Part shown: positions 1 to 64,000 of the stretch, in pieces
Layout of the letters: every line of letters begins with the position of its first letter
How positions within the stretch are numbered: position 1 is the first letter of the stretch
From: an uncultured Eubacteriales bacterium
Lineage (GTDB): Bacteria > Bacillota > Clostridia > Peptostreptococcales > Anaerovoracaceae
Assembly: GCA_902773835.1 (NCBI GenBank)
Contig: CACYFZ010000007.1
Span: 1 to 64,000 of the forward strand
Length of the DNA stretch: 64,000 nt
Direction: 5' to 3'
Notes under the pieces: generated by a model
Databases searched by the model: none
Told to the model about the DNA's origin: nothing
Seen by the model: the letters and a program-made list of their open reading frames with translations, nothing else
Made by a program: the position numbers and the translations under genes

Positions 1-99
1 CTACACAGAGCGTCACGCGTTGAAGTTTAGTTGAACCGCCGTATGCCGAACGGCACGTACGGTGGTGTGAAAGGGGCTACGAGTTAGCCCCTATTCGAT
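1..99 (+). mobile_element. Group II intron, 3' end only (domains V and VI)
   Basis: The left edge carries the last ~100 bases of a group II self-splicing intron. Domain V is at about 36-65: an 8-bp stem (CCGCCGTA with TACGGTGG), the two-base CG bulge, then TGCC/GGCA closed by a GAAC loop, followed by the usual GGTGTGA linker. Domain VI is the AGGGGCTA/TAGCCCCT hairpin at 72-92, followed by TATTCGAT, a typical intron 3' end. The intron would end at 99, directly against the CCA end of the tRNA-Arg gene, which lies on the other strand. The reverse transcriptase ORF and the 5' domains lie outside the window, so intactness cannot be judged. The CGC-like triad suggests class C, but this is tentative. 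Confidence 0.85.
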
Positions 100-175
100 T
101 GGTGTCCCGGAGAGGATTCGAACCTCCGACACCCGCTTTAGGAGAGCGGTGCTCTGTCCCCTGAGCTACCGAGAC
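100..175 (-). tRNA. tRNA-Arg (anticodon CCU)
   Basis: A full cloverleaf reads on the minus strand, 76 nt including an encoded CCA at 100-102. The acceptor stem GTCTCGG pairs with CCGGGAC (one G-U), the T loop is TTCGAAT, and the anticodon stem CCGCT/AGCGG closes the loop CTCCTAA. The anticodon is CCT, which reads AGG. AGG and AGA are common arginine codons in this window, so the gene should matter for translation. A good promoter lies upstream on the same strand (221-249). The 3' end abuts the group II intron tail. Confidence 0.95.
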
Positions 176-220
176 AATTCCTTTGAAATGCGCATTCTGA
201 AAGGGCTTGCGCGCTTTGGT

Positions 221-249
221 ATGATAGCACAGTTTTCTTGATATATCAA
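221..249 (-). promoter_or_regulatory. Promoter of tRNA-Arg(CCU)
   Basis: On the minus strand there is a TTGATA -35 box (249-244), a 17-bp spacer and a TATCAT -10 box (226-221). The predicted start is about 40 bases before the mature tRNA. Its -35 box is one half of the palindrome TTGATATATCAA, whose other half serves the divergent alr promoter. Confidence 0.7.
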
Positions 250-266
250 GGCGGATAGAGTACAAT
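238..266 (+). promoter_or_regulatory. Promoter of alr, back-to-back with the tRNA promoter
   Basis: TTGATA at 238-243, a 17-bp spacer and TACAAT at 261-266 form a strong sigma-A type promoter about 75 bases before the alr start. The -35 hexamer directly touches the -35 hexamer of the divergent tRNA promoter, so two polymerases could hardly occupy both at once. Confidence 0.7.
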
Positions 267-341
267 TTTGGTGTGTGGGCGTAGCAAGGCAGAAGCCGGA
301 GAACGCTTAGAAATGATGGATTATGTAAAGCGAGGGCGACT

Positions 342-1520
342 ATGTATAAAGAGACTTTGAGACAGGTTTGGGCCGAAATCGATATGTCGGAATTCGACCA
401 TAATGTTAAGGAAATCAAGAAACAACTCGATGGTGTTCCTATGATAGGAGTCATCAAGGCCAACGGATACGGACATGGTGCTACCGAATGCGCCAAGGTT
501 TTGAAGTTTAACGGGGTTGATCATTATGCCGTCGCAACTATAGAAGAGGGTATCAACCTGAGAAATGACGGAATCGAGGGTTCCATAGTACTCCTGGGAT
601 TTACACCTTCTCAGTGTGTGGATACCGTTATAGAGTACGGTCTTACTCCTACTCTTATGCATTACGAATATGCAAAGGCTCTTTCCGATGCAGCCGTAGC
701 CGCAGGAGAGGAAGACTTCAAATGCCTCTTTGCCGTAGATACAGGTATGGGCCGCATAGGATACAGACTGTTCACGGATGAGGAGAGGACAGAAGCTGTA
801 GAGGCTTACAAGAAGATAAGTGAGCTGCCTGGAATTAAGATTCCGGGCGTTATGACACACTTCTCAAGTGCGGATGAAGAGGACACGGAGTACACAAAAC
901 ACCAGCTTGAAAACTATAACGCATTTATAGAAAAACTTGCGGAAGAAGATATACATCCAATGAAGATTTGCGCTAACTCGGCGGCTATTATGATGTATCC
1001 TGAGGCACACTTTGACGCTGCACGTCCGGGCATCATTCTTTACGGCCAGGCACCTTCGGCGTATCTTAAGGGAAAGGTTTTGGATATTCACCCTGTTATG
1101 ACTGTAAAGGCAGAGATAGTAAATCTGAAGACCGTACCTGCAGGCACCTCGGTCAGTTACGGAAGAAAGTTTACTTCGGATAAAGAAGAGACTAAGATTG
1201 CAACTATCGGTCTCGGATACGCAGACGGCTACTCCAGACTTAACAGCGGTAAGATAGAGGTTCTCTGCGGAGGCATTAAGTGCCCTGTGGTAGGTAACAT
1301 CTGCATGGATCAGTGCATGGTGGACGTTACTGAAGTTCCGAATGTAAAAGAGGGTGATGAGATCGTTATTATGGGCAAGCAGGGTGATAACGAAATCAGC
1401 GCAGATGATCTTGCAGCCATCAACGGAACGATTAACTACGAGATTACATGCTGCTTCGATCTCAGAATTCCGAAGGTATACATAAACTATCCTAAGGGAA
1501 TGCTGACAATGGAGAAATAG
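342..1520 (+). CDS. alr: Alanine racemase
   Basis: This PLP enzyme interconverts L- and D-alanine and so supplies D-Ala for peptidoglycan. The 392-residue length is normal for Alr. The PLP-binding lysine is K39 in the motif VIKANGYGHGA near the N-terminus. The C-terminal catalytic tyrosine lies in VSYGRKF (about residue 268), and the C-terminal beta domain contains the usual ICMDQCMVD segment. The ATG at 342 follows a GAGGG ribosome binding site. The gene is the first of a short unit with ung and is transcribed from the promoter at 238-266. Confidence 0.96.
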   Translation: MYKETLRQVWAEIDMSEFDHNVKEIKKQLDGVPMIGVIKANGYGHGATECAKVLKFNGVDHYAVATIEEGINLRNDGIEGSIVLLGFTPSQCVDTVIEYGLTPTLMHYEYAKALSDAAVAAGEEDFKCLFAVDTGMGRIGYRLFTDEERTEAVEAYKKISELPGIKIPGVMTHFSSADEEDTEYTKHQLENYNAFIEKLAEEDIHPMKICANSAAIMMYPEAHFDAARPGIILYGQAPSAYLKGKVLDIHPVMTVKAEIVNLKTVPAGTSVSYGRKFTSDKEETKIATIGLGYADGYSRLNSGKIEVLCGGIKCPVVGNICMDQCMVDVTEVPNVKEGDEIVIMGKQGDNEISADDLAAINGTINYEITCCFDLRIPKVYINYPKGMLTMEK

Positions 1521-1530
1521 CCGGAAATTG

Positions 1531-2211
1531 ATGGTAAAGATAGGAAACGATTGGGACCAATTACTTAAAGATGAGTGGGAGAAACCTTACTATAAGGCCT
1601 TGCGCTCATTTTTGATTGAAGAATATAAAAATGATACGGTGTATCCTCCGGCTGATGAGATATTCACTGCTTTAAAACTGACCCCATACGAAGATGTGAA
1701 AGTGGTGATACTGGGACAGGATCCGTATCACGAGCCGGGTCAGGCAGAGGGGCTGGCATTCAGTGTGGCCCCGGGCATTCCGCTGCCGCCGTCATTGGTA
1801 AATATATTTAAGGAACTGGAAGACGACACCGGGATCAAGGCTGGAGTCTCCGGGTCATTAAGACCTTGGGCGGAAAAGGGGGTTCTGCTCCTCAATACGG
1901 TCCTGACAGTCAGGGCGCATCAAGCCGACTCACATAAGGGGCGCGGCTGGGAGCAGCTCACGGACAGAATAATAGAGCTGCTCGCAGAGCGCGAAAGACC
2001 TATGGTCTTCGTGCTCTGGGGAGCGAAAGCCATAGCGAAGAAGGACCTTATTGAAAGGGCATCGCGCCGGCCGCGCCACCTGATAATTACGGCTCCTCAT
2101 CCGAGTCCGCTGTCAGCATATCGCGGCTTCTTCGGAGGAAGATATTTCTCTCGCTGCAACTACTTCCTTCAGGATAACGAAATGCAGCCGATAGACTGGA
2201 GACTGGGTTAA
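1531..2211 (+). CDS. ung: Uracil-DNA glycosylase (family 1)
   Basis: The enzyme removes uracil from DNA as the first step of base excision repair. The family 1 signature GQDPYHEPGQAEGLAFSV holds the catalytic Asp in the water-activating loop, and the C-terminal HPSPLSAYRGFFG segment is the minor-groove Leu loop. I choose the ATG at 1531, giving 226 residues; a TTG one codon upstream is also open. The gene sits 10 bases after alr, so the two are probably cotranscribed. A strong terminator follows at 2211-2240. Confidence 0.96.
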   Translation: MVKIGNDWDQLLKDEWEKPYYKALRSFLIEEYKNDTVYPPADEIFTALKLTPYEDVKVVILGQDPYHEPGQAEGLAFSVAPGIPLPPSLVNIFKELEDDTGIKAGVSGSLRPWAEKGVLLLNTVLTVRAHQADSHKGRGWEQLTDRIIELLAERERPMVFVLWGAKAIAKKDLIERASRRPRHLIITAPHPSPLSAYRGFFGGRYFSRCNYFLQDNEMQPIDWRLG

Positions 2212-2240
2212 AACCCTTGCTATTTCAAGGGTTTTCTGTT
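2211..2240 (+). terminator. Rho-independent terminator after ung
   Basis: AACCCTTG and CAAGGGTT form a perfect 8-bp stem around a 6-base loop, followed by TTCTGTT. It starts at the ung stop codon. Confidence 0.8.
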
Positions 2241-2264
2241 AATATCACCTGGTGCGCTAAGACA

Positions 2265-2292
2265 TTTAAAGCACGTTTAAGGTTTGTATAAA
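2265..2292 (+). promoter_or_regulatory. Possible promoter and palindrome before the charged-tail membrane protein
   Basis: TTTAAA (2265-2270), a 16-bp spacer and TATAAA (2287-2292) make a moderate promoter. The -35 box lies inside the inverted repeat TTAAA-GCACG-TTTAA (2266-2280), which resembles the palindrome before the V-ATPase operon at 37423-37438. An operator is possible but unproven. Confidence 0.4.
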
Positions 2293-2346
2293 TAATATAT
2301 TTGCAAACCGTCAAATATATATATTTAAGAAAGATGAGGAAGAGAA

Positions 2347-2925
2347 ATGGAAAAAGAAAAAGTATACAAGCAGTCACCTATAGCAGTAGCGTGTTATGTA
2401 ATCGCTGCGGCTCTTTTGATCTATGCGTTCTACACAGGCGGTAATACCGTAAGCCAGATTAAGGAATATTACGGCGGATACGGAATTAGCGCTACTCCTA
2501 AGGAGTATGTTACATATGTACTTCAGGCAGTAATCGATCCGCTGATCAGAGCTATTATGGTATTCATGGGCGGATACATTCTTACTGCTGTAAGAAAACT
2601 GGATCCTAAGAACTACGTAGAAAAGAAGGATAATATGTCTAATGCAAGCGTAATAGAAGCTAAGGTAGAAGACGTTAAGGAAGATTTAGCAGAAGTTAAA
2701 GAAAAGGTCGCCGATAAGATCGACGATGCTAAAGAAGAAATCCAAGAGGAAGCTCAAGAGGTAAAAGAAAAAGTTGCTGCCAAGAAGAGCGCTGCAAAGA
2801 CTAAGGCTAAGAACACCGGCAAAAAAGCAAAGGCCAAAGCTGAAGAAGTAAAAGAAGAAGTAGCTGATAAGGTTGAAGAAGTAAAGACAGAGGTTGAGGA
2901 AGAAGTAGAGAAGGCTTCAGAGTAA
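2347..2925 (+). CDS. Membrane protein with Lys/Glu/Ala-rich helical tail
   Basis: I do not recognise a family. The 192-residue protein has two hydrophobic segments (about residues 11-29 and 61-81) joined by a Gly/Tyr-rich loop. From about residue 95 to the end it is almost only Lys, Glu, Ala, Val and Asp in repeated patterns such as VKEKVADK and KAEEVKEEVADKVEEVK. This predicts a long amphipathic helix or coiled coil like those of apolipoprotein-like or LEA-like proteins. The tail could lie along the membrane or bind a polyanion. It has a good ribosome binding site (GAGGAAGAG) and overlaps the next start codon by one base. Confidence 0.8.
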   Translation: MEKEKVYKQSPIAVACYVIAAALLIYAFYTGGNTVSQIKEYYGGYGISATPKEYVTYVLQAVIDPLIRAIMVFMGGYILTAVRKLDPKNYVEKKDNMSNASVIEAKVEDVKEDLAEVKEKVADKIDDAKEEIQEEAQEVKEKVAAKKSAAKTKAKNTGKKAKAKAEEVKEEVADKVEEVKTEVEEEVEKASE

Positions 2926-3818
2926 TGATTGACTGGAAAGAACTCGAATTATCCGACAAGGAAAAAATAGAAAGCAGAATCTGTGCCAGCGGATGCCACG
3001 GCTCGGATTACAGCTTTACCAACCTGTATATTTGGCGTAAAGAATACCAGCCTAAAATAGCTTGGTGTGACGAGCGGCTTCTCGTTGGTATGCCTCAATG
3101 GAATGTCTATGCATATCCTAAGGGTGACGGTCCCATCGAGAATTCCATCGAGCTCCTTCTTAACGAAGCGCATGAACGCGGAGAGAAACTTCTTCTGAGA
3201 GGACTTACAGATAAAACTCTGGCGGAGTTTATGCCGCTTTACGGAGACAGGTTTGAAATTACCGAGGACAGGGATAATGCAGACTATATATATTCTGTAG
3301 AAAAGCTCTGCAACCTGGCAGGAAGAAAACTTTCATCTAAAAGGAATCACATAAAACACTTCGAACGTAACGGAGAATGGGAGTTTCTGAGGATATGTCC
3401 GAGCGGTTGCGCCAAGGGGCTTGCGGATGCAAAAGCTTTCGTGGACGAGTTTTACAAAGAAAAAGGAGATCCTGATCTTGCAGCAGAGGCAACTGCGATT
3501 GAGGAAATGTTCGCCAACTTTGACACTCTCGGATTCCTCGGAGGTCTGCTCTACCAAAACGGAGAGCCTGTAGCATTCACAGCCGGTACAGCCCTCGATG
3601 ACTTGGTTTTCGACACTCATTTCGAAAAGGCTATGCCGGGTGTAGAGGCGGCGTATACAATGGTTAATCGCGAGTTTGCAAGAATGGTGGCAGAGGAGAT
3701 GCCTAACATAGAGTATTTCAACCGCGAAGAAGACATGGGCATCGAAGGCCTGAGGAAGGCCAAACTCAGTTATCACCCGGACATCCTGCTGATGAAGTAT
3801 TATGCAAAGGAAAAGTAA
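2925..3818 (+). CDS. DUF2156 family protein (LPG-synthase C-terminal-like)
   Basis: The sequence resembles the DUF2156 family, whose fold is related to GNAT acyltransferases and to the soluble catalytic half of lysyl-phosphatidylglycerol synthase. Recognisable parts are the N-terminal FTNLYIWR segment, the central KRNHIKHF basic stretch and the C-terminal FNREEDMGIEGLRKAKLSY motif. The 297-residue length fits the stand-alone family. No membrane segment is present. The true substrate is unknown. Its start overlaps the stop of the preceding gene, and its end overlaps the next gene by 17 bases, so the three are translationally coupled. Confidence 0.8.
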   Translation: MIDWKELELSDKEKIESRICASGCHGSDYSFTNLYIWRKEYQPKIAWCDERLLVGMPQWNVYAYPKGDGPIENSIELLLNEAHERGEKLLLRGLTDKTLAEFMPLYGDRFEITEDRDNADYIYSVEKLCNLAGRKLSSKRNHIKHFERNGEWEFLRICPSGCAKGLADAKAFVDEFYKEKGDPDLAAEATAIEEMFANFDTLGFLGGLLYQNGEPVAFTAGTALDDLVFDTHFEKAMPGVEAAYTMVNREFARMVAEEMPNIEYFNREEDMGIEGLRKAKLSYHPDILLMKYYAKEK

Positions 3819-4731
3819 TTTCAGAATCGAAATAGCGGATACAAAAGACAAGTATGAAGGACTTCGCACTCTTTGGTGCGAAGTTTTTAATGATGAAGAA
3901 TCTTTCATAGATGGGCTGTATGCTTTCTTCGGGGCAAATCCGAGAGAAGGGGCGTATGCTTCGGAGGCTGTAAAAGGCTATGTATGCCTTGATGAGAACG
4001 ATAAGGTTATATCTGCGCTTACCTGTTTCAGAAGCGGCGACTTCGAGGGAAGACCGGCATATACAAGTTATGCAATATGCACAGACCCGGCATGCAGAGG
4101 TTTAGGCCTGGCAGGAGCCTTAGTGGAACATGTCAGGGATATTGTTTTGAAAGAAGGAGCTGTCTCAATCATATCTCCTGCGGAGCCGTCTCTTGAGGAA
4201 TTCTACGGAGCTCACGGCTACAGGCCGTTCTTCTTCGCAAAGGCTTGTGAGGCTGAAACGGATGACGGGGAAGCATTTATATTTGATGAAGAGGATTCGG
4301 AATACGAAAAGTTTCATCCTCATCTTGTTGCGGAATCCTTGGAGGGTGACGAGTTTAACAGGTATAGAGAAGAGTTTCTTTCGGGACGCTCACATCTAAA
4401 ACTGAGTGAAGAAATGATCGCTCTTATATATAATGAAAGCAGACTGCCTGATGGCAGCTGTGGACTGATGCTGATTAATAAGGGGGATGCCATCTGCGCT
4501 ATGGGCGAAGCTGAAGACGGAGGGCAGGAGATCGCAGAGCTTTTGGTAAATCCGAAGCTGCTTCAGCTGTCGCCTGAGATAGAGGGTGAAATCGCAGGCA
4601 GAATTGCGGAATTTTTCGGAAAAGAATCCATTGTCTTTCACGCACCGGGAGCAGAAGTTTGCCAATCGATGATAGCGGGACTTGATGCAGATAAAAATGA
4701 GGAAGCATATTACGGCTTCCCGATTAATTGA
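3802..4731 (+). CDS. GNAT family N-acetyltransferase
   Basis: The first ~150 residues form a GNAT acetyltransferase domain. The acetyl-CoA pyrophosphate loop is CRGLGLAG at residues 98-105, preceded by the expected beta strand (YTSYAICTDP) and followed by YGAHGYRPFF. The remaining ~150 residues have no motif I recognise and may be a degenerate second GNAT-like domain. The substrate cannot be read from sequence. The gene overlaps the DUF2156 gene, a related fold, which hints at a shared aminoacyl or acyl transfer pathway, but this is inference. Confidence 0.82.
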   Translation: MQRKSNFRIEIADTKDKYEGLRTLWCEVFNDEESFIDGLYAFFGANPREGAYASEAVKGYVCLDENDKVISALTCFRSGDFEGRPAYTSYAICTDPACRGLGLAGALVEHVRDIVLKEGAVSIISPAEPSLEEFYGAHGYRPFFFAKACEAETDDGEAFIFDEEDSEYEKFHPHLVAESLEGDEFNRYREEFLSGRSHLKLSEEMIALIYNESRLPDGSCGLMLINKGDAICAMGEAEDGGQEIAELLVNPKLLQLSPEIEGEIAGRIAEFFGKESIVFHAPGAEVCQSMIAGLDADKNEEAYYGFPIN

Positions 4732-4745
4732 TAAAGGAGAATAAT

Positions 4746-5345
4746 ATGAACATAGTATGCTTGGATATGGAAGGGGTTTTGGTACCCGAGATTTGGATAG
4801 CATTCAGCGAAGAGAGCGGAATACCTGAGCTGTCACGTACCACAAGGGACGAGCCCGACTACGATAAGCTCATGAAGTTCAGGATAGACACCTTGAAGGA
4901 ACATGGTCTGAAACTGAAGGATGTCCAGGAGACAATCGCGAAGATAGATCCTCTGCCGGGCGCCAAGGAATTTCTTGATGAGCTCAGAAGCATCACGCAG
5001 GTAATTATTTTGAGTGACACATTTGAGCAGTTCGCATTGCCTCTTATGAAGAAACTGGACTGGCCTACTCTTATGTGCAATGAACTCGTAATCGATGAAG
5101 ACGGGTATATTGCGGATATCAAGATGCGCTGCGAGCATTCCAAACTCACTACGGTCAAGGGTCTTCAGTCTATCGGCTACGACACAATTGCAGCCGGTGA
5201 CAGCTACAACGACCTCGAGATGATACTTGCCAGCAAAGCGGGTTTCCTCTTCAGATCCACCGAGCAGATCAAGAAGGACTATCCGCAGCTTCAGGCTTTT
5301 GAGGACTATGATGAATTCCTCAACGCCATAAAAGAGGCGCTTTAG
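4746..5345 (+). CDS. thrH: ThrH-type HAD phosphatase (phosphoserine phosphatase / homoserine phosphotransferase)
   Basis: A HAD-superfamily enzyme close to ThrH, which in Pseudomonas dephosphorylates phosphoserine and can transfer the phosphate to homoserine. The N-terminal DMEGVLVPEIWIAF (with the nucleophile Asp), TTRDEPDYDKLM, the ILSDTFEQF loop and the GDSYNDLEMI metal-binding loop are typical. I choose the ATG at 4746, which has AAAGGAG seven bases upstream, rather than the TTG at 4728, giving 199 residues. With serine dehydratase downstream, this region touches serine metabolism twice. Confidence 0.85.
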   Translation: MNIVCLDMEGVLVPEIWIAFSEESGIPELSRTTRDEPDYDKLMKFRIDTLKEHGLKLKDVQETIAKIDPLPGAKEFLDELRSITQVIILSDTFEQFALPLMKKLDWPTLMCNELVIDEDGYIADIKMRCEHSKLTTVKGLQSIGYDTIAAGDSYNDLEMILASKAGFLFRSTEQIKKDYPQLQAFEDYDEFLNAIKEAL

Positions 5346-5375
5346 CAATTTCCTACTAAAGAAATAGGAGTTATC

Positions 5376-5404
5376 TTGCAATTAGCCGTCTGCGGTTGTA
5401 GTAT
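5376..5404 (+). promoter_or_regulatory. Probable promoter of the DUF1858-sda operon
   Basis: TTGCAA (5376-5381), a 17-bp spacer and TAGTAT (5399-5404) lie about 40 bases before the DUF1858 start, where the packing of genes is interrupted by a 98-base gap. Confidence 0.5.
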
Positions 5405-5443
5405 TGTTAAGCAAACATTTTTAGAAATATAAGGAGAAAAATA

Positions 5444-5638
5444 ATGATTACTAAAGATATGATTATCGGAGAAGTTATTACCGCTCATCCTGAGCTCGTT
5501 CGCACTTTCTTTGCAAACGGTATGATGTGCATCGGATGCCCTGCATCACAGGGAGAGTCTATCGCTGAGGCCGCTACTGTTCATGGTCTTGATGCAGATC
5601 AGCTGGTAAGTGCACTGAACGAAGCTCTTGAGGCGTAA
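5444..5638 (+). CDS. DUF1858 redox-disulfide domain protein
   Basis: A 64-residue protein consisting of one DUF1858 domain, related to the domain found beside hybrid-cluster proteins. The Cys pair is in GMMCIGCPA, in a helical bundle that starts with the usual D-M-I-I-G-E motif. Such proteins are small redox or sulphur-transfer partners of unknown target. The ribosome binding site AAGGAG is well placed. Only one base separates its stop from the next start, and serine dehydratase, an oxygen-labile iron-sulphur enzyme, follows. A role linked to that cluster is possible. Confidence 0.88.
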   Translation: MITKDMIIGEVITAHPELVRTFFANGMMCIGCPASQGESIAEAATVHGLDADQLVSALNEALEA

Positions 5639-5639
5639 T

Positions 5640-6365
5640 ATGTATTTTGAAATAAGCCAAGAGGTTTTCGATAAACTTCCGAATTTCGTGTGCGGCGTAG
5701 TGGCTGTCCGCGGAATTGACAATACCAAGGATGTGCCGGGTATAAAAAAGATGCTGCAAGAAAGCGCTGATGAGTGCAAGGCATATTTTGATGCGAGCGG
5801 AAACAAAGCCAAGAACGACCCTTGCGTAGAGCCTTATCGTGATGCATTCAGAGAGATAGGTATCAATCCGAACAGATACGCATGTGCCATAGAGGCTTTG
5901 ATGGACAGAATCGCAAAAGGAAAGGGCATGCCTTCCATCAATCCTGCGGTGGATCTCGGGAATGCCATCTCGCTTAAGCACAGGATTCCTATCGGCGCAC
6001 ATGATATGAATACCTTCCATGAGGGTATCAGTGTCAGAGCAGCAACTTCGAACGATCACTTCAGACCTTTCGGTGCGCCGGAAGGCGAGTATGACGACCC
6101 CGAAGAGGGAGAAATAGTTTATGTTTCCGGAAATGAAGTCAGGACTCGCCGCTGGACTTGGCGCCAGAGCGAGGTCGGAAAGATGACGGATGAAACAACT
6201 GCCGTTTTCTATCCTATAGATGGATTTACAGGATTCAACGATGGAGAAGTTAAGGAGGTTATGGAGGAATTCAAAACCCTCCTGACTGAATACTTCGGAG
6301 ATTCAGATGGTTTTTCAGTTGAGACTGCTGTAGTGGATAAGGAAAATCCGAGAACAGATATCTAA
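5640..6365 (+). CDS. B3/B4 domain protein (PheRS beta-like tRNA-binding fold)
   Basis: The protein is a stand-alone B3/B4 domain like that of phenylalanyl-tRNA synthetase beta chain, which serves there in editing. Free-standing members are common in Firmicutes and are thought to act on aminoacyl-tRNA or related compounds. Visible family parts include the EPYRDAFREIGINPNRY region, the IPIGAHDM strand and the GEIVYVSGNEVRTRRWTWRQ segment. I choose the ATG at 5640 preceded by GAGG, giving 241 residues. It overlaps the next ATG by one base, so it is cotranscribed with the serine dehydratase genes. Confidence 0.85.
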   Translation: MYFEISQEVFDKLPNFVCGVVAVRGIDNTKDVPGIKKMLQESADECKAYFDASGNKAKNDPCVEPYRDAFREIGINPNRYACAIEALMDRIAKGKGMPSINPAVDLGNAISLKHRIPIGAHDMNTFHEGISVRAATSNDHFRPFGAPEGEYDDPEEGEIVYVSGNEVRTRRWTWRQSEVGKMTDETTAVFYPIDGFTGFNDGEVKEVMEEFKTLLTEYFGDSDGFSVETAVVDKENPRTDI

Positions 6366-7039
6366 TGAAGACAAGTTACACCAGCATATTTGACATACTC
6401 GGACCTATAATGGTGGGACCTTCAAGTTCCCACACTTCGGGTGCCGCTAAAATGGCTTGGATGGCCAGACAGATTTTCAAGCACAAACCCGACAAGGTCA
6501 CATTTACGCTTTACGGGTCGTTTGCCGAGACATATAAAGGACACGGCTCAGACAGAGCCCTCATAGGCGGAATTCTCGGGTTCAGAGAATACGATCTTCG
6601 TATCAAGAATGCCTATGAAGAGGCGGCGAAAGAAGGCGTAGAGATTGAATTTAGGGAAGATCACGAGACCAATATGCTTCATCCGAACACAATTGACATT
6701 GTGCAGGAGGATAAGAACGGGAACAAACTCTTTATAAGAGGCGAGTCCATCGGAGGCGGCAGAGTCAGAATCACTAAGATTAACGACATCAAAGTTGACT
6801 TCAACGGCGATTACAGCACCATGATAATTGCCCACAGGGACAAGCCGGGAACAATTGCATATATCACAAACTGCCTGGCGCGTTACGAGATAAACATCGC
6901 ATACATGAAGATGTTCAGAGAAGAGCGCGGGGAGAAGGCGGTTGTCGTTATAGAGACGGATAATTTCATTCCGGACGCACTTAAGGTTGAAATACTGGCT
7001 TACGAAACAGTATCCAGGGTTGAGCTGATAGAGCTATAG
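6365..7039 (+). CDS. sdaAB: L-serine dehydratase, iron-sulphur type, beta subunit
   Basis: The beta subunit works with the alpha subunit to deaminate L-serine to pyruvate and ammonia. The 224-residue length matches two-subunit Firmicute enzymes. The N-terminal IMVGPSSSHTSGA motif is diagnostic. The C-terminal ~75 residues (from about 150) form an ACT domain that in relatives senses serine or helps assembly. The start overlaps the previous stop; the alpha gene follows after 10 bases with the ribosome binding site AGGAGGG. Confidence 0.95.
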   Translation: MKTSYTSIFDILGPIMVGPSSSHTSGAAKMAWMARQIFKHKPDKVTFTLYGSFAETYKGHGSDRALIGGILGFREYDLRIKNAYEEAAKEGVEIEFREDHETNMLHPNTIDIVQEDKNGNKLFIRGESIGGGRVRITKINDIKVDFNGDYSTMIIAHRDKPGTIAYITNCLARYEINIAYMKMFREERGEKAVVVIETDNFIPDALKVEILAYETVSRVELIEL

Positions 7040-7049
7040 GAGGGCAGCC

Positions 7050-7940
7050 ATGAAAGAGTACAGATTTGTAACTGCAAAAGAGCTGCTCGGCCTATGCGAA
7101 AAGTATGACGCGGATATTTCCGAGATAATGCTCAGGAAGGAAGTGGAATACGGTGAACGCTCGCGTCAGAGAGTCTTGGATAAGCTGGATGAGAGCATAA
7201 GGGTGATGGACGTTGCCACCAAGGTTTCAGCAATGGAACCTACAAAGTCTATGGGAGGACTTATCGGGGGCGAGTCAAAGAAAGTCAATGAGCTGCCTGA
7301 GACCAAGGCCATATGCGGTAAGACCATGCATAAGGCCATAATGTATGCGCTTTCGGTATCCGAAGTAAATGCCAGCATGGGAGTCATAGTGGCGGCTCCG
7401 ACGGCGGGTGCTGCCGGCGTGCTGCCTGCTGCACTGTTCTCGGTTTTTGAGGACTTCGATGTGGATATGGACACTCTCAGGAAAGCCTTTATAAACGCGA
7501 GCGCCATAGGATATTTGATCGTAAAGAGGGGCTCTGTCTCCGGCGCTGAGGCGGGATGTCAGGCAGAGGTGGGATCCGCTTCGGCCATGACTGCAAGTGC
7601 TCTCACGGAGATGATGGGCGGAACGCCCGAGCAATGCTGCCACGCGGCATCTATAGCATTGTCCAATTTACTGGGCCTTGTCTGTGACCCTATCAGAGGA
7701 CTTGTGGAAGTGCCGTGTCAGACCAGAAACGTGATAGGAACTACCGGAGCGATGGCGGCTGCGGAGATGGCTCTTTCCGGCATCACATCGCCTGTACCTC
7801 TTGATGAGATGATCACTATAATGAGAGATGTGGGACGCTCGATGCCGGCTTCGCTAAGAGAAACGGGCCTTGGCGGATGCGCTGCAGCACCTTCGGTATG
7901 TGAAAACTGCCAAAAGGGCAGAGGTGATAAAGATGAGTAA
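7050..7940 (+). CDS. sdaAA: L-serine dehydratase, iron-sulphur type, alpha subunit
   Basis: This is the catalytic, cluster-bearing subunit. Several conserved cysteines that hold the [4Fe-4S] cluster or lie near it are seen: QCCHAAS, LVCDPIRGLVEVPCQTRN and the C-terminal GGCAAAPSVCENC. The glycine-rich AAPTAGAAGVLPAALF segment is also typical. At 296 residues it is full length. The last codons overlap the cdd start by 8 bases. The enzyme supplies pyruvate from serine and, being oxygen-labile, fits an anaerobe. Confidence 0.95.
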   Translation: MKEYRFVTAKELLGLCEKYDADISEIMLRKEVEYGERSRQRVLDKLDESIRVMDVATKVSAMEPTKSMGGLIGGESKKVNELPETKAICGKTMHKAIMYALSVSEVNASMGVIVAAPTAGAAGVLPAALFSVFEDFDVDMDTLRKAFINASAIGYLIVKRGSVSGAEAGCQAEVGSASAMTASALTEMMGGTPEQCCHAASIALSNLLGLVCDPIRGLVEVPCQTRNVIGTTGAMAAAEMALSGITSPVPLDEMITIMRDVGRSMPASLRETGLGGCAAAPSVCENCQKGRGDKDE

Positions 7941-8367
7941 AATAGTTATTGATGAAAAAATGAAGAGGACGCTTATTGAAAAGGCGATAGAAGTATTGCC
8001 TAATTCATTCGCTCCGTATTCGAAATACAACGTGGCCGCCGCCGCGCTCTTCGACTCCGGAAATATATATACGGGAGTCAATGTCGAGAGCGCTTCCCTC
8101 GGCGCCACCATATGCGCAGAGAGAAACGCCATCTTCCATGCAGTCGCCGAGGGTGACCGCAAACTCCTGGCCGTTGCGGTCGTCGGCGGCCGAGACGGAG
8201 ACATCGACTACGTTTACTGCGTGCCATGCGGCATATGCCGCCAGGTAATGCGGGACTTTGCAGATAAGGATGAAATGCTGGTTATCAGCGCCAAATCTCC
8301 TGATGACTACATTGAACACACACTCGAAGAAATGCTTCCGATGAGCTTTGGCCCGGAGGCTTTATAG
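7933..8367 (+). CDS. cdd: Cytidine deaminase
   Basis: The homotetrameric zinc enzyme deaminates cytidine and deoxycytidine for pyrimidine salvage. The zinc site is complete: CAERNAIF provides one Cys and the catalytic Glu, and PCGICRQ provides two Cys. I choose the ATG at 7933, which follows GAGGTGA, rather than an earlier start at 7870 lying inside sdaAA; this gives 144 residues, close to the usual ~135. The gene is translationally coupled to sdaAA. Confidence 0.95.
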   Translation: MSKIVIDEKMKRTLIEKAIEVLPNSFAPYSKYNVAAAALFDSGNIYTGVNVESASLGATICAERNAIFHAVAEGDRKLLAVAVVGGRDGDIDYVYCVPCGICRQVMRDFADKDEMLVISAKSPDDYIEHTLEEMLPMSFGPEAL

Positions 8368-8413
8368 GACAAATTCAATTGAAGTTATTCCTAATAGATG
8401 AAGGAGGAAAATT

Positions 8414-9637
8414 ATGGCCGTTAAAGGAAACATCATTATCGGACAGTCGGGCGGACCGACCGCTGTAATCAATTCAAGTCTTGCAGGTGCAATCTCCGCA
8501 TCCAAGGCGGCAGGCGTAAAGAAGATTTACGGAATGCACTACGGCATCGAAGGCCTTCTTGATGAGAATATTGTAGACCTGAGAGAAGCTGTTAAGGATG
8601 AGAAGGACATTTCTCTTTTGATGAGAACACCTTCCGCATTCCTCGGATCCTGCAGATACAAACTTCCGAAGATCGAGGGAAACGAAAAAGTATATGAAAA
8701 GATTTTCGCAATCCTCGACAAATACGACATCCAGTATTTCCTTTATAACGGCGGAAACGATTCCATGGACACGGTAAAGATGCTTTCGGATTATGCGGCA
8801 GAGCACGGGAAGAGCCAGAAGTTCATGGGAATTCCTAAGACCATAGACAATGACCTCCCTATAACAGACCACTGCCCAGGCTTCGGCTCTGCAGCCAAGT
8901 ACATCGCTACATCTCTTAAAGAAATCATCGCTGATGCATGCTGCTACGGCCCATACAGATCGGCAGTTCTCATCGTAGAGATTATGGGTCGTCACGCAGG
9001 CTGGCTGACCGCAGCTGCGGCCCTTGCAGATAAGGTGGATATGATCTATCTTCCTGAAGTTGCCTTCGACCCTGACGACTTCATTAAGAAAGTAAAGGAG
9101 CTTTCGAAGAAGCAGAACTCTGTTGTAGTCGCTGTTTCGGAAGGTGTTAAACTTGCGGACGGACGCTTCGTATGCGAGCTACAGACCGGAGATGCTAAGA
9201 AAGACGCATTCGGGCACACTCAGCTTTCCGGCGTAGGCGCATACCTCGCAGCCATGGCCAGCGAGAAAGCGGGTGTTAAAGCCAGATCCATCGAATTCTC
9301 AACTATTCAGAGATGTGCATCTCATCTGGCTTCAAGAACCGATGCCGAGGAAGCCTTCAACGTAGGATATCTCGCAGCAAAGAGTGCATTTGAGGGAAGC
9401 ACCGGAGAGATGGTTATCATCAAAGTTGACTCCAGAGCACCTTATGTATCAAGCTACAGCAAATTCGATATCCACGAAGTTGCCAACGTAGAGAGAACGG
9501 TTCCGGAAGAGTGGATCATAAACGACGGCACATATGTCAGTCAGGAGTGCATTGACTATCTCAAGCCTCTTATCCAGGGTGAAGTCGACGCGTACTTCTC
9601 CGACGGAGTGCCGGTACACATCTCACTGGAAGACTAG
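8414..9637 (+). CDS. pfp: 6-phosphofructokinase, probably pyrophosphate-dependent
   Basis: The enzyme phosphorylates fructose-6-phosphate in glycolysis. The nucleotide loop region reads YNGGNDSMDT; Asp at the position where ATP enzymes have Gly marks the pyrophosphate-using type. The substrate loop PKTIDND retains the Lys typical of PPi enzymes. The sugar-binding EIMGRHAGWL is present. The 407-residue length fits the PPi-dependent group found in Clostridia and spirochaetes. The reaction would be reversible. The gene has AAGGAGG upstream and is followed by several hairpins. Confidence 0.88.
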   Translation: MAVKGNIIIGQSGGPTAVINSSLAGAISASKAAGVKKIYGMHYGIEGLLDENIVDLREAVKDEKDISLLMRTPSAFLGSCRYKLPKIEGNEKVYEKIFAILDKYDIQYFLYNGGNDSMDTVKMLSDYAAEHGKSQKFMGIPKTIDNDLPITDHCPGFGSAAKYIATSLKEIIADACCYGPYRSAVLIVEIMGRHAGWLTAAAALADKVDMIYLPEVAFDPDDFIKKVKELSKKQNSVVVAVSEGVKLADGRFVCELQTGDAKKDAFGHTQLSGVGAYLAAMASEKAGVKARSIEFSTIQRCASHLASRTDAEEAFNVGYLAAKSAFEGSTGEMVIIKVDSRAPYVSSYSKFDIHEVANVERTVPEEWIINDGTYVSQECIDYLKPLIQGEVDAYFSDGVPVHISLED

Positions 9638-9668
9638 TTTCAAATCTCATCTTAAAGGGACTTTTCAC

Positions 9669-9718
9669 AAAAAAGTTACATATAAGGACCCATACAAGTC
9701 CTATATGTAACTTTTTTT
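9669..9718 (+). terminator. Terminator after pfp
   Basis: AAAAAAGTTACATATAAGGAC (9669-9689) pairs with GTCCTATATGTAACTTTTTTT (9698-9718) with a single bulged A, and the stem ends in a run of seven T. The arm sequence GTTACATATA recurs 130 bases downstream. Confidence 0.85.
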
Positions 9719-9871
9719 ATTGCGAGAAGAATATAAGTAGACAATAAAATGAATAACTTCATTTATTGTAAATTGATTTTTTGCTAAATATAGTTTTTAA
9801 AAGGGAAAAGTTACATATAGGGAGGCAAACAACTTAAAAATGTAACTTTTGAAAGAAAAGTCCTATGGAAC

Positions 9872-9930
9872 AAAAGCCCAATGAACGAAAAAGAACGGAT
9901 TTCAACTCCGAAATCCGTTCTTTGGCTTTT
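9872..9930. terminator. Bidirectional terminator between pfp and the DMT gene
   Basis: AAAGAACGGATTTC (9890-9903) and GAAATCCGTTCTTT (9910-9923) form a perfect 14-bp stem with a 6-base loop. Outer AAAAGCC/GGCTTTT segments extend the pairing. T runs follow on both strands, suiting the convergent genes. Confidence 0.75.
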
Positions 9931-9966
9931 ATTTATGCGAGAGTATGCCCCGTATTCTCCTAAATC

Positions 9967-10008
9967 ACAAAAATTACTACCTATTATCATATAAACAATA
10001 GGTAGTAA
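9967..10008 (-). terminator. Terminator of the DMT transporter gene
   Basis: TTACTACCTATT (9974-9985) and AATAGGTAGTAA (9997-10008) form a perfect 12-bp stem. On the minus strand it is followed by TTTTTGTG, just after the stop codon of the DMT gene. Confidence 0.75.
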
Positions 10009-10028
10009 ATCAAGTCTCGATAAACTGA

Positions 10029-10949
10029 TTACTTTTGCTTTGATGCATGCTTCGGCAGGTCCACCTGCGCAGCTATTATGGCTGCGAATATGATGGCGGC
10101 GCCGATCAGTTCTCTGGCGCTCATTGCTTCGCGAAGTATGAGGGATCCGAAGATGGCAGCGAATATAGCTTCCGTGCTCATAAGAAGCGCCGCCGTAGTG
10201 GACTCAGCATACTTCTGTCCTACCATCTGGAGAGTGTATCCTCCCGCAGTCGGTACCAAGGTCTGGTAAATCAGAGGGCCCGCTCCTGCAACTACTGCAG
10301 CGAGTGCAGGCTGCTCTGTTATGAGTGCTATTACAAGACCGATAATTCCGCAGGACAGGAATTGCATCTGTGCGAGTTTAAGAGCGTTGCCCTCATCAAC
10401 ATACAGACTTACTACAACAATCTGCGCGGCGAATGACGTGGCGCTTATGAGAGTGAGCCAGTCTCCAATGGTAGCGCCGCCGAGACCGCCTTTGAGACTC
10501 ATTATCGCAAAACCGATCATGGCCACTGCAACGCAGAAAACGGATTTCTTTCCTACTTTCTCACCGAACAACACACTGATAAACGGTACAATAACTATGT
10601 AAAGAGATGTAATGAAGCCGGACTTTCCTGCGCTTACCGTCAGGAGCCCTATCTGCTGGGTCGCCGTGCCGAGGAGAAGGAGGATTCCGCAAAGAACTCC
10701 GCCAATCATTACTCTTTTCTTCTTTAACCTGATTTCTTCCTCGGTGTTGGAATCGACAGACAAATAGCCGCTTTTAGCCATGTTGCCGGCTACGATAGGA
10801 GCCAGCACAATACCGGCCATTAACTGGCGCAGGGCATTAAAAGTCATTGGTGGCATAGCCTCATTTCCGAGCTTTTGAGATATGAATCCGCTTCCCCAAA
10901 AAATTGCCGTTAGAAGAAGCAGTAAATTGCCTTTCATTTTGTCACTCAT
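10029..10949 (-). CDS. EamA/DMT family transporter
   Basis: An inner membrane protein of the drug/metabolite transporter superfamily with about ten predicted helices in two EamA halves. Helix 1 carries the usual FWGSGFISQKLG, and each half ends near a proline/glycine-rich turn. Substrates of this group are amino acids or other metabolites and cannot be told from sequence. I choose the ATG at 10949 (306 residues). A TTG at 10997 would extend the frame but overlaps a TATAAT box. No clear ribosome binding site is visible, which makes the exact start uncertain. The gene faces pfp. Confidence 0.85.
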   Translation of the reverse strand: MSDKMKGNLLLLLTAIFWGSGFISQKLGNEAMPPMTFNALRQLMAGIVLAPIVAGNMAKSGYLSVDSNTEEEIRLKKKRVMIGGVLCGILLLLGTATQQIGLLTVSAGKSGFITSLYIVIVPFISVLFGEKVGKKSVFCVAVAMIGFAIMSLKGGLGGATIGDWLTLISATSFAAQIVVVSLYVDEGNALKLAQMQFLSCGIIGLVIALITEQPALAAVVAGAGPLIYQTLVPTAGGYTLQMVGQKYAESTTAALLMSTEAIFAAIFGSLILREAMSARELIGAAIIFAAIIAAQVDLPKHASKQK

Positions 10950-10996
10950 GGCGTCAATTAAACCAAAATAATCGCTTGACTTCAAGGGGTTCGGCA

Positions 10997-11002
10997 ATTA
11001 TA
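10997..11002 (-). promoter_or_regulatory. Probable -10 box of the DMT gene
   Basis: A perfect TATAAT on the minus strand, about 50 bases before the chosen ATG. No good -35 box is seen at the right distance. Confidence 0.4.
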
Positions 11003-11010
11003 CTAATTGA

Positions 11011-11369
11011 GCGCGTGCCTTACGGGAACTGAGCGGATTCGTCCGCAAAACAGCAAGGCAACGCCAAAGCCGAAGCAGGCCTCAGAGCCGGTAGCAGAGG
11101 CGCTAATAATTTATTACTAGTTATGCCGAAAAAGAAACTTGTCAGGACAAGTCTCCAGTCGTAAATCGCAGCTGTTCGAGTTTCGTTGCTTGCAACTCTC
11201 TCTCACAGGCGATTCTGACATGGGACTTTCCATGACTCTGACGCTGCTAACGCTCGTCAATCGTCAGGATAAGTCTCCAAGTAGGCGGACCGAAACATTT
11301 CCGAGGTCCAAGCACGGGTACCCCTGGAGGACTCATACCAAGCACCCCGGAAGCAAGTAGGTAGAAAGG
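11011..11369 (+). promoter_or_regulatory. Structured leader of rplM-rpsI with two copies of an 18-base element
   Basis: The long gap before rplM has no convincing gene. The element GTCAGGAYAAGTCTCCA occurs at 11141-11158 and 11263-11280 (16 of 18 bases the same). The second copy's AGTCTCCA (11272-11279) can pair with TGGAGGACT (11325-11333), enclosing the hairpin GGACC/GGTCC (11287-11309). The first copy could pair with the same target. Further hairpins are GCGGA/TCCGC inside TGCCTT/AAGGCA (11015-11050) and GCCTC/GAGGC near 11080. An autoregulatory ribosomal-protein leader is likely, but no known family is recognised. Confidence 0.5.
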
Positions 11370-11378
11370 ATGAGACTT

Positions 11379-11807
11379 ATGAAGTCATTTATCGCTAAGC
11401 CATCTGACGTAGAGCGCAAGTGGTACGTCATCGATGCAGAAGGCAAGACTCTCGGTAAGCTCGCTGTAGAAGCAGCTTCAATCCTGAGAGGAAAGAAAAA
11501 GCCTATTTACACACCACACATTGACACAGGTGATTACGTAGTAGTCATCAACGCAGAGAAAGTGGCTGTAACAGGTAAGAAGGAAACCGATAAGATCTAC
11601 AAGAGACACAGCGGTTATCCGGGCGGACTGAAAGAAACAACACTCGGCGAGATGAGAGCAAAGAAACCTGAGCAGATCATCGAGCACGCAGTTAAGGGCA
11701 TGATGCCTAAGGGCAAACTCGGTCGCCAGATGTTCAAGAAGCTTAAAGTTTACGCAGGTCCTGAGCACCCACACACAGCTCAGAAGCCTGAAGAGTGGAC
11801 ATTCTAG
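11379..11807 (+). CDS. rplM: 50S ribosomal protein L13
   Basis: A primary-binding protein of the large ribosomal subunit, early in assembly. The 142-residue length is exactly that of most L13 proteins. Conserved stretches are [53 protein letters not shown] and the C-terminal [15 protein letters not shown] choose the ATG at 11379, three codons inside the longest frame, because AAAGGA ends nine bases before it and L13 proteins usually begin with this MKxF sequence. It forms the standard pair with rpsI, 16 bases downstream. Confidence 0.97.
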
Positions 11808-11823
11808 AAAGGAGGAGTAGACA

Positions 11824-12228
11824 ATGGCTAAGACAAAGACTATGTATCAGGCAACAGGCAGAAGAAAGTCATCCGTAGCTAGAGTAAGACTTCTCCCTGG
11901 AGCAGGCAACATCATCATCAACAAGAGAGACCTCGACACTTACTTCGGTGAGAAGGACGTCGTTAAGAACGAAGTTAAGAGACCTCTCGAACTGACAGGA
12001 ACTCTCGGAAGCTATGACGTTATCGCAACAGTTAACGGCGGCGGCTTCACAGGACAGGCCGGAGCACTCAGACACGGTATCTCCAGAGCACTCTGCGAGA
12101 TCGACGAGGAGACTTACAGACCTATGCTGAAGGCAGCAGGATTCCTGACAAGAGACCCACGTATGAAAGAGCGTAAAAAGCCGGGTCTCAAGAAGGCCAG
12201 AAGAGCCAGCCAGTTCTCAAAGAGATAA
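11824..12228 (+). CDS. rpsI: 30S ribosomal protein S9
   Basis: A small-subunit protein whose C-terminal tail reaches the P-site tRNA. The 134-residue protein shows the family's [16 protein letters not shown] near the N-terminus, [19 protein letters not shown] in the middle and the highly basic C-terminus ending in QFSKR. The ribosome binding site AAAGGAGG is strong. A terminator follows 50 bases later. Confidence 0.97.
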
Positions 12229-12278
12229 TCACACGATTGTTTCAAGAGTCTCTTGGCAGACTACGAAAGCAAACAAAG

Positions 12279-12316
12279 AAGAGATGCTTACCGATACGGA
12301 AGCATCTCTTTTGCAT
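12279..12316. terminator. Bidirectional terminator between rpsI and tRNA-Arg(CCG)
   Basis: AAGAGATGCTT (12279-12289) and AAGCATCTCTT (12300-12310) form a perfect 11-bp stem. TTTTGCATTT follows on the + strand and CTTTGTTTG on the minus strand, so it can serve rpsI and the facing tRNA gene. Confidence 0.8.
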
Positions 12317-12372
12317 TTATGAAAGCAGCGACTAGCAGGCTATTCCGCTAAGAGCTTTAAGATAGCTGCTAT

Positions 12373-12447
12373 TGGTGCGCCCGGCGGGGATCGAACCCGC
12401 ATCTACGCCTTCGGAGAGCGGTACTCTATCCATTGAGCTACGGGCGC
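12373..12447 (-). tRNA. tRNA-Arg (anticodon CCG)
   Basis: A minus-strand cloverleaf of 75 nt with encoded CCA. Acceptor GCGCCCG pairs perfectly with CGGGCGC, and T arm GCGGG/CCCGC closes TTCGATC. The anticodon loop is CTCCGAA, giving anticodon CCG (reads CGG). The anticodon stem is weak: CCGCT against GGCGT leaves a C-U mismatch at its top and a G-U at its bottom, and the D stem has a G-U pair. The gene follows gpsA on the same strand. Confidence 0.92.
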
Positions 12448-12453
12448 ACATTG

Positions 12454-12495
12454 TTTTGAATCCAAAACGAGAAAAATATCGAAAAAGATTCAAAA
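12454..12495 (-). other. Hairpin between gpsA and tRNA-Arg(CCG)
   Basis: TTTTGAATC (12454-12462) and GATTCAAAA (12487-12495) can pair around a 24-base A/T-rich loop. It lies between the gpsA stop and the tRNA 5' end, as either a weak terminator or a processing structure. Confidence 0.4.
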
Positions 12496-12530
12496 CTGCG
12501 GCCGGAATGCGATAAAAAGAAGTACAGCTA

Positions 12531-13529
12531 TTATTCGTCTTCGGATCTTCTCGGACGGCCCATCAATTCTTCAAGTGCGTCGTTGACATCGATTTTTCCT
12601 TTGATGACATTGTAGATTGCCTCGGCAATAGGCATCTCTACCTCGTACTTAGCTGCGAGGTCGTGTGCTGACTCTGCGGTGAACATACCCTCTACTACCA
12701 TTCCGATTTCCTTGCGAGCCTCTTCAGGGTCCTTGCCCTCTCCGATGAGGCGGCCGCAGCGGAAATTGCGAGAGTGCATGCTGGTGCAGGTTACGATCAT
12801 ATCACCTACGCCGGAGAGTCCTGCGAAGGTCTCTGCCTGTGCACCCATCTTTACGCCGAGGCGCGTCATTTCTGCGATGGCTCTTGTGATCATGGCGGCT
12901 CTGGTGTTATCTCCGTAGCCGAGGCCGTCTATCATACCGGAACCCACTGCCATAACGTTCTTGATGGAACCGGCGAGCTCCATACCGAGCAGGTCATCAT
13001 TTGTGTAGATTCTGAATCTGTTGGTAGAAAACAGATCTGCAAGTGCGTGCGCGGTTGCGTCACTCTTGGACGAAATGGATACGGCTGTCGGAACGCCGAT
13101 ACCTACTTCCTCTGCGTGAGACGGACCGGAGATACATGCGTATCTGTTCATGTCGATACCGATTTCTTCGGCAACCTGGGACATGCACTTTAGAGTCTTC
13201 TGCTCAATACCCTTTGCGATGTTCATCATCAAGGCGTCTTCCTTGATATACGGAAGGATGCCGGATGCGGCAACTCTGAATACCTGAGCCGGCACGGCGA
13301 AAAGAATTACGTCCGCGCCTTCAACCGTAGCTTTGTTATCATCGAGGAATTCGTAGTCGCCTTCAAGCTTTACGCCCGGAAGATAATCTACGTTTTCCAT
13401 GTTTTCTCTCATGCGGTCCAGATGTGCTTTGTCTGTGTCAAAGAATCTGACCTTGCAGCCCTTGGCTGCGACTATTGTGGAAAGAGCCGTTCCGAAACTT
13501 CCGGCTCCGATAATTGCAACTGTCTTCAT
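12531..13529 (-). CDS. gpsA: Glycerol-3-phosphate dehydrogenase [NAD(P)+]
   Basis: The enzyme reduces dihydroxyacetone phosphate to sn-glycerol-3-phosphate for phospholipid synthesis. The N-terminal Rossmann motif GAGSFGTAL begins at residue 8. The conserved lysine lies in ELAGSIKNVMAVGSGMIDGLGYGDNTRAA, and the C-terminal GMFTAESAHDLAAKYEVEMPI is typical. The 332-residue length is normal. The ribosome binding site AAGGAGA is seven bases before the ATG. tRNA-Arg(CCG) follows. Confidence 0.96.
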   Translation of the reverse strand: MKTVAIIGAGSFGTALSTIVAAKGCKVRFFDTDKAHLDRMRENMENVDYLPGVKLEGDYEFLDDNKATVEGADVILFAVPAQVFRVAASGILPYIKEDALMMNIAKGIEQKTLKCMSQVAEEIGIDMNRYACISGPSHAEEVGIGVPTAVSISSKSDATAHALADLFSTNRFRIYTNDDLLGMELAGSIKNVMAVGSGMIDGLGYGDNTRAAMITRAIAEMTRLGVKMGAQAETFAGLSGVGDMIVTCTSMHSRNFRCGRLIGEGKDPEEARKEIGMVVEGMFTAESAHDLAAKYEVEMPIAEAIYNVIKGKIDVNDALEELMGRPRRSEDE

Positions 13530-13604
13530 TTATGTCTCCTTCCATGCTGTTAATAGCAAAGTGTTGACTGATCGGATGTGGTTAATTATATTCCCAACCA
13601 ATTT

Positions 13605-13633
13605 ATTATACTTATTTTGCGATAAAAGATAAA
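13605..13633 (-). promoter_or_regulatory. Possible gpsA promoter
   Basis: On the minus strand a TATAAT (13610-13605) lies 17 bases after a weak TTTATC. A second TATAAT is at 13590-13585. Either could serve gpsA. Confidence 0.35.
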
Positions 13634-13724
13634 CCTCAGCAGACATATGTGATAGAATTGACAAGAATTGAAAAGCAAGATGAGGCATCGGCTAAAATAG
13701 ATGCCGGACAGGGGACAAGACATA

Positions 13725-14270
13725 ATGGCTAATAAAAATGATAAAGAACTGAGGTTTCAATTAAGCAATGATGATTATAAAGCATTCGGACGCTACCGTA
13801 TACTTTTCACCAAGGGCGGAAAGAAGCTGATTAACAGACAGAGACTTACATATCTGTTATCCGGCGTGCTGATTGCACTGCTCTTTACGGTCTTCAAAGT
13901 GGATCCTACATTTACAAAGCTGGCATATGTCGCAGCGGCAGTTATCGGAATCGGCGGAGCAATTGTGGCTCCGAAGCTGGTGCTGAAGCAGCAGGCTGCA
14001 GCAATTGATGCGACTGCTGACGACCCGGAGAGAGTCCATCCTGTGGAAAACATAGTCAGATTTGAGGATGATTCCATGAATACAGAAGCCGGAGATGATA
14101 AGCAGTCTTTTCTTTATTCGGACATTCAGCAGGTGGATATGACTGAGGATGCTATATATGTATGGATGAGTGACATCATGATAATGCCTCTTCCTCTGCA
14201 CGCTTTTAAGAATCAGAAGGCGATGGAGGATATGTACGACTTCCTTCAGGAGAAGACTGCTAAAGCATAG
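13725..14270 (+). CDS. YcxB-like membrane protein
   Basis: The protein has an N-terminal cytosolic stretch, two adjacent transmembrane helices (about residues 42-60 and 64-85 from the chosen start) and a C-terminal domain of mixed strands ending in an IMPLPLHAFKNQKAMEDMYDFL segment. This resembles the YcxB-like group of unknown function. I choose the ATG at 13725, which follows AGGGGA, not the earlier frame opening at 13701. The length is 181 residues. It stands alone between gpsA and the met operon. Confidence 0.7.
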   Translation: MANKNDKELRFQLSNDDYKAFGRYRILFTKGGKKLINRQRLTYLLSGVLIALLFTVFKVDPTFTKLAYVAAAVIGIGGAIVAPKLVLKQQAAAIDATADDPERVHPVENIVRFEDDSMNTEAGDDKQSFLYSDIQQVDMTEDAIYVWMSDIMIMPLPLHAFKNQKAMEDMYDFLQEKTAKA

Positions 14271-14284
14271 CGAAAAACATAAAA

Positions 14285-14300
14285 TTGTGTAATATCACAA
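14285..14300. promoter_or_regulatory. TTGTG-N6-CACAA palindrome before the met promoter
   Basis: TTGTGTAATATCACAA is a dyad with perfect 5-base arms, 18 bases before the -35 box of the met leader. The spacing resembles Crp- or Rex-family operators, but the factor is unknown. Confidence 0.35.
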
Positions 14301-14318
14301 AAAAATATAAACGGATAG

Positions 14319-14347
14319 TTGACTTAGCACATAATCATTGCTATAGT
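14319..14347 (+). promoter_or_regulatory. Promoter of the met leader and metNIQ
   Basis: TTGACT (14319-14324), a 17-bp spacer and TATAGT (14342-14347). Transcription would begin near 14354, leaving about 240 bases of leader before metN. Confidence 0.75.
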
Positions 14348-14384
14348 TCTACGTGAACTTATTCTATGAAAGGAGTACATTCAC

Positions 14385-14450
14385 ATGACTAAAAAGAACA
14401 TGATGATGGAAATGGGAATGATGGGCATGTGCATGTGCTGCGCCAAATAA
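14385..14450 (+). CDS. Met/Cys-rich leader peptide of metNIQ (21 residues)
   Basis: An ATG with a strong AAAGGAG site opens a 21-codon reading frame in which nine residues are Met and three are Cys. It starts MTKKNMMMEMGMMGM and ends with CMCCAK. It lies between the promoter and a terminator that precedes the methionine transporter genes. The composition is hard to explain except as a sensor of Met (and Cys) tRNA charging by ribosome stalling, as in classic attenuation. Codons 18-20 (14438-14444, CTGCGCC) can pair with GGGGCAG in the terminator's left arm (14509-14515) with one mismatch, so a ribosome stalled on upstream Met codons could free an antiterminator. This model is inference; the ORF, its ribosome binding site and the terminator are seen. 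Confidence 0.75.
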   Translation: MTKKNMMMEMGMMGMCMCCAK

Positions 14451-14506
14451 CATAGGATAAGGTCATAACGAATAAACCTAAACTATGAGTTTTCTCATGT
14501 ATACTA

Positions 14507-14540
14507 CGGGGGCAGGTCGTTAGGACCTGTCCCGTTTTTA
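14507..14540 (+). terminator. Attenuator terminator before metN
   Basis: CGGGGGCAGGTC (14507-14518) pairs with GACCTGTCCCG (14524-14534) around a 5-base loop, with one G-U and one bulged G, followed by five T. It sits 57 bases after the leader-peptide stop and 54 bases before metN. A small ATGAG/CTCAT hairpin (14485-14498) precedes it. Confidence 0.8.
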
Positions 14541-14593
14541 TCGGTCGCGGGCGCAGCACTGAGACCGAAAGAATAAAGCAAGGAAGGACACAA

Positions 14594-15664
14594 ATGGCAG
14601 AAAATATCATAAGTCTGCAAGGGGTGACCAAAGAGTTCACGACAAAGAGCGGGCCGGTGGTTGCTCTAAGGGACATTAATCTGGATATAGAAAGAGGAGA
14701 CTCCTATGGGATCATCGGACTCTCCGGCGCCGGTAAATCCACGCTGGTAAGAACGATAAATCTCCTGGAGGAGCCGACTGAGGGCAAGGTCCTCTTCGAC
14801 GGAAGGGTTCTGACGGGGCTTAAGAGCAAGGAGCTGAATCTCCAAAGAAGGAAGATTTCGATGATCTTCCAGCAGTTCAATCTGCTGATGCAAAGAGACG
14901 CTGTCGGAAATATTTGCTTCCCGCTGGAGATAGCGGGCGTTCCTAAGGCAGAGGCAGTTGCCAAAGCCGAGGAGCTTCTGAAGGTGGTAGACCTGGAAGA
15001 GAGAGCTCATTCTTATCCGTCTCAGCTCTCGGGAGGACAGAAGCAGAGAGTAGCCATAGCCAGAGCTCTGGCCTCAGACCCTGAGGTAATACTCTGCGAC
15101 GAGGCAACATCGGCACTGGACCCGAAAACAACTCGTTCCATCCTCACTCTGTTGAGAAAGATCAATGAGGAGAGAGGCATCACACTCGTAGTAATCACTC
15201 ACGAGATGGGCGTTATAAAACAGCTTTGCAACAAGGTTGCCGTAATAGAAGGCGGAGAGATTGTCGAGCGAGGCCCGGTCAAGGAGATATTCGCCAATCC
15301 TAAGACTAAAGCGGCCAGAAAACTCTTCTTCCCTGACGCCGGCGAAAGAGAGATGCCGCATGTGAGAACCGCAGTCAAGAACAGACTCAGACTTGCATTC
15401 AATGAGCAGACGGCATACAAACCGATAATTGCCAACATGATTCTCGAAATCGGAGAACCCGTAAATATGCTTTATGCCAATATGGATGCACTCTTGGATG
15501 AGCAGAAGGGGCAGATGGTAATAGCTCTATCGGATGACAAAGAAATAGCCGAAAAACAGAAGGCTTATCTGATGAAAGAAGGTGTCAACTTCACGGAGAT
15601 ACCTGAAGACTCAGACTATTACGATTATCCCGTTAACGGGCCGGAAGAGGAGGTGAGCGAATAA
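14594..15664 (+). CDS. metN: Methionine ABC transporter, ATP-binding protein
   Basis: This ATPase drives D/L-methionine import. Walker A is GLSGAGKST at residues 42-50, the signature is LSGGQKQR, and Walker B is VILCDEATSALD. The last ~80 residues form a NIL domain, the regulatory methionine-binding domain of MetN, which sets it apart from other ABC ATPases. The 356-residue length fits. Its stop overlaps the metI start. Regulation probably acts through the leader peptide and terminator upstream. Confidence 0.95.
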   Translation: MAENIISLQGVTKEFTTKSGPVVALRDINLDIERGDSYGIIGLSGAGKSTLVRTINLLEEPTEGKVLFDGRVLTGLKSKELNLQRRKISMIFQQFNLLMQRDAVGNICFPLEIAGVPKAEAVAKAEELLKVVDLEERAHSYPSQLSGGQKQRVAIARALASDPEVILCDEATSALDPKTTRSILTLLRKINEERGITLVVITHEMGVIKQLCNKVAVIEGGEIVERGPVKEIFANPKTKAARKLFFPDAGEREMPHVRTAVKNRLRLAFNEQTAYKPIIANMILEIGEPVNMLYANMDALLDEQKGQMVIALSDDKEIAEKQKAYLMKEGVNFTEIPEDSDYYDYPVNGPEEEVSE

Positions 15665-16326
15665 TGGATGCACAGACTTTGCTTAAACTTCTCGGAGAAG
15701 GTACGGTGCAGACGCTGATCATGACATTGGTCGGAACGCTGGTATCGTATATGATCGGACTTCCGGTAGGAGTGTCGCTTATAACAAGCAGCCCGAACGG
15801 AATAAGACCGATGCCTGTATACAACAAGGTTATGGGCTTTATAGTAAACGTAATAAGATCCATGCCGTTCCTGATACTCATGATTGCATTCATGCCGTAT
15901 ATCAGGATTCTCATCGGAACGGGAATCGGAACGGCAGCCACCACGGCAGCTCTGATACTTGCAGCCTGGCCGTTCGTAGCCAGAATGGTGGAGCAGTCAC
16001 TGCTGGAAGTAGATCCGGGCGTTATCGAAGCGGCTCAGGCCATGGGGGCCAGCAATATGCAGATTATAAGAAAGGTTCTGCTGCTGGAAGCCAGACCGTC
16101 ACTGCTGAACGGAGCGGCTGTAGCCACCATAACTATCCTCGGATACTCCGCCATGGCCGGTACACTCGGCGGCGGCGGCCTCGGAGACATAGCGATCAGA
16201 TTCGGTCACTACAGATTCCAACCTACAGTCATGTGGATTACCATAATTGTACTGGTGGTGCTGGTGCAGATAATGCAGGAAATCGGAATAAGGGTAGCGG
16301 CCAAACTGGATAATCGTATCAACTAA
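15664..16326 (+). CDS. metI: Methionine ABC transporter, permease
   Basis: A 220-residue inner-membrane permease with about five helices. The cytosolic loop that docks on MetN carries the EAA-type motif EAAQAMGASNMQIIRKVLL, and the later GGGGLGDIAIRFGHYRFQ is typical of MetI. It overlaps metN by one base, so expression is coupled. Two copies pair with a MetN dimer. Confidence 0.95.
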   Translation: MDAQTLLKLLGEGTVQTLIMTLVGTLVSYMIGLPVGVSLITSSPNGIRPMPVYNKVMGFIVNVIRSMPFLILMIAFMPYIRILIGTGIGTAATTAALILAAWPFVARMVEQSLLEVDPGVIEAAQAMGASNMQIIRKVLLLEARPSLLNGAAVATITILGYSAMAGTLGGGGLGDIAIRFGHYRFQPTVMWITIIVLVVLVQIMQEIGIRVAAKLDNRIN

Positions 16327-16367
16327 GGTAATAATTGAAAGGGTATATAAACGAAAGGAGACCTATC

Positions 16368-17216
16368 ATGAAGAACATTAAGAAACTTGGATTAATCGCA
16401 AGCATACTTGTACTTGCACTCGCACTGCTCGCATCCTGCGGCGGCGGAAGCAGCACATCTGACAGCGGCAGCGAAGGCGGCGATGCAGATAAGACCATTA
16501 AGGTTGCAGCATCCCCAACACCTCATGCTGAAATTCTGAACGCTGTTGCAGGCACTCTTGAGAAGGAAGGATGGACACTCGAAGTTGAGGAGTTCGACGA
16601 CTATGTACAGCCTAACGTAGCTACTACAGACGGCGATGTAGACGCCAACTTCTTCCAGCACGTTCCTTATCTCGACGAGTACAATGCTCAGAACGGAACT
16701 AAGCTCGTATCCGTAGCAGCTATTCACTATGAACCGATGGGCGTTTATGCAGGAACAAAGAAGAGCTTCGATGAGCTTGCTGACGGAGACAAGATCGGTA
16801 TTCCTAACGATGCCACAAACGGAGCAAGAGCACTTCTTCTTCTCCAGGACAACGGCGTAATCAAGCTGAAGGACGGTGCGGGAGTTACGGCAACTGAGCA
16901 GGATATCGCTGAGAACCCTAAGAATATCAAGATTGTACCTCTCGAGGCAGCTACAATTCCGGCTTCTCTTCCGGACCTCGCACTCGGTATAATCAACGGA
17001 AATTATGCAGTAGGAGCTGATCTTAAGATCTCAGATGCTATTGCTACGGAAACAGAGGACTCACTGGCTGCTGAAACATATGCAAATGTTATCGTAGTAA
17101 ATGAGGAGAACAAGGACAGCGAGAAGACAAAGGCTCTCGTAGCAGCTCTTCAGACTGAGGAAGTTAAGAAGTTCATCGACGACAATTATGCAGGCGCAGT
17201 AAAGGCTAAGTTCTAA
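16368..17216 (+). CDS. metQ: Methionine-binding lipoprotein
   Basis: The extracytoplasmic substrate-binding protein of the Met importer (NlpA/MetQ family). A signal peptide ends in the lipobox LLASC with the lipidated Cys at residue 24, followed by a Gly/Ser linker. Family features are ASPTPHAEIL, VDANFFQHVPYLDEYN and the IPNDATNGARALLLLQ segment. I choose the ATG at 16368 after AAAGGAG rather than an upstream TTG; the length is 282 residues. A strong terminator follows. Confidence 0.95.
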   Translation: MKNIKKLGLIASILVLALALLASCGGGSSTSDSGSEGGDADKTIKVAASPTPHAEILNAVAGTLEKEGWTLEVEEFDDYVQPNVATTDGDVDANFFQHVPYLDEYNAQNGTKLVSVAAIHYEPMGVYAGTKKSFDELADGDKIGIPNDATNGARALLLLQDNGVIKLKDGAGVTATEQDIAENPKNIKIVPLEAATIPASLPDLALGIINGNYAVGADLKISDAIATETEDSLAAETYANVIVVNEENKDSEKTKALVAALQTEEVKKFIDDNYAGAVKAKF

Positions 17217-17244
17217 TCTGACTGCAGAATAAACTATTCAGAGT

Positions 17245-17276
17245 AAAAAGGGGATTCCGTACGGGAATCCCTTTTT
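17245..17276 (+). terminator. Terminator of metNIQ
   Basis: AAAAAGGGGATTCC pairs with GGAATCCCTTTTT around a GTAC-centred loop, ending in five T, 30 bases after the metQ stop. Confidence 0.88.
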
Positions 17277-17356
17277 GCTGCATGAAATCTCCTGACTCGG
17301 ATGATTCAACATTATTAATACATTAAGGTTTTCTTCCTTTTAATGCTCCTTTGTTA

Positions 17357-17362
17357 TATAAT
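17357..17362 (+). promoter_or_regulatory. Probable -10 box of the giant repeat gene
   Basis: A perfect TATAAT stands 70 bases before the start codon in an AT-rich region. The matching -35 region (TTCCTT at 17 bp) is weak. Confidence 0.4.
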
Positions 17363-17431
17363 TTATTGCGTATATTTACGTCTGTTTTTGTGCGCAAAAG
17401 TATCAGACGTTTCAAGTGTTGAAGGGGAAAA

Positions 17432-20400
17432 ATGATGACGAAGGATTTCGTAAAAGTAGACAAATGGGGAGAATGCCTTTGGGGCATAGATGAAAACGGC
17501 ACCTTGTTCATAAACGAGGGAGAGGCGGCAGATCTCGCAGGAGAAAATGCACCTTGGTACGATGACAGAGAATCTATCACCGAGGTTTCTACCATAGGAA
17601 ATATAAGCTTCCCGGAAGCTGCGTCACTGGCGGGGCTTTTCAGGGGATGCAGGAATCTCGAAAAAGCGGACCTGAGTGGATTCAACACATCTAATGTAAA
17701 AGATATGAGCTACATGTTTGAAGCTTGTATTAATCTCGAGGAATTGGATCTGAGCTCTTTTAACACTCTTTCCTGCAGCAATATGAAAGGGATGTTCGGT
17801 AATTGTATCGACCTAAAAAACATTCTTCTCGGTGAGGCGTTCAGCACCAGCGGGGACGGAACCACCGATGCAGGCAAACTCGCAATTAAGGAAGAGAATA
17901 AATACAGAAGAGCCAGGGTTATTTCCGTTGACGGATTCAAAGTCAGATATCATGACGAGAACGGGGATGTTATTGAGAAAAAATCAGTCCCTAATTTCAG
18001 ATATGTAGTAGAAAACGATCTGTTCAAATCCGAGGATGAGAATACGAAATTCCTCGGATGGAGCACTGAGCCGAATGCCGGCGGCAGCTTCATAAGATCG
18101 GGACAGGAGCTTAGGTCAGTGAGCGGAGATATTGATTTTTACTGCGTAAGAGCACATGCGCCTAAACTGGGACCGGTAGAATCTGTCAGACCTTTTTCAT
18201 TCGGGGAGCAAATACCGTTTGCTCTTCCGGAGATTGAGTCAAAAAATGCACCTGAGGTTACGGGCTTTCTTGAGATAAGTCCTGACGGAAGTGAAGGAAG
18301 CTGGATCGCCATAGAACGAGACACTATACTTCCCGTCTCCTGCGACGGCTACTATCTCAGATTGCACGCCTCCAATGTAGTCGGAGCGGCTGTATCCGAG
18401 CCTGTTAAGTTGCATATAAGAAAGGCCAACGTAAATATGTCATCGGTTCGCTGGACGGAGCAGGATGACATGGTATATAACGGGGAGCCGAAGAAGGTTT
18501 GGGTGGAAGGCCTTCCCGAAGGCGTTGAAGCCACATACAGCGGAAATGTAGCCACGGAAGCAGGCACATATAAGGCCACTTTCAACTTAGAAATAGATAA
18601 AAACAATTTCAATGTTCCGCCTGTAGTAAAGGACCATGAGTGGACGATTAAGAAGGCCGTATACGACATGTCCAATGTACGCTGGAATTACGAAGGCGCA
18701 TTCGGATACACGGGTGAAGAATATAAGGTTGAACTCAAAGGGCTGCCTGAAGGTGTCAGCGCTACCTATGAAAATAATACAGCGATAAATGCAGGGGTTT
18801 ACACCGCCGTAGCTATTCTCAGTTATGACGAGGTCAACTACGAAAGACCTGCGGAGATTAATCCGTGCACATGGGAGATAAGAAAGGTCGCTATCGACCC
18901 GGCCAAACTGCAGTGGACAGTTTGCGATGACTTCATCTATGACGGAAACAGCAAGTCCGTACGAATCACCAATCTGCCTGAGGGCATAGAGGTGGAATAC
19001 AGCGGAGATAGAGCATCATCAGCCGGCAAATATCTGGCCAGAGCTAATATGCTCGGAAACTATTGCACCAGCGGACCGGCAGAGTATGAGTGGGAGATTA
19101 AGAAGGCCAAGTACGACATGTCCAAAGCGATGTGGTCTGTACAGAGCTCATACACATATGACGGAAATAAGCATGTAATGGAATTGTCCGGAGTTCCGGA
19201 AGAACTGGAAGTAAGGTACAGCGGAAACGAAGGTCTTACGTCCGGCGAATACAAAGCCAGGGCAAGCTTCATTAACCCGGACACACACAACTTCGAGACG
19301 CCTGAAGATATGGAAAAATCTTGGGAGATCATAAAGAGATTTGTCGACATGTCCGAGGTAAAGTGGAATTACGAAGGACCTTTTGACTACGACGGTTTAG
19401 GAAAGAGAATCGAACTGGTCGGATTGCCGGAAGGCATAGGCGTTGAGTATAAGGACAACAGCTCAAGCGACGCCGGAATCTATAACGCACAAGCTCATCT
19501 TGTATATGACGAGGACAACTTCGTCGCAGAGGATCCTATGGATTGCCGCTGGATGATCAACAAGAAGAGGGTGGATGTATCCGGAGTAAAGTGGGCATAT
19601 GACGAAGCCTTTACGTATGATGGTACAGAGCACAGAATCGAACTGGAAAACATTCCGGACGGCCTGATAGCAGAGTATGCGGATAATGCCAAGGTCAACG
19701 CAGGAAAGTACGTGGCAAGCGCCACTCTTATTGCAAACGACGACAGAAATTACGAAGTTCCTAAGATCAGCGGATGCACCTGGTCCATCAACAAAGCTGA
19801 GATACCTATGCCGGAGATGGAATGGACCGACAGCTCAGAATTTATATATGACGGAACGGAAAAGAAGGTTCAGATACTGAGCGATCCGGGAGACGCCGTT
19901 ACTGTTGACTACAGGAACAACTCTGCCGTAAATGCGGGACGTTACTATGCTAAAGCGGTATTCTCCGCCGTAGATGATAGCAACTATAACGCACCTAAAG
20001 AGCTCGGCTATTCATGGGAGATAGCCAAAGCCGACTATGATATGTCCGGAGTTCACTGGGATTATGAAGCTCCGTTCACCTATGACGGAGACATGAAATC
20101 CGTCAGAGTGGCAGGTGTGCCTAAGGGTGTAAAAGTAAGCTACAGAAACGCAGAAGCAAAGGACGCGGGGGCATACAATGCCGTTGCGGAGTTTGAAGTG
20201 CTTGATAAAGTTAATTATTACGATAATATTCCGGATATGCTTCTCGATTGGAGCATACAGAAAGCCAGATATGACATGGCATCCGTACACTGGCAGGAGG
20301 ACAGAGAGTTCTCATATGACGGCTCTGCCAAGAGCATCAGACTGTCAGGCCTTCCTGACGGATTGGAGCCTGTTTACGAAGGCAACACTGCCAGCGTGGC

Positions 20401-23400
20401 AGGTCAGTATACCGCTAAAGCTTCATTTAAATATGATGAAAAGAATTATGAGGAGCCTGAGCTTGCATCATGCCACTGGGTGGTAGATAAGACAGCCCTG
20501 GATATTTCCGCCGTAAGGTGGAATTATGAGAGTCCGTATAAGTATGACGGAACAGAGAAGAAGGTTGAGCTCGTAGGAGTACCTGAAGGAGCTGTAGTCA
20601 ATTACAGCAATGAAACAGCTACAACGGCAGGCAGTTACATTGCTGCGGCCGAGATCATTCCTGAGGATACGGACAATCTTACCAAGTCAAAGGTGGAGAA
20701 CCTCAACTGGAGGATAGAGAAGGGCGACTATGATATGAGTCATGTCCATTGGGATTACGAGAAGGCATTCACGTATGACGGACAGGAGCATAAAGTAGTT
20801 GTTAAAGGATATCCGGAAGGAGTGACACCGATATACAGAGGAAACAGTGCCAAGGCTGCAGGAAAGTATGAAGCATCTGTTACTTTTAAGGTTGCAGATA
20901 AAAAGAATTTCAACATTCCGGTATTTGAGAGCCTAACATGGGAGATAGCAAAAGCTGACTACGATATGTCCAATGCCAAATGGGACTACGAGGGAACGAT
21001 TACTTACGACGGCAGAATGCACGAGGTTCTTCTCAGAGGACTCCCTGAAGGTGTTAAGGCCGTTTACTCAGGTAATGCAGCGGCTGAGACCGGCTCATAT
21101 GAGGCAACTGCGGAACTGGTTCCGTATGATAAGGCCAATTATAACATTCCTACAGCGGATAAGTGCAGCTGGCAGATTGCCAAGGCGGATTATGATATGT
21201 CCAAGGTAAGATGGGACTACAAGGACGCTAAGGTATATAACGGCAGAGGACAGGGTGTAATGCTGGATCAGCTCCCTAACGGAGTTCTGGCAACTTACAG
21301 CGGAAACGAAGGAGTCAAGGTCGGGAAATACACTGCCAAGGCAGTTCTTACCGTATCCGATTCCGCTAATTACAACACCCCTGCCGTAGCTGATTGCGAC
21401 TGGGAGATTGTTCCTGCCGATTACGATATCTCTTCGGTAAGTTGGGATTACGAGGCAGATAAATACGTCTATGACGGTGAGCGAAAGACTGTCGAACTTA
21501 AGGGACTTCCTAAGAGCATAGAGGCTGACTATAAAGGAAACAGCGCAACTCACGCAGGTGATTATGTGGCTACGGCGAACTTCGTATCGAATGATGCCAA
21601 CTTCAAGGCACCTGATCCTATCAGTATGAATTGGAGCATAGCCAAGGCTAATCACAATATGCGCGAAGTATATTGGGATTACAGTGAGAATTTGTCTTAT
21701 GACGGCACTCCTAAGAGGATTGAACTCAAGGGTGTACCTAAAGGAATTAAAGTAAATTACGTAGATAATGAGAAAACAGATGCGGGCACTTACACTGCCG
21801 TCGCACATTTTGAAGCTGAGACTGAAGATTTTAATGCTCCCGAGGATATGAGCTGCGTATGGACCATCGATAAAGGAGAGGTGGATATTCGCAAACTCAG
21901 CTGGGATTATTCACAGCCGTTCAAATACAACGGAGAGAACAGAAGCGTTAAACTGAAAGGACTTTCGAACCTCCTGGAGGCCAAGTACAGCGGAAATGAA
22001 GCTGTTGACAGCGGAAGCTATATGGCTGAGGCTGAACTCGTTCCGCTGGATCCGGCCAATTACAATACTCCTGCAATCGGAGGTTGTAAGTGGGAGATTA
22101 TTAAGGCTGACTACGACATGACCAATGCCAGATGGGAAGGAGACTTCGACAGCGAGTATGACGGGCGTCAACACGGTGTATACATCGAAGGGCTTCCTGA
22201 GGGCCTAAAAGCGGTTTACAGCGGCAATGAAGCTACATCAGTAGGCGACTACGTAGCGTCGGCAGAACTTGCGGGAGACTATGACAACTACAATCCGGTA
22301 GAAATAGATGACTGCTCGTGGAAGATCAGAAAAGCCAGCTTCGATATGACCCATGTGGCATGGCAGGAGCAGAACGATTTCGTATATGACGGTTCATCCA
22401 AACATGTAGAACTCGTCGGATTGCCTGAGGGCATCAAGCCTGTCTACAGTGACAACACCGCCACTGAAGTGGGGGACTATGAAGCAGCTGTCAGCTTTGA
22501 ATATGATGAGCATAATTATGAAGCGCCTGAATTCGGCAACTTCAAGTGGAATATCGCCAAAGCGGACATTCCTGTAAATATTGGCGAAGTTCACTGGAAC
22601 TACAGCGGGCCGTTCGTATATGACGGTACGGAAAAGAGCGTAGCCCTGGCTCAGGCCGAAGAAAAACCAGGATTTTTCGAAAGACTGCGCGGCAAAGGCT
22701 CGGAGATTAAACTGGAGGGAGTGCCTGAAGGCTTCGATGTAGTTTATGAAGGAAATACCGCAACTGATGCGGGAGTGTATTATGCATCAGCTAAATTGGT
22801 CAGCAAGGACGGTTCCAATTACACAGAGACAGAACTGCCTCGTTGTAAATGGGAAATTGCCAAGGCGCCTATAGATATGATAGGAGTACATTGGAACTAT
22901 GAGACTCCGTTCTCATATGACGGAGAGGAAAAGAGCGTGGAACTCGTGGGCCTTCCTGAAAACGTTAAGGTCAGCTACAGTGACAATACAGCCAAGAATG
23001 CCGGAACTTATGAGGCCATGGCTGTTATCGAGGCGGCGGACCCTGCCAATTTTGAAGAGCCTAATCCTGTGGCAGGATGCTGGTGGCAGATAGATAAGGC
23101 TGTCTATGATATGTCTGAGGCACGCTGGGTGTTTGATGAGGATCTCATATATAACGGTAAAGAGCACAAGGTAAGAGTAATCGGACTCCCTGACGGAGTC
23201 AGAGTAGCATCCTACGAGGGCAACAAAGAAGTGAATGCCGGCTCATACCTTGCAGAAGCCAATCTGAGATACCGAGACAAGAGCAATTATGAGGAGCCGA
23301 TACTCCCTGAATGCAGATGGCGCATAGAAAAGAAAACCGTGGACGTGTCCGAGGTAAGGTGGGATTACGACGAAAGCAGCCTCATGGTATACGACGGCAA

Positions 23401-23812
23401 GCCTAAGACGGTCAAGTTAATCGGAGTGCCGAAAGAGGTGGAAGTCATCTATATAGATAACAGCAAGATTAACGCCGGAACGTATACCGCACGCGCCAAA
23501 CTCAGTTATGACAGCAACAACTTTGAAGTGGCTGAGATACCTGATATAAAGTGGACAATTGAGAAAGCATCCTATAATACGGACAAAGTTCACTGGACAT
23601 ATGATAAACCTTTCGAGTACGACGGTAAGAACAAGACCATAAGCCTGGTCGGTCTTCCGAGCTCGATAGACGTCAAATACAGAGACAATAAAGCTTCGAA
23701 AATCGGCACGTATACGGCCAAGGCTTATCTGACATATGACAGTGAAAACTACAAGGAGCCTGAGGTAGATGCCACGATTGACTGGAGCATTGTAAGAAAG
23801 CAGGAAGATTAG
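17432..23812 (+). CDS. Giant repeat protein: BspA-like N-terminus, InlB-type repeat and 23 MBG-like repeats
   Basis: A 2126-residue protein. Residues ~60-140 hold BspA/DUF285-type leucine-rich repeats (DLSGFNTSNVKDMSYMF). Residues ~170-245 resemble a Listeria-Bacteroides (InlB B) repeat with FLGWSTEPNAGGSF. An Ig-like segment follows, then 23 tandem repeats of ~76 residues from residue ~331 to the end. Each follows the pattern DMSxVxWxYExxFxYDG...GLPEGVxxxYxxNxAxxAGxYxAxA...W.I.KA. Repeat 19 has a ~20-residue insertion (PGFFERLRGKG). Such architectures are normally secreted adhesins, yet there is no signal peptide, no membrane segment and no LPXTG anchor, and an in-frame TGA at 17420-17422 rules out an upstream extension. 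The repeats are diverged, so the array is old. A second ATG at 17435 is better spaced from AGGGG. Function unknown. Confidence 0.9.
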   Translation: MMTKDFVKVDKWGECLWGIDENGTLFINEGEAADLAGENAPWYDDRESITEVSTIGNISFPEAASLAGLFRGCRNLEKADLSGFNTSNVKDMSYMFEACINLEELDLSSFNTLSCSNMKGMFGNCIDLKNILLGEAFSTSGDGTTDAGKLAIKEENKYRRARVISVDGFKVRYHDENGDVIEKKSVPNFRYVVENDLFKSEDENTKFLGWSTEPNAGGSFIRSGQELRSVSGDIDFYCVRAHAPKLGPVESVRPFSFGEQIPFALPEIESKNAPEVTGFLEISPDGSEGSWIAIERDTILPVSCDGYYLRLHASNVVGAAVSEPVKLHIRKANVNMSSVRWTEQDDMVYNGEPKKVWVEGLPEGVEATYSGNVATEAGTYKATFNLEIDKNNFNVPPVVKDHEWTIKKAVYDMSNVRWNYEGAFGYTGEEYKVELKGLPEGVSATYENNTAINAGVYTAVAILSYDEVNYERPAEINPCTWEIRKVAIDPAKLQWTVCDDFIYDGNSKSVRITNLPEGIEVEYSGDRASSAGKYLARANMLGNYCTSGPAEYEWEIKKAKYDMSKAMWSVQSSYTYDGNKHVMELSGVPEELEVRYSGNEGLTSGEYKARASFINPDTHNFETPEDMEKSWEIIKRFVDMSEVKWNYEGPFDYDGLGKRIELVGLPEGIGVEYKDNSSSDAGIYNAQAHLVYDEDNFVAEDPMDCRWMINKKRVDVSGVKWAYDEAFTYDGTEHRIELENIPDGLIAEYADNAKVNAGKYVASATLIANDDRNYEVPKISGCTWSINKAEIPMPEMEWTDSSEFIYDGTEKKVQILSDPGDAVTVDYRNNSAVNAGRYYAKAVFSAVDDSNYNAPKELGYSWEIAKADYDMSGVHWDYEAPFTYDGDMKSVRVAGVPKGVKVSYRNAEAKDAGAYNAVAEFEVLDKVNYYDNIPDMLLDWSIQKARYDMASVHWQEDREFSYDGSAKSIRLSGLPDGLEPVYEGNTASVAGQYTAKASFKYDEKNYEEPELASCHWVVDKTALDISAVRWNYESPYKYDGTEKKVELVGVPEGAVVNYSNETATTAGSYIAAAEIIPEDTDNLTKSKVENLNWRIEKGDYDMSHVHWDYEKAFTYDGQEHKVVVKGYPEGVTPIYRGNSAKAAGKYEASVTFKVADKKNFNIPVFESLTWEIAKADYDMSNAKWDYEGTITYDGRMHEVLLRGLPEGVKAVYSGNAAAETGSYEATAELVPYDKANYNIPTADKCSWQIAKADYDMSKVRWDYKDAKVYNGRGQGVMLDQLPNGVLATYSGNEGVKVGKYTAKAVLTVSDSANYNTPAVADCDWEIVPADYDISSVSWDYEADKYVYDGERKTVELKGLPKSIEADYKGNSATHAGDYVATANFVSNDANFKAPDPISMNWSIAKANHNMREVYWDYSENLSYDGTPKRIELKGVPKGIKVNYVDNEKTDAGTYTAVAHFEAETEDFNAPEDMSCVWTIDKGEVDIRKLSWDYSQPFKYNGENRSVKLKGLSNLLEAKYSGNEAVDSGSYMAEAELVPLDPANYNTPAIGGCKWEIIKADYDMTNARWEGDFDSEYDGRQHGVYIEGLPEGLKAVYSGNEATSVGDYVASAELAGDYDNYNPVEIDDCSWKIRKASFDMTHVAWQEQNDFVYDGSSKHVELVGLPEGIKPVYSDNTATEVGDYEAAVSFEYDEHNYEAPEFGNFKWNIAKADIPVNIGEVHWNYSGPFVYDGTEKSVALAQAEEKPGFFERLRGKGSEIKLEGVPEGFDVVYEGNTATDAGVYYASAKLVSKDGSNYTETELPRCKWEIAKAPIDMIGVHWNYETPFSYDGEEKSVELVGLPENVKVSYSDNTAKNAGTYEAMAVIEAADPANFEEPNPVAGCWWQIDKAVYDMSEARWVFDEDLIYNGKEHKVRVIGLPDGVRVASYEGNKEVNAGSYLAEANLRYRDKSNYEEPILPECRWRIEKKTVDVSEVRWDYDESSLMVYDGKPKTVKLIGVPKEVEVIYIDNSKINAGTYTARAKLSYDSNNFEVAEIPDIKWTIEKASYNTDKVHWTYDKPFEYDGKNKTISLVGLPSSIDVKYRDNKASKIGTYTAKAYLTYDSENYKEPEVDATIDWSIVRKQED
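18422..23809 (+). repeat. Coding array of 23 diverged ~228-bp repeats
   Basis: These bases encode the 23 protein repeats of the giant gene. Unit length is mostly 219-234 bp, with one unit enlarged by an insertion near 22650-22715. Identity is clearer in protein than in DNA; the conserved words encode DYDMS at the start, YDG in the middle and W-x-I-x-K-A at the end. Confidence 0.9.
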
Positions 23813-25077
23813 TGAACGGATATTTAATAGCTATAATAGCGCTTACGCTTTGCTCAACATTTTTCTCGTCTACAGAGACGGCTTTCAGCTCTGCCAATAA
23901 GATAAAACTTAAGAACATGGCGGCTGATGACAATAAAAGAGCAGCGCAGGCGCTCGCCCTTTGCGAAGACTTCGACAGACTTATTACTGCAGTCCTCGTA
24001 GGAAATACGATTTCAAATATCGTAATGACGGCGGTGGCCACGGTTTACGGAATTACAACATGGGGTGCCAGACTCGGCCCGACCATTGCGACGGTTTTGG
24101 TTACCATCCTTATTTTGGTGCTCGGGGAGATTTCTCCTAAGATAATCGCCAGAGAATATGCGGAAGAGGTAGCTCTTTTTCTGACCCCTATGGTCAGAGC
24201 TCTTATCTTCATACTGACTCCGCTTACATTTATCTTTAACGGCCTTAAAATCCTGCTGAAGAAGGTGTTCGGTAAAAATGAGGAGCCGGAATTTTCAGAG
24301 GACGAACTCCTGACCATAGTCGAGGAGGCTGAGGCCGGCGGAGCCATAGGAGAAGAACAGAGCGAACTCATAGCTAATGCCATAGAGTTCAACGACGTAG
24401 AGGCGATAGATATTCTTACTCCGAGAGTGGATATAGTTGCCATAGAACGAGGGACGCCTGTGGCTGAAATAAAGAAGGTGTTCAAGGAATCCGGTCTTTC
24501 CAGACTTCCCGTGTATGAGGATGATTTGGATAATATTATCGGAGTTCTGAACCACAAAGACTTCTACAACAACAGCGTAAGAAGCATGAAGGATGTCGAG
24601 AAACTGATAAAGCCTGTTGCATATGTGGCTGAAACACTCAAGGCGGCAGTTCTGCTCAAGAAGATGCAGGCCAAGAAAACACATATTGCGATAGTGGTGG
24701 ATGAGTACGGCGGAACCACCGGTCTTGTTACGATGGAAGACATTATCGAGGAGATCGTCGGAGACATATATGACGAACACGATGCTGTACAGAGTCGTGA
24801 TGTAAGAAAGGCCGGAGAAGATACGTATATGGTGACGGGAGGAGCTAATCTCGAAGATTTCTTTGAGCTGTTCGGGGAGGAAATCGAAGAGGACGCCACC
24901 ACCGTAAACGGATGGGTGATGATCGAATTGGATAGCCTGCCTAAAGCGGGAGATCAATTCGTTTATGAATCAAAGCATAAAATATTTACCGTTAAAGTAA
25001 CCAAAGCGGATTCGAGACGAGCCCTTATGACTCGCATCCGTGTTGAGGATAAGCCTGAGGATGATGAGTTGTCCTGA
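23812..25077 (+). CDS. CNNM/CBS-domain membrane protein (CorC/HlyC family)
   Basis: The N-terminal ~180 residues form a CNNM (DUF21) membrane domain with the signature FSSTETAFSSANKIKLKNMA and about four helices. A pair of CBS domains follows (LTPRVDIVAIERGTPVAEI, then THIAIVVDEYGGTTGLVTMEDIIEEIVGD), then a CorC_HlyC domain that ends the 421-residue protein. Family members are linked to Mg2+ or Co2+ efflux; the old name haemolysin is misleading. The GTG start overlaps the stop of the giant gene by one base, with AGGAAG upstream, so the two are coupled. Confidence 0.92.
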   Translation: MNGYLIAIIALTLCSTFFSSTETAFSSANKIKLKNMAADDNKRAAQALALCEDFDRLITAVLVGNTISNIVMTAVATVYGITTWGARLGPTIATVLVTILILVLGEISPKIIAREYAEEVALFLTPMVRALIFILTPLTFIFNGLKILLKKVFGKNEEPEFSEDELLTIVEEAEAGGAIGEEQSELIANAIEFNDVEAIDILTPRVDIVAIERGTPVAEIKKVFKESGLSRLPVYEDDLDNIIGVLNHKDFYNNSVRSMKDVEKLIKPVAYVAETLKAAVLLKKMQAKKTHIAIVVDEYGGTTGLVTMEDIIEEIVGDIYDEHDAVQSRDVRKAGEDTYMVTGGANLEDFFELFGEEIEEDATTVNGWVMIELDSLPKAGDQFVYESKHKIFTVKVTKADSRRALMTRIRVEDKPEDDELS

Positions 25078-25113
25078 CGGGCCCTAAAGTAAAACGAAAG
25101 GAAACTGTTTCTT

Positions 25114-27885
25114 ATGGGAATAATGGAAAAAATCTTCGGCGACCTTAATGTAAAAGAGGTTAAGAAGATAGAAAAAATCGTAGATGTAGTCGAATCATAT
25201 GATGAGGCCATGCAGGCGCTCTCCGATGAGGAACTGCGTGCCAAGACAGATGAGTTCAGAGCACGTCTGAAAGAAGGAGAGACTCTGGATGATATCCTGC
25301 CGGAGGCGTTTGCCGTCTGCCGTGAAGGCGCATGGAGAAGCCTCGGGATGAAACACTTCAGAGTTCAGCTTATCGGAGGAGTCGTTCTTCATCAGGGAAG
25401 AATATCCGAGATGAAGACGGGTGAAGGTAAGACGCTCGTAGCTACATTGGCTGCATACCTGAACGCTCTCGACGGTCACGGTGTACACGTAGTTACTGTC
25501 AATGACTACCTGGCTAAGCGTGACGCGGAGTGGATGGGAAAGCTGTATACCTTCCTGGGCCTGACTGTAGGCTGCGTCATCCATGCCGTAGAGGGTGAGA
25601 AGAGACATGAGCAGTACATGGCGGATATTACATACGGAACCAATAACGAGTTCGGTTTTGATTATCTCAGAGATAACATGGTTACCTACAAAGAAGAGCT
25701 CACACAGCGTGAACTCAACTACGCCATCGTGGACGAGGTCGACTCCATCCTGATCGATGAAGCCCGTACACCGCTCATCATTTCCGGACGCGGCGTGGAC
25801 TCAAGTTCCATGTACAGAAATGCCAATTCCTTCGTTAAGACCCTCACTGAAGAGAGAGATTATAAGATAGAGGAAAAGGACAATCAGATTGCGCTTACCG
25901 ATGAGGGGGTTAAAGTCTGCGAGGAGTATTTTGATATCGAGAACTTCTCGGACCCTGACAATATGGAGCTCAACCATTACGTAAACCAGGCTCTTCGTGC
26001 CAACTACCTCATGAAGAGGGATGTTGATTACATCGTAAAGGACGGAGAGATTCTCATAGTTGATGAATTTACCGGACGTCTCATGTACGGACGTAGGTTC
26101 TCGAACGGTCTGCATCAGGCCATAGAGGCCAAGGAGGGCGTAAAGGTCAGATCCGAATCAAAGACGCTCGCTACTATTACACTTCAGAACTATTTCAGAA
26201 TGTATAACAAACTGGCGGGCATGACCGGTACTGCCAAGACCGAGGAAGACGAATTCCGTGATATCTACAACATGGATGTAGTCGTAATTCCTACCAACAA
26301 GCCTGTCGTCAGAGACGACATGGACGATTCCGTATATGCTCACCAGAGCGGAAAGTATAAAGCAATAGTTGAGAAAGTCGTAAGCGCTCATGAGAAAGGA
26401 CAGCCTGTACTTGTAGGTACTATTTCAATTGAAATATCCGAACTCATATCAAGTATGCTGAAAAAGCGCGGTGTAAAACATAATGTGCTCAATGCTAAGC
26501 ACCACGAGCAGGAAGCCGAGATAGTTGCTGAGGCAGGACGCCTCGGGGCCGTTACCATCGCGACCAACATGGCCGGTCGTGGTACGGACATCATCCTCGG
26601 CGGTAATCCTGAATTTGAAGCAAGAAAGCAGATGAAGAAAGAAGGATATACTCCGGAGCAGATTTCATTTGCCACCGGATTTGAGAAGTCCGATGATTCG
26701 GAAATGCTTGAAGCCAGAGAAAAATTCCATGAACTTCACGAATCCATCAAGGCTGAAAGAGCCCCTGAGCAGGAAAAGGTTAAGGAGATCGGAGGCCTAT
26801 GCATCGTAGGTACGGAGCGTCATGAATCGAGACGTATAGACAATCAGCTCCGCGGACGTTCCGGTCGTCAGGGAGATCCGGGAACAACTCAGTTCTTTAT
26901 TTCTCTCGAAGATGATCTTATGAGACTCTTCGGAGGAGAGAGAATGCAGAGCATATTGGAGAGAGTCGGCGTAGGGGATGACGAACCGCTTGAAGCCGGA
27001 ATGCTAAGCCGCTCCATTGAGGGAGCGCAGAAGAAGGTGGAGGGTAAAAACTTCTCCATCCGTAAATACGTACTCCAGTACGATAATGTCATGAATAAGC
27101 AGCGTGAGATTATCTACGATCAGAGACGAATGGTTCTGGACGGAGAGGATGTGTCCGAATACATCAAGAATATGACGTACGAGCTCATCGACGGCATTAT
27201 CGATCCTGTCGTTCTTGAGTCAAAGTATGCGGAAGAATGGGACATCAAGAGAATTACAGACGGTCTTGAGCAGATTACACCTGCCTTCAAAGGAAGACTC
27301 AAGGTCGATGATGAATATCTGGCAGGTCTCGAAGAAGAAAAACTCAGAGAGGATATCAAGAATATCTTTGATGAACTATACGCCGAGAAAGAGGCCGAAA
27401 TCGGCACTGAGCAGATGAGAGAAGTTGAGCGAATGATTCTTCTCAGAGTCGTGGATAACCGATGGATGGATCACATCGATGCCATGGATCAGCTCAAAGA
27501 CGGTATCGGGCTCAGAGGATACGGCCAGCAGGATCCGGCTGTTGCCTATGCGCAGGAGGGCTTCGCGATGTTCGAAGAACTCATTGCCGACATCAGAGAA
27601 GAGACTGTTAAATTCTGCTACAATGTAACCGTAACAACTAAGACTGAAAGAAGAAATGTCGTAAGCGGACAGACATCTGCTGCCAAGGAGGAGTATAAAG
27701 ATGATACCCAGGCCCCTCCTCAGAAGGGCGGACGCGGAGGCGCTATGCCGGCTGCAGCCCCTAAGGCAGATAAGACCGGAAAGCAGGAAACGGTAAGGCG
27801 TGATATGCCTAAGGTGGGAAGAAACGATCCTTGCCCATGCGGTTCCGGAAAGAAGTATAAGAACTGCTGCGGCCGCAACGCATAG
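25114..27885 (+). CDS. secA: Preprotein translocase ATPase SecA
   Basis: The motor of the Sec pathway pushes unfolded preproteins through SecYEG. Walker A is MKTGEGKT (residues 100-107), followed by [22 protein letters not shown] and the helicase motif [17 protein letters not shown]. The C-terminus has the zinc-binding SEC-C motif [14 protein letters not shown], which binds SecB or ribosomes in relatives. At 923 residues it is full length. In many Firmicutes prfB follows directly; here four genes intervene. Confidence 0.97.
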
Positions 27886-27899
27886 AAAGAGGTGACAAG

Positions 27900-28181
27900 A
27901 TGCTCGGAATAATCATTGTAATAATACTTGTGATCGCTGCTTTTGTGCTCTTTGCTTACAATTCTCTTACAAAGGACAAGAATCGCATTGAGCTGGCGGA
28001 AATAGAACTCAAAAAGTATGAAGCGGAGGGAGATCCTAAGGATATAGACAATGCCAAGAAGTATTATGCTGCAGTCCTCAGGGACTACAACACAAAGGTT
28101 GAGAGTTTTCCTTTCAGCCTCGTGGCGGAACTGTTTAACTTCCCTAAGATGCACACTGAAAATTTTGATGAAGGTGAGTAA
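27900..28181 (+). CDS. Miniature LemA-family protein
   Basis: A 93-residue protein with one N-terminal transmembrane helix followed by YNSLTKDKNRIELAEIEL, which matches the start of LemA, and then AKKYYAAVLRDYNTKVESFPFSLVAELFNF, which matches its C-terminal helix. The middle ~90 residues of ordinary LemA (~185 residues) are missing and replaced by a short linker EAEGDPKDID. The frame is clean with a good AGAGGTGA site, so this looks like a deliberate small version, not a frameshifted relic. The next gene encodes DUF2207, the usual partner of LemA, and begins one base after this stop. Confidence 0.85.
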   Translation: MLGIIIVIILVIAAFVLFAYNSLTKDKNRIELAEIELKKYEAEGDPKDIDNAKKYYAAVLRDYNTKVESFPFSLVAELFNFPKMHTENFDEGE

Positions 28182-28182
28182 A

Positions 28183-30093
28183 ATGACCAGGAATTCTCTT
28201 AAGTTGAGAATAGCGGCTACAGCCGGTATTTTGGCTCTGGTACTCTGCATGTTTCCTTTCGGAACATGGAAGGTTTCGGCTGCAGACAATACCATGTACA
28301 CCGAGGAATATAATGTGAAGGTGGACGTTTCCGAGGACAATTCCTATGTAATCAATGAGAACTTGGAAATGTATTATGTGACGCCTCATCACGGAATATA
28401 CAGATATATTCCTATGCAGGGTCAGATTATCAGCGACATAAGAGTGCCGAATTACGAATATGAAACCTACATGCAGAACGGTTATGAGGTTATTAAAATC
28501 GGAAGCGGAAGTTATACCCTTACGGGATCGCATCCGTACAAAATAATGTACAGAATCGCGATGTTTGAGGACGGTAATACCGAGAAAGACATGCTGCTTT
28601 TGAACCTCATCCCTACAGACTGGGAGACAGACATAGGAAGCAGCTACTGTGAGGTAGTGCTTCCGAAGGAGGCGGATCTCAGCAAAGCTGAAGTCTATTC
28701 CGGAACTTACGGAGCTACAGGCAATGAAGACAATGTAGTCATGGAGACATCAGCCGACGGAAAGGTGATTAAATTGTCCGCTAAAGATATACCTGCGCAT
28801 CACGGTATTACTCTTACCCTCGACTTACCTCAGGGTTATTGGGTAGGAGCACCTGAGTTCGGTAGTCTGAATTTCGGAAGCTCGCTTTTATTCCTGCTCG
28901 GACCTGTAGGAGCCTTCCTCGCATGGTTCCTGTTCGGAAGAGATAAGCACCTGGTTAAGACTCTGGAGTTTTATCCTCCGGACAACCTGACTCCGGGTGA
29001 GGTCGGATATATCGTCGACGGAAGAGCGGATAAAGAGGATGTTATTTCCAGCATAGTATATCTCGCGGATAAGGGATATATGGAGATAGAGGAAGAAGAC
29101 AGAGGAAGCTTTAAGTTTGTATATGTACAGGAGCCGGGCTTTGATGAGCCGGACTATATACGCAGCGTATTCAGGGGGATATTCTCGGACGGGGAAGCCG
29201 TAAAATACAGCGATTCACTCGGCTCAACTTTCGGTCTCAAGTACAACCTGGCCAAAACTCAGCTGGCAGGGATGTTCTCCGGATACCGTGCGCTAATTCG
29301 ACCTGAATCAAAGATGGCCAGAGCTATATGCATCGTAGCTGCAATTGTACCTGCCATGGCATATATGACCTGGGCGGCATCAAATGGTTCAGATACTTCG
29401 TTCGGCATGACTTGGTGTTCTCTGCACATCATCATTTCCGAACTCCTGCTTTGCTCCGCATACGATAGGATAAGAACATCTTCCAAGATAAAGACTATCC
29501 TCAAGAGCATCGGCGCCATATGGTTCTTTACCATGGGCATCGGAATGCTGCCTCTAACGACGGACGGCTTTACAATAGTGAGCAGACCGCTCGCAATTCT
29601 TATCGTATCAATGCTTCTGGTGGGCACGCTGATCTGCATGTTCTTCGCGGTAGTTGCCACATCAAGAACGGATGAATATACGGATCTTCTGGGTAAGGTT
29701 CTCGGCTTCAGAGATTTCGTTAAAACTGCGGAAGTCGACAAGCTGAACGAGCTCGTTGAACAGGATCCTGAATACTTCTACCACATCATGCCTTATGCAT
29801 ACGTATTCGGTCTGAGCAACAGGTGGATTAAGAAATTTGAAAATATTCCTGTCGTTACACCGCACTGGTATCGCGGCATCGGACGCATGGACAGCTTCGA
29901 TTACTATATGATGGGAAGAATGATGAGCGACTGCAACGCCAGCGTCGGAAACAATATCGTACTTCCTTCGGCTCCGTCAGGCAGCTTCGGAGGAGGCGAC
30001 TTCGGTGGCGGCGGCTGGAGCGGCGGAGGCGGCTTCAGCGGAGGCGGATTCTCGGGCGGTGGCTCCGGCGGCGGCGGTGGCGGCGGCTGGTAG
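28183..30093 (+). CDS. DUF2207 membrane protein with Gly-rich C-terminus
   Basis: The 636-residue protein begins with a signal peptide or signal anchor (about residues 8-30), followed by an extracytoplasmic DUF2207 domain with YVTPHHGIYRYIPM and the ITLTLDLPQGYWVGAPEF strand before a transmembrane helix. A long cytosolic part and three or four further helices follow. The C-terminus is almost pure Gly, Ser and Phe (GGGDFGGGGWSGGGGFSGGG), as usual in this family. I choose the ATG at 28183, which follows GAAGGTGAG, not an earlier frame opening inside the LemA gene. The pair LemA-DUF2207 is a recurring neighbourhood of unknown role. Confidence 0.88.
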   Translation: MTRNSLKLRIAATAGILALVLCMFPFGTWKVSAADNTMYTEEYNVKVDVSEDNSYVINENLEMYYVTPHHGIYRYIPMQGQIISDIRVPNYEYETYMQNGYEVIKIGSGSYTLTGSHPYKIMYRIAMFEDGNTEKDMLLLNLIPTDWETDIGSSYCEVVLPKEADLSKAEVYSGTYGATGNEDNVVMETSADGKVIKLSAKDIPAHHGITLTLDLPQGYWVGAPEFGSLNFGSSLLFLLGPVGAFLAWFLFGRDKHLVKTLEFYPPDNLTPGEVGYIVDGRADKEDVISSIVYLADKGYMEIEEEDRGSFKFVYVQEPGFDEPDYIRSVFRGIFSDGEAVKYSDSLGSTFGLKYNLAKTQLAGMFSGYRALIRPESKMARAICIVAAIVPAMAYMTWAASNGSDTSFGMTWCSLHIIISELLLCSAYDRIRTSSKIKTILKSIGAIWFFTMGIGMLPLTTDGFTIVSRPLAILIVSMLLVGTLICMFFAVVATSRTDEYTDLLGKVLGFRDFVKTAEVDKLNELVEQDPEYFYHIMPYAYVFGLSNRWIKKFENIPVVTPHWYRGIGRMDSFDYYMMGRMMSDCNASVGNNIVLPSAPSGSFGGGDFGGGGWSGGGGFSGGGFSGGGSGGGGGGGW

Positions 30094-30132
30094 ACGCTCG
30101 TAGCGGCACTATAAGAAAAAAGGATAAATACA

Positions 30133-30819
30133 ATGACAAGAAACAAGATATTAGTCTTCGGTGACAGCATTACATACGGACAGAGGGATCTCGAGATGGG
30201 CGGTTGGGTAAACCGCGTAAAGCTCGCCCTGGCGCATGACAACTCCATTACGAGTTGCCATGTGTTTAATATGGGAATATCGGGACAGAGCACCAATGAG
30301 ATACTTGAGCGTATGGACAGAGAATGTGCAGGACGCGTTCTGGATGATGCAAATAACATAATAGTTATCGCTGCAGGAATTAATGATTCTCAGATTATCA
30401 GCGGTAAGTTGGTTACCGAGGAAGACAGGTTCAGAAGCAATGTCAGAGAGCTCATTGATGTAGCTAAAGACTTTACGGATCAGATAATCTGGCTTGGACT
30501 CACACCTGTTGATGAAGAGCGCACCAATCCCGTTACATGGGACAAGACCAGAAGCTGGAATAATTCTCTGGTAGAAAAATATGACAATATTATTTCGGAA
30601 ATCTGCAAGGAGTGCTCTGTCAGATATGTATATGTTTTCGATCAGATAGATCCGGAGACCAACGAAGACGGCCTTCATCCGTCAGGCGTAGGCCATGCCG
30701 TACTGGCAGATGTAATGGAAAACGTTCTTATGAGTTATCTTAAGAAGGAATCAAAACTGGCAGCTATTAAAAATGAAGGGGGACTCTTAAAGAGAATCAA
30801 GAGTTTATTTAAGAAATAA
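30133..30819 (+). CDS. SGNH/GDSL-family hydrolase
   Basis: A cytosolic serine esterase of the SGNH fold, 228 residues. Block I is VFGDSITYG with the nucleophile Ser, block II Gly is in NMGISGQST, block III Asn is in AAGINDSQ and block V is DGLHPSGVGH with the Asp-His pair. All catalytic residues are present. The substrate is unknown; relatives act on lipids, acetylated sugars or arylesters. It is close to the following HAD gene (5 bases). Confidence 0.9.
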   Translation: MTRNKILVFGDSITYGQRDLEMGGWVNRVKLALAHDNSITSCHVFNMGISGQSTNEILERMDRECAGRVLDDANNIIVIAAGINDSQIISGKLVTEEDRFRSNVRELIDVAKDFTDQIIWLGLTPVDEERTNPVTWDKTRSWNNSLVEKYDNIISEICKECSVRYVYVFDQIDPETNEDGLHPSGVGHAVLADVMENVLMSYLKKESKLAAIKNEGGLLKRIKSLFKK

Positions 30820-30824
30820 AAAAG

Positions 30825-31466
30825 ATGAAAAAGTATATTATTTGGGACTTTGACGGCACTATAGCCAACACCAACGACGTAATACTCGATTCGTGGCAGG
30901 CCACATTCAGACACTTCCTCGGACATGAGCTTCCCGTACAGGAGATAGAAGCGACTTTCGGAGAGACTTTGAAGTACAGCATCAGCCAAAAGATTCCGAA
31001 TGCTGAATACGAAGAGGTCAGAGACTTTTACAGAGATTACCAGAATGCACACTGTCAGGGCAGAGTCTATGTCTTCCCCGGTGTCAGGGAATTGCTCGAG
31101 CTGATGAGAGAAAAAGGATATAAGATAGGAGTGGCCACGTCGAGGACGGCGCACAGCTTTTGGAGGTACACCAGAGAACTGGGAATAGACCATTATGTGG
31201 ATGAACTGGTTTCGATGGAGGATGTAAAAAATCACAAACCTCATCCGGAATCGGTTACGGCACTTTTGGACAGGTTCGGAGGAACCCCGGAAGAAGCCAT
31301 TATGATAGGTGATACCAAATACGACATCGGCTGTGCCAATGCGGCCGGAGTGGACAGCGTACTAATCGGCTGGAGCCATTACGTCGATGAAGAGTCGATG
31401 GCTGCAGACGGATATGTACCGACTTACCGCATAAAAGAACCGAGAGAATTATTAGACTTAATTTAA
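30825..31466 (+). CDS. HAD-superfamily hydrolase, phosphoglycolate-phosphatase-like
   Basis: A 213-residue HAD subfamily IA enzyme. Motif I is WDFDGTIANT with the two Asp, motif II is VATSRTA, and motif III/IV is the Lys in NHKPHPE with GDTKYDIGCANAAG. The cap domain is helical and inserted after motif I. Relatives hydrolyse phosphoglycolate or pyrophosphate; the real substrate is not evident. The gene lies in the same run as prfB, whose ribosome binding site AAGGAG overlaps its stop. Confidence 0.9.
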   Translation: MKKYIIWDFDGTIANTNDVILDSWQATFRHFLGHELPVQEIEATFGETLKYSISQKIPNAEYEEVRDFYRDYQNAHCQGRVYVFPGVRELLELMREKGYKIGVATSRTAHSFWRYTRELGIDHYVDELVSMEDVKNHKPHPESVTALLDRFGGTPEEAIMIGDTKYDIGCANAAGVDSVLIGWSHYVDEESMAADGYVPTYRIKEPRELLDLI

Positions 31467-31475
31467 GGAGACAGA

Positions 31476-32589
31476 ATGTTACAACTGGACGAAATCAGAA
31501 GCCAACTTCCGACTCTTAATGAGAAGATAAAGGAAGTGGGAGGCTGGCTTTGACCCTGAGGGTCTTAAGAAAAGGATAAAAGAATTGGAGGACCGGAGCC
31601 TGAAAGACGGTTTTTGGGATGACCAAAAGAGTGCCCGGAAAGTCCTGAAGGAGAAGAAGTCACTTGAGGATAAGCTTTCAGCATATGAGAGCCTGAAGGC
31701 GGAAGCGGATGAGCTTCCGGAACTTATCGATATAGCTGAGGAACTTGAAGACGAAGCAGAGGCCAAAGCCGTTGCAGACAGTTTCGATAAACTGTCAGAT
31801 GAGCTGGAGGACCTAAGGACGCGCATGCTTCTTTCGGGCAAGTATGATGATAACAATGCCATCCTCAGCATCCATGCAGGCACCGGCGGAGTAGATGCCA
31901 ATGACTGGGCCGAGATGCTGGAGAGGATGTACCTGAGATACTGTGAGAAAAAGGGCTTTAAGACAAAGATTCTCGACAGGCAGGATGATGTCGACTACGG
32001 CATAAAGAGTTCCACTATTCAGGTGGAGGGGGATAACGCATACGGCCTTTTGAAATCCGAGAACGGAGTTCACAGACTGGTAAGGATATCTCCGTTCAAT
32101 GCTATGGGAAAGAGGCAGACATCTTTCGCTGCGGTGGAAGTGGTTCCGGAGCTCAGCGACGACATAGAAGTAAATATCGACCAACAGGATCTCAAGATAG
32201 ACACTTATCGCTCGGGCGGAGCCGGAGGACAGCACGTCAATACTACTGACTCTGCCGTCAGAATTACGCATCTTCCGACGGGCATAGTGGTAACTTGTCA
32301 GAATGAGAGATCTCAGATCATGAACAAGGAAGTTGCCATGAAGATTCTCGTATCCAAACTTACGAGGATTGCAGAAGAAGAGCAGAAGGAGAACCTGAAT
32401 GAAATCAGGGGAGACCAATCAATGGCTACCTGGGGATCGCAGATAAGAAATTACGTTTTCCAGCCTTACACCATGGTCAAGGATACAAGAACGGGCGCAG
32501 AGGTAGGAAATGTCGATGCCGTTATGGACGGAGACCTGGATCTGTTCGTAAGAGCCAAGCTCTCACAGGATGCCGGTCAAGGTCGATAA
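31476..32589 (+). CDS. prfB: Peptide chain release factor 2, with programmed +1 frameshift
   Basis: RF2 ends translation at UGA and UAA. Reading starts at the ATG at 31476 and meets an in-frame TGA at 31551-31553 after 25 codons. The slip site CTT TGA C is preceded by the SD-like GGGAGG at 31538-31543. A +1 shift on CTT continues at GAC (31552) into the main frame, giving 370 residues. This is the known RF2 autoregulatory frameshift. The stop-codon-recognising SPF motif and the GGQ motif (SGGAGGQHVNTTDSAVR) are intact. Confidence 0.97.
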
Positions 32590-32619
32590 AAGGGACAGTA
32601 TAATTGTTAAAATAATTCC

Positions 32620-35600
32620 ATGCTGAGATTGTATGCCGGAAGAGAGAATACGGACAAAGAGCGTTTCATTTATGACCGCATCAGGGAAAGCGGCGCTGAG
32701 ACGCTCGTTTTAGTGCCGAATCAGTATACTTTGGCAGCAGAAGAGCAGGCGCTCAGATACCTGGAGAGCGACTGCCTTTTTAATGTGGAGATTCTGTCGA
32801 TGAACAGACTCGGGCTCAGGGTTCTTCAGGAACAGGGAAGAGAATCCGTTCGCATGCTCGATAAATACGGCAGATTTATGCTTCTTACAAAGCTTATCAA
32901 AGAGCACGCAGATGAGTTCGAGGTGTTCAGACGCTCTGTCGGAAAGGTCAGTTTCACGACGATGCTGAATGATTTTATCTCGGAGTTCAAACAGCAGAAT
33001 TGCCGTGAAGAAGACCTTGAGGATTTGCTCGGAGAGTCTGAGGATAATCCTCTCCTGAATTCCAAACTTAAAGAGCTCAGGGGAGTTATTTCATCCTATG
33101 AGGAATTCATAAAGGATAAGTATACCGACCCGGAAGACTATATATCCATGTACATCGATGCTATCGGAAAGTCGGAACATGTTAAGGGGAAGTCCGTATG
33201 GGTATACGGCTACGATAACATAACTCCTAAGTTTACGGCTGCTCTTCTGGAAATAGCCAAAACGGCAAATGACACTAACTTCATTATTAACAGGAGCGAT
33301 TTCGGTCTGGATGAAAGGCTGATAAACTTGCTGCAAGCCTCAGCTTCGGAGCAGGGTATAGAGACTTCTTTGGAGGAGATAGGAGAATCCTATGTTCAGA
33401 GAAAGACAGAGACTATAGAGCGCATTGAAAAAGGGCTCTGGAATTATGCGGATGCTGCTTCGGCTGATGATTCTGCGGATGAGGATTATGTCCCGGAAGA
33501 TCTCACTGTGGTATGTGCGGCAAATCCGTATTATGAAGCGGAGAATGCGGCTGCATATATTTGGCACTTGGTCAGAGACCTCGGCTTCAGAATGAGAGAC
33601 ATTCAAATCATTGCAAATGACGAGGGGGCCATGCACCCGATAATCAGACGTGTCCTGGCTGAATACGGACTTCCGGTGTTTTCCGATTCCGTAAGGCAGA
33701 TCACCGACACTGCAGCAGTCAGCTTCATAGTCAATCTGCTCTGGTTCAAGTTGTATAACAAGGCTCCTCAATTCTTATTTGCGATGCTGAAAACGGGACT
33801 CAGTGAGTTTGAAGATGAGGAGATAGAAGATCTTGAAAATTATGTCAGGAATTACCGCATTAAAGGATCCATGTGGGATAGAGATTTTATTTACGGAGCG
33901 GATGCTCTCGGCGAGGATAAAATCGCTTCTCTAAACAAGATGAGATCAGTAATATCCGCTGCTATGTCCGAACTGGATGCTCTCGGAAAAGAAAAGAATC
34001 TTTCCGACTTTGTAGGCGGTTTTAAAAAGTATCTGGAAGATGAGTGGAATCTTTCAGAGCGTGTTTCCGAAGCTGCATCGGAAGCAGATAAAGAAGGGCT
34101 GGCCGATGAGGCGCAGAAGCTAATCCAAAGTTACTCAAAAGCCTTGGAAATCATGGACCAGATGACAGAGATAGCCGGAGATGAGGACTTTGATTTTTCA
34201 GAGTTTACGGAACTTTATATCGCCGGTCTTTCCGATGTAGAGGTCGGCGTCATTCCTAAGAGTGCAGACGGACTCTCTCTCGGAACTATGATAAGGACCC
34301 GCCCGAGGGAGGTAAAGGCTGTCGTTATTCTCGGAGCCAATGAGGGCACGATGCCGATGAAACCTAAGACGGAGGGGTTGTTCTCCGTGGATGAAAAAGA
34401 TTACTTCAAATCCAAGGGCTTCGCTATGGGCTCGTTGGACGACATCAAGATGGATGAAGAAAATGCTGCCATGTACAGGATGATGTCCAAGGCGGAACAG
34501 AAACTGTACATCAGCTATTCGCTTACAGGTACGGACGGTAAAGATTCCAGCCCGGCTCCCGTGATCGATTCTCTTAAGATGCTCTTCCCGAAGATTAATG
34601 AGGAGGGATTCATAAAAAGAGATATTATAAGCGAAGGGTGGGGACAGGATCTGTTCCAAAGCCCGGAAGACGGAATACGTCACTTGTCCATACATATGAA
34701 AGAGAGCCCGAAGAATGAGGCTCCGGATGACCTCACTGCAGCCTTGCTTTCCTGGTACAGAGACAACAAAAAAGAAGCAATCGAGGCGGTGATGGATATA
34801 CTGCGCGATGAAAACGAGGCCAAGGCACTCGGAAGAGATACGGCCGTCAGATTGTTTAATGTCAGCGGAGGAATACTGTCGCTCAGTGCTTCGGCAATCG
34901 GCAATTATTATGATTGCCCTTTCAAATATTACATTAACTACGGTCTTTCTCCTCAGGAAGAGAGAAGTTTTGAGACTGATTCGCGCTCGGTGGGAGATGC
35001 GTACCACGAATGCTTAATGGCCGTGGCACAAAGACTTACCGAAGACAGAAATCTGATGCTCAGAGTGAAGGACGGTGACGGAGAAGAGTTGGCTCAGATA
35101 GTTGATGAGGAGCTCGTAAAACTCGCATCCGAATACAGAGGAGGACTCTTTGTATCCACATCAGGAGAGCAATACAGACTGGAGAGAATAAGGGAAATCT
35201 GCGGGAAAGCCGCGGAAGCCATGGCGGGACAATTATCTGCCGAATCTGTTGAAAGTGCCAAATTCGAAGAAGGCTTCGGACGTCATCGCAGTTTCGAGCC
35301 TATCAGGATGAAAGTCGGAAATGATGAAGTAGTCGTGGAGGGCAGGATTGACAGATTGGATGTTTTAAATGTCGATGGAGATGACAGGGTCAGAGTAATC
35401 GACTATAAAACCGGCAGGGACAGCCTGGATCTTTGGAAGGTGAGAAACGGCCTTCGAATGCAGCTTATGATTTATCTTATTTCGGCCAGCTCCGGAGAGT
35501 ATGAGCCTGCGGGAATGTTCTATTTCAATATAAAAGATCCTATGGAGGCCATGAATAACAAATCGACCAATGTGTTCAATAAAACATTGGAAAAGAAGGC

Positions 35601-35928
35601 CGGGGACATATTCAAGCTTAAAGGCTCGTACATAAAAGAAGAAGGGGTGCTGAGCGCCATGCCTGAAGAGGTGCTTTCCAAGGCTGAAAAGGAAAACCCT
35701 ATAAGCCGCGAAGAATATGAAGAAATAAAACATGATGTTTTAAACAGAATAGAGGAGGCGGCATCGGGAATACTGAGCGGCAGCATAGATATACAGCCTT
35801 TGCGCGAAGATAAGAATAAGATAGTCTGCAATAACTGCAGCTATAAATCCATCTGCCGCAGAGACGCCAAGTCTGCAAAGAATGCCACCAAATTATTGCC
35901 GAAAAAACCGAAAAAAGAAGAACAGTAA
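32620..35928 (+). CDS. addB: Helicase-exonuclease subunit AddB
   Basis: AddB acts with AddA to resect double-strand breaks. The 1102-residue protein has the degenerate superfamily 1 helicase N-terminus (VLVPNQYTLAAEEQAL; RLGLRVLQ) and a C-terminal RecB-type nuclease with VRVIDYKTGRD and the QLMIYL motif. Four cysteines that hold an iron-sulphur cluster are visible: one in YDCPFKYYINYGL and three in CNNCSYKSIC. The N-terminal Walker A of Bacillus AddB is replaced by GRENTDKE, so ATP binding here is doubtful. No addA gene follows; the next gene is a metallo-hydrolase. Confidence 0.9.
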   Translation: MLRLYAGRENTDKERFIYDRIRESGAETLVLVPNQYTLAAEEQALRYLESDCLFNVEILSMNRLGLRVLQEQGRESVRMLDKYGRFMLLTKLIKEHADEFEVFRRSVGKVSFTTMLNDFISEFKQQNCREEDLEDLLGESEDNPLLNSKLKELRGVISSYEEFIKDKYTDPEDYISMYIDAIGKSEHVKGKSVWVYGYDNITPKFTAALLEIAKTANDTNFIINRSDFGLDERLINLLQASASEQGIETSLEEIGESYVQRKTETIERIEKGLWNYADAASADDSADEDYVPEDLTVVCAANPYYEAENAAAYIWHLVRDLGFRMRDIQIIANDEGAMHPIIRRVLAEYGLPVFSDSVRQITDTAAVSFIVNLLWFKLYNKAPQFLFAMLKTGLSEFEDEEIEDLENYVRNYRIKGSMWDRDFIYGADALGEDKIASLNKMRSVISAAMSELDALGKEKNLSDFVGGFKKYLEDEWNLSERVSEAASEADKEGLADEAQKLIQSYSKALEIMDQMTEIAGDEDFDFSEFTELYIAGLSDVEVGVIPKSADGLSLGTMIRTRPREVKAVVILGANEGTMPMKPKTEGLFSVDEKDYFKSKGFAMGSLDDIKMDEENAAMYRMMSKAEQKLYISYSLTGTDGKDSSPAPVIDSLKMLFPKINEEGFIKRDIISEGWGQDLFQSPEDGIRHLSIHMKESPKNEAPDDLTAALLSWYRDNKKEAIEAVMDILRDENEAKALGRDTAVRLFNVSGGILSLSASAIGNYYDCPFKYYINYGLSPQEERSFETDSRSVGDAYHECLMAVAQRLTEDRNLMLRVKDGDGEELAQIVDEELVKLASEYRGGLFVSTSGEQYRLERIREICGKAAEAMAGQLSAESVESAKFEEGFGRHRSFEPIRMKVGNDEVVVEGRIDRLDVLNVDGDDRVRVIDYKTGRDSLDLWKVRNGLRMQLMIYLISASSGEYEPAGMFYFNIKDPMEAMNNKSTNVFNKTLEKKAGDIFKLKGSYIKEEGVLSAMPEEVLSKAEKENPISREEYEEIKHDVLNRIEEAASGILSGSIDIQPLREDKNKIVCNNCSYKSICRRDAKSAKNATKLLPKKPKKEEQ

Positions 35929-36731
35929 TGCAAATAATATCAGTTGGGAGCAGCAGCTCCGGAAATTCATACATAATAGCGACGGAAGACAGCATCGTGC
36001 TTCTTGATGTGGGCCTTCCCGCAAAGAGGATAGTCGCGGCGCTGGAAGAAATAGGCAGAAGCCCCGAAGACGTAGATGCGGTACTTATTACGCATGAGCA
36101 TACTGACCATGTGAAAAGTGTCAGAGCAATAGGAAGACAGTGCTGCAATGCATCGTTTTACGCCAGCAGAGGAACGGTAGATAATACCAAGAATTTTGAG
36201 TACATCGATAAAGATAGAATCAACATCGTTTCTTCAGGAGATTCCTTTGAACTGGCCGGACTGGAACTGGGAACCTTTTCCCTAAACCATGATGCTGCCG
36301 AGCCGCTTGGCTTTACTATCTCGGAAAACGGAGAAAAACTTGCGGTGGTCACTGACTGCGGAGCCATAACCGAGGACATCTTTGAATCTATAAAAGATGC
36401 TGATGCGCTGGTCTTTGAAGCCAATCACGACGAGAATATGCTGATGTACGGAGAGTATCCGTATCATCTTAAAGTAAGAATCAAGAGTGATCACGGGCAT
36501 CTGTCCAACGAATGTGCTGCAGATGCGCTGGCTTCACTTTTGTCAGAAAGAGATGAAAAGGAACCCCTGAAAATAATGTTGGCTCATCTGAGCTTTCATA
36601 ATAACGCACCGTTTTTCGCAAGACGCACTATAGAGGATGTTTTGGCTGAAAGGGGCTTTTCCAAGGACATAGATTACACGCTCGATATAGCATCAAAAGA
36701 TGAGCCGACTTACTTCGGAGAGCAGGAGTAA
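35928..36731 (+). CDS. MBL-fold metallohydrolase, YycJ/WalJ type
   Basis: A 267-residue metallo-beta-lactamase-fold hydrolase. The N-terminal [13 protein letters not shown] and the metal-binding LITHEHTDH are typical of YycJ/WalJ, a nuclease-like protein tied to cell division and DNA repair. Downstream metal ligands are in SLNHDAAEPLGF, VVTDCG, FEANHDENML and AHLSFHNN. Its start overlaps the addB stop, and rlmH starts two bases after its end, the same walJ-rlmH closeness seen in Bacilli. Confidence 0.88.
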   Translation: MQIISVGSSSSGNSYIIATEDSIVLLDVGLPAKRIVAALEEIGRSPEDVDAVLITHEHTDHVKSVRAIGRQCCNASFYASRGTVDNTKNFEYIDKDRINIVSSGDSFELAGLELGTFSLNHDAAEPLGFTISENGEKLAVVTDCGAITEDIFESIKDADALVFEANHDENMLMYGEYPYHLKVRIKSDHGHLSNECAADALASLLSERDEKEPLKIMLAHLSFHNNAPFFARRTIEDVLAERGFSKDIDYTLDIASKDEPTYFGEQE

Positions 36732-36733
36732 AA

Positions 36734-37213
36734 ATGCTGAATATAAATATTGTCTGTGTAGGAAAACTGAAAGAAAAATATTGGACGGATGCCTGCAGCG
36801 AGTACCTTAAGAGGCTGGGCGCATACTGCAGTGCCGAAGTTACGGAGGTAAAGGAAGAGAAACTCCCGTCCAATGCATCTGCCGCTGATGAAATGAAGGT
36901 GATAGAGGCAGAGGGAAGAAATATACTTGAAAAGATTTCAAAAACCGATTTTGTAATAGCCCTGGATGTAAAAGGAAAAGAGAAAAGCTCTGAGGAAATA
37001 GCGGAGCTTTTAAATAAAATTAGTTTTACACATTCCGCGGTGGCGATTATAATTGGAGGCAGCCTCGGATTATCTGATGAAGTTAAATCGAGAGCGGATG
37101 TAAAACTCAGTTTCGGTCGTATTACGCTGCCGCATCAACTGGCGCGCGTAGTGGCGCTGGAGCAGATATACAGAGCTTTTAAAATCAATGCTAACGAAAC
37201 CTATCATAAGTAA
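36734..37213 (+). CDS. rlmH: 23S rRNA pseudouridine-1915 N3-methyltransferase
   Basis: This SPOUT methyltransferase modifies pseudouridine 1915 in helix 69 on the assembled ribosome. At 159 residues it is full length. The SAM-binding knot is seen in FVIALDVKGKEKSSEE, IIIGGSLGLSDEV and the C-terminal ALEQIYRAFKINANETYHK, the last being nearly invariant in RlmH. Confidence 0.97.
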   Translation: MLNINIVCVGKLKEKYWTDACSEYLKRLGAYCSAEVTEVKEEKLPSNASAADEMKVIEAEGRNILEKISKTDFVIALDVKGKEKSSEEIAELLNKISFTHSAVAIIIGGSLGLSDEVKSRADVKLSFGRITLPHQLARVVALEQIYRAFKINANETYHK

Positions 37214-37252
37214 GGTTTCCGGGGCCGAGCCCCTAAATAAAAAGGAGAGAAT

Positions 37253-37420
37253 ATGAGCAATAAATACAGCAAATCAAATAAACAGAAGAAAAACGATCTT
37301 TCTCAATATGAGCAGAAGAGAGAGCGCCTGAACACGGGCGCCAAGGTGATGGCGATTATCGTCTCAATTGCCATGATAGTTACCGCTTTTCTTTCTGCAG
37401 GAGTTTTCTTTCTCAAATAG
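37253..37420 (+). CDS. Small single-pass membrane peptide (55 residues)
   Basis: An ATG with a clear AAAGGAGAG site opens a 55-codon frame. The first ~30 residues are polar and basic (MSNKYSKSNKQKKND, then EQKRERLNTGAK), and residues ~31-54 form one hydrophobic helix (VMAIIVSIAMIVTAFLSAGVFFL). The layout predicts a peptide with its basic tail in the cytosol. It resembles the short DUF-like membrane proteins often found beside rlmH or division genes, but I do not recognise a family. It lies between rlmH and the V-ATPase operon. Confidence 0.75.
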   Translation: MSNKYSKSNKQKKNDLSQYEQKRERLNTGAKVMAIIVSIAMIVTAFLSAGVFFLK

Positions 37421-37422
37421 AT

Positions 37423-37438
37423 TTAAACACGTTTAAAA
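37423..37438. promoter_or_regulatory. TTTAAAC-AC-GTTTAAA palindrome before the V-ATPase operon
   Basis: A 16-base dyad with perfect 7-base arms, 60 bases upstream of the probable V-ATPase promoter. A close variant is at 2265-2280. A transcription factor site is possible. Confidence 0.4.
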
Positions 37439-37493
37439 TCACAAAAATATCACACTTTGTTAAATAATTATTGTATTCACAGGCTGCCTATTA

Positions 37494-37502
37494 TGATAAA
37501 AT
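37494..37502 (+). promoter_or_regulatory. Extended -10 promoter of the V-ATPase operon
   Basis: TGATAAAAT fits an extended -10 (TG-N-TAAAAT) 60 bases before the subunit E start. The -35 region is poor. Confidence 0.45.
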
Positions 37503-37561
37503 TTATGCAGCTATGTTTTTCATATGATAAAAGCTATTGTTCTAACAAACAGGAGGGGCCT

Positions 37562-38125
37562 ATGGAATTACAAATTCAAGACCTTGTTTCCTCTATTCGC
37601 AAAGAAGGGGTAGAGGCGGCAAATGCCGAAGCCGAAGCGATTATCGCCGAAGCTAAGAAGAAGGCCGACTCTATCGTCAGAGGAGCACAGACAGAGGCAC
37701 AGCAGTATAAAGATGCTGCAGAAAAGGAAATAAACATCCTCAAAGAAAGTGCTGAAGTAAGTGCAGACCAGGCGAAGAGAGATGCCGTTCTGGCATTTAA
37801 GACAGAGATTCAAAATGAGATTGAAAAGATCCTGTCAGCCGGCATCGGCAAAGAGCTAAACGGTAAAGCTCTCGGTACTCTGATTCGCACGGCAATTGCC
37901 GGTGAAAACGTCGCAGATTGTGCCGCAGAGGTGGCTGAGGTAAGCGATGCTCTCAAGAGTGAGCTTGCTAAGGAGATCAAGGACGGACTGGAAATCAGAC
38001 CTAATAAAAACGTGCAGCAGGGATTCCGTATTGCATCTAAAGACGGATCCGGCTATTTCGACTGCACGGACGAAGGTATCATGGAGATGCTGATGCCATA
38101 CTTCAGAGACCTGGACTTCAATTAG
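37562..38125 (+). CDS. atpE: V-type ATP synthase subunit E
   Basis: The peripheral-stalk subunit of the V/A-type ATPase. The 187-residue protein begins with a long Ala/Glu/Lys helix (AEAEAIIAEAKKKADSIVRGAQTEAQQYKDAAEKE), the stalk coiled coil, and ends with a globular domain that contacts subunit A/B (IRPNKNVQQGFRIASKDGSGYFD). I choose the ATG at 37562 after AGGAGG. It is the first gene of the operon E-DUF2764-A-B-D-I-K. Confidence 0.9.
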   Translation: MELQIQDLVSSIRKEGVEAANAEAEAIIAEAKKKADSIVRGAQTEAQQYKDAAEKEINILKESAEVSADQAKRDAVLAFKTEIQNEIEKILSAGIGKELNGKALGTLIRTAIAGENVADCAAEVAEVSDALKSELAKEIKDGLEIRPNKNVQQGFRIASKDGSGYFDCTDEGIMEMLMPYFRDLDFN

Positions 38126-38140
38126 AGAGGGAGGCAGAGT

Positions 38141-38662
38141 ATGGCTTCTTATTATTATCTGACATCAAGCCTGCCTGAACTCAGAGCAGACGGAGATATG
38201 CCGATATCATACGGCGAATTTCTGTCGCTATGCCAGTCGAACGTAAGTGAATCAACATATGAATTGCTCGAAAATCTCACTTTGGATTCCAAGGAAGGAC
38301 CGCTTGTTGACAAGTGGCATGAATTCTACGGAATGCTGAAGAAAGAACTCAGCTACCAAAGAAGTGTGAATCTCGGAAAGAGTTATTCGTCCGCATATGA
38401 TAAAGACGGATTTATCGCACAGGTGGTTCAATCAGCGCTCAGCGCAAAGAACCCGTTGGAAGCCGAAAGACTCTTACTGGAGTATGAATTCGATAATCTG
38501 GATTCACTGGTCGGACTCCATATGTTCGATGACTATGTGCTTTTCGGATATGCCATCAAGCTGAAATTACTTGAACGCCTGAGCTGCTTTGAGCAGGAAA
38601 AGGGCAAGGCCGAATTCGATTCACTGTTCGAAGGGATACAGGAGCGCGTGTACAGTTTGTAA
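38141..38662 (+). CDS. DUF2764 protein of the V-type ATPase operon
   Basis: A 173-residue helical protein that begins SYYYLTSSLPELRADG, typical of DUF2764, and ends LEAERLLLEYEFDNLDSLVGLHMFDDYVLFGYAIKL (shown here only in part by its pattern L-E-x2-R-L-L). In spirochaetes, Chlamydiae and Bacteroidetes this gene sits in the same place, between subunits E and A, in operons lacking the usual C and F subunit genes. It may replace subunit C as the link between the ring and the central stalk; this is inference from position. Confidence 0.85.
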   Translation: MASYYYLTSSLPELRADGDMPISYGEFLSLCQSNVSESTYELLENLTLDSKEGPLVDKWHEFYGMLKKELSYQRSVNLGKSYSSAYDKDGFIAQVVQSALSAKNPLEAERLLLEYEFDNLDSLVGLHMFDDYVLFGYAIKLKLLERLSCFEQEKGKAEFDSLFEGIQERVYSL

Positions 38663-38682
38663 CAATCTAACAGGAGTGTTAT

Positions 38683-40413
38683 ATGAAAGTAGAAACAGGA
38701 TATGTAGCCGGAGTCAACGGCAACCTCATAAAGGTTAACTTCGATGGCTCGGTTCGAAAAAACGAAGTTGGTTACATCCTCGTTGACGACAAGCGCCTCA
38801 AAGGAGAGGTAATCCGAGTCAACAACGGGGAAGTAAGCATGCAGATCTACGAGATGACCGACGGAATTAAAATCGGTGACCCGGTAGAATTCACCGGAGA
38901 ACTCATGTCCGTAGATCTGGGCCCGGGACTGCTGACACAGGTATATGACGGTCTGCAGAACCCGCTTCCGCAGCTTGCGGAGCAATGCGGTTTCTTCCTG
39001 GAAAGGGGAGTTTATCTGGATGCTATTCCGGACCGCAATTGGGACTTCACTCCGATTGTAAGAGTAGGAGATGCCGTTAAGGCGGGCTCCACTATCGGAA
39101 CGGTCCCTGAAGGTCTTTTCACACACCATATTATGGTGCCATTCACACTGAGAGGTACCGACTGGACGGTCAAGTCCATCAAAAAGCCGGGTTCGTACCA
39201 TGTGCGTGAGACCATATGCACTATCGCGAACGAAAAAGGTGAGGAGAGAGAACTCTCCATGGTATTTACTCAGCCTATCAAACAAGCAGTTAAGTGTTAC
39301 GAGGAAAAACTCCGTCCGAGCGAACCTCTCGTAACAAAAATTCGTTGTATTGACGCTTTCCTGCCGGTAGCCAAGGGCGGTACATTCTGTACGCCGGGAC
39401 CGTTCGGCGCGGGAAAGACGGTACTCCAGCACATGCAGGCCAAGAACTCTGACGTAGATGTCGTAATCGTAGCCGCCTGCGGAGAGCGTGCCGGCGAGGT
39501 AGTAGAAGTTCTTAAAGAGTTCCCTGAACTTGAAGACCCTAAGACAGGACGTTCACTGATGGAAAGAACCATCATCATTTGTAATACGTCCTCCATGCCG
39601 GTAGCTGCCAGAGAAGCTTCGGTATACACAGCAGTTACTCTCGCTGAGTACTACAGACAGATGGGACTCGATGTACTCATGCTGGCTGACTCAACCAGCC
39701 GTTGGGCACAGGCCATGCGTGAGATGTCAGGACGTCTGGAGGAGATTCCGGGAGAGGAAGCATTCCCTGCTTATCTCGAATCATCCATCGCGGCATTCTA
39801 TGAAAGAGCCGGAAAGGTACGCCTTGAAGACGGCACTATTTCATCCATTACAATCGGCGGTACGGTATCCCCGGCCGGCGGTAACTTCGAGGAACCTGTA
39901 ACACAGGCTACTCTGAAGGTAGTAGGGGCCTTCCACGGACTTGCCAGAGAACGTTCGGATGCTCGTAAGTATCCGGCCATTCATCCGGTTGACTCATGGT
40001 CAAAGTACCAGGGCGTAGTAGATACAGACCGCATGGAACATGCCAGAAGTATGTTGGTCAGGAGTAACGAAATAAATCAGATGATGAAGGTTGTCGGAGA
40101 GGAAGGTACTTCCAACGATGACTACATCATATATCAGAAGGGAGAGCTTCTGGATGCGGTATATCTGCAGCAGAACTCATTCGATCCTATCGACGCCGCG
40201 TGCGTACCTGAGAGACAGCAGAGAGAGTTCGACAGACTCTACGATGCCATGACTCAGACTTACGACATCGCAGAGAAGAAGGATATAAGAGCCTTCTTCA
40301 ACCAGCTGAGACAGGAGTTCCTCGACTGGCACGGCACAGAGTGGGAGAGCAAAGAGTTCGACTCTCAAGAAAAGAAGATTGAAGACTTCTATAAGTCTAA
40401 GGTCGTTAGCTAG
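38683..40413 (+). CDS. atpA: V-type ATP synthase subunit A (catalytic)
   Basis: The catalytic subunit of the V1/A1 head. Walker A GPFGAGKT is at residues 239-246, followed by the [12 protein letters not shown] segment and [31 protein letters not shown], which hold catalytic residues. The non-homologous insertion typical of V-type A subunits is present before the P-loop ([18 protein letters not shown]). The 576-residue length is normal. The next gene starts 14 bases on. Confidence 0.97.
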
Positions 40414-40427
40414 GAGGACGGTGTAGT

Positions 40428-41723
40428 ATGCAAAAGGTTTATACGAAAATAGATTCAATTGTAGGTAACGTAGTAACCGTCCGTGCGCAGGGTGTCAAGA
40501 ACGGAGACCTGGCGCTGGTTGGCGACAGTTACGCAAACGTTATCAAACTGGAGAAGGATGTAGTATCCCTCCAGGTTTTCGCCGGCGCCCAGGGCGTCAG
40601 CACCACAGACCCTGTACGCTTCCTCGGAAGACCGATGATGGTATCCTTCTCGGAGCATCTCCTCGGCCGTATCTTTGACGGTGCCGGAGTTCCGAGAGAT
40701 AAGGGACCTGCCTTGACAGAGAATATGATTCCTATCGGCGGCCCGTCCTTCAACCCGGCCAAGCGTGTACTTCCGAAGAACATGATTCGTACGGGAATTC
40801 CGATGATTGATGTATTCAATACATTGGTAGAGAGCCAGAAGCTGCCGATTTTCTCCATCTCCGGAGAGCCTTACAACCAGCTTCTTTCAAGAATAGCGAT
40901 GCAGGCCGAGGTAGACGTAATCGTCCTCGGAGGCATGGGTCTTAAGTATGACGACTACATGGAATTCCGTGACACCCTCGAAAAGGGCGGTGCTATGAGC
41001 CACACGGTAATGTTCATCCATACCGCAGCAGACCCTATCGTAGAGTGTACGCTGGTTCCGGATATGTCACTGGCGGTTGCAGAGCAATTCGCGCTCGAAG
41101 GAAAGAGAGTACTGGTACTTCTCACGGACATGACCAACTTCGCAGATGCGCAGAAGGAAATGGCCATCACGATGGAGCAGGTACCGTCCAACCGTGGGTA
41201 TCCGGGAGACTTGTACAGTTGCCTGGCTTATCGTTACGAGAAGGCCGTAGATATCGAAGGCGCCGGATCCATCACAATCCTCGGAGTTACAACAATGCCG
41301 GGCGACGACGTAACACATCCGGTTCCGGATAATACGGGATACATCACTGAGGGCCAGTACTACCTCAAGAACGGACACATCGAGCCGTTCGGTTCACTCT
41401 CACGTCTGAAACAGAACGTAAACGGAGAGACCAGAGATGACCACCGTGCTCTAATGGACGGTATGATTCGTCTCTACGCTCAGTACAAAGAATCCCTCGA
41501 GAAAAAATCCATGGGATTTATGATGTCAGACTGGGATGACAAGCTCCTCAAATACGGTGAGCTGTTCGAAACCAAGATGATGGATCTGTCCGTAAATATT
41601 CCGCTTGAAGATGCGCTCGATCTCGGCTGGGTCATCCTCGCTGAGTGCTTCGAACCTAATGAAACGGGTATGAAGACCAGCCTGATTCAGGAGAGATGGC
41701 CGGATAAGGCTGCGCTGAGTTAA
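40428..41723 (+). CDS. atpB: V-type ATP synthase subunit B
   Basis: The non-catalytic nucleotide-site subunit of the head. No Walker A is present, as expected; the corresponding segment is [21 protein letters not shown]. Typical motifs include [36 protein letters not shown] and the [24 protein letters not shown] region. At 431 residues it is full length. Confidence 0.97.
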
Positions 41724-41738
41724 TAAAGGAGCGTGTCC

Positions 41739-42347
41739 ATGGCTATCAAACTTACAAAAAATGAGTTGAAGAAGCAGAAGGACAACCTCAAGCAGTTCCA
41801 GCGCTATCTTCCGACGCTGCAGCTGAAGAAACAGCAGCTTCAGTCGGTAATAATGAAGATACGCCAGGAAAAGGAACAAATGGAAGCCGAACGCATCAAG
41901 ATGATTGGTGACCTTGACGACTGGGTGGCTGTATTCGCCGAAAACGAGATCTTCGATGAAGCGAAGAGACTCGATCAACTGGTGCAGCCGGACAAAGTCG
42001 TAGTAAAGGATGAGAACATAGCGGGTGTTACGATACCGGCCTTTGAAGAACTCACCTTCAAGGAAATCAACTATGATGTGGACGAGTATCCGCTCTGGGT
42101 GGACACTGCTGTCTTCAAGCTCAGAGAGATTGCCAGACTGGACGCCATTGTCTCAACGCTCCGAAAGCAGACAGAGCTTTTGGAGGCGGAGCTCAGGACA
42201 ACTTCACAGAGGGTAAACCTCTTCGAAAAGGTTAAGATTCCTGAAGCCAAAGAGAATATCCGCGTCATCCAGGTATACCTTGGAGACCAGCAGACGGCGG
42301 CCGTTGTCAGAGGTAAGATCTCTAAGAAGAAATTGGTGGAGGTGTAG
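41739..42347 (+). CDS. atpD: V-type ATP synthase subunit D
   Basis: The central rotor shaft that turns inside the A3B3 head. The 202-residue protein is mostly long helices: KLTKNELKKQKDNLKQFQRYLPTLQLKK at the start and a long C-terminal helix with VNLFEKVKIPEAKENIRVIQVYLGDQQ. I choose the ATG at 41739, seven bases after AAAGGAG; the GTG at 41733 is too close to it. Confidence 0.93.
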   Translation: MAIKLTKNELKKQKDNLKQFQRYLPTLQLKKQQLQSVIMKIRQEKEQMEAERIKMIGDLDDWVAVFAENEIFDEAKRLDQLVQPDKVVVKDENIAGVTIPAFEELTFKEINYDVDEYPLWVDTAVFKLREIARLDAIVSTLRKQTELLEAELRTTSQRVNLFEKVKIPEAKENIRVIQVYLGDQQTAAVVRGKISKKKLVEV

Positions 42348-42349
42348 CG

Positions 42350-44170
42350 ATGATAGAAAAAATGAAAATGGTTCACATCGTCACATCTGCCGCTCATAAA
42401 GAGGAGATGCTGCAAGGCCTCAGAGAGATCGGGGTAATGCATCTCGCAGAAAAACAAAGTGCAGATCGAGACGTAGCGGAGCGCTATCAGAATATGGCTC
42501 AGACGGCTATGGCCCTTAAGGACTATGCCGACCCTAAGAGCAAGGAAAGCGCACCGGTGCTGTCCGACGATAACTTCAATGAAATGTACGCCGGCGTACG
42601 AGAGGCTATGGAGCAGAAAACTGCTCTCAGCCAGGAAATCAGCGGAGCAAAGTCTGAGATTGACAGAATATCCGCATGGGGAGACTTCTCTCCTGCAGAA
42701 CTGGATGCTCTCAGAGAAGAAGGCTATGACTTCCACTTTTATCGCATGAGTGATAAGGATTTCGGCGCTGCTGCTGCAGATGAAAACGTAAAGATAATAC
42801 GTCTGGCGTCCATTGACAAGCAATGCACCGCTGCGGTGCTCGGAACTCTCCCTCCTGAATATGCGGGAACGGAATTCGTTCTTCCGGAAAAGGGAGTGAC
42901 CGAATTGCAGAAAGACATTTCAACCTGCGAAGAAGGCATCAAAGAATGCAATAAGACTCTTGAGGCGGCATCGGTACACGATGCAAGCTTCAAAGATCAG
43001 ATGTTGAAACTGCAGGATGAGGTAAACTTCTCGGCAGCTGAAGCCACCACGCAGAGCGATGATGAATTCGTCTGGATATCGGGATATATTCCTGAAGAGG
43101 ATTTGGAAGCGTTCAAGAAGATGGCGGCAGAGAAGGGCTGTGCGTATGCAGTTGACGAAGTGGCGGATGATGATGACAAGATACCTACCAAGGTTAAGTA
43201 CAACAAGCTAACTAAGCTCATCCAGCCGGTGTTCGACATATTGGGCATACTTCCGGGATACAGAGAACAGGATATTTCACTTTGGTTCTTTCTGTTCTTC
43301 ACATTGTTCTTTGCGATGATAATAGGAGACGGCGGCTACGGCGTGCTGATACTCATCGGGACCATCGCATTGACGGTTAAGCAGAAAAAGGTAACCGATG
43401 TAAGCTTCCTGCTCTACGTGCTGTCAATAGCCACAATAATATGGGGAGCCGTTACGGGAACATGGTTCGGAATGGAAAGCGCTATGAACGTGCCTATTCT
43501 GAAATCTCTCGTAATACCTCAATTCGCAACTTATCCTCAGTTCTTCGGACTGGATGCGAGCGTACCTCAAAACCAGATAATGAAGTTCTCATTCACGATA
43601 GGTGCGATACAGATGGCGCTCGGATCGATACTCTCGATCAAAAACAAGATACCGAAAAAAGATCTGTCGTGGGTGGCAGATGTGGGCTGGACCATTGCGG
43701 TAATCGCGATGTATCTGCTCTCACTCTTCCTGGTAATCCACGAGAATATCAACATCAAACCGGTATTTGCCGCCATCGGAGTGGCCTTTGTCCTGGTAGT
43801 TCTCTTCGGAGGAATGTCGCCTGACAAGACCTTCGGACAGGGACTCAAAGCAGGACTTGCAGACTCGTTCACGGTATTCCTGAACACCATAAGCTGCTTC
43901 GGTAACGTAATGAGTTATATCAGATTATTCGCTGTCGGCATGGCCGGCGTGGCGATTTCACAGAGCTTTAACGGGATAGCGGCCGGCATGAGCGGCCCAC
44001 TGGTCATACTCGGTGTAGTGGTTGTACTTATAGGCCATGCACTTAACATAATCATGTGCTTCCTGTCAGTAGTCGTTCACGGTGTACGTCTGAACGTGCT
44101 GGAGTTCTCAGGCCAGATCGGTCTGGAATGGACGGGAATCCCTTACGAGCCATTTAAGAAAGTTAATTAA
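42350..44170 (+). CDS. atpI: V-type ATP synthase subunit I
   Basis: The membrane stator subunit with the ion half-channels. The first ~300 residues are cytosolic with coiled-coil stretches; the last ~300 hold about seven or eight helices. The functional region in the second-last helices reads SYIRLFAVGMAGVAISQSFNGIA, with the Arg that faces the rotor ring's Glu. The GDGGYGVLI loop after the first helices is typical. At 606 residues it is full length. Confidence 0.95.
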   Translation: MIEKMKMVHIVTSAAHKEEMLQGLREIGVMHLAEKQSADRDVAERYQNMAQTAMALKDYADPKSKESAPVLSDDNFNEMYAGVREAMEQKTALSQEISGAKSEIDRISAWGDFSPAELDALREEGYDFHFYRMSDKDFGAAAADENVKIIRLASIDKQCTAAVLGTLPPEYAGTEFVLPEKGVTELQKDISTCEEGIKECNKTLEAASVHDASFKDQMLKLQDEVNFSAAEATTQSDDEFVWISGYIPEEDLEAFKKMAAEKGCAYAVDEVADDDDKIPTKVKYNKLTKLIQPVFDILGILPGYREQDISLWFFLFFTLFFAMIIGDGGYGVLILIGTIALTVKQKKVTDVSFLLYVLSIATIIWGAVTGTWFGMESAMNVPILKSLVIPQFATYPQFFGLDASVPQNQIMKFSFTIGAIQMALGSILSIKNKIPKKDLSWVADVGWTIAVIAMYLLSLFLVIHENINIKPVFAAIGVAFVLVVLFGGMSPDKTFGQGLKAGLADSFTVFLNTISCFGNVMSYIRLFAVGMAGVAISQSFNGIAAGMSGPLVILGVVVVLIGHALNIIMCFLSVVVHGVRLNVLEFSGQIGLEWTGIPYEPFKKVN

Positions 44171-44189
44171 TTAGAAAAGGAGAAATGAT

Positions 44190-44618
44190 ATGAATCTTGC
44201 ATTTATAGGTATGGCTGCTGCCCTTGGTTTATCCGCTGCCGGTTCGGCATTTGGTGCCGGATTTGCCGGCATGTCCTCAGTAGGTGCATGGAAGAAGTGC
44301 TACGCAAGTGGTAAGCCTGCTCCGTTCATCATGATCGCGTTCACAGGTGCTCCGCTCACACAGACCATCTACGGATTCCTTCTGATGAACTTCATCAACA
44401 GTGCTAATTGCGATCCGGGAATGGCTCTCGGTGTCGGAATCTTCGGAGGACTCGCAATCGGACTTTCCGCCCTCTTCCAGGGTAAAGCCGCTGCAGCTTC
44501 CGCTGATGCTCTCGGAGCAACCGGAAAAGGTACCGCTAACTACTTCATTGTAATCGGTATCGTAGAGACGGTAGCTCTGTTTACACTCGTATTCAGCTTG
44601 CTCTTACTGAACAGCTAA
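44190..44618 (+). CDS. atpK: V-type ATP synthase subunit K (rotor ring), with Na+-site residues
   Basis: The rotor ring subunit, 142 residues with four helices (two hairpins). The ion site has PLTQTIYGF in helix 2 (T57, Q58), FQGKAAA in helix 3 (Q97) and GIVETVALF in helix 4 (E126). By alignment with Enterococcus hirae NtpK these correspond to T64, Q65, Q110 and E139, the Na+ ligands. Only the backbone ligand L61 differs in identity (A54 here). The ring therefore probably binds Na+ in place of H+. It ends the operon. Confidence 0.93.
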   Translation: MNLAFIGMAAALGLSAAGSAFGAGFAGMSSVGAWKKCYASGKPAPFIMIAFTGAPLTQTIYGFLLMNFINSANCDPGMALGVGIFGGLAIGLSALFQGKAAAASADALGATGKGTANYFIVIGIVETVALFTLVFSLLLLNS

Positions 44619-44646
44619 GCGAGCGAACAATTCGCATATAACAAAT

Positions 44647-44675
44647 AAAAATGGGAGCCTTCGGGCTCCCATTTC
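44647..44675. terminator. Bidirectional terminator after the V-ATPase operon
   Basis: AAATGGGAGCC (44649-44659) and GGCTCCCATTT (44664-44674) form a perfect 11-bp stem with a TTCG tetraloop. The T-rich tail is best on the minus strand (TTTTTATTTG), serving the facing gene. Confidence 0.8.
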
Positions 44676-44684
44676 AGTAGCGAT

Positions 44685-45698
44685 TTATTTTTCATCCCAC
44701 GGAACTTGGTCACGGTAGCTTCCGAACGGTGTTACCGGAAGGTATACGCTGGTCCTGAAGTCTCTTTCCTCCAGCTTGTCCTCATCTATATAGATTCTGA
44801 GGCATACGGCCCAGCCCTTGTCGAAGTTGAACTGAATCGTATTCTTGGAAAGTTCGCCATGATCCTCAGTTGCAAATCTTACTTCAAGCAGCTCCGTAGG
44901 GAAATCCACCTTAGGAGTGTCATGATTGGAGCTGTGCGGAATTCTTCCGAGATTGCCGTGAGGGTTAACGGCACCTATTCTGGTGACTTTGCTGTTGTCT
45001 ATCGGCTTTATGAAGTAGTAATCATAAGTTCCGTAGAAGTAGTCGATAAGTTTTCTCGGTGCTTCCGGATGTCTGTTACATAAGCGCTTCATCTCAATGC
45101 CGATAACTCTCAGCATAGGTGTGATGAGCTTGCCGTACAGGAAATCTTCTTCTTTCAGTTTTACCATCCAGTCTTCTTTCTGATAAGGCTCGAAAGAAAG
45201 GAGAACTTCGTTCATATCCCTGAAGTAGTCATTGGAGCACGGAAGCTGGAAGATTCTTTCTCCGAAATCATCGATTTCGTTAAATACGTTTACAATCTCT
45301 CCGTGATTGATATATCTTACTCGATCTGCGATAGTCATTGAAGATAAGACCTTCGGATCGTTTTTGACGGATATTGAAATGTGCCAGTCGAATTCAGGCC
45401 TCTCCAAAAGAATCTCTCCGAACGAGTCTTTCTCTATCTTACGTTTCAGGTAGTTGAAACGTATAATCAGCGGACCCTCTTTGGCTCTGTACGCATAAGC
45501 CTCCTTGGAGAGTATGCGCTCTATGGCAGGGCGCGCCTGTCTCATAGCAAGATTCCTGTCTTCTTCCTTGGCGTCGTTCCACACACCGTAGAAGAAATCA
45601 GTTTCTTCATCCTTTCTTATCTCGTAGGGCACGGCAGCTTTTGTCATAATATCTTCGATTGCTTTGACGCTGGCCGCAGCAAGTAATGTATCAATCAT
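44685..45698 (-). CDS. Protein of unknown function, 337 residues
   Basis: I do not recognise a family. The protein is cytosolic with no signal peptide or membrane helix. It has an N-terminal helical part, a strand-rich centre with FDWHISISVKNDPKVLSS and a C-terminal strand-rich part with LLEVRFATEDHGELSKNTIQFNFDKGWAVCLRIYID. The ribosome binding site AAGGAGG and start at 45698 are clear. It is transcribed alone, toward the V-ATPase operon. Confidence 0.8.
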   Translation of the reverse strand: MIDTLLAAASVKAIEDIMTKAAVPYEIRKDEETDFFYGVWNDAKEEDRNLAMRQARPAIERILSKEAYAYRAKEGPLIIRFNYLKRKIEKDSFGEILLERPEFDWHISISVKNDPKVLSSMTIADRVRYINHGEIVNVFNEIDDFGERIFQLPCSNDYFRDMNEVLLSFEPYQKEDWMVKLKEEDFLYGKLITPMLRVIGIEMKRLCNRHPEAPRKLIDYFYGTYDYYFIKPIDNSKVTRIGAVNPHGNLGRIPHSSNHDTPKVDFPTELLEVRFATEDHGELSKNTIQFNFDKGWAVCLRIYIDEDKLEERDFRTSVYLPVTPFGSYRDQVPWDEK

Positions 45699-45766
45699 TT
45701 TGCAATCCTCCTTCGAAAATTACCGCCTTTTATACGCGTTAACTTTTATACATTAGCATCGCTTAT

Positions 45767-45797
45767 ATTATACAATAAACAATCAAAAAAATAACAA
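45767..45797 (-). promoter_or_regulatory. Possible promoter of the 337-residue unknown gene
   Basis: A perfect TATAAT (45772-45767, minus strand) follows TTGTTA at a long 19-bp spacing. A second TATAAA is nearer the gene. Confidence 0.35.
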
Positions 45798-45814
45798 AAC
45801 AAAGCAATGAATTA

Positions 45815-45823
45815 TGTTAGAAT
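45815..45823 (+). promoter_or_regulatory. Extended -10 promoter of the 170-residue unknown gene
   Basis: TGTTAGAAT fits TG-N-TAGAAT, about 43 bases before the start codon, with no -35 match. Confidence 0.4.
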
Positions 45824-45865
45824 TACGTGGCAGGTGGGATTGGTTTAAAGAGAAAAGGAGCAGCT

Positions 45866-46378
45866 ATGGTTACATTCTGCAGATTACAAAACGAAAACCG
45901 AATAATCGGTGAATACGGAAACGAAGCAGCAGAAGATATTAAACTCAGCAGGGAAGTGGCAGGACAGATTACAGGAGCCTACGTGTACTGGCTTTCTCTG
46001 AAGGTACAGAAAAATCCCGTCATGCTGAATGTATGTGTCGGAAGAGATGAGTATTCGGATATCGACGAGATTGAAGAAGGCGTGTTCGAGGCAATTGCTC
46101 TTTGGGGCGCCAAGATTCACGATGCAGGCATCGTAACGACTGAAGCTGCGGCATCAGCGCCGAATCTTCCGTGTTTTGAAATTGACGGCTCTATTATGAT
46201 CAGCGGAAATGATTTGCCGAGATTGAAAATCGGGTTCAGATTCTTCACTCCGGAAGGAGAGCCTAACGATGAGGATATAAAAGAGATTCTGCGCTTGGCA
46301 TCGAAATATAATTTCATAGGCGGAGAGTATGAGAAGGAAGATATACCGCTTATGAAAATGTATGAATTATATAAATAG
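45866..46378 (+). CDS. Protein of unknown function, 170 residues
   Basis: No family recognised. The acidic, soluble protein has no signal or membrane helix. A central segment (IEEGVFEAIALWGAKIHDAGI) looks helical, and PRLKIGFRFFTPEGEPNDEDIKEILRLASKY looks like a strand followed by a helix. I choose the ATG at 45866 because AAAGGAG lies eight bases upstream; a GTG-type opening at 45827 lacks such a site. It is 18 bases before the sortase gene and may be cotranscribed with it. Confidence 0.8.
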   Translation: MVTFCRLQNENRIIGEYGNEAAEDIKLSREVAGQITGAYVYWLSLKVQKNPVMLNVCVGRDEYSDIDEIEEGVFEAIALWGAKIHDAGIVTTEAAASAPNLPCFEIDGSIMISGNDLPRLKIGFRFFTPEGEPNDEDIKEILRLASKYNFIGGEYEKEDIPLMKMYELYK

Positions 46379-46396
46379 TGAAGGAAGGTTTCTATT

Positions 46397-47230
46397 ATGG
46401 GTAAAAAGGCCAAGAGGCCTATGAGCACAAAATCAAAGATAAGAAGGATAGCCGAAGACATTATAATGATATGTCTTATTGCGATTATGGCTTTCTCGGG
46501 ATGGAAGATTTACAACATAATCCAAGACTACAGAAACAGTCAGGCCAATTACGATAAGATAGCCGGCGAATCCAGAGACGGTGAGTTCACCGGAGATATC
46601 GATTTCGAAGCACTCAGAAAGATCAACCCTGATGTTGTCGGATGGATTTACTACGAAGATTCTCATATAGATTATCCGATAGTAAAGGGAGAGAATAACG
46701 ATAAATATCTCTATACCATGTTCGACGGCACGCAGGGCAGCTTCGGCTGCCTCTTCGTAGATGCAGCTACAGAGAATCCGTTTAAGCAATTTAACACGAT
46801 CGTATACGGCCATCACATGAAAAACGGATCGATGTTCGCTGATCTTAAGAAACTTCAGGATCAGGAGTACTACAGATCGCATCCGAGAATGGAACTCATT
46901 ACACCGGAAGGAAAGTTCCACCTCGAAATCTGCGCTTTCCTGAATCAACCATCTGACAGTGAGATATATACCACAAATATTAAAGATCTCGGAGAGAGGA
47001 ATGACTATCTCGAAAATATTTTTAATAGGGCGCAGTATACGACCGGTGTGAACATGGACATTCGGGACAGGTTTGTGGTTCTCAGTACCTGCGTCGATGC
47101 AACGGGACCGGACAGATACATTGTGCTCTGCAAGATGGTGCCTTGGGAAGGGCAGAACATTGATATGAGCTACGATGAAGAAGGCTCGGCAGATGATGCT
47201 TCCGAAGACGGAGAGCTGTTAGCAGAATAG
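46397..47230 (+). CDS. srtB: Class B sortase
   Basis: A membrane-anchored cysteine transpeptidase, 277 residues. A single helix near residues 22-42 anchors the N-terminus. The catalytic triad is His139 in YGHHMKNGSMF, Cys232 in LSTC and Arg240 in PDRYIV. Class B assignment rests on the LEICAFLNQPSDSEIY region and on the helical segment before the Cys. No protein in this window shows an NPxTN-like or LPxTG sorting signal, so its substrates lie elsewhere; SrtB enzymes often anchor haem proteins or pilins. Confidence 0.92.
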   Translation: MGKKAKRPMSTKSKIRRIAEDIIMICLIAIMAFSGWKIYNIIQDYRNSQANYDKIAGESRDGEFTGDIDFEALRKINPDVVGWIYYEDSHIDYPIVKGENNDKYLYTMFDGTQGSFGCLFVDAATENPFKQFNTIVYGHHMKNGSMFADLKKLQDQEYYRSHPRMELITPEGKFHLEICAFLNQPSDSEIYTTNIKDLGERNDYLENIFNRAQYTTGVNMDIRDRFVVLSTCVDATGPDRYIVLCKMVPWEGQNIDMSYDEEGSADDASEDGELLAE

Positions 47231-47295
47231 TAAATTGAATCCCGATTGCTAATAATATCGGATTGAGATTCAAAATCGATTAGTGAGATACTAGA

Positions 47296-47338
47296 AAATG
47301 AATCCCTCAGGGCAGGTTTTGCGATTTGGGATTCATTT
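47296..47338. terminator. Terminator between srtB and the phosphoribosyltransferase gene
   Basis: AAATGAATCCC (47296-47306) pairs perfectly with GGGATTCATTT (47328-47338) around a 21-base loop. It separates two convergent genes. Confidence 0.65.
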
Positions 47339-47379
47339 CTATTGCTGATAATTCTCGGAAGTGCCTGAAAGCAGTCCTG

Positions 47380-47970
47380 TTATTTATCCAGATGCGGATT
47401 TGTTGCTCTGTCGTCGTTTGTATGCTGAGGTGTTCCGTCGGGATTGAAGAGCGGCAGATATTCAAGGTATGTAATATCCTTTCTGTCTGCTGCCTCACCT
47501 TCTGCCAGCACTGCGAACTTTCCGACGATGTTTCCGCCGACAGCTTCCACAAGCCTCTCAAGGGCGGCGATGGATTCACCCGTGCTGATTACGTCGTCCG
47601 CTAAGAGTACGCGTTTGCCGTCAAGGACTTCTCTCTCATCGCGACCGAGGCAGAGGATTTGCTCTCCCTTGGTTGTAATGGAGTTTACCTGAACCTTAAC
47701 TACATCGTTCATATAAACTTTCTCTCCCTTGCGGGCTACGATGTACGGCTTTCCGGACTGACGTGCCATCTCATAGCAGAGCGGAATACCTTTGCTCTCT
47801 GCTGTGATGAGAACATCGAATTCAGGAGCCTTTTCAAGGAGCTCTCTGGCGGCTGCCACTGTCACGTCCACATCATTGAACATAATGAATCCTGCGATAT
47901 AAAGATCATCGGTAACTTTGCTCAGCGGCAGGCGTCTTTCGAGCCCGGCGATTTTCATTCTGTAATCCAT
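47380..47970 (-). CDS. Phosphoribosyltransferase, adenine-PRT-like
   Basis: A purine-salvage type I phosphoribosyltransferase. The PRPP-binding loop is VLLADDVISTGES; the segment FDVLITAESKGIPLCYEMAR and KPYIVARKGEKVYMND match Apt-like enzymes. I choose the ATG at 47970 after AAAGGAAA, giving 196 residues, slightly longer than usual Apt (~172) and near Xpt. The base specificity (adenine or xanthine) is uncertain. Confidence 0.82.
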   Translation of the reverse strand: MDYRMKIAGLERRLPLSKVTDDLYIAGFIMFNDVDVTVAAARELLEKAPEFDVLITAESKGIPLCYEMARQSGKPYIVARKGEKVYMNDVVKVQVNSITTKGEQILCLGRDEREVLDGKRVLLADDVISTGESIAALERLVEAVGGNIVGKFAVLAEGEAADRKDITYLEYLPLFNPDGTPQHTNDDRATNPHLDK

Positions 47971-48011
47971 AATAGTTTCCTTTCCCCATATATTATTGGA
48001 AGAACGAAACA

Positions 48012-48020
48012 ATTTTACCA
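48012..48020 (-). promoter_or_regulatory. Extended -10 promoter of the phosphoribosyltransferase gene
   Basis: On the minus strand TGGTAAAAT fits TG-N-TAAAAT, about 40 bases before the ATG. It diverges from the liv promoter. Confidence 0.45.
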
Positions 48021-48093
48021 TATCATCAGCAAAACTAAAACTGTGTACGGACACAAAAACAATAATATATTTTGAGTTTTTTCACAAAAAGTG

Positions 48094-48122
48094 TTGACAT
48101 GCTTTTTCTGGGGTGCTATCAT
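48094..48122 (+). promoter_or_regulatory. Promoter of the liv leader and livJHMGF
   Basis: A consensus TTGACA (48094-48099), 17-bp spacer and TATCAT (48117-48122). Transcription would start near 48129, some 265 bases before livJ. Confidence 0.8.
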
Positions 48123-48151
48123 CGGCATGTACTTAATTGAAAGGAGACATT

Positions 48152-48238
48152 ATGTACTTTAGCGCAAGCCTAATCGTCATTAGCATTATCAGCGTCCTTC
48201 TGGTCGGCAGACTGGTGGTGGACGATTTTATGCTGTAG
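48152..48238 (+). CDS. Leu/Ile/Val-rich leader peptide of livJHMGF (28 residues)
   Basis: An ATG six bases after AAAGGAG opens a 28-codon frame. Fourteen residues are branched-chain (5 Leu, 4 Ile, 5 Val); the core reads SLIVISIISVLLVGRLVV. It sits between a strong promoter and a hairpin (48288-48307) and precedes the branched-chain amino acid transporter genes. By analogy with ilv and leu leader peptides of Proteobacteria, translation of this ORF could sense charging of Leu/Ile/Val tRNAs. The alternative is a small membrane peptide, since the sequence is hydrophobic. The position and the parallel Met-rich ORF before metNIQ favour the leader-peptide reading. Confidence 0.65.
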   Translation: MYFSASLIVISIISVLLVGRLVVDDFML

Positions 48239-48287
48239 GGCGATTGATGAGTATGTAAGGTTTCAAAACGTACACATTAGACTTGGG

Positions 48288-48307
48288 AGCCCGCAGCAAT
48301 GCGGGCT
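48288..48307 (+). terminator. Possible attenuator hairpin before livJ
   Basis: AGCCCGC (48288-48294) and GCGGGCT (48301-48307) form a perfect 7-bp stem. The tail TAATTAAT has few T, so termination may be weak. GGGC (48303-48306) can alternatively pair with GCCC (48316-48319), which would break the hairpin. Confidence 0.55.
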
Positions 48308-48344
48308 TAATTAATGCCCCAGCTATGGACAACTAGTCACTTAT

Positions 48345-48358
48345 CAACTATCACTAGT
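48345..48358 (+). repeat. Inverted repeat, left copy, flanking livJ
   Basis: CAACTATCACTAGT here is nearly the reverse complement of ACTAGTGGATAGTTG at 49565-49579 beyond livJ, differing by one inserted base. Confidence 0.6.
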
Positions 48359-48393
48359 CAGATTTCAATCGAAACAGAAAGGAAGTAAGAACA

Positions 48394-49557
48394 ATGAAGA
48401 CTAAATTTACAAAGTTTATGGCAGCAGCACTGGCAGCTGTAATGGCTTTCGCACTCGCAGCATGCGGTGGTGGCGGCAGCGGTGAAGGCGGCGACGCTGT
48501 GCTGAAGATCGGTTCTACAGGACCGCTCACAGGACCTGCAGCGATTTACGGAAATGCAGTAAAGAACGGCGGACAGCTCGCAGTTGATGAAATCAACGCT
48601 GCTAATGCGGACGGAATCCAGCTCAGCTGGCAGGCAGAAGATGATGAGCACGATCCTGAGAAGGCTGTAAACGCATACAACACTCTGATGGATTCAGGAA
48701 TGCAGATTCTCGTTGGCCCTACAACATCCGCACCTGCAGTAGCAGTTGCAGAGAAGGCAGACGCAGACAGAGTATTCACACTCACACCATCTGCTTCACA
48801 GGCTGCTGTAACAGAAGGACATGACAATGTTTATCAGCTTTGCTTCAACGACCCTAACCAGGGAACAGCTGCTGCTCAGTACATCCTTGCTAATATGAAG
48901 GATAAGAAGGTTGGCGTTATCTATCAGCAGAATGACTACTCCCAGGGTATCTATGAGAAGTTCAAGGCTGAGTATGAAGGCGCAGGAAACAAAATCGTTG
49001 CAACTGAAGCTTTCGCAAAGGATGATGAAAAAGATTTCACTGCACAGCTCAACAGCATGAAGAACGCAGGTGCAGACCTGGTATTCGTACCGATTTACTA
49101 CACACCTGCTGCTAATATCCTCACACAGGCAGACAAGATGGGATATAATCCTACATTCTTCGGCGTAGACGGAATGGACGGAATCCTGACTGCTGAAAAC
49201 TTTGATGCTAAGCTCGCAGAGGGCGTTATGCTCCTGACACCGTTCGTAGCATCTGCAGAGGATGAAGCTACTCAGAAATTCGTAAAGGCTTACGTAGACG
49301 CATACGGAGAAGAGCCTAACCAGTTCGCAGCTGATGCTTATGACTGCGTATATGCAATTTATAACGCATTCAAGGAGACCGGTCTTGATGCATCCGCATC
49401 CACAGAGGAGATCTGCGACGCTATGATAAAGGTGTTCAACGGCGGATTCACTTCAAGCGGAATAACCGGAGAAGAGATGAAGTGGAACGAGAACGGCGAA
49501 GTAGACAAGACTCCTAAGGCTTGTGTAATCGAGAACGGAGTTTATGTACAGAAGTAA
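48394..49557 (+). CDS. livJ: Branched-chain amino acid ABC transporter, binding lipoprotein
   Basis: The extracytoplasmic receptor for Leu/Ile/Val, 387 residues. The signal peptide ends in the lipobox FALAAC (Cys about residue 24), followed by a Gly/Ser linker. The periplasmic-binding-protein type I fold shows KIGSTGPLTGPAAIYG, ILVGPTTSAPAVAVAEKA and the PNQGTAAAQYIL region. GGAAGT-type Shine-Dalgarno sequence precedes the ATG. A strong hairpin after the gene separates it from livH. Confidence 0.93.
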   Translation: MKTKFTKFMAAALAAVMAFALAACGGGGSGEGGDAVLKIGSTGPLTGPAAIYGNAVKNGGQLAVDEINAANADGIQLSWQAEDDEHDPEKAVNAYNTLMDSGMQILVGPTTSAPAVAVAEKADADRVFTLTPSASQAAVTEGHDNVYQLCFNDPNQGTAAAQYILANMKDKKVGVIYQQNDYSQGIYEKFKAEYEGAGNKIVATEAFAKDDEKDFTAQLNSMKNAGADLVFVPIYYTPAANILTQADKMGYNPTFFGVDGMDGILTAENFDAKLAEGVMLLTPFVASAEDEATQKFVKAYVDAYGEEPNQFAADAYDCVYAIYNAFKETGLDASASTEEICDAMIKVFNGGFTSSGITGEEMKWNENGEVDKTPKACVIENGVYVQK

Positions 49558-49564
49558 TTCACTA

Positions 49565-49579
49565 ACTAGTGGATAGTTG
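49565..49579 (+). repeat. Inverted repeat, right copy, flanking livJ
   Basis: ACTAGTGGATAGTTG lies seven bases after the livJ stop and is nearly the reverse complement of the segment at 48345-48358. Confidence 0.6.
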
Positions 49580-49587
49580 TCGGCAAA

Positions 49588-49616
49588 GGGGTGTTGCATA
49601 AAATATGCGGCGCCCC
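49588..49616 (+). other. Strong intercistronic hairpin between livJ and livH
   Basis: GGGGTGTTGCATA (49588-49600) pairs along its full length (three G-U) with TATGCGGCGCCCC (49604-49616) around a 3-base loop. No T run follows, so it probably protects the livJ mRNA 3' end or lowers downstream expression. Confidence 0.7.
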
Positions 49617-49656
49617 AATGCCACGTTTATGAATAACAATACGGAAAGAAGAAGTT

Positions 49657-50541
49657 ATGAATTTATTGTCTAATTTGATTTCGGGCCTCAGTCTCGGGAG
49701 CGTATATGCGATTATAGCTCTGGGATACACCATGGTTTACGGTATATCCAAGATGCTTAACTTCGCGCACGGAGATGTCATCATGATCGGAGGATATATC
49801 TCATTTGTTATGACGGTATACCTCGGAATGAATGGCTGGGTGGGCCTTCTGATAGCAATCGTCACATGTACATGCCTCGGAGTGTTGATTGAAAGACTCG
49901 CATACAGACCGCTCAGAGGAACGGGATCGTTGGCGGTGCTGATCACTGCTATCGGAGTGTCATATTTCCTGCAGAATGTCGCTTTGCTCATCTGGGGTGC
50001 AAACCCTAAAATGTTTACCAGCCTCTTTGACGGCGTAAAAGCATTGCGTTTGGCAGGAGGTAAACTGGTAGTCAGCCCAGAGTCGCTATTTACAATCGCG
50101 GCTAATATCATAGTAATGATTGTGCTTACACTCTTTGTAAACAAAACCAAGGCAGGTAAAGCAATGAGAGCCGTATCTGAGGATAACGGCGCAGCACAGC
50201 TTATGGGAATCAACGTAAACCAGTCCATATCGCTTACCTTTGCGATAGGATCGGGCCTCGCGGCTGTAGCGGGAGTTCTGATGTGCTCTGCATATCCCGT
50301 TCTTACACCGACTACCGGTTCCATGCCGGGCATTAAGGCGTTTACGGCTGCCGTATTCGGCGGAATCGGATCAATTCCGGGCGCAATGATCGGAGGCCTG
50401 ATTCTCGGTATTATCGAGATCTTTGCAAGGGCTTATGTGTCAACCGAGCTGGCTGATGCCATCGTATTTGCGTGTCTCATCATAGTGCTTCTCGTCAAGC
50501 CGACAGGTCTGCTTGGCAAGAAGGTAAGCGAGAAAGTGTAG
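49657..50541 (+). CDS. livH: Branched-chain amino acid ABC transporter, permease LivH
   Basis: A 294-residue permease with about eight helices. The N-terminal GLSLGSVYAIIALGYTMVYGI and KMLNFAHGDVIMIGGY are hallmarks of LivH. The cytosolic docking segment has RAVSEDNGAAQLMGINVNQSI. It forms the membrane channel together with LivM. GAAAGAAG precedes the ATG. Confidence 0.95.
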   Translation: MNLLSNLISGLSLGSVYAIIALGYTMVYGISKMLNFAHGDVIMIGGYISFVMTVYLGMNGWVGLLIAIVTCTCLGVLIERLAYRPLRGTGSLAVLITAIGVSYFLQNVALLIWGANPKMFTSLFDGVKALRLAGGKLVVSPESLFTIAANIIVMIVLTLFVNKTKAGKAMRAVSEDNGAAQLMGINVNQSISLTFAIGSGLAAVAGVLMCSAYPVLTPTTGSMPGIKAFTAAVFGGIGSIPGAMIGGLILGIIEIFARAYVSTELADAIVFACLIIVLLVKPTGLLGKKVSEKV

Positions 50542-50548
50542 GTGAGCC

Positions 50549-51694
50549 ATGGCAGACAGAATATTAAAAACAATAAGTACAAGAGGCCTCAAAAATGCCG
50601 TAAGAGGTAGCGAATATAAGAGAGAGGCGCTCATATCATACGGTATATTGATAATCGGATACATAGTACTGCAACTCGGAGCAGTCGGCGGCCTGATAGG
50701 GCGCAATCTGCAGGGCCAATTCGTTCCGATTTGCGTATACGTTTCACTTGCCGTTTCACTAAACCTCGTAGTAGGCATTTCGGGAGAGCTATCCCTCGGA
50801 CATGCAGGATTTATGGCGGTCGGATGTTACAGCGGAGTTCTGATGTCCAGAATTCTCCTGCCGCATATCGGGTTTGAGCCCGCAATCGTTCTCGTATCCA
50901 TGATATTCGGAGCGGTTCTGGCAGCTTTGGCAGGATTCGTTATCGGTATTCCTATTCTGGGTCTCAGAGGAGACTATTTGGCGATAGTAACGCTGGCGTT
51001 CGGAGAGATAATTGTAAATCTTATGAACGTTATCTACTTTGGTTTTGACAAAGACGGTAAGCTGAAATTCGCATTCAATCATGCGATTGAAGATATAGAA
51101 AACTCTGACAGAATCATCGCCGGTGCGATAGGAGCTACCGGAACAAAGACTATGGTCACGTTTACCATGGGACTGCTTCTCTGCCTGTTTACCGTGTTTG
51201 TGGTTCTTAACCTGAAGAACTCCAAGCAGGGAAGAGCTATCATGTCTATCAGAGACAACAGAATTGCGGCAGAGTCAATCGGACTTAACGTCAGGAAATA
51301 CAAGCTTACGGCTTTTGTTGTAAGTGCTGCTTTGGCCGGTATGGCAGGTACACTGTACGGACTCAACTTCAGTACAGTTGCACCTACCAAGTTTAACTTC
51401 AACACCTCCGTTTTGATTCTGGTATTTGTGGTACTCGGAAGCGTAGGTAATATCTGGGGCGGAATAATCGCCGCATCAATTCTTACGGTTCTTCCGGAAG
51501 TGTTCAGACAGTTCGCAGATTACAGAATGCTGACATATGCTATTGTTCTGATACTGGTAATGATCGCAACATATAACCCGACCATAAAGGCTAGAGTAAA
51601 GGCTGTTTGGACAAAAATTAATCCTGTCAAGAAGAAAGATAAGGATAAAGGTAAAGATAAGAAACGGAAGAAGAGCGGAAAGGAGGTGGCTTAA
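50549..51694 (+). CDS. livM: Branched-chain amino acid ABC transporter, permease LivM
   Basis: The partner permease, 381 residues. Features are LVVGISGELSLGHAGFMAVG, PILGLRGDYLAIVTLAFGEI and the coupling-loop segment SIRDNRIAAESIGLNVRKYKL. An unusual C-terminal tail from about residue 355 is almost all Lys and Asp (KKKDKDKGKDKKRKKSGKE). It starts 7 bases after livH, and its stop directly touches the livG start. Confidence 0.94.
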   Translation: MADRILKTISTRGLKNAVRGSEYKREALISYGILIIGYIVLQLGAVGGLIGRNLQGQFVPICVYVSLAVSLNLVVGISGELSLGHAGFMAVGCYSGVLMSRILLPHIGFEPAIVLVSMIFGAVLAALAGFVIGIPILGLRGDYLAIVTLAFGEIIVNLMNVIYFGFDKDGKLKFAFNHAIEDIENSDRIIAGAIGATGTKTMVTFTMGLLLCLFTVFVVLNLKNSKQGRAIMSIRDNRIAAESIGLNVRKYKLTAFVVSAALAGMAGTLYGLNFSTVAPTKFNFNTSVLILVFVVLGSVGNIWGGIIAASILTVLPEVFRQFADYRMLTYAIVLILVMIATYNPTIKARVKAVWTKINPVKKKDKDKGKDKKRKKSGKEVA

Positions 51695-52774
51695 ATGGCA
51701 GCGGCAAAAGATAAACGCGAAGAAAACCAAGGCGTTAACATCTCCGATTCCGGTCACGGCTATGAAAACAGACAGGAAATCTACTACAACGATAATGTCG
51801 GCGGAAGAGCCGTGTTCGTGGATTCCAAGGAACAGTATGGGGCGGATGAACCGTACAATGAGCAGGTATTCATACCTGAAAGGGATAAAGACAAGAAACC
51901 TATTCTGGAGGTTAAGAATCTCGGAATAGATTTCGGAGGTCTGACGGCAGTAGATAATTTCAATCTGACTCTCGGAAGGACTGAGATCGGAGGACTTATC
52001 GGACCAAACGGTGCCGGAAAGACCACCATCTTCAACATGCTCACAAAGGTTTATGAACCTACGAGAGGAGAAATCTTCTTCAACGGAAAGAGTACAAAAG
52101 GAATGAATACGGTGGATATTAACAACGCCGGAATGGCGCGTACCTTCCAGAACATCAGACTTTTTGACAAGCTGACCGTAGAAGAGAATATTAAAGCGGC
52201 TCTTCATCACAACACGGATTACGGACTCTTTGACGGAATACTTCACACACCGAAGTACAGACATGAAGAGTTCCGAATCAGAAAAGAAGCGATGAAGTAT
52301 CTTAAGATCTTCGGTATGACAAAGACCGCAGATTACAGAGCGGGATCGCTTCCGTACGGCGCTCAGAGAAGACTGGAGATCATGAGAGCCCTGGCTACAA
52401 AGCCGAAACTGCTTCTCCTCGATGAGCCGGCAGCGGGTATGAACCCATCCGAGACTGCCGAACTGATGGAAACAATCAGGGAAATACGAGACAGATTCCA
52501 GATTGCCGTTTTCCTCATCGAGCACGATATGAATCTGGTAATGAACATTTGCGAGGGTATCGTAGTTCTTAACTACGGACGTGTAATTGCAAAGGGCTGG
52601 CCTGAAGATATTCAGAATAATCCTAAGGTCATCGAAGCCTATCTCGGAAAGGGCGTGGGTGCTAAGAAGAAAAAGAAGAAAGCCAAAGACGAGGATATAG
52701 AAGAAGCTCTGAAGAAGGGCAAACTCGAGTCCAAGGCTTCCGGAAAACCGGATGTAAGGAAGGAGGCTGAATAA
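51695..52774 (+). CDS. livG: Branched-chain amino acid ABC transporter, ATPase LivG, with charged extensions
   Basis: The ATPase core starts near residue 68 (ILEVKNLGIDFGG) and includes Walker A GPNGAGKTT, signature-region LPYGAQRRLEIMRAL and Walker B LLLLDEPAAGMNP. The protein is 359 residues, about 100 more than usual LivG (~255). The additions are a ~67-residue polar N-terminal extension and a ~35-residue Lys/Glu-rich C-terminal tail (KKKKKKAKDEDIEEALKKG). The extension has no ribosome binding site inside that would suggest a later start. Its role is unknown. Confidence 0.93.
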   Translation: MAAAKDKREENQGVNISDSGHGYENRQEIYYNDNVGGRAVFVDSKEQYGADEPYNEQVFIPERDKDKKPILEVKNLGIDFGGLTAVDNFNLTLGRTEIGGLIGPNGAGKTTIFNMLTKVYEPTRGEIFFNGKSTKGMNTVDINNAGMARTFQNIRLFDKLTVEENIKAALHHNTDYGLFDGILHTPKYRHEEFRIRKEAMKYLKIFGMTKTADYRAGSLPYGAQRRLEIMRALATKPKLLLLDEPAAGMNPSETAELMETIREIRDRFQIAVFLIEHDMNLVMNICEGIVVLNYGRVIAKGWPEDIQNNPKVIEAYLGKGVGAKKKKKKAKDEDIEEALKKGKLESKASGKPDVRKEAE

Positions 52775-53484
52775 TGGGCACTGTATTGACTGTTAAAAAC
52801 ATCAATGTCTACTACGGCGCTATTCACGCCATAAAGGGAGTCTCCTTCGACGTAGACAGAGGGGAGATTGTGACACTTATCGGAGCCAACGGCGCAGGAA
52901 AGTCCACAACTCTGCACACCGTATCAGGTCTGCTCAGAAGTAAGACCGGAGATATAGAATTCCTCGGGGAGTCTATTGCACATACTGCGGCTCACAAGAT
53001 TGTATCAAAGGGGATCTCTCACGTTCCGGAAGGAAGAAGAATCTTCCAGGGACTCACTGTAGAAGAGAATCTTCAGATGGGAGCCTTCGTAACAAAGAAG
53101 GACAGGATAGAGCCTAACCTTGAATACGTATATGAGCAGTTCCCGAGACTCAAGGAGAGAACCAAGCAGATTGCCGGAACGCTCTCGGGAGGAGAACAGC
53201 AGATGCTGGCTATGGGACGTGCTCTTATGTCAGATCCGGAACTTCTGATGCTGGATGAGCCTTCAATGGGACTGGCTCCTATATTGGTAGATCAGATCTT
53301 TGAGATTATTCAGAATCTCAATAAGGCCGGAACGACCATACTTCTTGTAGAGCAGAATGCTCAGATGGCTCTTTCCGTAGCAGACAGGGCATATGTTATC
53401 GAAACGGGAAAAATAGCTCTGTCGGGAACCGGAGAGGAACTCGCTAAGTCCGATGAAGTCAGAAAGGCCTATCTCGGAGGTTAG
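52774..53484 (+). CDS. livF: Branched-chain amino acid ABC transporter, ATPase LivF
   Basis: The second ATPase, 236 residues and of normal length. Walker A is GANGAGKST, the signature is LSGGEQQMLAMGRAL and Walker B is LLMLDEPSMGLAP. The start overlaps the livG stop by one base. A strong terminator ends the operon. Confidence 0.96.
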   Translation: MGTVLTVKNINVYYGAIHAIKGVSFDVDRGEIVTLIGANGAGKSTTLHTVSGLLRSKTGDIEFLGESIAHTAAHKIVSKGISHVPEGRRIFQGLTVEENLQMGAFVTKKDRIEPNLEYVYEQFPRLKERTKQIAGTLSGGEQQMLAMGRALMSDPELLMLDEPSMGLAPILVDQIFEIIQNLNKAGTTILLVEQNAQMALSVADRAYVIETGKIALSGTGEELAKSDEVRKAYLGG

Positions 53485-53524
53485 AGTACTTGAGTCGCTC
53501 AAAGAATTCATAAAAGTTTCACAG

Positions 53525-53553
53525 ACGAAGCGGCTTCGCCGCTTCGTTTTTTT
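53525..53553 (+). terminator. Terminator of the liv operon
   Basis: ACGAAGCGG pairs with CCGCTTCGT around a CTTCG loop, followed by a run of T. Confidence 0.9.
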
Positions 53554-53563
53554 ACTCGTAATG

Positions 53564-53572
53564 TGGTAAAAT
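53564..53572 (+). promoter_or_regulatory. Extended -10 promoter of the lipoprotein gene
   Basis: TGGTAAAAT fits TG-N-TAAAAT 45 bases before the start codon; no clear -35 box. Confidence 0.5.
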
Positions 53573-53616
53573 ACTGCTTGCGACAACAAAAACAGATAAA
53601 AGGGGATAATTAAGAG

Positions 53617-54318
53617 ATGAAGAAATATATAGCAGCTCTTCTGGCGTTGATACTGCTTTTGTCTGCTGCTTTTGCGCTCAGCGCTTGCAATAAAAAGGAA
53701 GAAAACCAAAAGCTAGTCGAAGATGCGGATAAGTTGCCGGTGAAAGAAGATAAAAAAGATGAAACCGAAGCCAAGCCTGCTGCAAATCCGGAAGATATAG
53801 TAAAGACTATAAACCCGGACGCGGAAGAAACGATAGGTCAGGATATCCCGCTTCAGATTGAGTCTGTTGTATTGTACAAGGACGGGAGCATAGAAGTCGT
53901 GCCTACGGATGATCTGAAAAAGAACGAGCTGGGAGACAGTAAGGCTACGACGCTTAGACCTTTCGATGAAAGCGGAAAAGCTACAGATATTTTTCTTTGC
54001 AGAATAGGGAACGGCGGATACAGGGTCATCCTCGCTCTTATGGATGACGGAACGATTTCCGCGGTCAATTCTCTTTCGCTGATAGAAGATCATATCTGCG
54101 TTGTCATGGATAATGTCGCAGGAAGAGATAATTTCGTCGATATTGTTGAAGTTGATAATAACGAAACATACGGCGATAACGGACAGATTGAGGAGATTGA
54201 AGAAGGCTTCAGCATAGTAGGTAAAACCGAAGACGGTGACGAGGTTGTTCTTGACCCGGTACTGCTTTCCGAGAATGCCAGAGCGGTAGCAGGAGAAGAG
54301 GACGAGGAAGAGGAATAG
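53617..54318 (+). CDS. Acidic lipoprotein of unknown function
   Basis: A 233-residue exported lipoprotein. The signal peptide ends in the lipobox LSAC (Cys at residue 24). A charged Lys/Glu/Asp-rich linker of about 40 residues follows, then a strand-rich domain with ESVVLYKDGSIEVVPTDD and a second IGNGGYRVILALMDDGTISAVNS. The C-terminus is a run of Glu/Asp. No family is recognised. It has AAAGGGG as ribosome binding site and stands alone between liv and xpaC. Confidence 0.82.
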   Translation: MKKYIAALLALILLLSAAFALSACNKKEENQKLVEDADKLPVKEDKKDETEAKPAANPEDIVKTINPDAEETIGQDIPLQIESVVLYKDGSIEVVPTDDLKKNELGDSKATTLRPFDESGKATDIFLCRIGNGGYRVILALMDDGTISAVNSLSLIEDHICVVMDNVAGRDNFVDIVEVDNNETYGDNGQIEEIEEGFSIVGKTEDGDEVVLDPVLLSENARAVAGEEDEEEE

Positions 54319-54344
54319 TACTAAATGCAGGTAGCTGTAATATA

Positions 54345-54353
54345 TGGTACAAT
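54345..54353 (+). promoter_or_regulatory. Extended -10 promoter of xpaC-telA
   Basis: TGGTACAAT fits TG-N-TACAAT 38 bases before the XpaC-like start codon. Confidence 0.5.
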
Positions 54354-54390
54354 TAATCGTTGAATCGCATTAATCAGAAAGGACGCATTT

Positions 54391-55947
54391 ATGGCAGATA
54401 ATGCTGAACGCAGAGTTGTAATAGACTGGTTTAAAAATGATTTCAGTCGCGAAGCTATGTCTACCACCCGCACCGCAAAGATGCCGGATGGAACATTGGC
54501 ATACAACTTTTCAGTTACTAATAATTCCGGTATCGACTTCGACTATTTCAAGTTCAGAGTAAAAGTAATCGATAAGGAAAGCGGAAGAGATCTCGGAACG
54601 GCATTGATAAATGCCGGCAAATGGGCATACGGGTCGAAGAAAAACTTCAAGTCAAGATTTGCTATTCCTGATGATGTAAGAAACATATCTTTTGTTATGT
54701 TTGCTGAGACAATTGATTATCAGGGCTACACGAACGTCAATGCTGTCGGCGCGGAAAGTGATATGGGAGGAGCCATCGGAAGAGGCGGAGAAGGCATCGG
54801 AGGAGTTTTCGGTGAACTTTTCGGAGTCGGCGGAATGCCGGGCGCAGATCAAAGAACTCCTGCAAGACCTTCCGCTGCTGAGCAGAATGTGCAAAGAGGA
54901 CCTTCGCAGAACAACGCTCAGACAAGAACCGCAAGCACTCAGCAGAGAAGCGTAAACCCTGCGGGAAGTGCAACGCAGTCATTCACTCAGAAAAAGAATG
55001 AAAAGAAACTTAATAAAATGAGACTCGGAAAATCAGGATGGATAGTAGCCACCCTGGTAATGGGTTTAATCTTTGTTGTCGGAGCCATCGGAAGCATCAC
55101 TTCCGGAGACAATGCCGAAGCAATCGAGGCCGCAGCTATAGCAGCCATTTGCTTTGCGGGATCGGGATATATCAAATATTCTCTCGGAAAGAAGGCTAAG
55201 AGGATAAGGACTTACGAGACGCGGGTTAATACCAAGGGTAATACATCCTTGGACGAGCTTGCCGCGTCGGTGGGAAGACCTTATGAAAAAGTGGCTGACG
55301 AACTCCATCAGATGATAGTGGACGGATTCTTTCCGGGCGCATATGTGGACATGGAGAACAGACTCCTTGTTATGACTGAAAACGGAAAGCCTATCGAGGA
55401 TGTGGCCAGGTCCGTGGCTCAGAACAGAAAGGCCAAGAGGAAGGCTGCAAGAGAAGACGGTGTAGTACCTGAATCTCTGGACGACCTGATTACGATGACG
55501 GACGACTCGGAAATAAAAAGTAAGCTTAAATCCCTCAGAACCATCACAAAGAAGATTGATGCGAGAGTGGAACAGGTGCCTGAACTTGAAAAACAGGTGA
55601 AAGACTTCAGAGAGAACTTTTATCCCGAGGTTGTACGCCTTACAGACGAATACAATGAGAAGATAGTGGATATGGGCAGGTACGGAGAAGAAAACGTCAA
55701 GCCTGAGGTGACGGAGTCTGCGGACGGGTCTCCTGTGCTGAACACCAATCCGAACTATCTGCAGGAACAGGCAAATGAGATTAAGAATCAGCTTATAAGT
55801 CTGATAGATTCCGTGACGGAAGCATCGGAAAACCTTCTTGAGAAACTTCACGAGGACGACATTATGGATATCACTACGGATATCAAGATGCTGGAGACAA
55901 CCCTGGCCAGCAAAGGACTGTTGGATTCAGACTTTGACGTAAAATAA
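54391..55947 (+). CDS. XpaC-like protein with N-terminal extension
   Basis: The 518-residue protein has an N-terminal ~130-residue domain of strand type (TLAYNFSVTNNSGIDFDYFKFRVKV), a Gly/Gln/Ser-rich linker, two helices near residues 215-262, and a C-terminal helical region (from about 370) resembling XpaC, the 5-bromo-4-chloroindolyl phosphate hydrolysis family. XpaC and TelA are partners in Firmicutes and are tied to envelope stress or toxic anions. The gene lies 60 bases before telA. The N-terminal domain is unusual and unassigned. Confidence 0.78.
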   Translation: MADNAERRVVIDWFKNDFSREAMSTTRTAKMPDGTLAYNFSVTNNSGIDFDYFKFRVKVIDKESGRDLGTALINAGKWAYGSKKNFKSRFAIPDDVRNISFVMFAETIDYQGYTNVNAVGAESDMGGAIGRGGEGIGGVFGELFGVGGMPGADQRTPARPSAAEQNVQRGPSQNNAQTRTASTQQRSVNPAGSATQSFTQKKNEKKLNKMRLGKSGWIVATLVMGLIFVVGAIGSITSGDNAEAIEAAAIAAICFAGSGYIKYSLGKKAKRIRTYETRVNTKGNTSLDELAASVGRPYEKVADELHQMIVDGFFPGAYVDMENRLLVMTENGKPIEDVARSVAQNRKAKRKAAREDGVVPESLDDLITMTDDSEIKSKLKSLRTITKKIDARVEQVPELEKQVKDFRENFYPEVVRLTDEYNEKIVDMGRYGEENVKPEVTESADGSPVLNTNPNYLQEQANEIKNQLISLIDSVTEASENLLEKLHEDDIMDITTDIKMLETTLASKGLLDSDFDVK

Positions 55948-56007
55948 CAGATAGTAAGTATAGTTAATTATTGTGAGGCTCTGAGAGCCGGTTATAGGAG
56001 GAAAAAT

Positions 56008-57249
56008 ATGGCAGAATTTGAACTCACTCCTGAAGCAATCCAGGAAGAAGCACAGGCTGTTGCGAATGAACTCGCAACGGACGTACAGGATGTAGCTGCA
56101 CAGGCAGCCGCAATGGATCTCGCACCGATGATTGATCTTGAAGCTCCTGCAGAGCAGCGAAAAGAGACGGCTCTCGCTCAATTCACACCGGATGAGCAAA
56201 GACAAATCAACTCGGTTGCCGAGAGAATTGATATTACGGACAGTAATGCCGTTCTCAGCTATGGTGCAAGTGCACAGAGAAAAGTATCAGACTTTGCTGA
56301 CGGAGCACTTCAGAGCGTAAGAGCTAAGGATATGGGAGAGACCGGACAGGTTCTTTCTTCGCTGCTGGTTGAGCTTAAGCATAACGGAGAGCCTAAGAAG
56401 GGCTTTCTCGGCGGACTGTTCAGCAATGCAAGCAAGAGATTCGAAGAACTTAAAACTCAGTACAGCACTACAGAGCAGAACGTAGACAGACTCGTAAAAC
56501 TTCTGGAAGGACATGAGCAGCAGCTCGTAAAAGATATCGTTCAGCTTGATAAGCTTTACGATAAGAACAAACTGTACTTCAAAGAAGTTTCTATGTATAT
56601 CGAGGCAGGAAAGATTAGACTCGAGAAGGCTAAAAACGAAGAACTTCCTGAGCTTGAAGCTAAGGCCAGAGAGACCGGATCGCCGGAAGATGCTCAGGCT
56701 GCCAAAGATTTTGCAGACATGATCACGAGATTCGAGAAGAAAATTTATGATCTCGAGCTCTCAAGAACTGTCTGCCTTCAGTCCGCACCTGAAATCAGAA
56801 TGGTTCAGAACTCAGACACCATTATGTCAGAGAAGATACATTCCACCATAATCAATGTTATTCCTATGTGGAAGACTCAGATGGTCCTGGCGCTGAACAA
56901 TTATCATACTCAGGAGGCAGTAAAGGCTCAGCAGGCTGTTACCGAGGCTACTAATGAGATGCTCAAGAAGAATGCTGAGGCACTCCACCAGAGTACGGTT
57001 GATACAGCTAAGGCCAGCGAGAGAGGCATCGTAGATATCGAGACCCTGCAGAATACAAATCAGCAGCTCATCAGCGCGCTTGACGAAATCCAGCAGATCC
57101 AGGAAGACGGAAAGATCGCAAGAGCTGAAGCTGAGAAGGAACTCGTAAGAATCGAGCAGGAACTCAAAGATAAGATGATTGCAATGGCAGGCAATGTCGG
57201 CAAGAGCGCGGAAGAACTCCTGGCTGAAAGAGCTGCCGAAGCTAAATAA
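56008..57249 (+). CDS. telA: TelA family toxic-anion resistance protein
   Basis: A soluble, largely helical protein of 413 residues. The conserved core includes LVKLLEGHEQQLVKDIVQLDKLYDKN, YIEAGKIRLEKA and the NVIPMWKTQMVLALNNYHTQEAV segment, all typical of TelA/YceH. Family members are linked to tellurite and antimicrobial resistance in some hosts. AGGAGG precedes the ATG. The stop is directly followed by the nuclease gene, so the two share a transcript. Confidence 0.92.
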   Translation: MAEFELTPEAIQEEAQAVANELATDVQDVAAQAAAMDLAPMIDLEAPAEQRKETALAQFTPDEQRQINSVAERIDITDSNAVLSYGASAQRKVSDFADGALQSVRAKDMGETGQVLSSLLVELKHNGEPKKGFLGGLFSNASKRFEELKTQYSTTEQNVDRLVKLLEGHEQQLVKDIVQLDKLYDKNKLYFKEVSMYIEAGKIRLEKAKNEELPELEAKARETGSPEDAQAAKDFADMITRFEKKIYDLELSRTVCLQSAPEIRMVQNSDTIMSEKIHSTIINVIPMWKTQMVLALNNYHTQEAVKAQQAVTEATNEMLKKNAEALHQSTVDTAKASERGIVDIETLQNTNQQLISALDEIQQIQEDGKIARAEAEKELVRIEQELKDKMIAMAGNVGKSAEELLAERAAEAK

Positions 57250-58257
57250 ATGAGCAAGAATCAGTATTCGAAAAAGAATAAAAACACAAAGAGCCGGCGT
57301 GGGCCGGCTCTTGCTCTATTGCTTATAATACTCGTCGCCGTAGCATATCTTTGGTTTTCGAATCATAGGATGGGGGAATCCCCGCGTCAGACATCCGATT
57401 CAGTGCAGCAGACAGAGAAAACATCAACTGCACAGGAGGGTGCCGGCGGTGATTTGGCGGAATATAACGGAAGCAATTATGTTGAAATGAACGGAGGCGC
57501 TCCCGAGTTTCCTGATGAGGTTTACGAAAAAGCTTCGCTGATCAAAGACGGAGATAAGTGGAAGACGAAGGGGAATCTTCTTGGGACGGTAGACTCCAAC
57601 AAACTCACAGCGTACGAGTATTACAGTCCGCTTGACGGTCTCGGAAGATGCGGTGTTGCATACGGATGCCTCGGGCGAGAGACAATGCCTGAGGAAGATG
57701 CAGAGCGCGGAGATATCTCTTCGGTTCATCCGTCCGGCTGGGCCAGGGGCCAAAACTGGGAAAGGTGTCACCTGATTGCCTGGTCTCTTTCCGCAGAGAA
57801 TGATAATGAGGGAAACCTTATAACCGGCACACATTACTTGAACTATGAGGGAATGAGACCTTTTGAAGAGGAGACCTCCCGCTATATTTGGAGCACGGGG
57901 AATCACGTTCTCTATATGGCAGAGCCGATGTATGCGGGAGATGAGCTCATAGCCAGAGGGGTGCATATGGTGGGCAGATCCGTTGAAGATAACGGCCAAG
58001 GATTGTCATTTAACACCTACTGCTTTAATGTAACACCGGGTGCGGAGATAGATTACAAAACCGGGGTAGTCACAACGAGCGAACAAGCTGCACAAGACGC
58101 AAGACTTTACGTTATTAATAAGAGGTCAAAGGTGTTCCATTATCCTTCCTGCGACGGAGCGAAGGAGATATCCGAACACAACAGAGAAGAAGTTACTGCT
58201 ACGAGGCTGGAACTGACATCACAGGGCTATATGCCGTGTGGGGCATGCGAACCTTAG
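57250..58257 (+). CDS. EndA-like secreted or membrane-tethered DNA/RNA nuclease
   Basis: A 335-residue protein with a basic N-terminus and one transmembrane helix (about residues 20-37), so the enzyme is outside the cell. The nuclease domain has WERCHLIAWSLSAENDNEGNLITGTHYLN, with the catalytic His and the metal-binding Asn, and TGNHVLYMAEPMYAGDELIARGV, matching streptococcal EndA/DNA-entry nucleases. A short C-terminal domain (VFHYPSCDGAKEI...MPCGACEP) has Cys and His that may bind metal, as in Ada-like tails. Uptake of DNA or nutrient scavenging are possible roles. Confidence 0.88.
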   Translation: MSKNQYSKKNKNTKSRRGPALALLLIILVAVAYLWFSNHRMGESPRQTSDSVQQTEKTSTAQEGAGGDLAEYNGSNYVEMNGGAPEFPDEVYEKASLIKDGDKWKTKGNLLGTVDSNKLTAYEYYSPLDGLGRCGVAYGCLGRETMPEEDAERGDISSVHPSGWARGQNWERCHLIAWSLSAENDNEGNLITGTHYLNYEGMRPFEEETSRYIWSTGNHVLYMAEPMYAGDELIARGVHMVGRSVEDNGQGLSFNTYCFNVTPGAEIDYKTGVVTTSEQAAQDARLYVINKRSKVFHYPSCDGAKEISEHNREEVTATRLELTSQGYMPCGACEP

Positions 58258-58280
58258 GCATCGAATTATTAAAATCTTTA

Positions 58281-58289
58281 TGTTATTAT
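58281..58289 (+). promoter_or_regulatory. Extended -10 promoter of the AI-2E family gene
   Basis: TGTTATTAT fits TG-N-TATTAT about 24 bases before the AI-2E family ATG. Confidence 0.4.
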
Positions 58290-58312
58290 TAGAGATGGTC
58301 GGAGGATATTAA

Positions 58313-59767
58313 ATGTTTAAGAAATTTTGGGAAAGTGCATATACTAAAGCGGCCGTGACCATGCTGGTCAGTGGCGGACTTTTGATACTTTTCCATAATT
58401 GGTTAAGCGAAAATCAGATTTCCCTCGGCTTTGAGACTCTGAATAAAACCCTGGCACCGGTATACATAGGTGTGGTTTTCGCATTTATTCTGTGTCCGGT
58501 TTATAACGCCTGCGTGAGATATTTCTACGAGCATATGCTGTCGGCATCTACTCGCAAGACCGTCGGGGTGGGCTCCATGATAGTATACGACCCGATAGAG
58601 GGTGCGGAGGCCACAAAAGATGAAAAGCGCAGAATGCTTACGACTGCAAGGATATTCGGAACTGTTGTATGCGTGCTTTTGGTAGTAGGACTCTTCGGCC
58701 TCCTGATTTACTTTGTAGTGCCGCAGCTGGTCCAGAATGGCATAGCATTGGCCAATACCCTGCCGCAGAGACTGGAAGCACTTTCGGAATGGCTCAGATT
58801 CCACTTCGGAAGATTTCCTATGCTGGCTAAGTGGGTGGATAACCTCGCGAATGCAGGCACAAACGACATCATAAAATGGATTCAGGAGCACCTGCTTTCC
58901 GGAAATGCGATGAGCATAGCAAGTATGATTTCATCCGGCGTGTTCACGGCGGTCAAGTACGTGGCCAATGCTTTCATCGGTTTGCTGATAATGGTTTATC
59001 TTCTGAACTACAAAGAAAGATTGTTTGCCATAACTCGCAAATTCGTAACTGCCACATGCAGTAAGAAGAGACAGGATGACCTTTATGAATTCGCCGGTAT
59101 TGTAAATGAGACATTCATCGGATTTATAGTCGGCAGAATTATAGATTCCTTTATTATCGGCGTCCTTACATATGTAGTAATGAAGATCTGCGGTATTTCA
59201 TTCCCTCTGATGATAAGCGTAATCATAGGAGCAACGAATATCATACCGTTCTTCGGACCTTTTATCGGAGCGATTCCGTCAGTCTTCCTCCTGCTTTTGG
59301 AAAGACCGGTTGAGGCATTTTACTTCCTCATAATCATTCTTCTGATACAGCAGCTGGACGGAAATGTAATCGGACCGAAGATAGTCGGAAACGCCATCGG
59401 AATCAGCAGTTTCTGGGTGCTTATAGCAGTACTGATAGGCGGAGGGCTCTTTGGCTTCTACGGTATGGCTCTGGCTGTTCCGGTGTTTGCCGTTATCTAC
59501 AGATATGTGGATAAGCTAACGATAAAGAGCCTGAAGAAAAAGCATAAGGCCAGCGCCACCAATGATTATTTCAACCTGGATGTCTATGGCATAGATGACA
59601 AGGAGATTTCTCTGGAACCTGAGGGTAAAAGACAGGAGTCTATATACAGCAAGCTCCGTAAAGGCAATAAGAAGGATCTTGTTGCAACTGCCAAAGCCAA
59701 GGATGAAGGCCGTAAAAAAGCGGCGGACTTGATAGAGAAAGAATCCGGAAGCGAGACCGGAGAATAG
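58313..59767 (+). CDS. AI-2E family transporter
   Basis: A 484-residue membrane protein with about eight helices, of the AI-2E/PerM family. The conserved C-terminal half holds the GNVIGPKIVGNAIGISSFWVLIAVLIGGGLFGFYGM motif (given here in segments: GPKIVG and GGGLFGFYGM). Proposed functions include export of signalling molecules or Na+/H+ exchange. The last ~90 residues are charged and cytosolic, longer than usual. Confidence 0.9.
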   Translation: MFKKFWESAYTKAAVTMLVSGGLLILFHNWLSENQISLGFETLNKTLAPVYIGVVFAFILCPVYNACVRYFYEHMLSASTRKTVGVGSMIVYDPIEGAEATKDEKRRMLTTARIFGTVVCVLLVVGLFGLLIYFVVPQLVQNGIALANTLPQRLEALSEWLRFHFGRFPMLAKWVDNLANAGTNDIIKWIQEHLLSGNAMSIASMISSGVFTAVKYVANAFIGLLIMVYLLNYKERLFAITRKFVTATCSKKRQDDLYEFAGIVNETFIGFIVGRIIDSFIIGVLTYVVMKICGISFPLMISVIIGATNIIPFFGPFIGAIPSVFLLLLERPVEAFYFLIIILLIQQLDGNVIGPKIVGNAIGISSFWVLIAVLIGGGLFGFYGMALAVPVFAVIYRYVDKLTIKSLKKKHKASATNDYFNLDVYGIDDKEISLEPEGKRQESIYSKLRKGNKKDLVATAKAKDEGRKKAADLIEKESGSETGE

Positions 59768-59778
59768 AGAAGCATTAA

Positions 59779-60711
59779 ATGATTAGCGAAAATCTGTTGA
59801 AAAAAATTGATCATATAATACCGGAAGAAAGGCTTTTTTATGACGAGCCGATGAGCAGGCATACTTCGTTCAGAATCGGGGGGCCTGCTGCTCTCTTGGT
59901 GCAGATTAATACCGAAGATGAACTGGCTGATATCCTGGAGGATTTGGACATGGAACAGGAGGGCTTTCTGCTTGTCGGAAACGGATCCAATCTGTTGGTG
60001 TCGGACGAGGGCTACCCGGGGATAGCTCTGAAACTTGCAGGGGATTTTGAATCCGTTTATCAGGATGAAGAAGACGAATGCGTGGTTCATGTAGGTGCAG
60101 CCAAACTTATGTCAGGTGTGAGCGCTTTTCTTACGGAGCGAGGACTGTCCGGGTTTGAATTTGCCAGCGGCATTCCGGGTTCTATAGGAGGAGCAGTATT
60201 CATGAACGCCGGGGCTTACGGCGGAGAGATGAAGGACATTGTCAAGAGTGTTAGTGTAAAAATGGTATCAAAGCCTTTCACTTCTCATACCATTAAGAAT
60301 GAGGACATGAATTTCGGATACAGGAGTAGCCGTATACAGGAGGGGGATATGATAGCCCTTTCTGTGAAGATGAGATTGAAAAAAGATGATCCGTCCGAAA
60401 TAGCGGCGCGAGTTGCCGAGCTGGCTGCAAAAAGAAATTCCAAACAGCCGGTTAACCTGCCGAGCGCGGGGAGCACATTTAAAAGACCTGCAGAAGGATA
60501 TGCTGCAGCTCTTATTGAAGAAGCAGGCCTTAAAGGATACAGGGTAGGAGGCGCAGCAGTCTCTGAGAAACATTCCGGATTTGTAGTAAATGAGGGCGGT
60601 GCTACATGTGAAGATGTGCTCGCTGTCATGAGGCACGTCAGAGAGACGGTCTTTAAAAAGTCAGGTATTATGCTGGAGCCGGAAGTGAGATTAATCAATT
60701 GCAAATTATGA
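59779..60711 (+). CDS. murB: UDP-N-acetylenolpyruvoylglucosamine reductase
   Basis: The FAD enzyme reduces UDP-GlcNAc-enolpyruvate to UDP-MurNAc for peptidoglycan. The N-terminal SRHTSFRIGGPA and LLVGNGSNLLVSDEG bind FAD. The GIPGSIGGAVFMNAGAYGGEM loop and the catalytic Ser in PSAGSTFKRP are present; the proton-relay Glu lies near EPEVRLI. At 310 residues it is type II-like. The stop overlaps the next start (ATGA). Confidence 0.96.
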   Translation: MISENLLKKIDHIIPEERLFYDEPMSRHTSFRIGGPAALLVQINTEDELADILEDLDMEQEGFLLVGNGSNLLVSDEGYPGIALKLAGDFESVYQDEEDECVVHVGAAKLMSGVSAFLTERGLSGFEFASGIPGSIGGAVFMNAGAYGGEMKDIVKSVSVKMVSKPFTSHTIKNEDMNFGYRSSRIQEGDMIALSVKMRLKKDDPSEIAARVAELAAKRNSKQPVNLPSAGSTFKRPAEGYAAALIEEAGLKGYRVGGAAVSEKHSGFVVNEGGATCEDVLAVMRHVRETVFKKSGIMLEPEVRLINCKL

Positions 60712-61469
60712 CGATACAGGAAATAGAAGAGAAATACAGAATAACGGCGGATTATCACACGCACAGCGTCTATTCCAGAGTGGGTCCTTACATTCACGGA
60801 AAGGGCACTATTTTGGAGAACGTAAAAGCGGCACATGAGAAGGGCCTCTCAGAGCTGGCCATTACGGATCACGGCCCGGCTGACTTTTATGGACTCGATC
60901 CGAAACTCATTCCGCAAATGAGGGCGGACATTGAAAAAGCGATGAAAGCATACCCGGATGTAAAAGTCTATCTCGGAGTCGAGGCTGATATAGTCGATAG
61001 TGAAAACGCACTGGACATTGTCTCTTCGGATTTTGAGCTCTTTGACTTTGTGAATGCGGGATATCATTACGTTCCGAGTGCTCATATGATGGAGAATTTC
61101 AGATCGTTTCATTTGCCGGTTTCCGCCAAAGAAAAAGAAAGACTCAGAAAACAAAACACATTGCGCATATTAAAGGCGCTGAAGAACAACAAAATAAAAA
61201 TACTTACACATCCGGGTGACAAGGCTTATATCGATGAGAAACTGGTCGCCATGGCCTGTGCCGAGACCGGAACACTGGTTGAGATAAATGCAAGGCATAA
61301 ACATCCGAACGCAGAAGACCTGAAAATATATGCTGCACAGGATGTGAAATTCGTAATAAGCAGTGATGCGCATAAGCCGGAGAACGTAGGGCGCTATGCA
61401 AGGAGCCTGGCGCTCGCTTTCAAGGCCGGCATAGATGCAGACAGGATAGTTAATATCGAGGAAAGATAA
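60708..61469 (+). CDS. PHP-domain phosphoesterase
   Basis: A 253-residue PHP-fold metal-dependent phosphoesterase. Metal ligands are in DYHTHSVYSRVG, ITDHGPADF, GVEADIV, THPGDKAYI and SSDAHKPENVG, all conserved. The substrate is unknown; histidinol phosphatase-like activity is one option. I choose the ATG at 60708 overlapping the murB stop. The murB-PHP-rapZ-whiA order is common in Clostridia. Confidence 0.9.
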   Translation: MTIQEIEEKYRITADYHTHSVYSRVGPYIHGKGTILENVKAAHEKGLSELAITDHGPADFYGLDPKLIPQMRADIEKAMKAYPDVKVYLGVEADIVDSENALDIVSSDFELFDFVNAGYHYVPSAHMMENFRSFHLPVSAKEKERLRKQNTLRILKALKNNKIKILTHPGDKAYIDEKLVAMACAETGTLVEINARHKHPNAEDLKIYAAQDVKFVISSDAHKPENVGRYARSLALAFKAGIDADRIVNIEER

Positions 61470-61483
61470 CAGACGCCGGATGT

Positions 61484-61511
61484 CCCCCGCCTCAACGGAG
61501 TAGGCGGCGGG
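61484..61511 (+). other. GC-rich hairpin between the PHP gene and rapZ
   Basis: CCCGCC (61486-61491) pairs with GGCGGG (61506-61511). No T run follows. It starts 17 bases after the PHP stop. Confidence 0.5.
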
Positions 61512-61521
61512 TTCCATATTC

Positions 61522-61559
61522 GATCGTCAGTGGCGGGTCACAATCCCCGACTGACGATC
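61522..61559 (+). other. Long hairpin before rapZ
   Basis: GATCGTCAGT (61522-61531) and ACTGACGATC (61550-61559) are perfect 10-base inverted arms around an 18-base GC-rich loop. It has no T run and lies in the rapZ leader, so it may be an RNA processing or regulatory structure. Confidence 0.55.
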
Positions 61560-61614
61560 TCATGTCCTGGTTGAATACGGTTTACCGGAGGAAACGAAAG
61601 GACGGATTGGCTGT

Positions 61615-62484
61615 ATGAAGGTGGTAATCATTACCGGAATGTCCGGTGCGGGCAGATCCAAGGCTGCTGACTGGTTCGAGGACCAGGATTATTACTGTGT
61701 AGATAATATGCCGCCGGCGCTTATCGAAAACTTTCTTGAGATGGCAGCTTCTGACAGCAACAGAATTGAGAAGGTTGCCTTCGTAGCGGACTTAAGGAGC
61801 CGAAGCTTCTTCGATACCTTGTCCAAGACCATAGATGAGCTCAGGAGCAATCCGGATGTGGATCTTACAGTTCTTTACATGGAGGCTTCGGTCAGTGAAA
61901 TAGTAAGGCGCTTCAATGAAGTGAGAAGAAACCATCCGCTGACTGACGGCGCTGCGGACGTTGCCGTTATTGAAGAGGAGAAGGAAAAACTCAAGGAAAT
62001 CAAGAAGAAGGCCGACCTTATCCTCGACACTACTAATTTGAAACCGGCAGAATTAAATGCAGAGCTGGAACGCCTCATTTTCGGGGGCAGAGGCTCAAGC
62101 AATTTTACTATTAACATCAGTTCATTCGGTTTTAAATACGGAATTCCGAGTGAGGCTGATGTAATGTTCGATGTACGCTTTATTCCGAACCCTTTCTGGG
62201 TACCGAGTCTGAAGAAGCTTACGGGCAATAATAAGAAAGTTGTCGATTTCGTTTTCAAGCATAAAATAGCAAGAGACTTCGTGGAGGGAACGTACGGCCT
62301 GCTGACGTCTATGGTTCCGGGATACATAAATGAGGGCAAGTACCATCTGAACATTGCTTTCGGATGTACCGGAGGCCATCACAGATCGGTTGCAATAGCC
62401 AATTCTCTGGCGGATATGTTTAAAAAAGACGGAGTGAGAGTGCACGTTTCACACCGAGATTTGGATTTGCAGAACAGAAAGTAG
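61615..62484 (+). CDS. rapZ: RapZ/YvcJ nucleotide-binding protein
   Basis: A 289-residue P-loop protein. Walker A is GMSGAGRSKA (residues 8-15), and DNMPPALIENF and VVIITG are typical. The C-terminal half (INISSFGFKYGIPSEADVMFDVRFIPNPFWVP, and IAFGCTGGHHRSVAIAN) is the RNA- or metabolite-binding domain of RapZ. Relatives bind GTP/ATP and control amino-sugar synthesis or competence. It precedes whiA directly. Confidence 0.95.
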   Translation: MKVVIITGMSGAGRSKAADWFEDQDYYCVDNMPPALIENFLEMAASDSNRIEKVAFVADLRSRSFFDTLSKTIDELRSNPDVDLTVLYMEASVSEIVRRFNEVRRNHPLTDGAADVAVIEEEKEKLKEIKKKADLILDTTNLKPAELNAELERLIFGGRGSSNFTINISSFGFKYGIPSEADVMFDVRFIPNPFWVPSLKKLTGNNKKVVDFVFKHKIARDFVEGTYGLLTSMVPGYINEGKYHLNIAFGCTGGHHRSVAIANSLADMFKKDGVRVHVSHRDLDLQNRK

Positions 62485-62485
62485 A

Positions 62486-63445
62486 ATGTCATTTTCACAG
62501 GATGTAAAAGGAGAACTCGCAAGAGTGGAGCTCAGTAAAAAATGCTGTATGCTCGCGGAGATAGCCGGATTTCTTAGGGAGTCCGGTTCTGTTAAATTGC
62601 TCGGCGGAGGAAAGTTCGGAATTGTGGCCACAACCGAAAATGCAGCTACTGCGAGGCACTTTAAAGTCCTGATAGAATCGTATTTCAGAAACAAGGTCAG
62701 CATGGAGATCGGAGAATCTCAAAGACCCGGCAGCAGAAATCGCAAGGTAAGAAACCGGTACTATCTGAATATCGGAGCGGATGAAAAATCCATGCAGATT
62801 CTCAGAGAGACCGGAATGATGCTGATCCGCGAGGGAGATGATTACTTCAGTGACGGAATATATCAGCCGATAGTTAAATCTAAATGCTGTAAGAGAGCTT
62901 ATCTTAGAGGGATGTTCCTTTCTTGCGGTACGGTGTCTGACCCAAGGAAGAGCTACCATCTCGAGTTCGTCCTGGATAAGGAGAGGAGCGCGGCCGACCT
63001 AAGAAAACTGATAGGAAGTTTCGTGGACCTTTCCGCTAATATGACCAAGCGCGGAGATAAGTATGTCGTATACATGAAGAAGGCTTCATATATAAGCGAT
63101 ATGCTCGGCATAATGGGCGCTACGGAGGCCATGCTGGACTTGGAAGAAATTCGAGTCAATAAAAGCATGCACGGAAACGTAAGAAGAATAGTAAATTGCG
63201 ACAGTGCCAATGTAGACCGCGCTCTTGCGGCTGCCGGAGATCAGCTTAAGTGGATACAGCAGATACAGGAAGAACAGGGTCTTCAGTATTTGCCGCAGCC
63301 GTTAAGAGATGTGGCGCGCCTGAGGCTGGAAAGACCGGAGGCATCTCTTACGGAAATAGGAGAGGCCCTAACGCCGCCGATAGGAAAGGCTGCCGTGAAT
63401 AAGCGTTTTGCGAAGATAAAGGCTATAGCAAATGGAGAAGAATAA
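62486..63445 (+). CDS. whiA: WhiA sporulation/cell-division regulator homologue
   Basis: A DNA-binding protein with an N-terminal LAGLIDADG-like region (residues ~20-190) and a C-terminal helix-turn-helix (LTEIGEALTPPIGKAAVNKRFAKI). The 319-residue length is normal. The family is needed for sporulation in Streptomyces and for division in Bacillus. It starts two bases after rapZ; the yvcK gene that usually lies between them is missing here. The next gene overlaps its end by 14 bases. Confidence 0.95.
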   Translation: MSFSQDVKGELARVELSKKCCMLAEIAGFLRESGSVKLLGGGKFGIVATTENAATARHFKVLIESYFRNKVSMEIGESQRPGSRNRKVRNRYYLNIGADEKSMQILRETGMMLIREGDDYFSDGIYQPIVKSKCCKRAYLRGMFLSCGTVSDPRKSYHLEFVLDKERSAADLRKLIGSFVDLSANMTKRGDKYVVYMKKASYISDMLGIMGATEAMLDLEEIRVNKSMHGNVRRIVNCDSANVDRALAAAGDQLKWIQQIQEEQGLQYLPQPLRDVARLRLERPEASLTEIGEALTPPIGKAAVNKRFAKIKAIANGEE

Positions 63446-64000
63446 GGTAATTGAATTAAGAATAGAGGATATGCTAGATGACGGCAGGGCCTTCGGAAGA
63501 TGTGAGGGCCTGGCTGTTTTTGTCAGCGGAGGCGGCGTGCCGGGAGATTTAGTGCGTGCAGAAGTCATAAAGCAGAAAAAGAATTCGGCGGAAGCACAGC
63601 TGCTGGAGATAACGGAGGCATCGACTGAGCGCGTCGAGTCAGAGTGCCCGTATTTCCGTCAGTGCGGAGGATGCACTCTGCAGGAGATGAGCTATGAGGC
63701 TCAGCTCTCTCTTAAGCGAGATCAGGTAAAGGCAAAGCTTGAGAGACTCGGCGGTCTGAACGGCCCTAAGGTAAATGACTGCATAGGCGCAGAGAATCTC
63801 AAGTACTACAGGAACAAGGCGGTATTTGCGGTTGGACCGCACGGGGAGGTCGGCTTTAAGAAAGCAAAATCAAACTTCGTTTTGGATATAGATGACTGTT
63901 TGCTTCAGACTGATGCCGCTATGGTATGTGCAGATGCACTCAGGACGTTTTTAAAGATGCCTGCTGCCAAAGGTCTGGCGGGAAAAGTGATAAAACAATT
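63432..64000 (+). CDS. 23S rRNA (uracil-5-)-methyltransferase, RlmD/RlmCD type, 5' part
   Basis: An open frame from the ATG at 63432 runs off the window edge (189 codons seen). A TRAM domain at the N-terminus (IEDMLDDGRAFGRCEGLAVFVSGGGVPGDLVRAEVI) is followed by the iron-sulphur cluster motif with CPYFRQCGGCTLQEM. The methyltransferase domain lies beyond the edge. It overlaps whiA by 14 bases. It is complete only on the neighbouring sequence. Confidence 0.9.
   Translation, partial: MEKNKVIELRIEDMLDDGRAFGRCEGLAVFVSGGGVPGDLVRAEVIKQKKNSAEAQLLEITEASTERVESECPYFRQCGGCTLQEMSYEAQLSLKRDQVKAKLERLGGLNGPKVNDCIGAENLKYYRNKAVFAVGPHGEVGFKKAKSNFVLDIDDCLLQTDAAMVCADALRTFLKMPAAKGLAGKVIKQ

Follow-up and report, generated by a model that had tools for sequence, protein, structure and literature searches.

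A probable Met- and Cys-sensing leader-peptide attenuator upstream of the metNIQ genes in Candidatus Crickella

Genomic context of the leader

The window analyzed here, a 64-kb stretch that is part of a 1.89-Mb assembly, carries a leader region at positions 14319-14593 with metN downstream. The features of the leader and of the genes that follow it are listed by coordinates and strand.

14319..14347, + strand: promoter TTGACT-17-TATAGT (TTGACT at 14319-14324, a 17-nt spacer, TATAGT at 14342-14347)
14358..14368, + strand: 5' strand of helix P1, CTTATTCTATG, immediately 5' of the Shine-Dalgarno sequence
14369..14375, + strand: Shine-Dalgarno sequence AAAGGAG of the leader ORF, near-invariant across 40 aligned copies
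14375..14387, + strand: 5' strand of helix P2, GTACATTCACATG, leader start codon included; two of its pairs show compensatory changes, p=0.002 when compared to shuffles
14385..14450, + strand: leader ORF, MTKKNMMMEMGMMGMCMCCAK and stop; frame kept in 43 copies, core nearly invariant
14426..14438, + strand: 3' strand of helix P2, CATGTGCATGTGC, inside the GMCMC codons
14451..14461, + strand: 3' strand of helix P1, CATAGGATAAG, starting right 3' of the stop codon
14451-14455 with 14483-14487, + strand: alternative pairing P4, CATAG:CTATG, which competes with the P1 strand
14461..14471, + strand: 5' strand of the antiterminator, GGUCAUAACGA / GGTCATAACGA, from comparative pairing and folding
14485..14498, + strand: small hairpin ATGAG-TTTT-CTCAT, a predicted fold between the antiterminator strands
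14509..14533, + strand: intrinsic terminator, a stem-loop GGGGCAGGTC-GTTAG-GACCTGTCCC, then GTTTTT
14517..14527, + strand: 3' strand of the antiterminator, UCGUUAGGACC / TCGTTAGGACC, in the loop and 3' arm of the terminator
14594..15664, + strand: metN, ATPase with NIL domain (Pfam, NCBIfam)
15664..16326, + strand: metI, permease (domain match)
16371..17216, + strand: metQ, substrate-binding lipoprotein (MetQ/NlpA), from ATG 16371; the ORF list has TTG 16335

The promoter, the strong ribosome binding site, the ORF of 21 codons with 9 Met (start counted) and 3 Cys, the terminator, and metN had all been named in the first-pass annotation and were all present. Its gap of about 56 bases between ORF and terminator needed a small correction, as 58 bases separate the stop codon from the terminator stem, and the ORF coordinates were set to 14385-14450. 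Sequences similar to the promoter, TTGAC and TATA(A/G)T, stand at the corresponding place in the genus alignment. Promoter-like and terminator-like sites, each taken alone, were not more frequent than in shuffled sequences. A strict filter, defined as a short ORF with a Shine-Dalgarno sequence, at least 4 Met, and at least 18% Met plus Cys, returned the leader ORF as its sole match on both strands of the window. MetN, MetI, and MetQ scored under the strict NCBIfam cutoffs, and the substrate assignment of metNIQ therefore rests on family and synteny.

Methionine genes of Firmicutes are typically controlled by an S-box, a T-box, or a repressor. Rfam found neither the S-box (RF00162) nor the T-box (RF00230) at the leader of the window, which agrees with the earlier reading of the sequence, and both were ruled out as the control element of this metN. 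No other Rfam family matched the leader RNA. S-boxes are present in 44 of the 47 genomes of the genus, and one precedes metK in the genome of the window.

Conservation within Candidatus Crickella

Pattern hits in named genomes pointed to Candidatus Crickella (Anaerovoracaceae, Clostridia per NCBI) and to MAGs from rumen or gut named 'Mogibacterium sp.' as the genus, which was represented by 47 genomes. The leader DNA was matched in 45 of them, positioned before metN. In 43 copies the ATG and the core were 30, 33, 36, or 39 nt apart, always a multiple of 3, showing that the reading frame is maintained. These in-frame length changes and the conserved Shine-Dalgarno sequence make the leader ORF a good candidate for translation. 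The core MGMMGMCMC was nearly invariant. Almost every copy read M-x-M-G-M-M-G-M-C-M-C; the exceptions were rare exchanges of Cys to Arg and one of Gly to Glu. The third base of the Gly codons did not vary across the genus. Judged by sequence comparison, the leader is real, conserved, and functional-looking.

At three loci (L006 of G039 at 1690-1770, L075, and L076) the leader core is repeated in tandem as a decayed copy that lies between the terminator and metN. The segment between ORF and terminator is deleted in L065 (G037) and L077 (G042), and the terminator is truncated in L025 (G032); either control was lost in these three genomes or the assemblies are faulty there.

Leaders in other genera and at other genes

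The comparison set consisted of 99 metN upstream regions, 39 from other genera of the family and 60 from across Clostridia. Met/Cys-rich ORFs with a Shine-Dalgarno sequence passed the strict filter at 11 of the 39 family loci and 5 of the 60 class loci (16/99), compared to none of 990 dinucleotide shuffles and none of 99 reverse complements. A terminator follows 3' of four of the five class-level leaders. At most of the surveyed metN loci no leader was detected. The 39 family regions held no Rfam SAM or T-box element, while S-box or T-box leaders preceded some of the metN genes among the 60 class regions, so that metN control differs between lineages.

Motif scans added leaders before metN (L087, L252) and before metQ (L091, L119, L121, L255). 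They also placed a Met/Cys-rich leader ORF with a terminator before three genes of other Clostridia (L251, L263, L264) that encode O-acetylhomoserine/O-acetylserine sulfhydrylase (homocysteine synthase, metY) and score over the TIGR01326 cutoff. The leader device is therefore not confined to import. Leaders found by the patterns MMGMCMC or MxMCMC are biased toward that motif. Among the 15 leaders found independently of the motif search, 31 Met-Cys dipeptides were counted where 10.8 were expected, the maximum of 5000 permutations being 22.

The peptides, conserved inside the genus, vary widely across lineages except for their Met-Cys repeats (e.g., MTFKTMTNMMNMEMCMGMCMCTFADKLTSLTRA, MMQKSMYGAMMMGMCMTMGMCNISRALLQNL, and MNHSEAMQMNMDRMNDMCMMMCCMSECVKNR), and every one of them is rich in Met and Cys. 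What unrelated leaders share is this content and not RNA sequence. The check on relatives that had been proposed came out as expected, with the Met-rich ORF and the terminator kept while the peptide drifts between genera. A search of the class with a peptide HMM was too weak to be used and missed the query genome itself.

Met/Cys-rich peptides can bind copper, and such an ORF might be made for its own sake as a small metal-binding peptide, the terminator merely ending its transcript. This is very improbable given the many lineages in which the leader is linked to genes of sulfur amino acid transport or synthesis, the drifting sequence and short length of the peptide, and the covariation of the antiterminator described below.

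RNA helices of the leader

Helix P1 joins CUUAUUCUAUG 5' of the Shine-Dalgarno sequence to CAUAGGAUAAG 3' of the stop codon, so that its strands flank the ORF. In helix P2 the region from the Shine-Dalgarno sequence to the start codon pairs with the MCMC codons of the leader ORF itself. The antiterminator pairs GGUCAUAACGA, just 3' of the stop codon, with UCGUUAGGACC from the loop and 3' arm of the terminator, and it is conserved with compensatory changes. Over the 40 genus sequences, 95.4% of cells in this structure were paired and 6 pairs were changed on both sides, which was equaled by 0 of 500 shuffles, a test limited by the relatedness of the sequences.

Several single copies illustrate these changes. 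In the MCMC codons of G004, G005, G024, and G041, TGC is changed to CGC or CGT (Cys to Arg), and every one of these changes is accompanied by an exchange of A to G in the start region. An antiterminator G-C pair is replaced by A-U in G005. In G025 a double change (C-G to U-A) retains the antiterminator pair, while a terminator pair is lost. P1 complementarity is kept with different sequences in G025, G003, and G022, as well as in G111 of another genus.

The switch suggested in the first-pass annotation, CTGCGCC:GGGGCAG, was dropped as it is not conserved across copies: CTGCGC occurs only in the window, in the near-identical copy G030, and in G021, and the other copies read AGAGCC, GCGCC, and the like. 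Comparison of the copies supports GGUCAUAACGA:UCGUUAGGACC as the better candidate antiterminator. RNAalifold favored other helices on the genus alignment, including CATAG:CTATG (P4), because P1, P4, and the antiterminator compete for the same bases. P4 is unbroken in the 40 sequences and has no two-sided changes.

Outside the genus, P1 reached p<0.05 only in G111 (0.008) and G155 (0.042). For P2, G000 and G180 gave significant signals, and several others gave weaker ones. Single-sequence p values for the antiterminator were about 0.007 in Crickella, 0.007 in G382, and 0.003 in L087. Its strand lies directly after the stop codon in L087, and within the ORF, right after the Met/Cys run, in G382 (GCTTTCTGC with GCAGAAAGC). 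A 9-bp match of the antiterminator kind in L121 was individually not significant. In single-sequence tests the antiterminator was not significant in most other lineages, and P1 was significant in few.

The conserved RNA structure around the ORF, together with the invariant third bases of the Gly codons in the genus, is what a riboswitch-like RNA would display, in which a ligand is bound directly and the ORF is secondary. Such an RNA is nevertheless unlikely here, as the frame survives length changes, the Shine-Dalgarno sequence is conserved, no Rfam family matches, and the Met/Cys content, instead of the RNA sequence, recurs in unrelated leaders. About equally unlikely is a nascent-chain arrest peptide of the TnaC or ErmCL kind, in which the Met-Cys peptide would stall the ribosome upon a small molecule. 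The near-invariance of the MGMMGMCMC core would suit an arrest peptide but is partly explained by P2 pairing, and Cys to Arg is tolerated where pairing is restored; likewise, Met-Cys dipeptides exceed the composition-based expectation across lineages, yet the peptide sequences differ greatly from one lineage to the next.

Folding of growing transcripts

In the folding model, 29 of 34 sequences gave the antiterminator a probability above 0.5 once the terminator loop was transcribed. For full-length transcripts the terminator was favored at the predicted equilibrium in 33 of the 34, and antitermination would therefore have to be kinetic. The antiterminator strand begins about 10 nt past the stop codon in most copies, at the edge of the ribosome's reach. 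Shielding modeled to +13 past the stop codon did not block the antiterminator, while shielding to +20 did. Masking of the P1 5' strand lowered early antiterminator formation from a mean of 0.73 to 0.21 in the model, which fits with P1 aiding the antiterminator. The ability of P1 to extend into the antiterminator strand in several copies would argue the opposite way. For a naked leader without a ribosome, the model favors a transient antiterminator, yet with the P1 extension available the default could be either on or off.

Proposed mechanism

The leader is probably a ribosome-mediated transcription attenuator that senses the supply of Met and Cys and controls the metNIQ importer. The parts of a trp-type attenuator are found here: a short and presumably translated leader ORF, enrichment of pathway codons, and a terminator that precedes the structural genes. 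In the genus, in G382, and in L087 there is also an antiterminator that competes with the terminator and lies 3' of the sensor codons. The mechanism class is well supported by these comparisons, and we infer its details as follows. The earlier proposal of ribosome-mediated attenuation thus stood with regard to the conserved Met/Cys leader ORF and terminator at metN and gave way with regard to the switch pairing.

With ample Met and Cys, translation would proceed as far as the stop codon; the ribosome would then sit on the P1 3' strand and encroach on the antiterminator strand, so that the terminator forms. If Met- or Cys-tRNA is scarce, the ribosome would stall within the Met/Cys run and the RNA 3' of the stop codon would stay accessible, which would let P1 and the antiterminator beside it form and RNA polymerase continue into metNIQ. 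The interleaving of Met and Cys codons would allow a shortage of either amino acid to stall the ribosome at one position. Methionine poses a special problem for a leader attenuator since starvation limits initiation as well, which complicates the classical attenuation logic. A wider proposal is held tentatively, as possible though somewhat doubtful: Clostridia would have a class of attenuators for sulfur amino acid genes whose interleaved Met-Cys codons sense both amino acids and, within a single branch, also close the start site of the leader itself; initiation (fMet-tRNA) and elongation would then both be read out.

Comparison with known systems

Classical attenuators (trp, his, leu, and ilv in Proteobacteria, ilv in Actinobacteria and Firmicutes) have in common with the met leader a short ORF rich in pathway codons, a terminator, a competing antiterminator, and a matching operon. 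The met leader differs from them in that it would sense Met, which is also the initiator amino acid, plus Cys, and control an importer and, in relatives, metY; its first P1 strand lies 5' of the ORF, and its sensor codons pair with their own start region. The S-box (SAM-I) and T-box leaders known from met genes of Firmicutes likewise act by transcription attenuation of methionine genes but bind SAM or tRNA directly, and neither is present at the met leader.

The first-pass annotation had described leader-peptide attenuation as classic for biosynthetic operons of Proteobacteria, which needs the qualification that a Firmicute precedent exists: histidine genes of Firmicutes have regular leader peptides (Naville and Gautheret 2010, PMC2965389). 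These his leaders before hisS and hisZ in bacilli are likewise regular leader-peptide attenuation, replacing T-boxes, but concern another amino acid and other genes, whereas the met leader belongs to Clostridia. In Actinobacteria, Cys leaders have been described and no RNA element for the Met operons (Seliverstov 2005, PMC1262725). The mycobacterial leader ORFs that precede cys operons share the use of Cys codons as the sensor for sulfur amino acid genes but, unlike the met leader, are described with runs of Cys codons only and have no conserved intrinsic terminator. A leader peptide is not described in a paper on a Xanthomonas met 5'UTR (PMC6230763). No Met leader-peptide attenuator was found in the open-access full-text literature searched, so that any priority is provisional. 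What appears to be new is leader-peptide attenuation sensing Met with Cys, the attenuator type itself being already known.

A leader attenuator sensing Met, and with it Cys, would add a route beyond S-box, T-box, and repressor control in Firmicutes. Annotation pipelines miss such leaders because the ORFs are 20-40 codons long and drift quickly. By linking the sensor codons to the start site, helix P2 makes the problem of Met initiation testable, and the Met-Cys signature offers a handle for locating sulfur amino acid genes in uncultured Clostridia.

Neighboring genes

The gene 5' of the leader (13701-14270) encodes a protein of 189 aa with a YcxB-like domain (PF14317) at its C-terminus. At 17432-23812 lies the gene for a repetitive protein of 2126 aa with PARCEL/DUF285 and MBG-like repeats, which is probably a surface protein. 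A group II intron match at 34-99 was barely over the Rfam cut-off.
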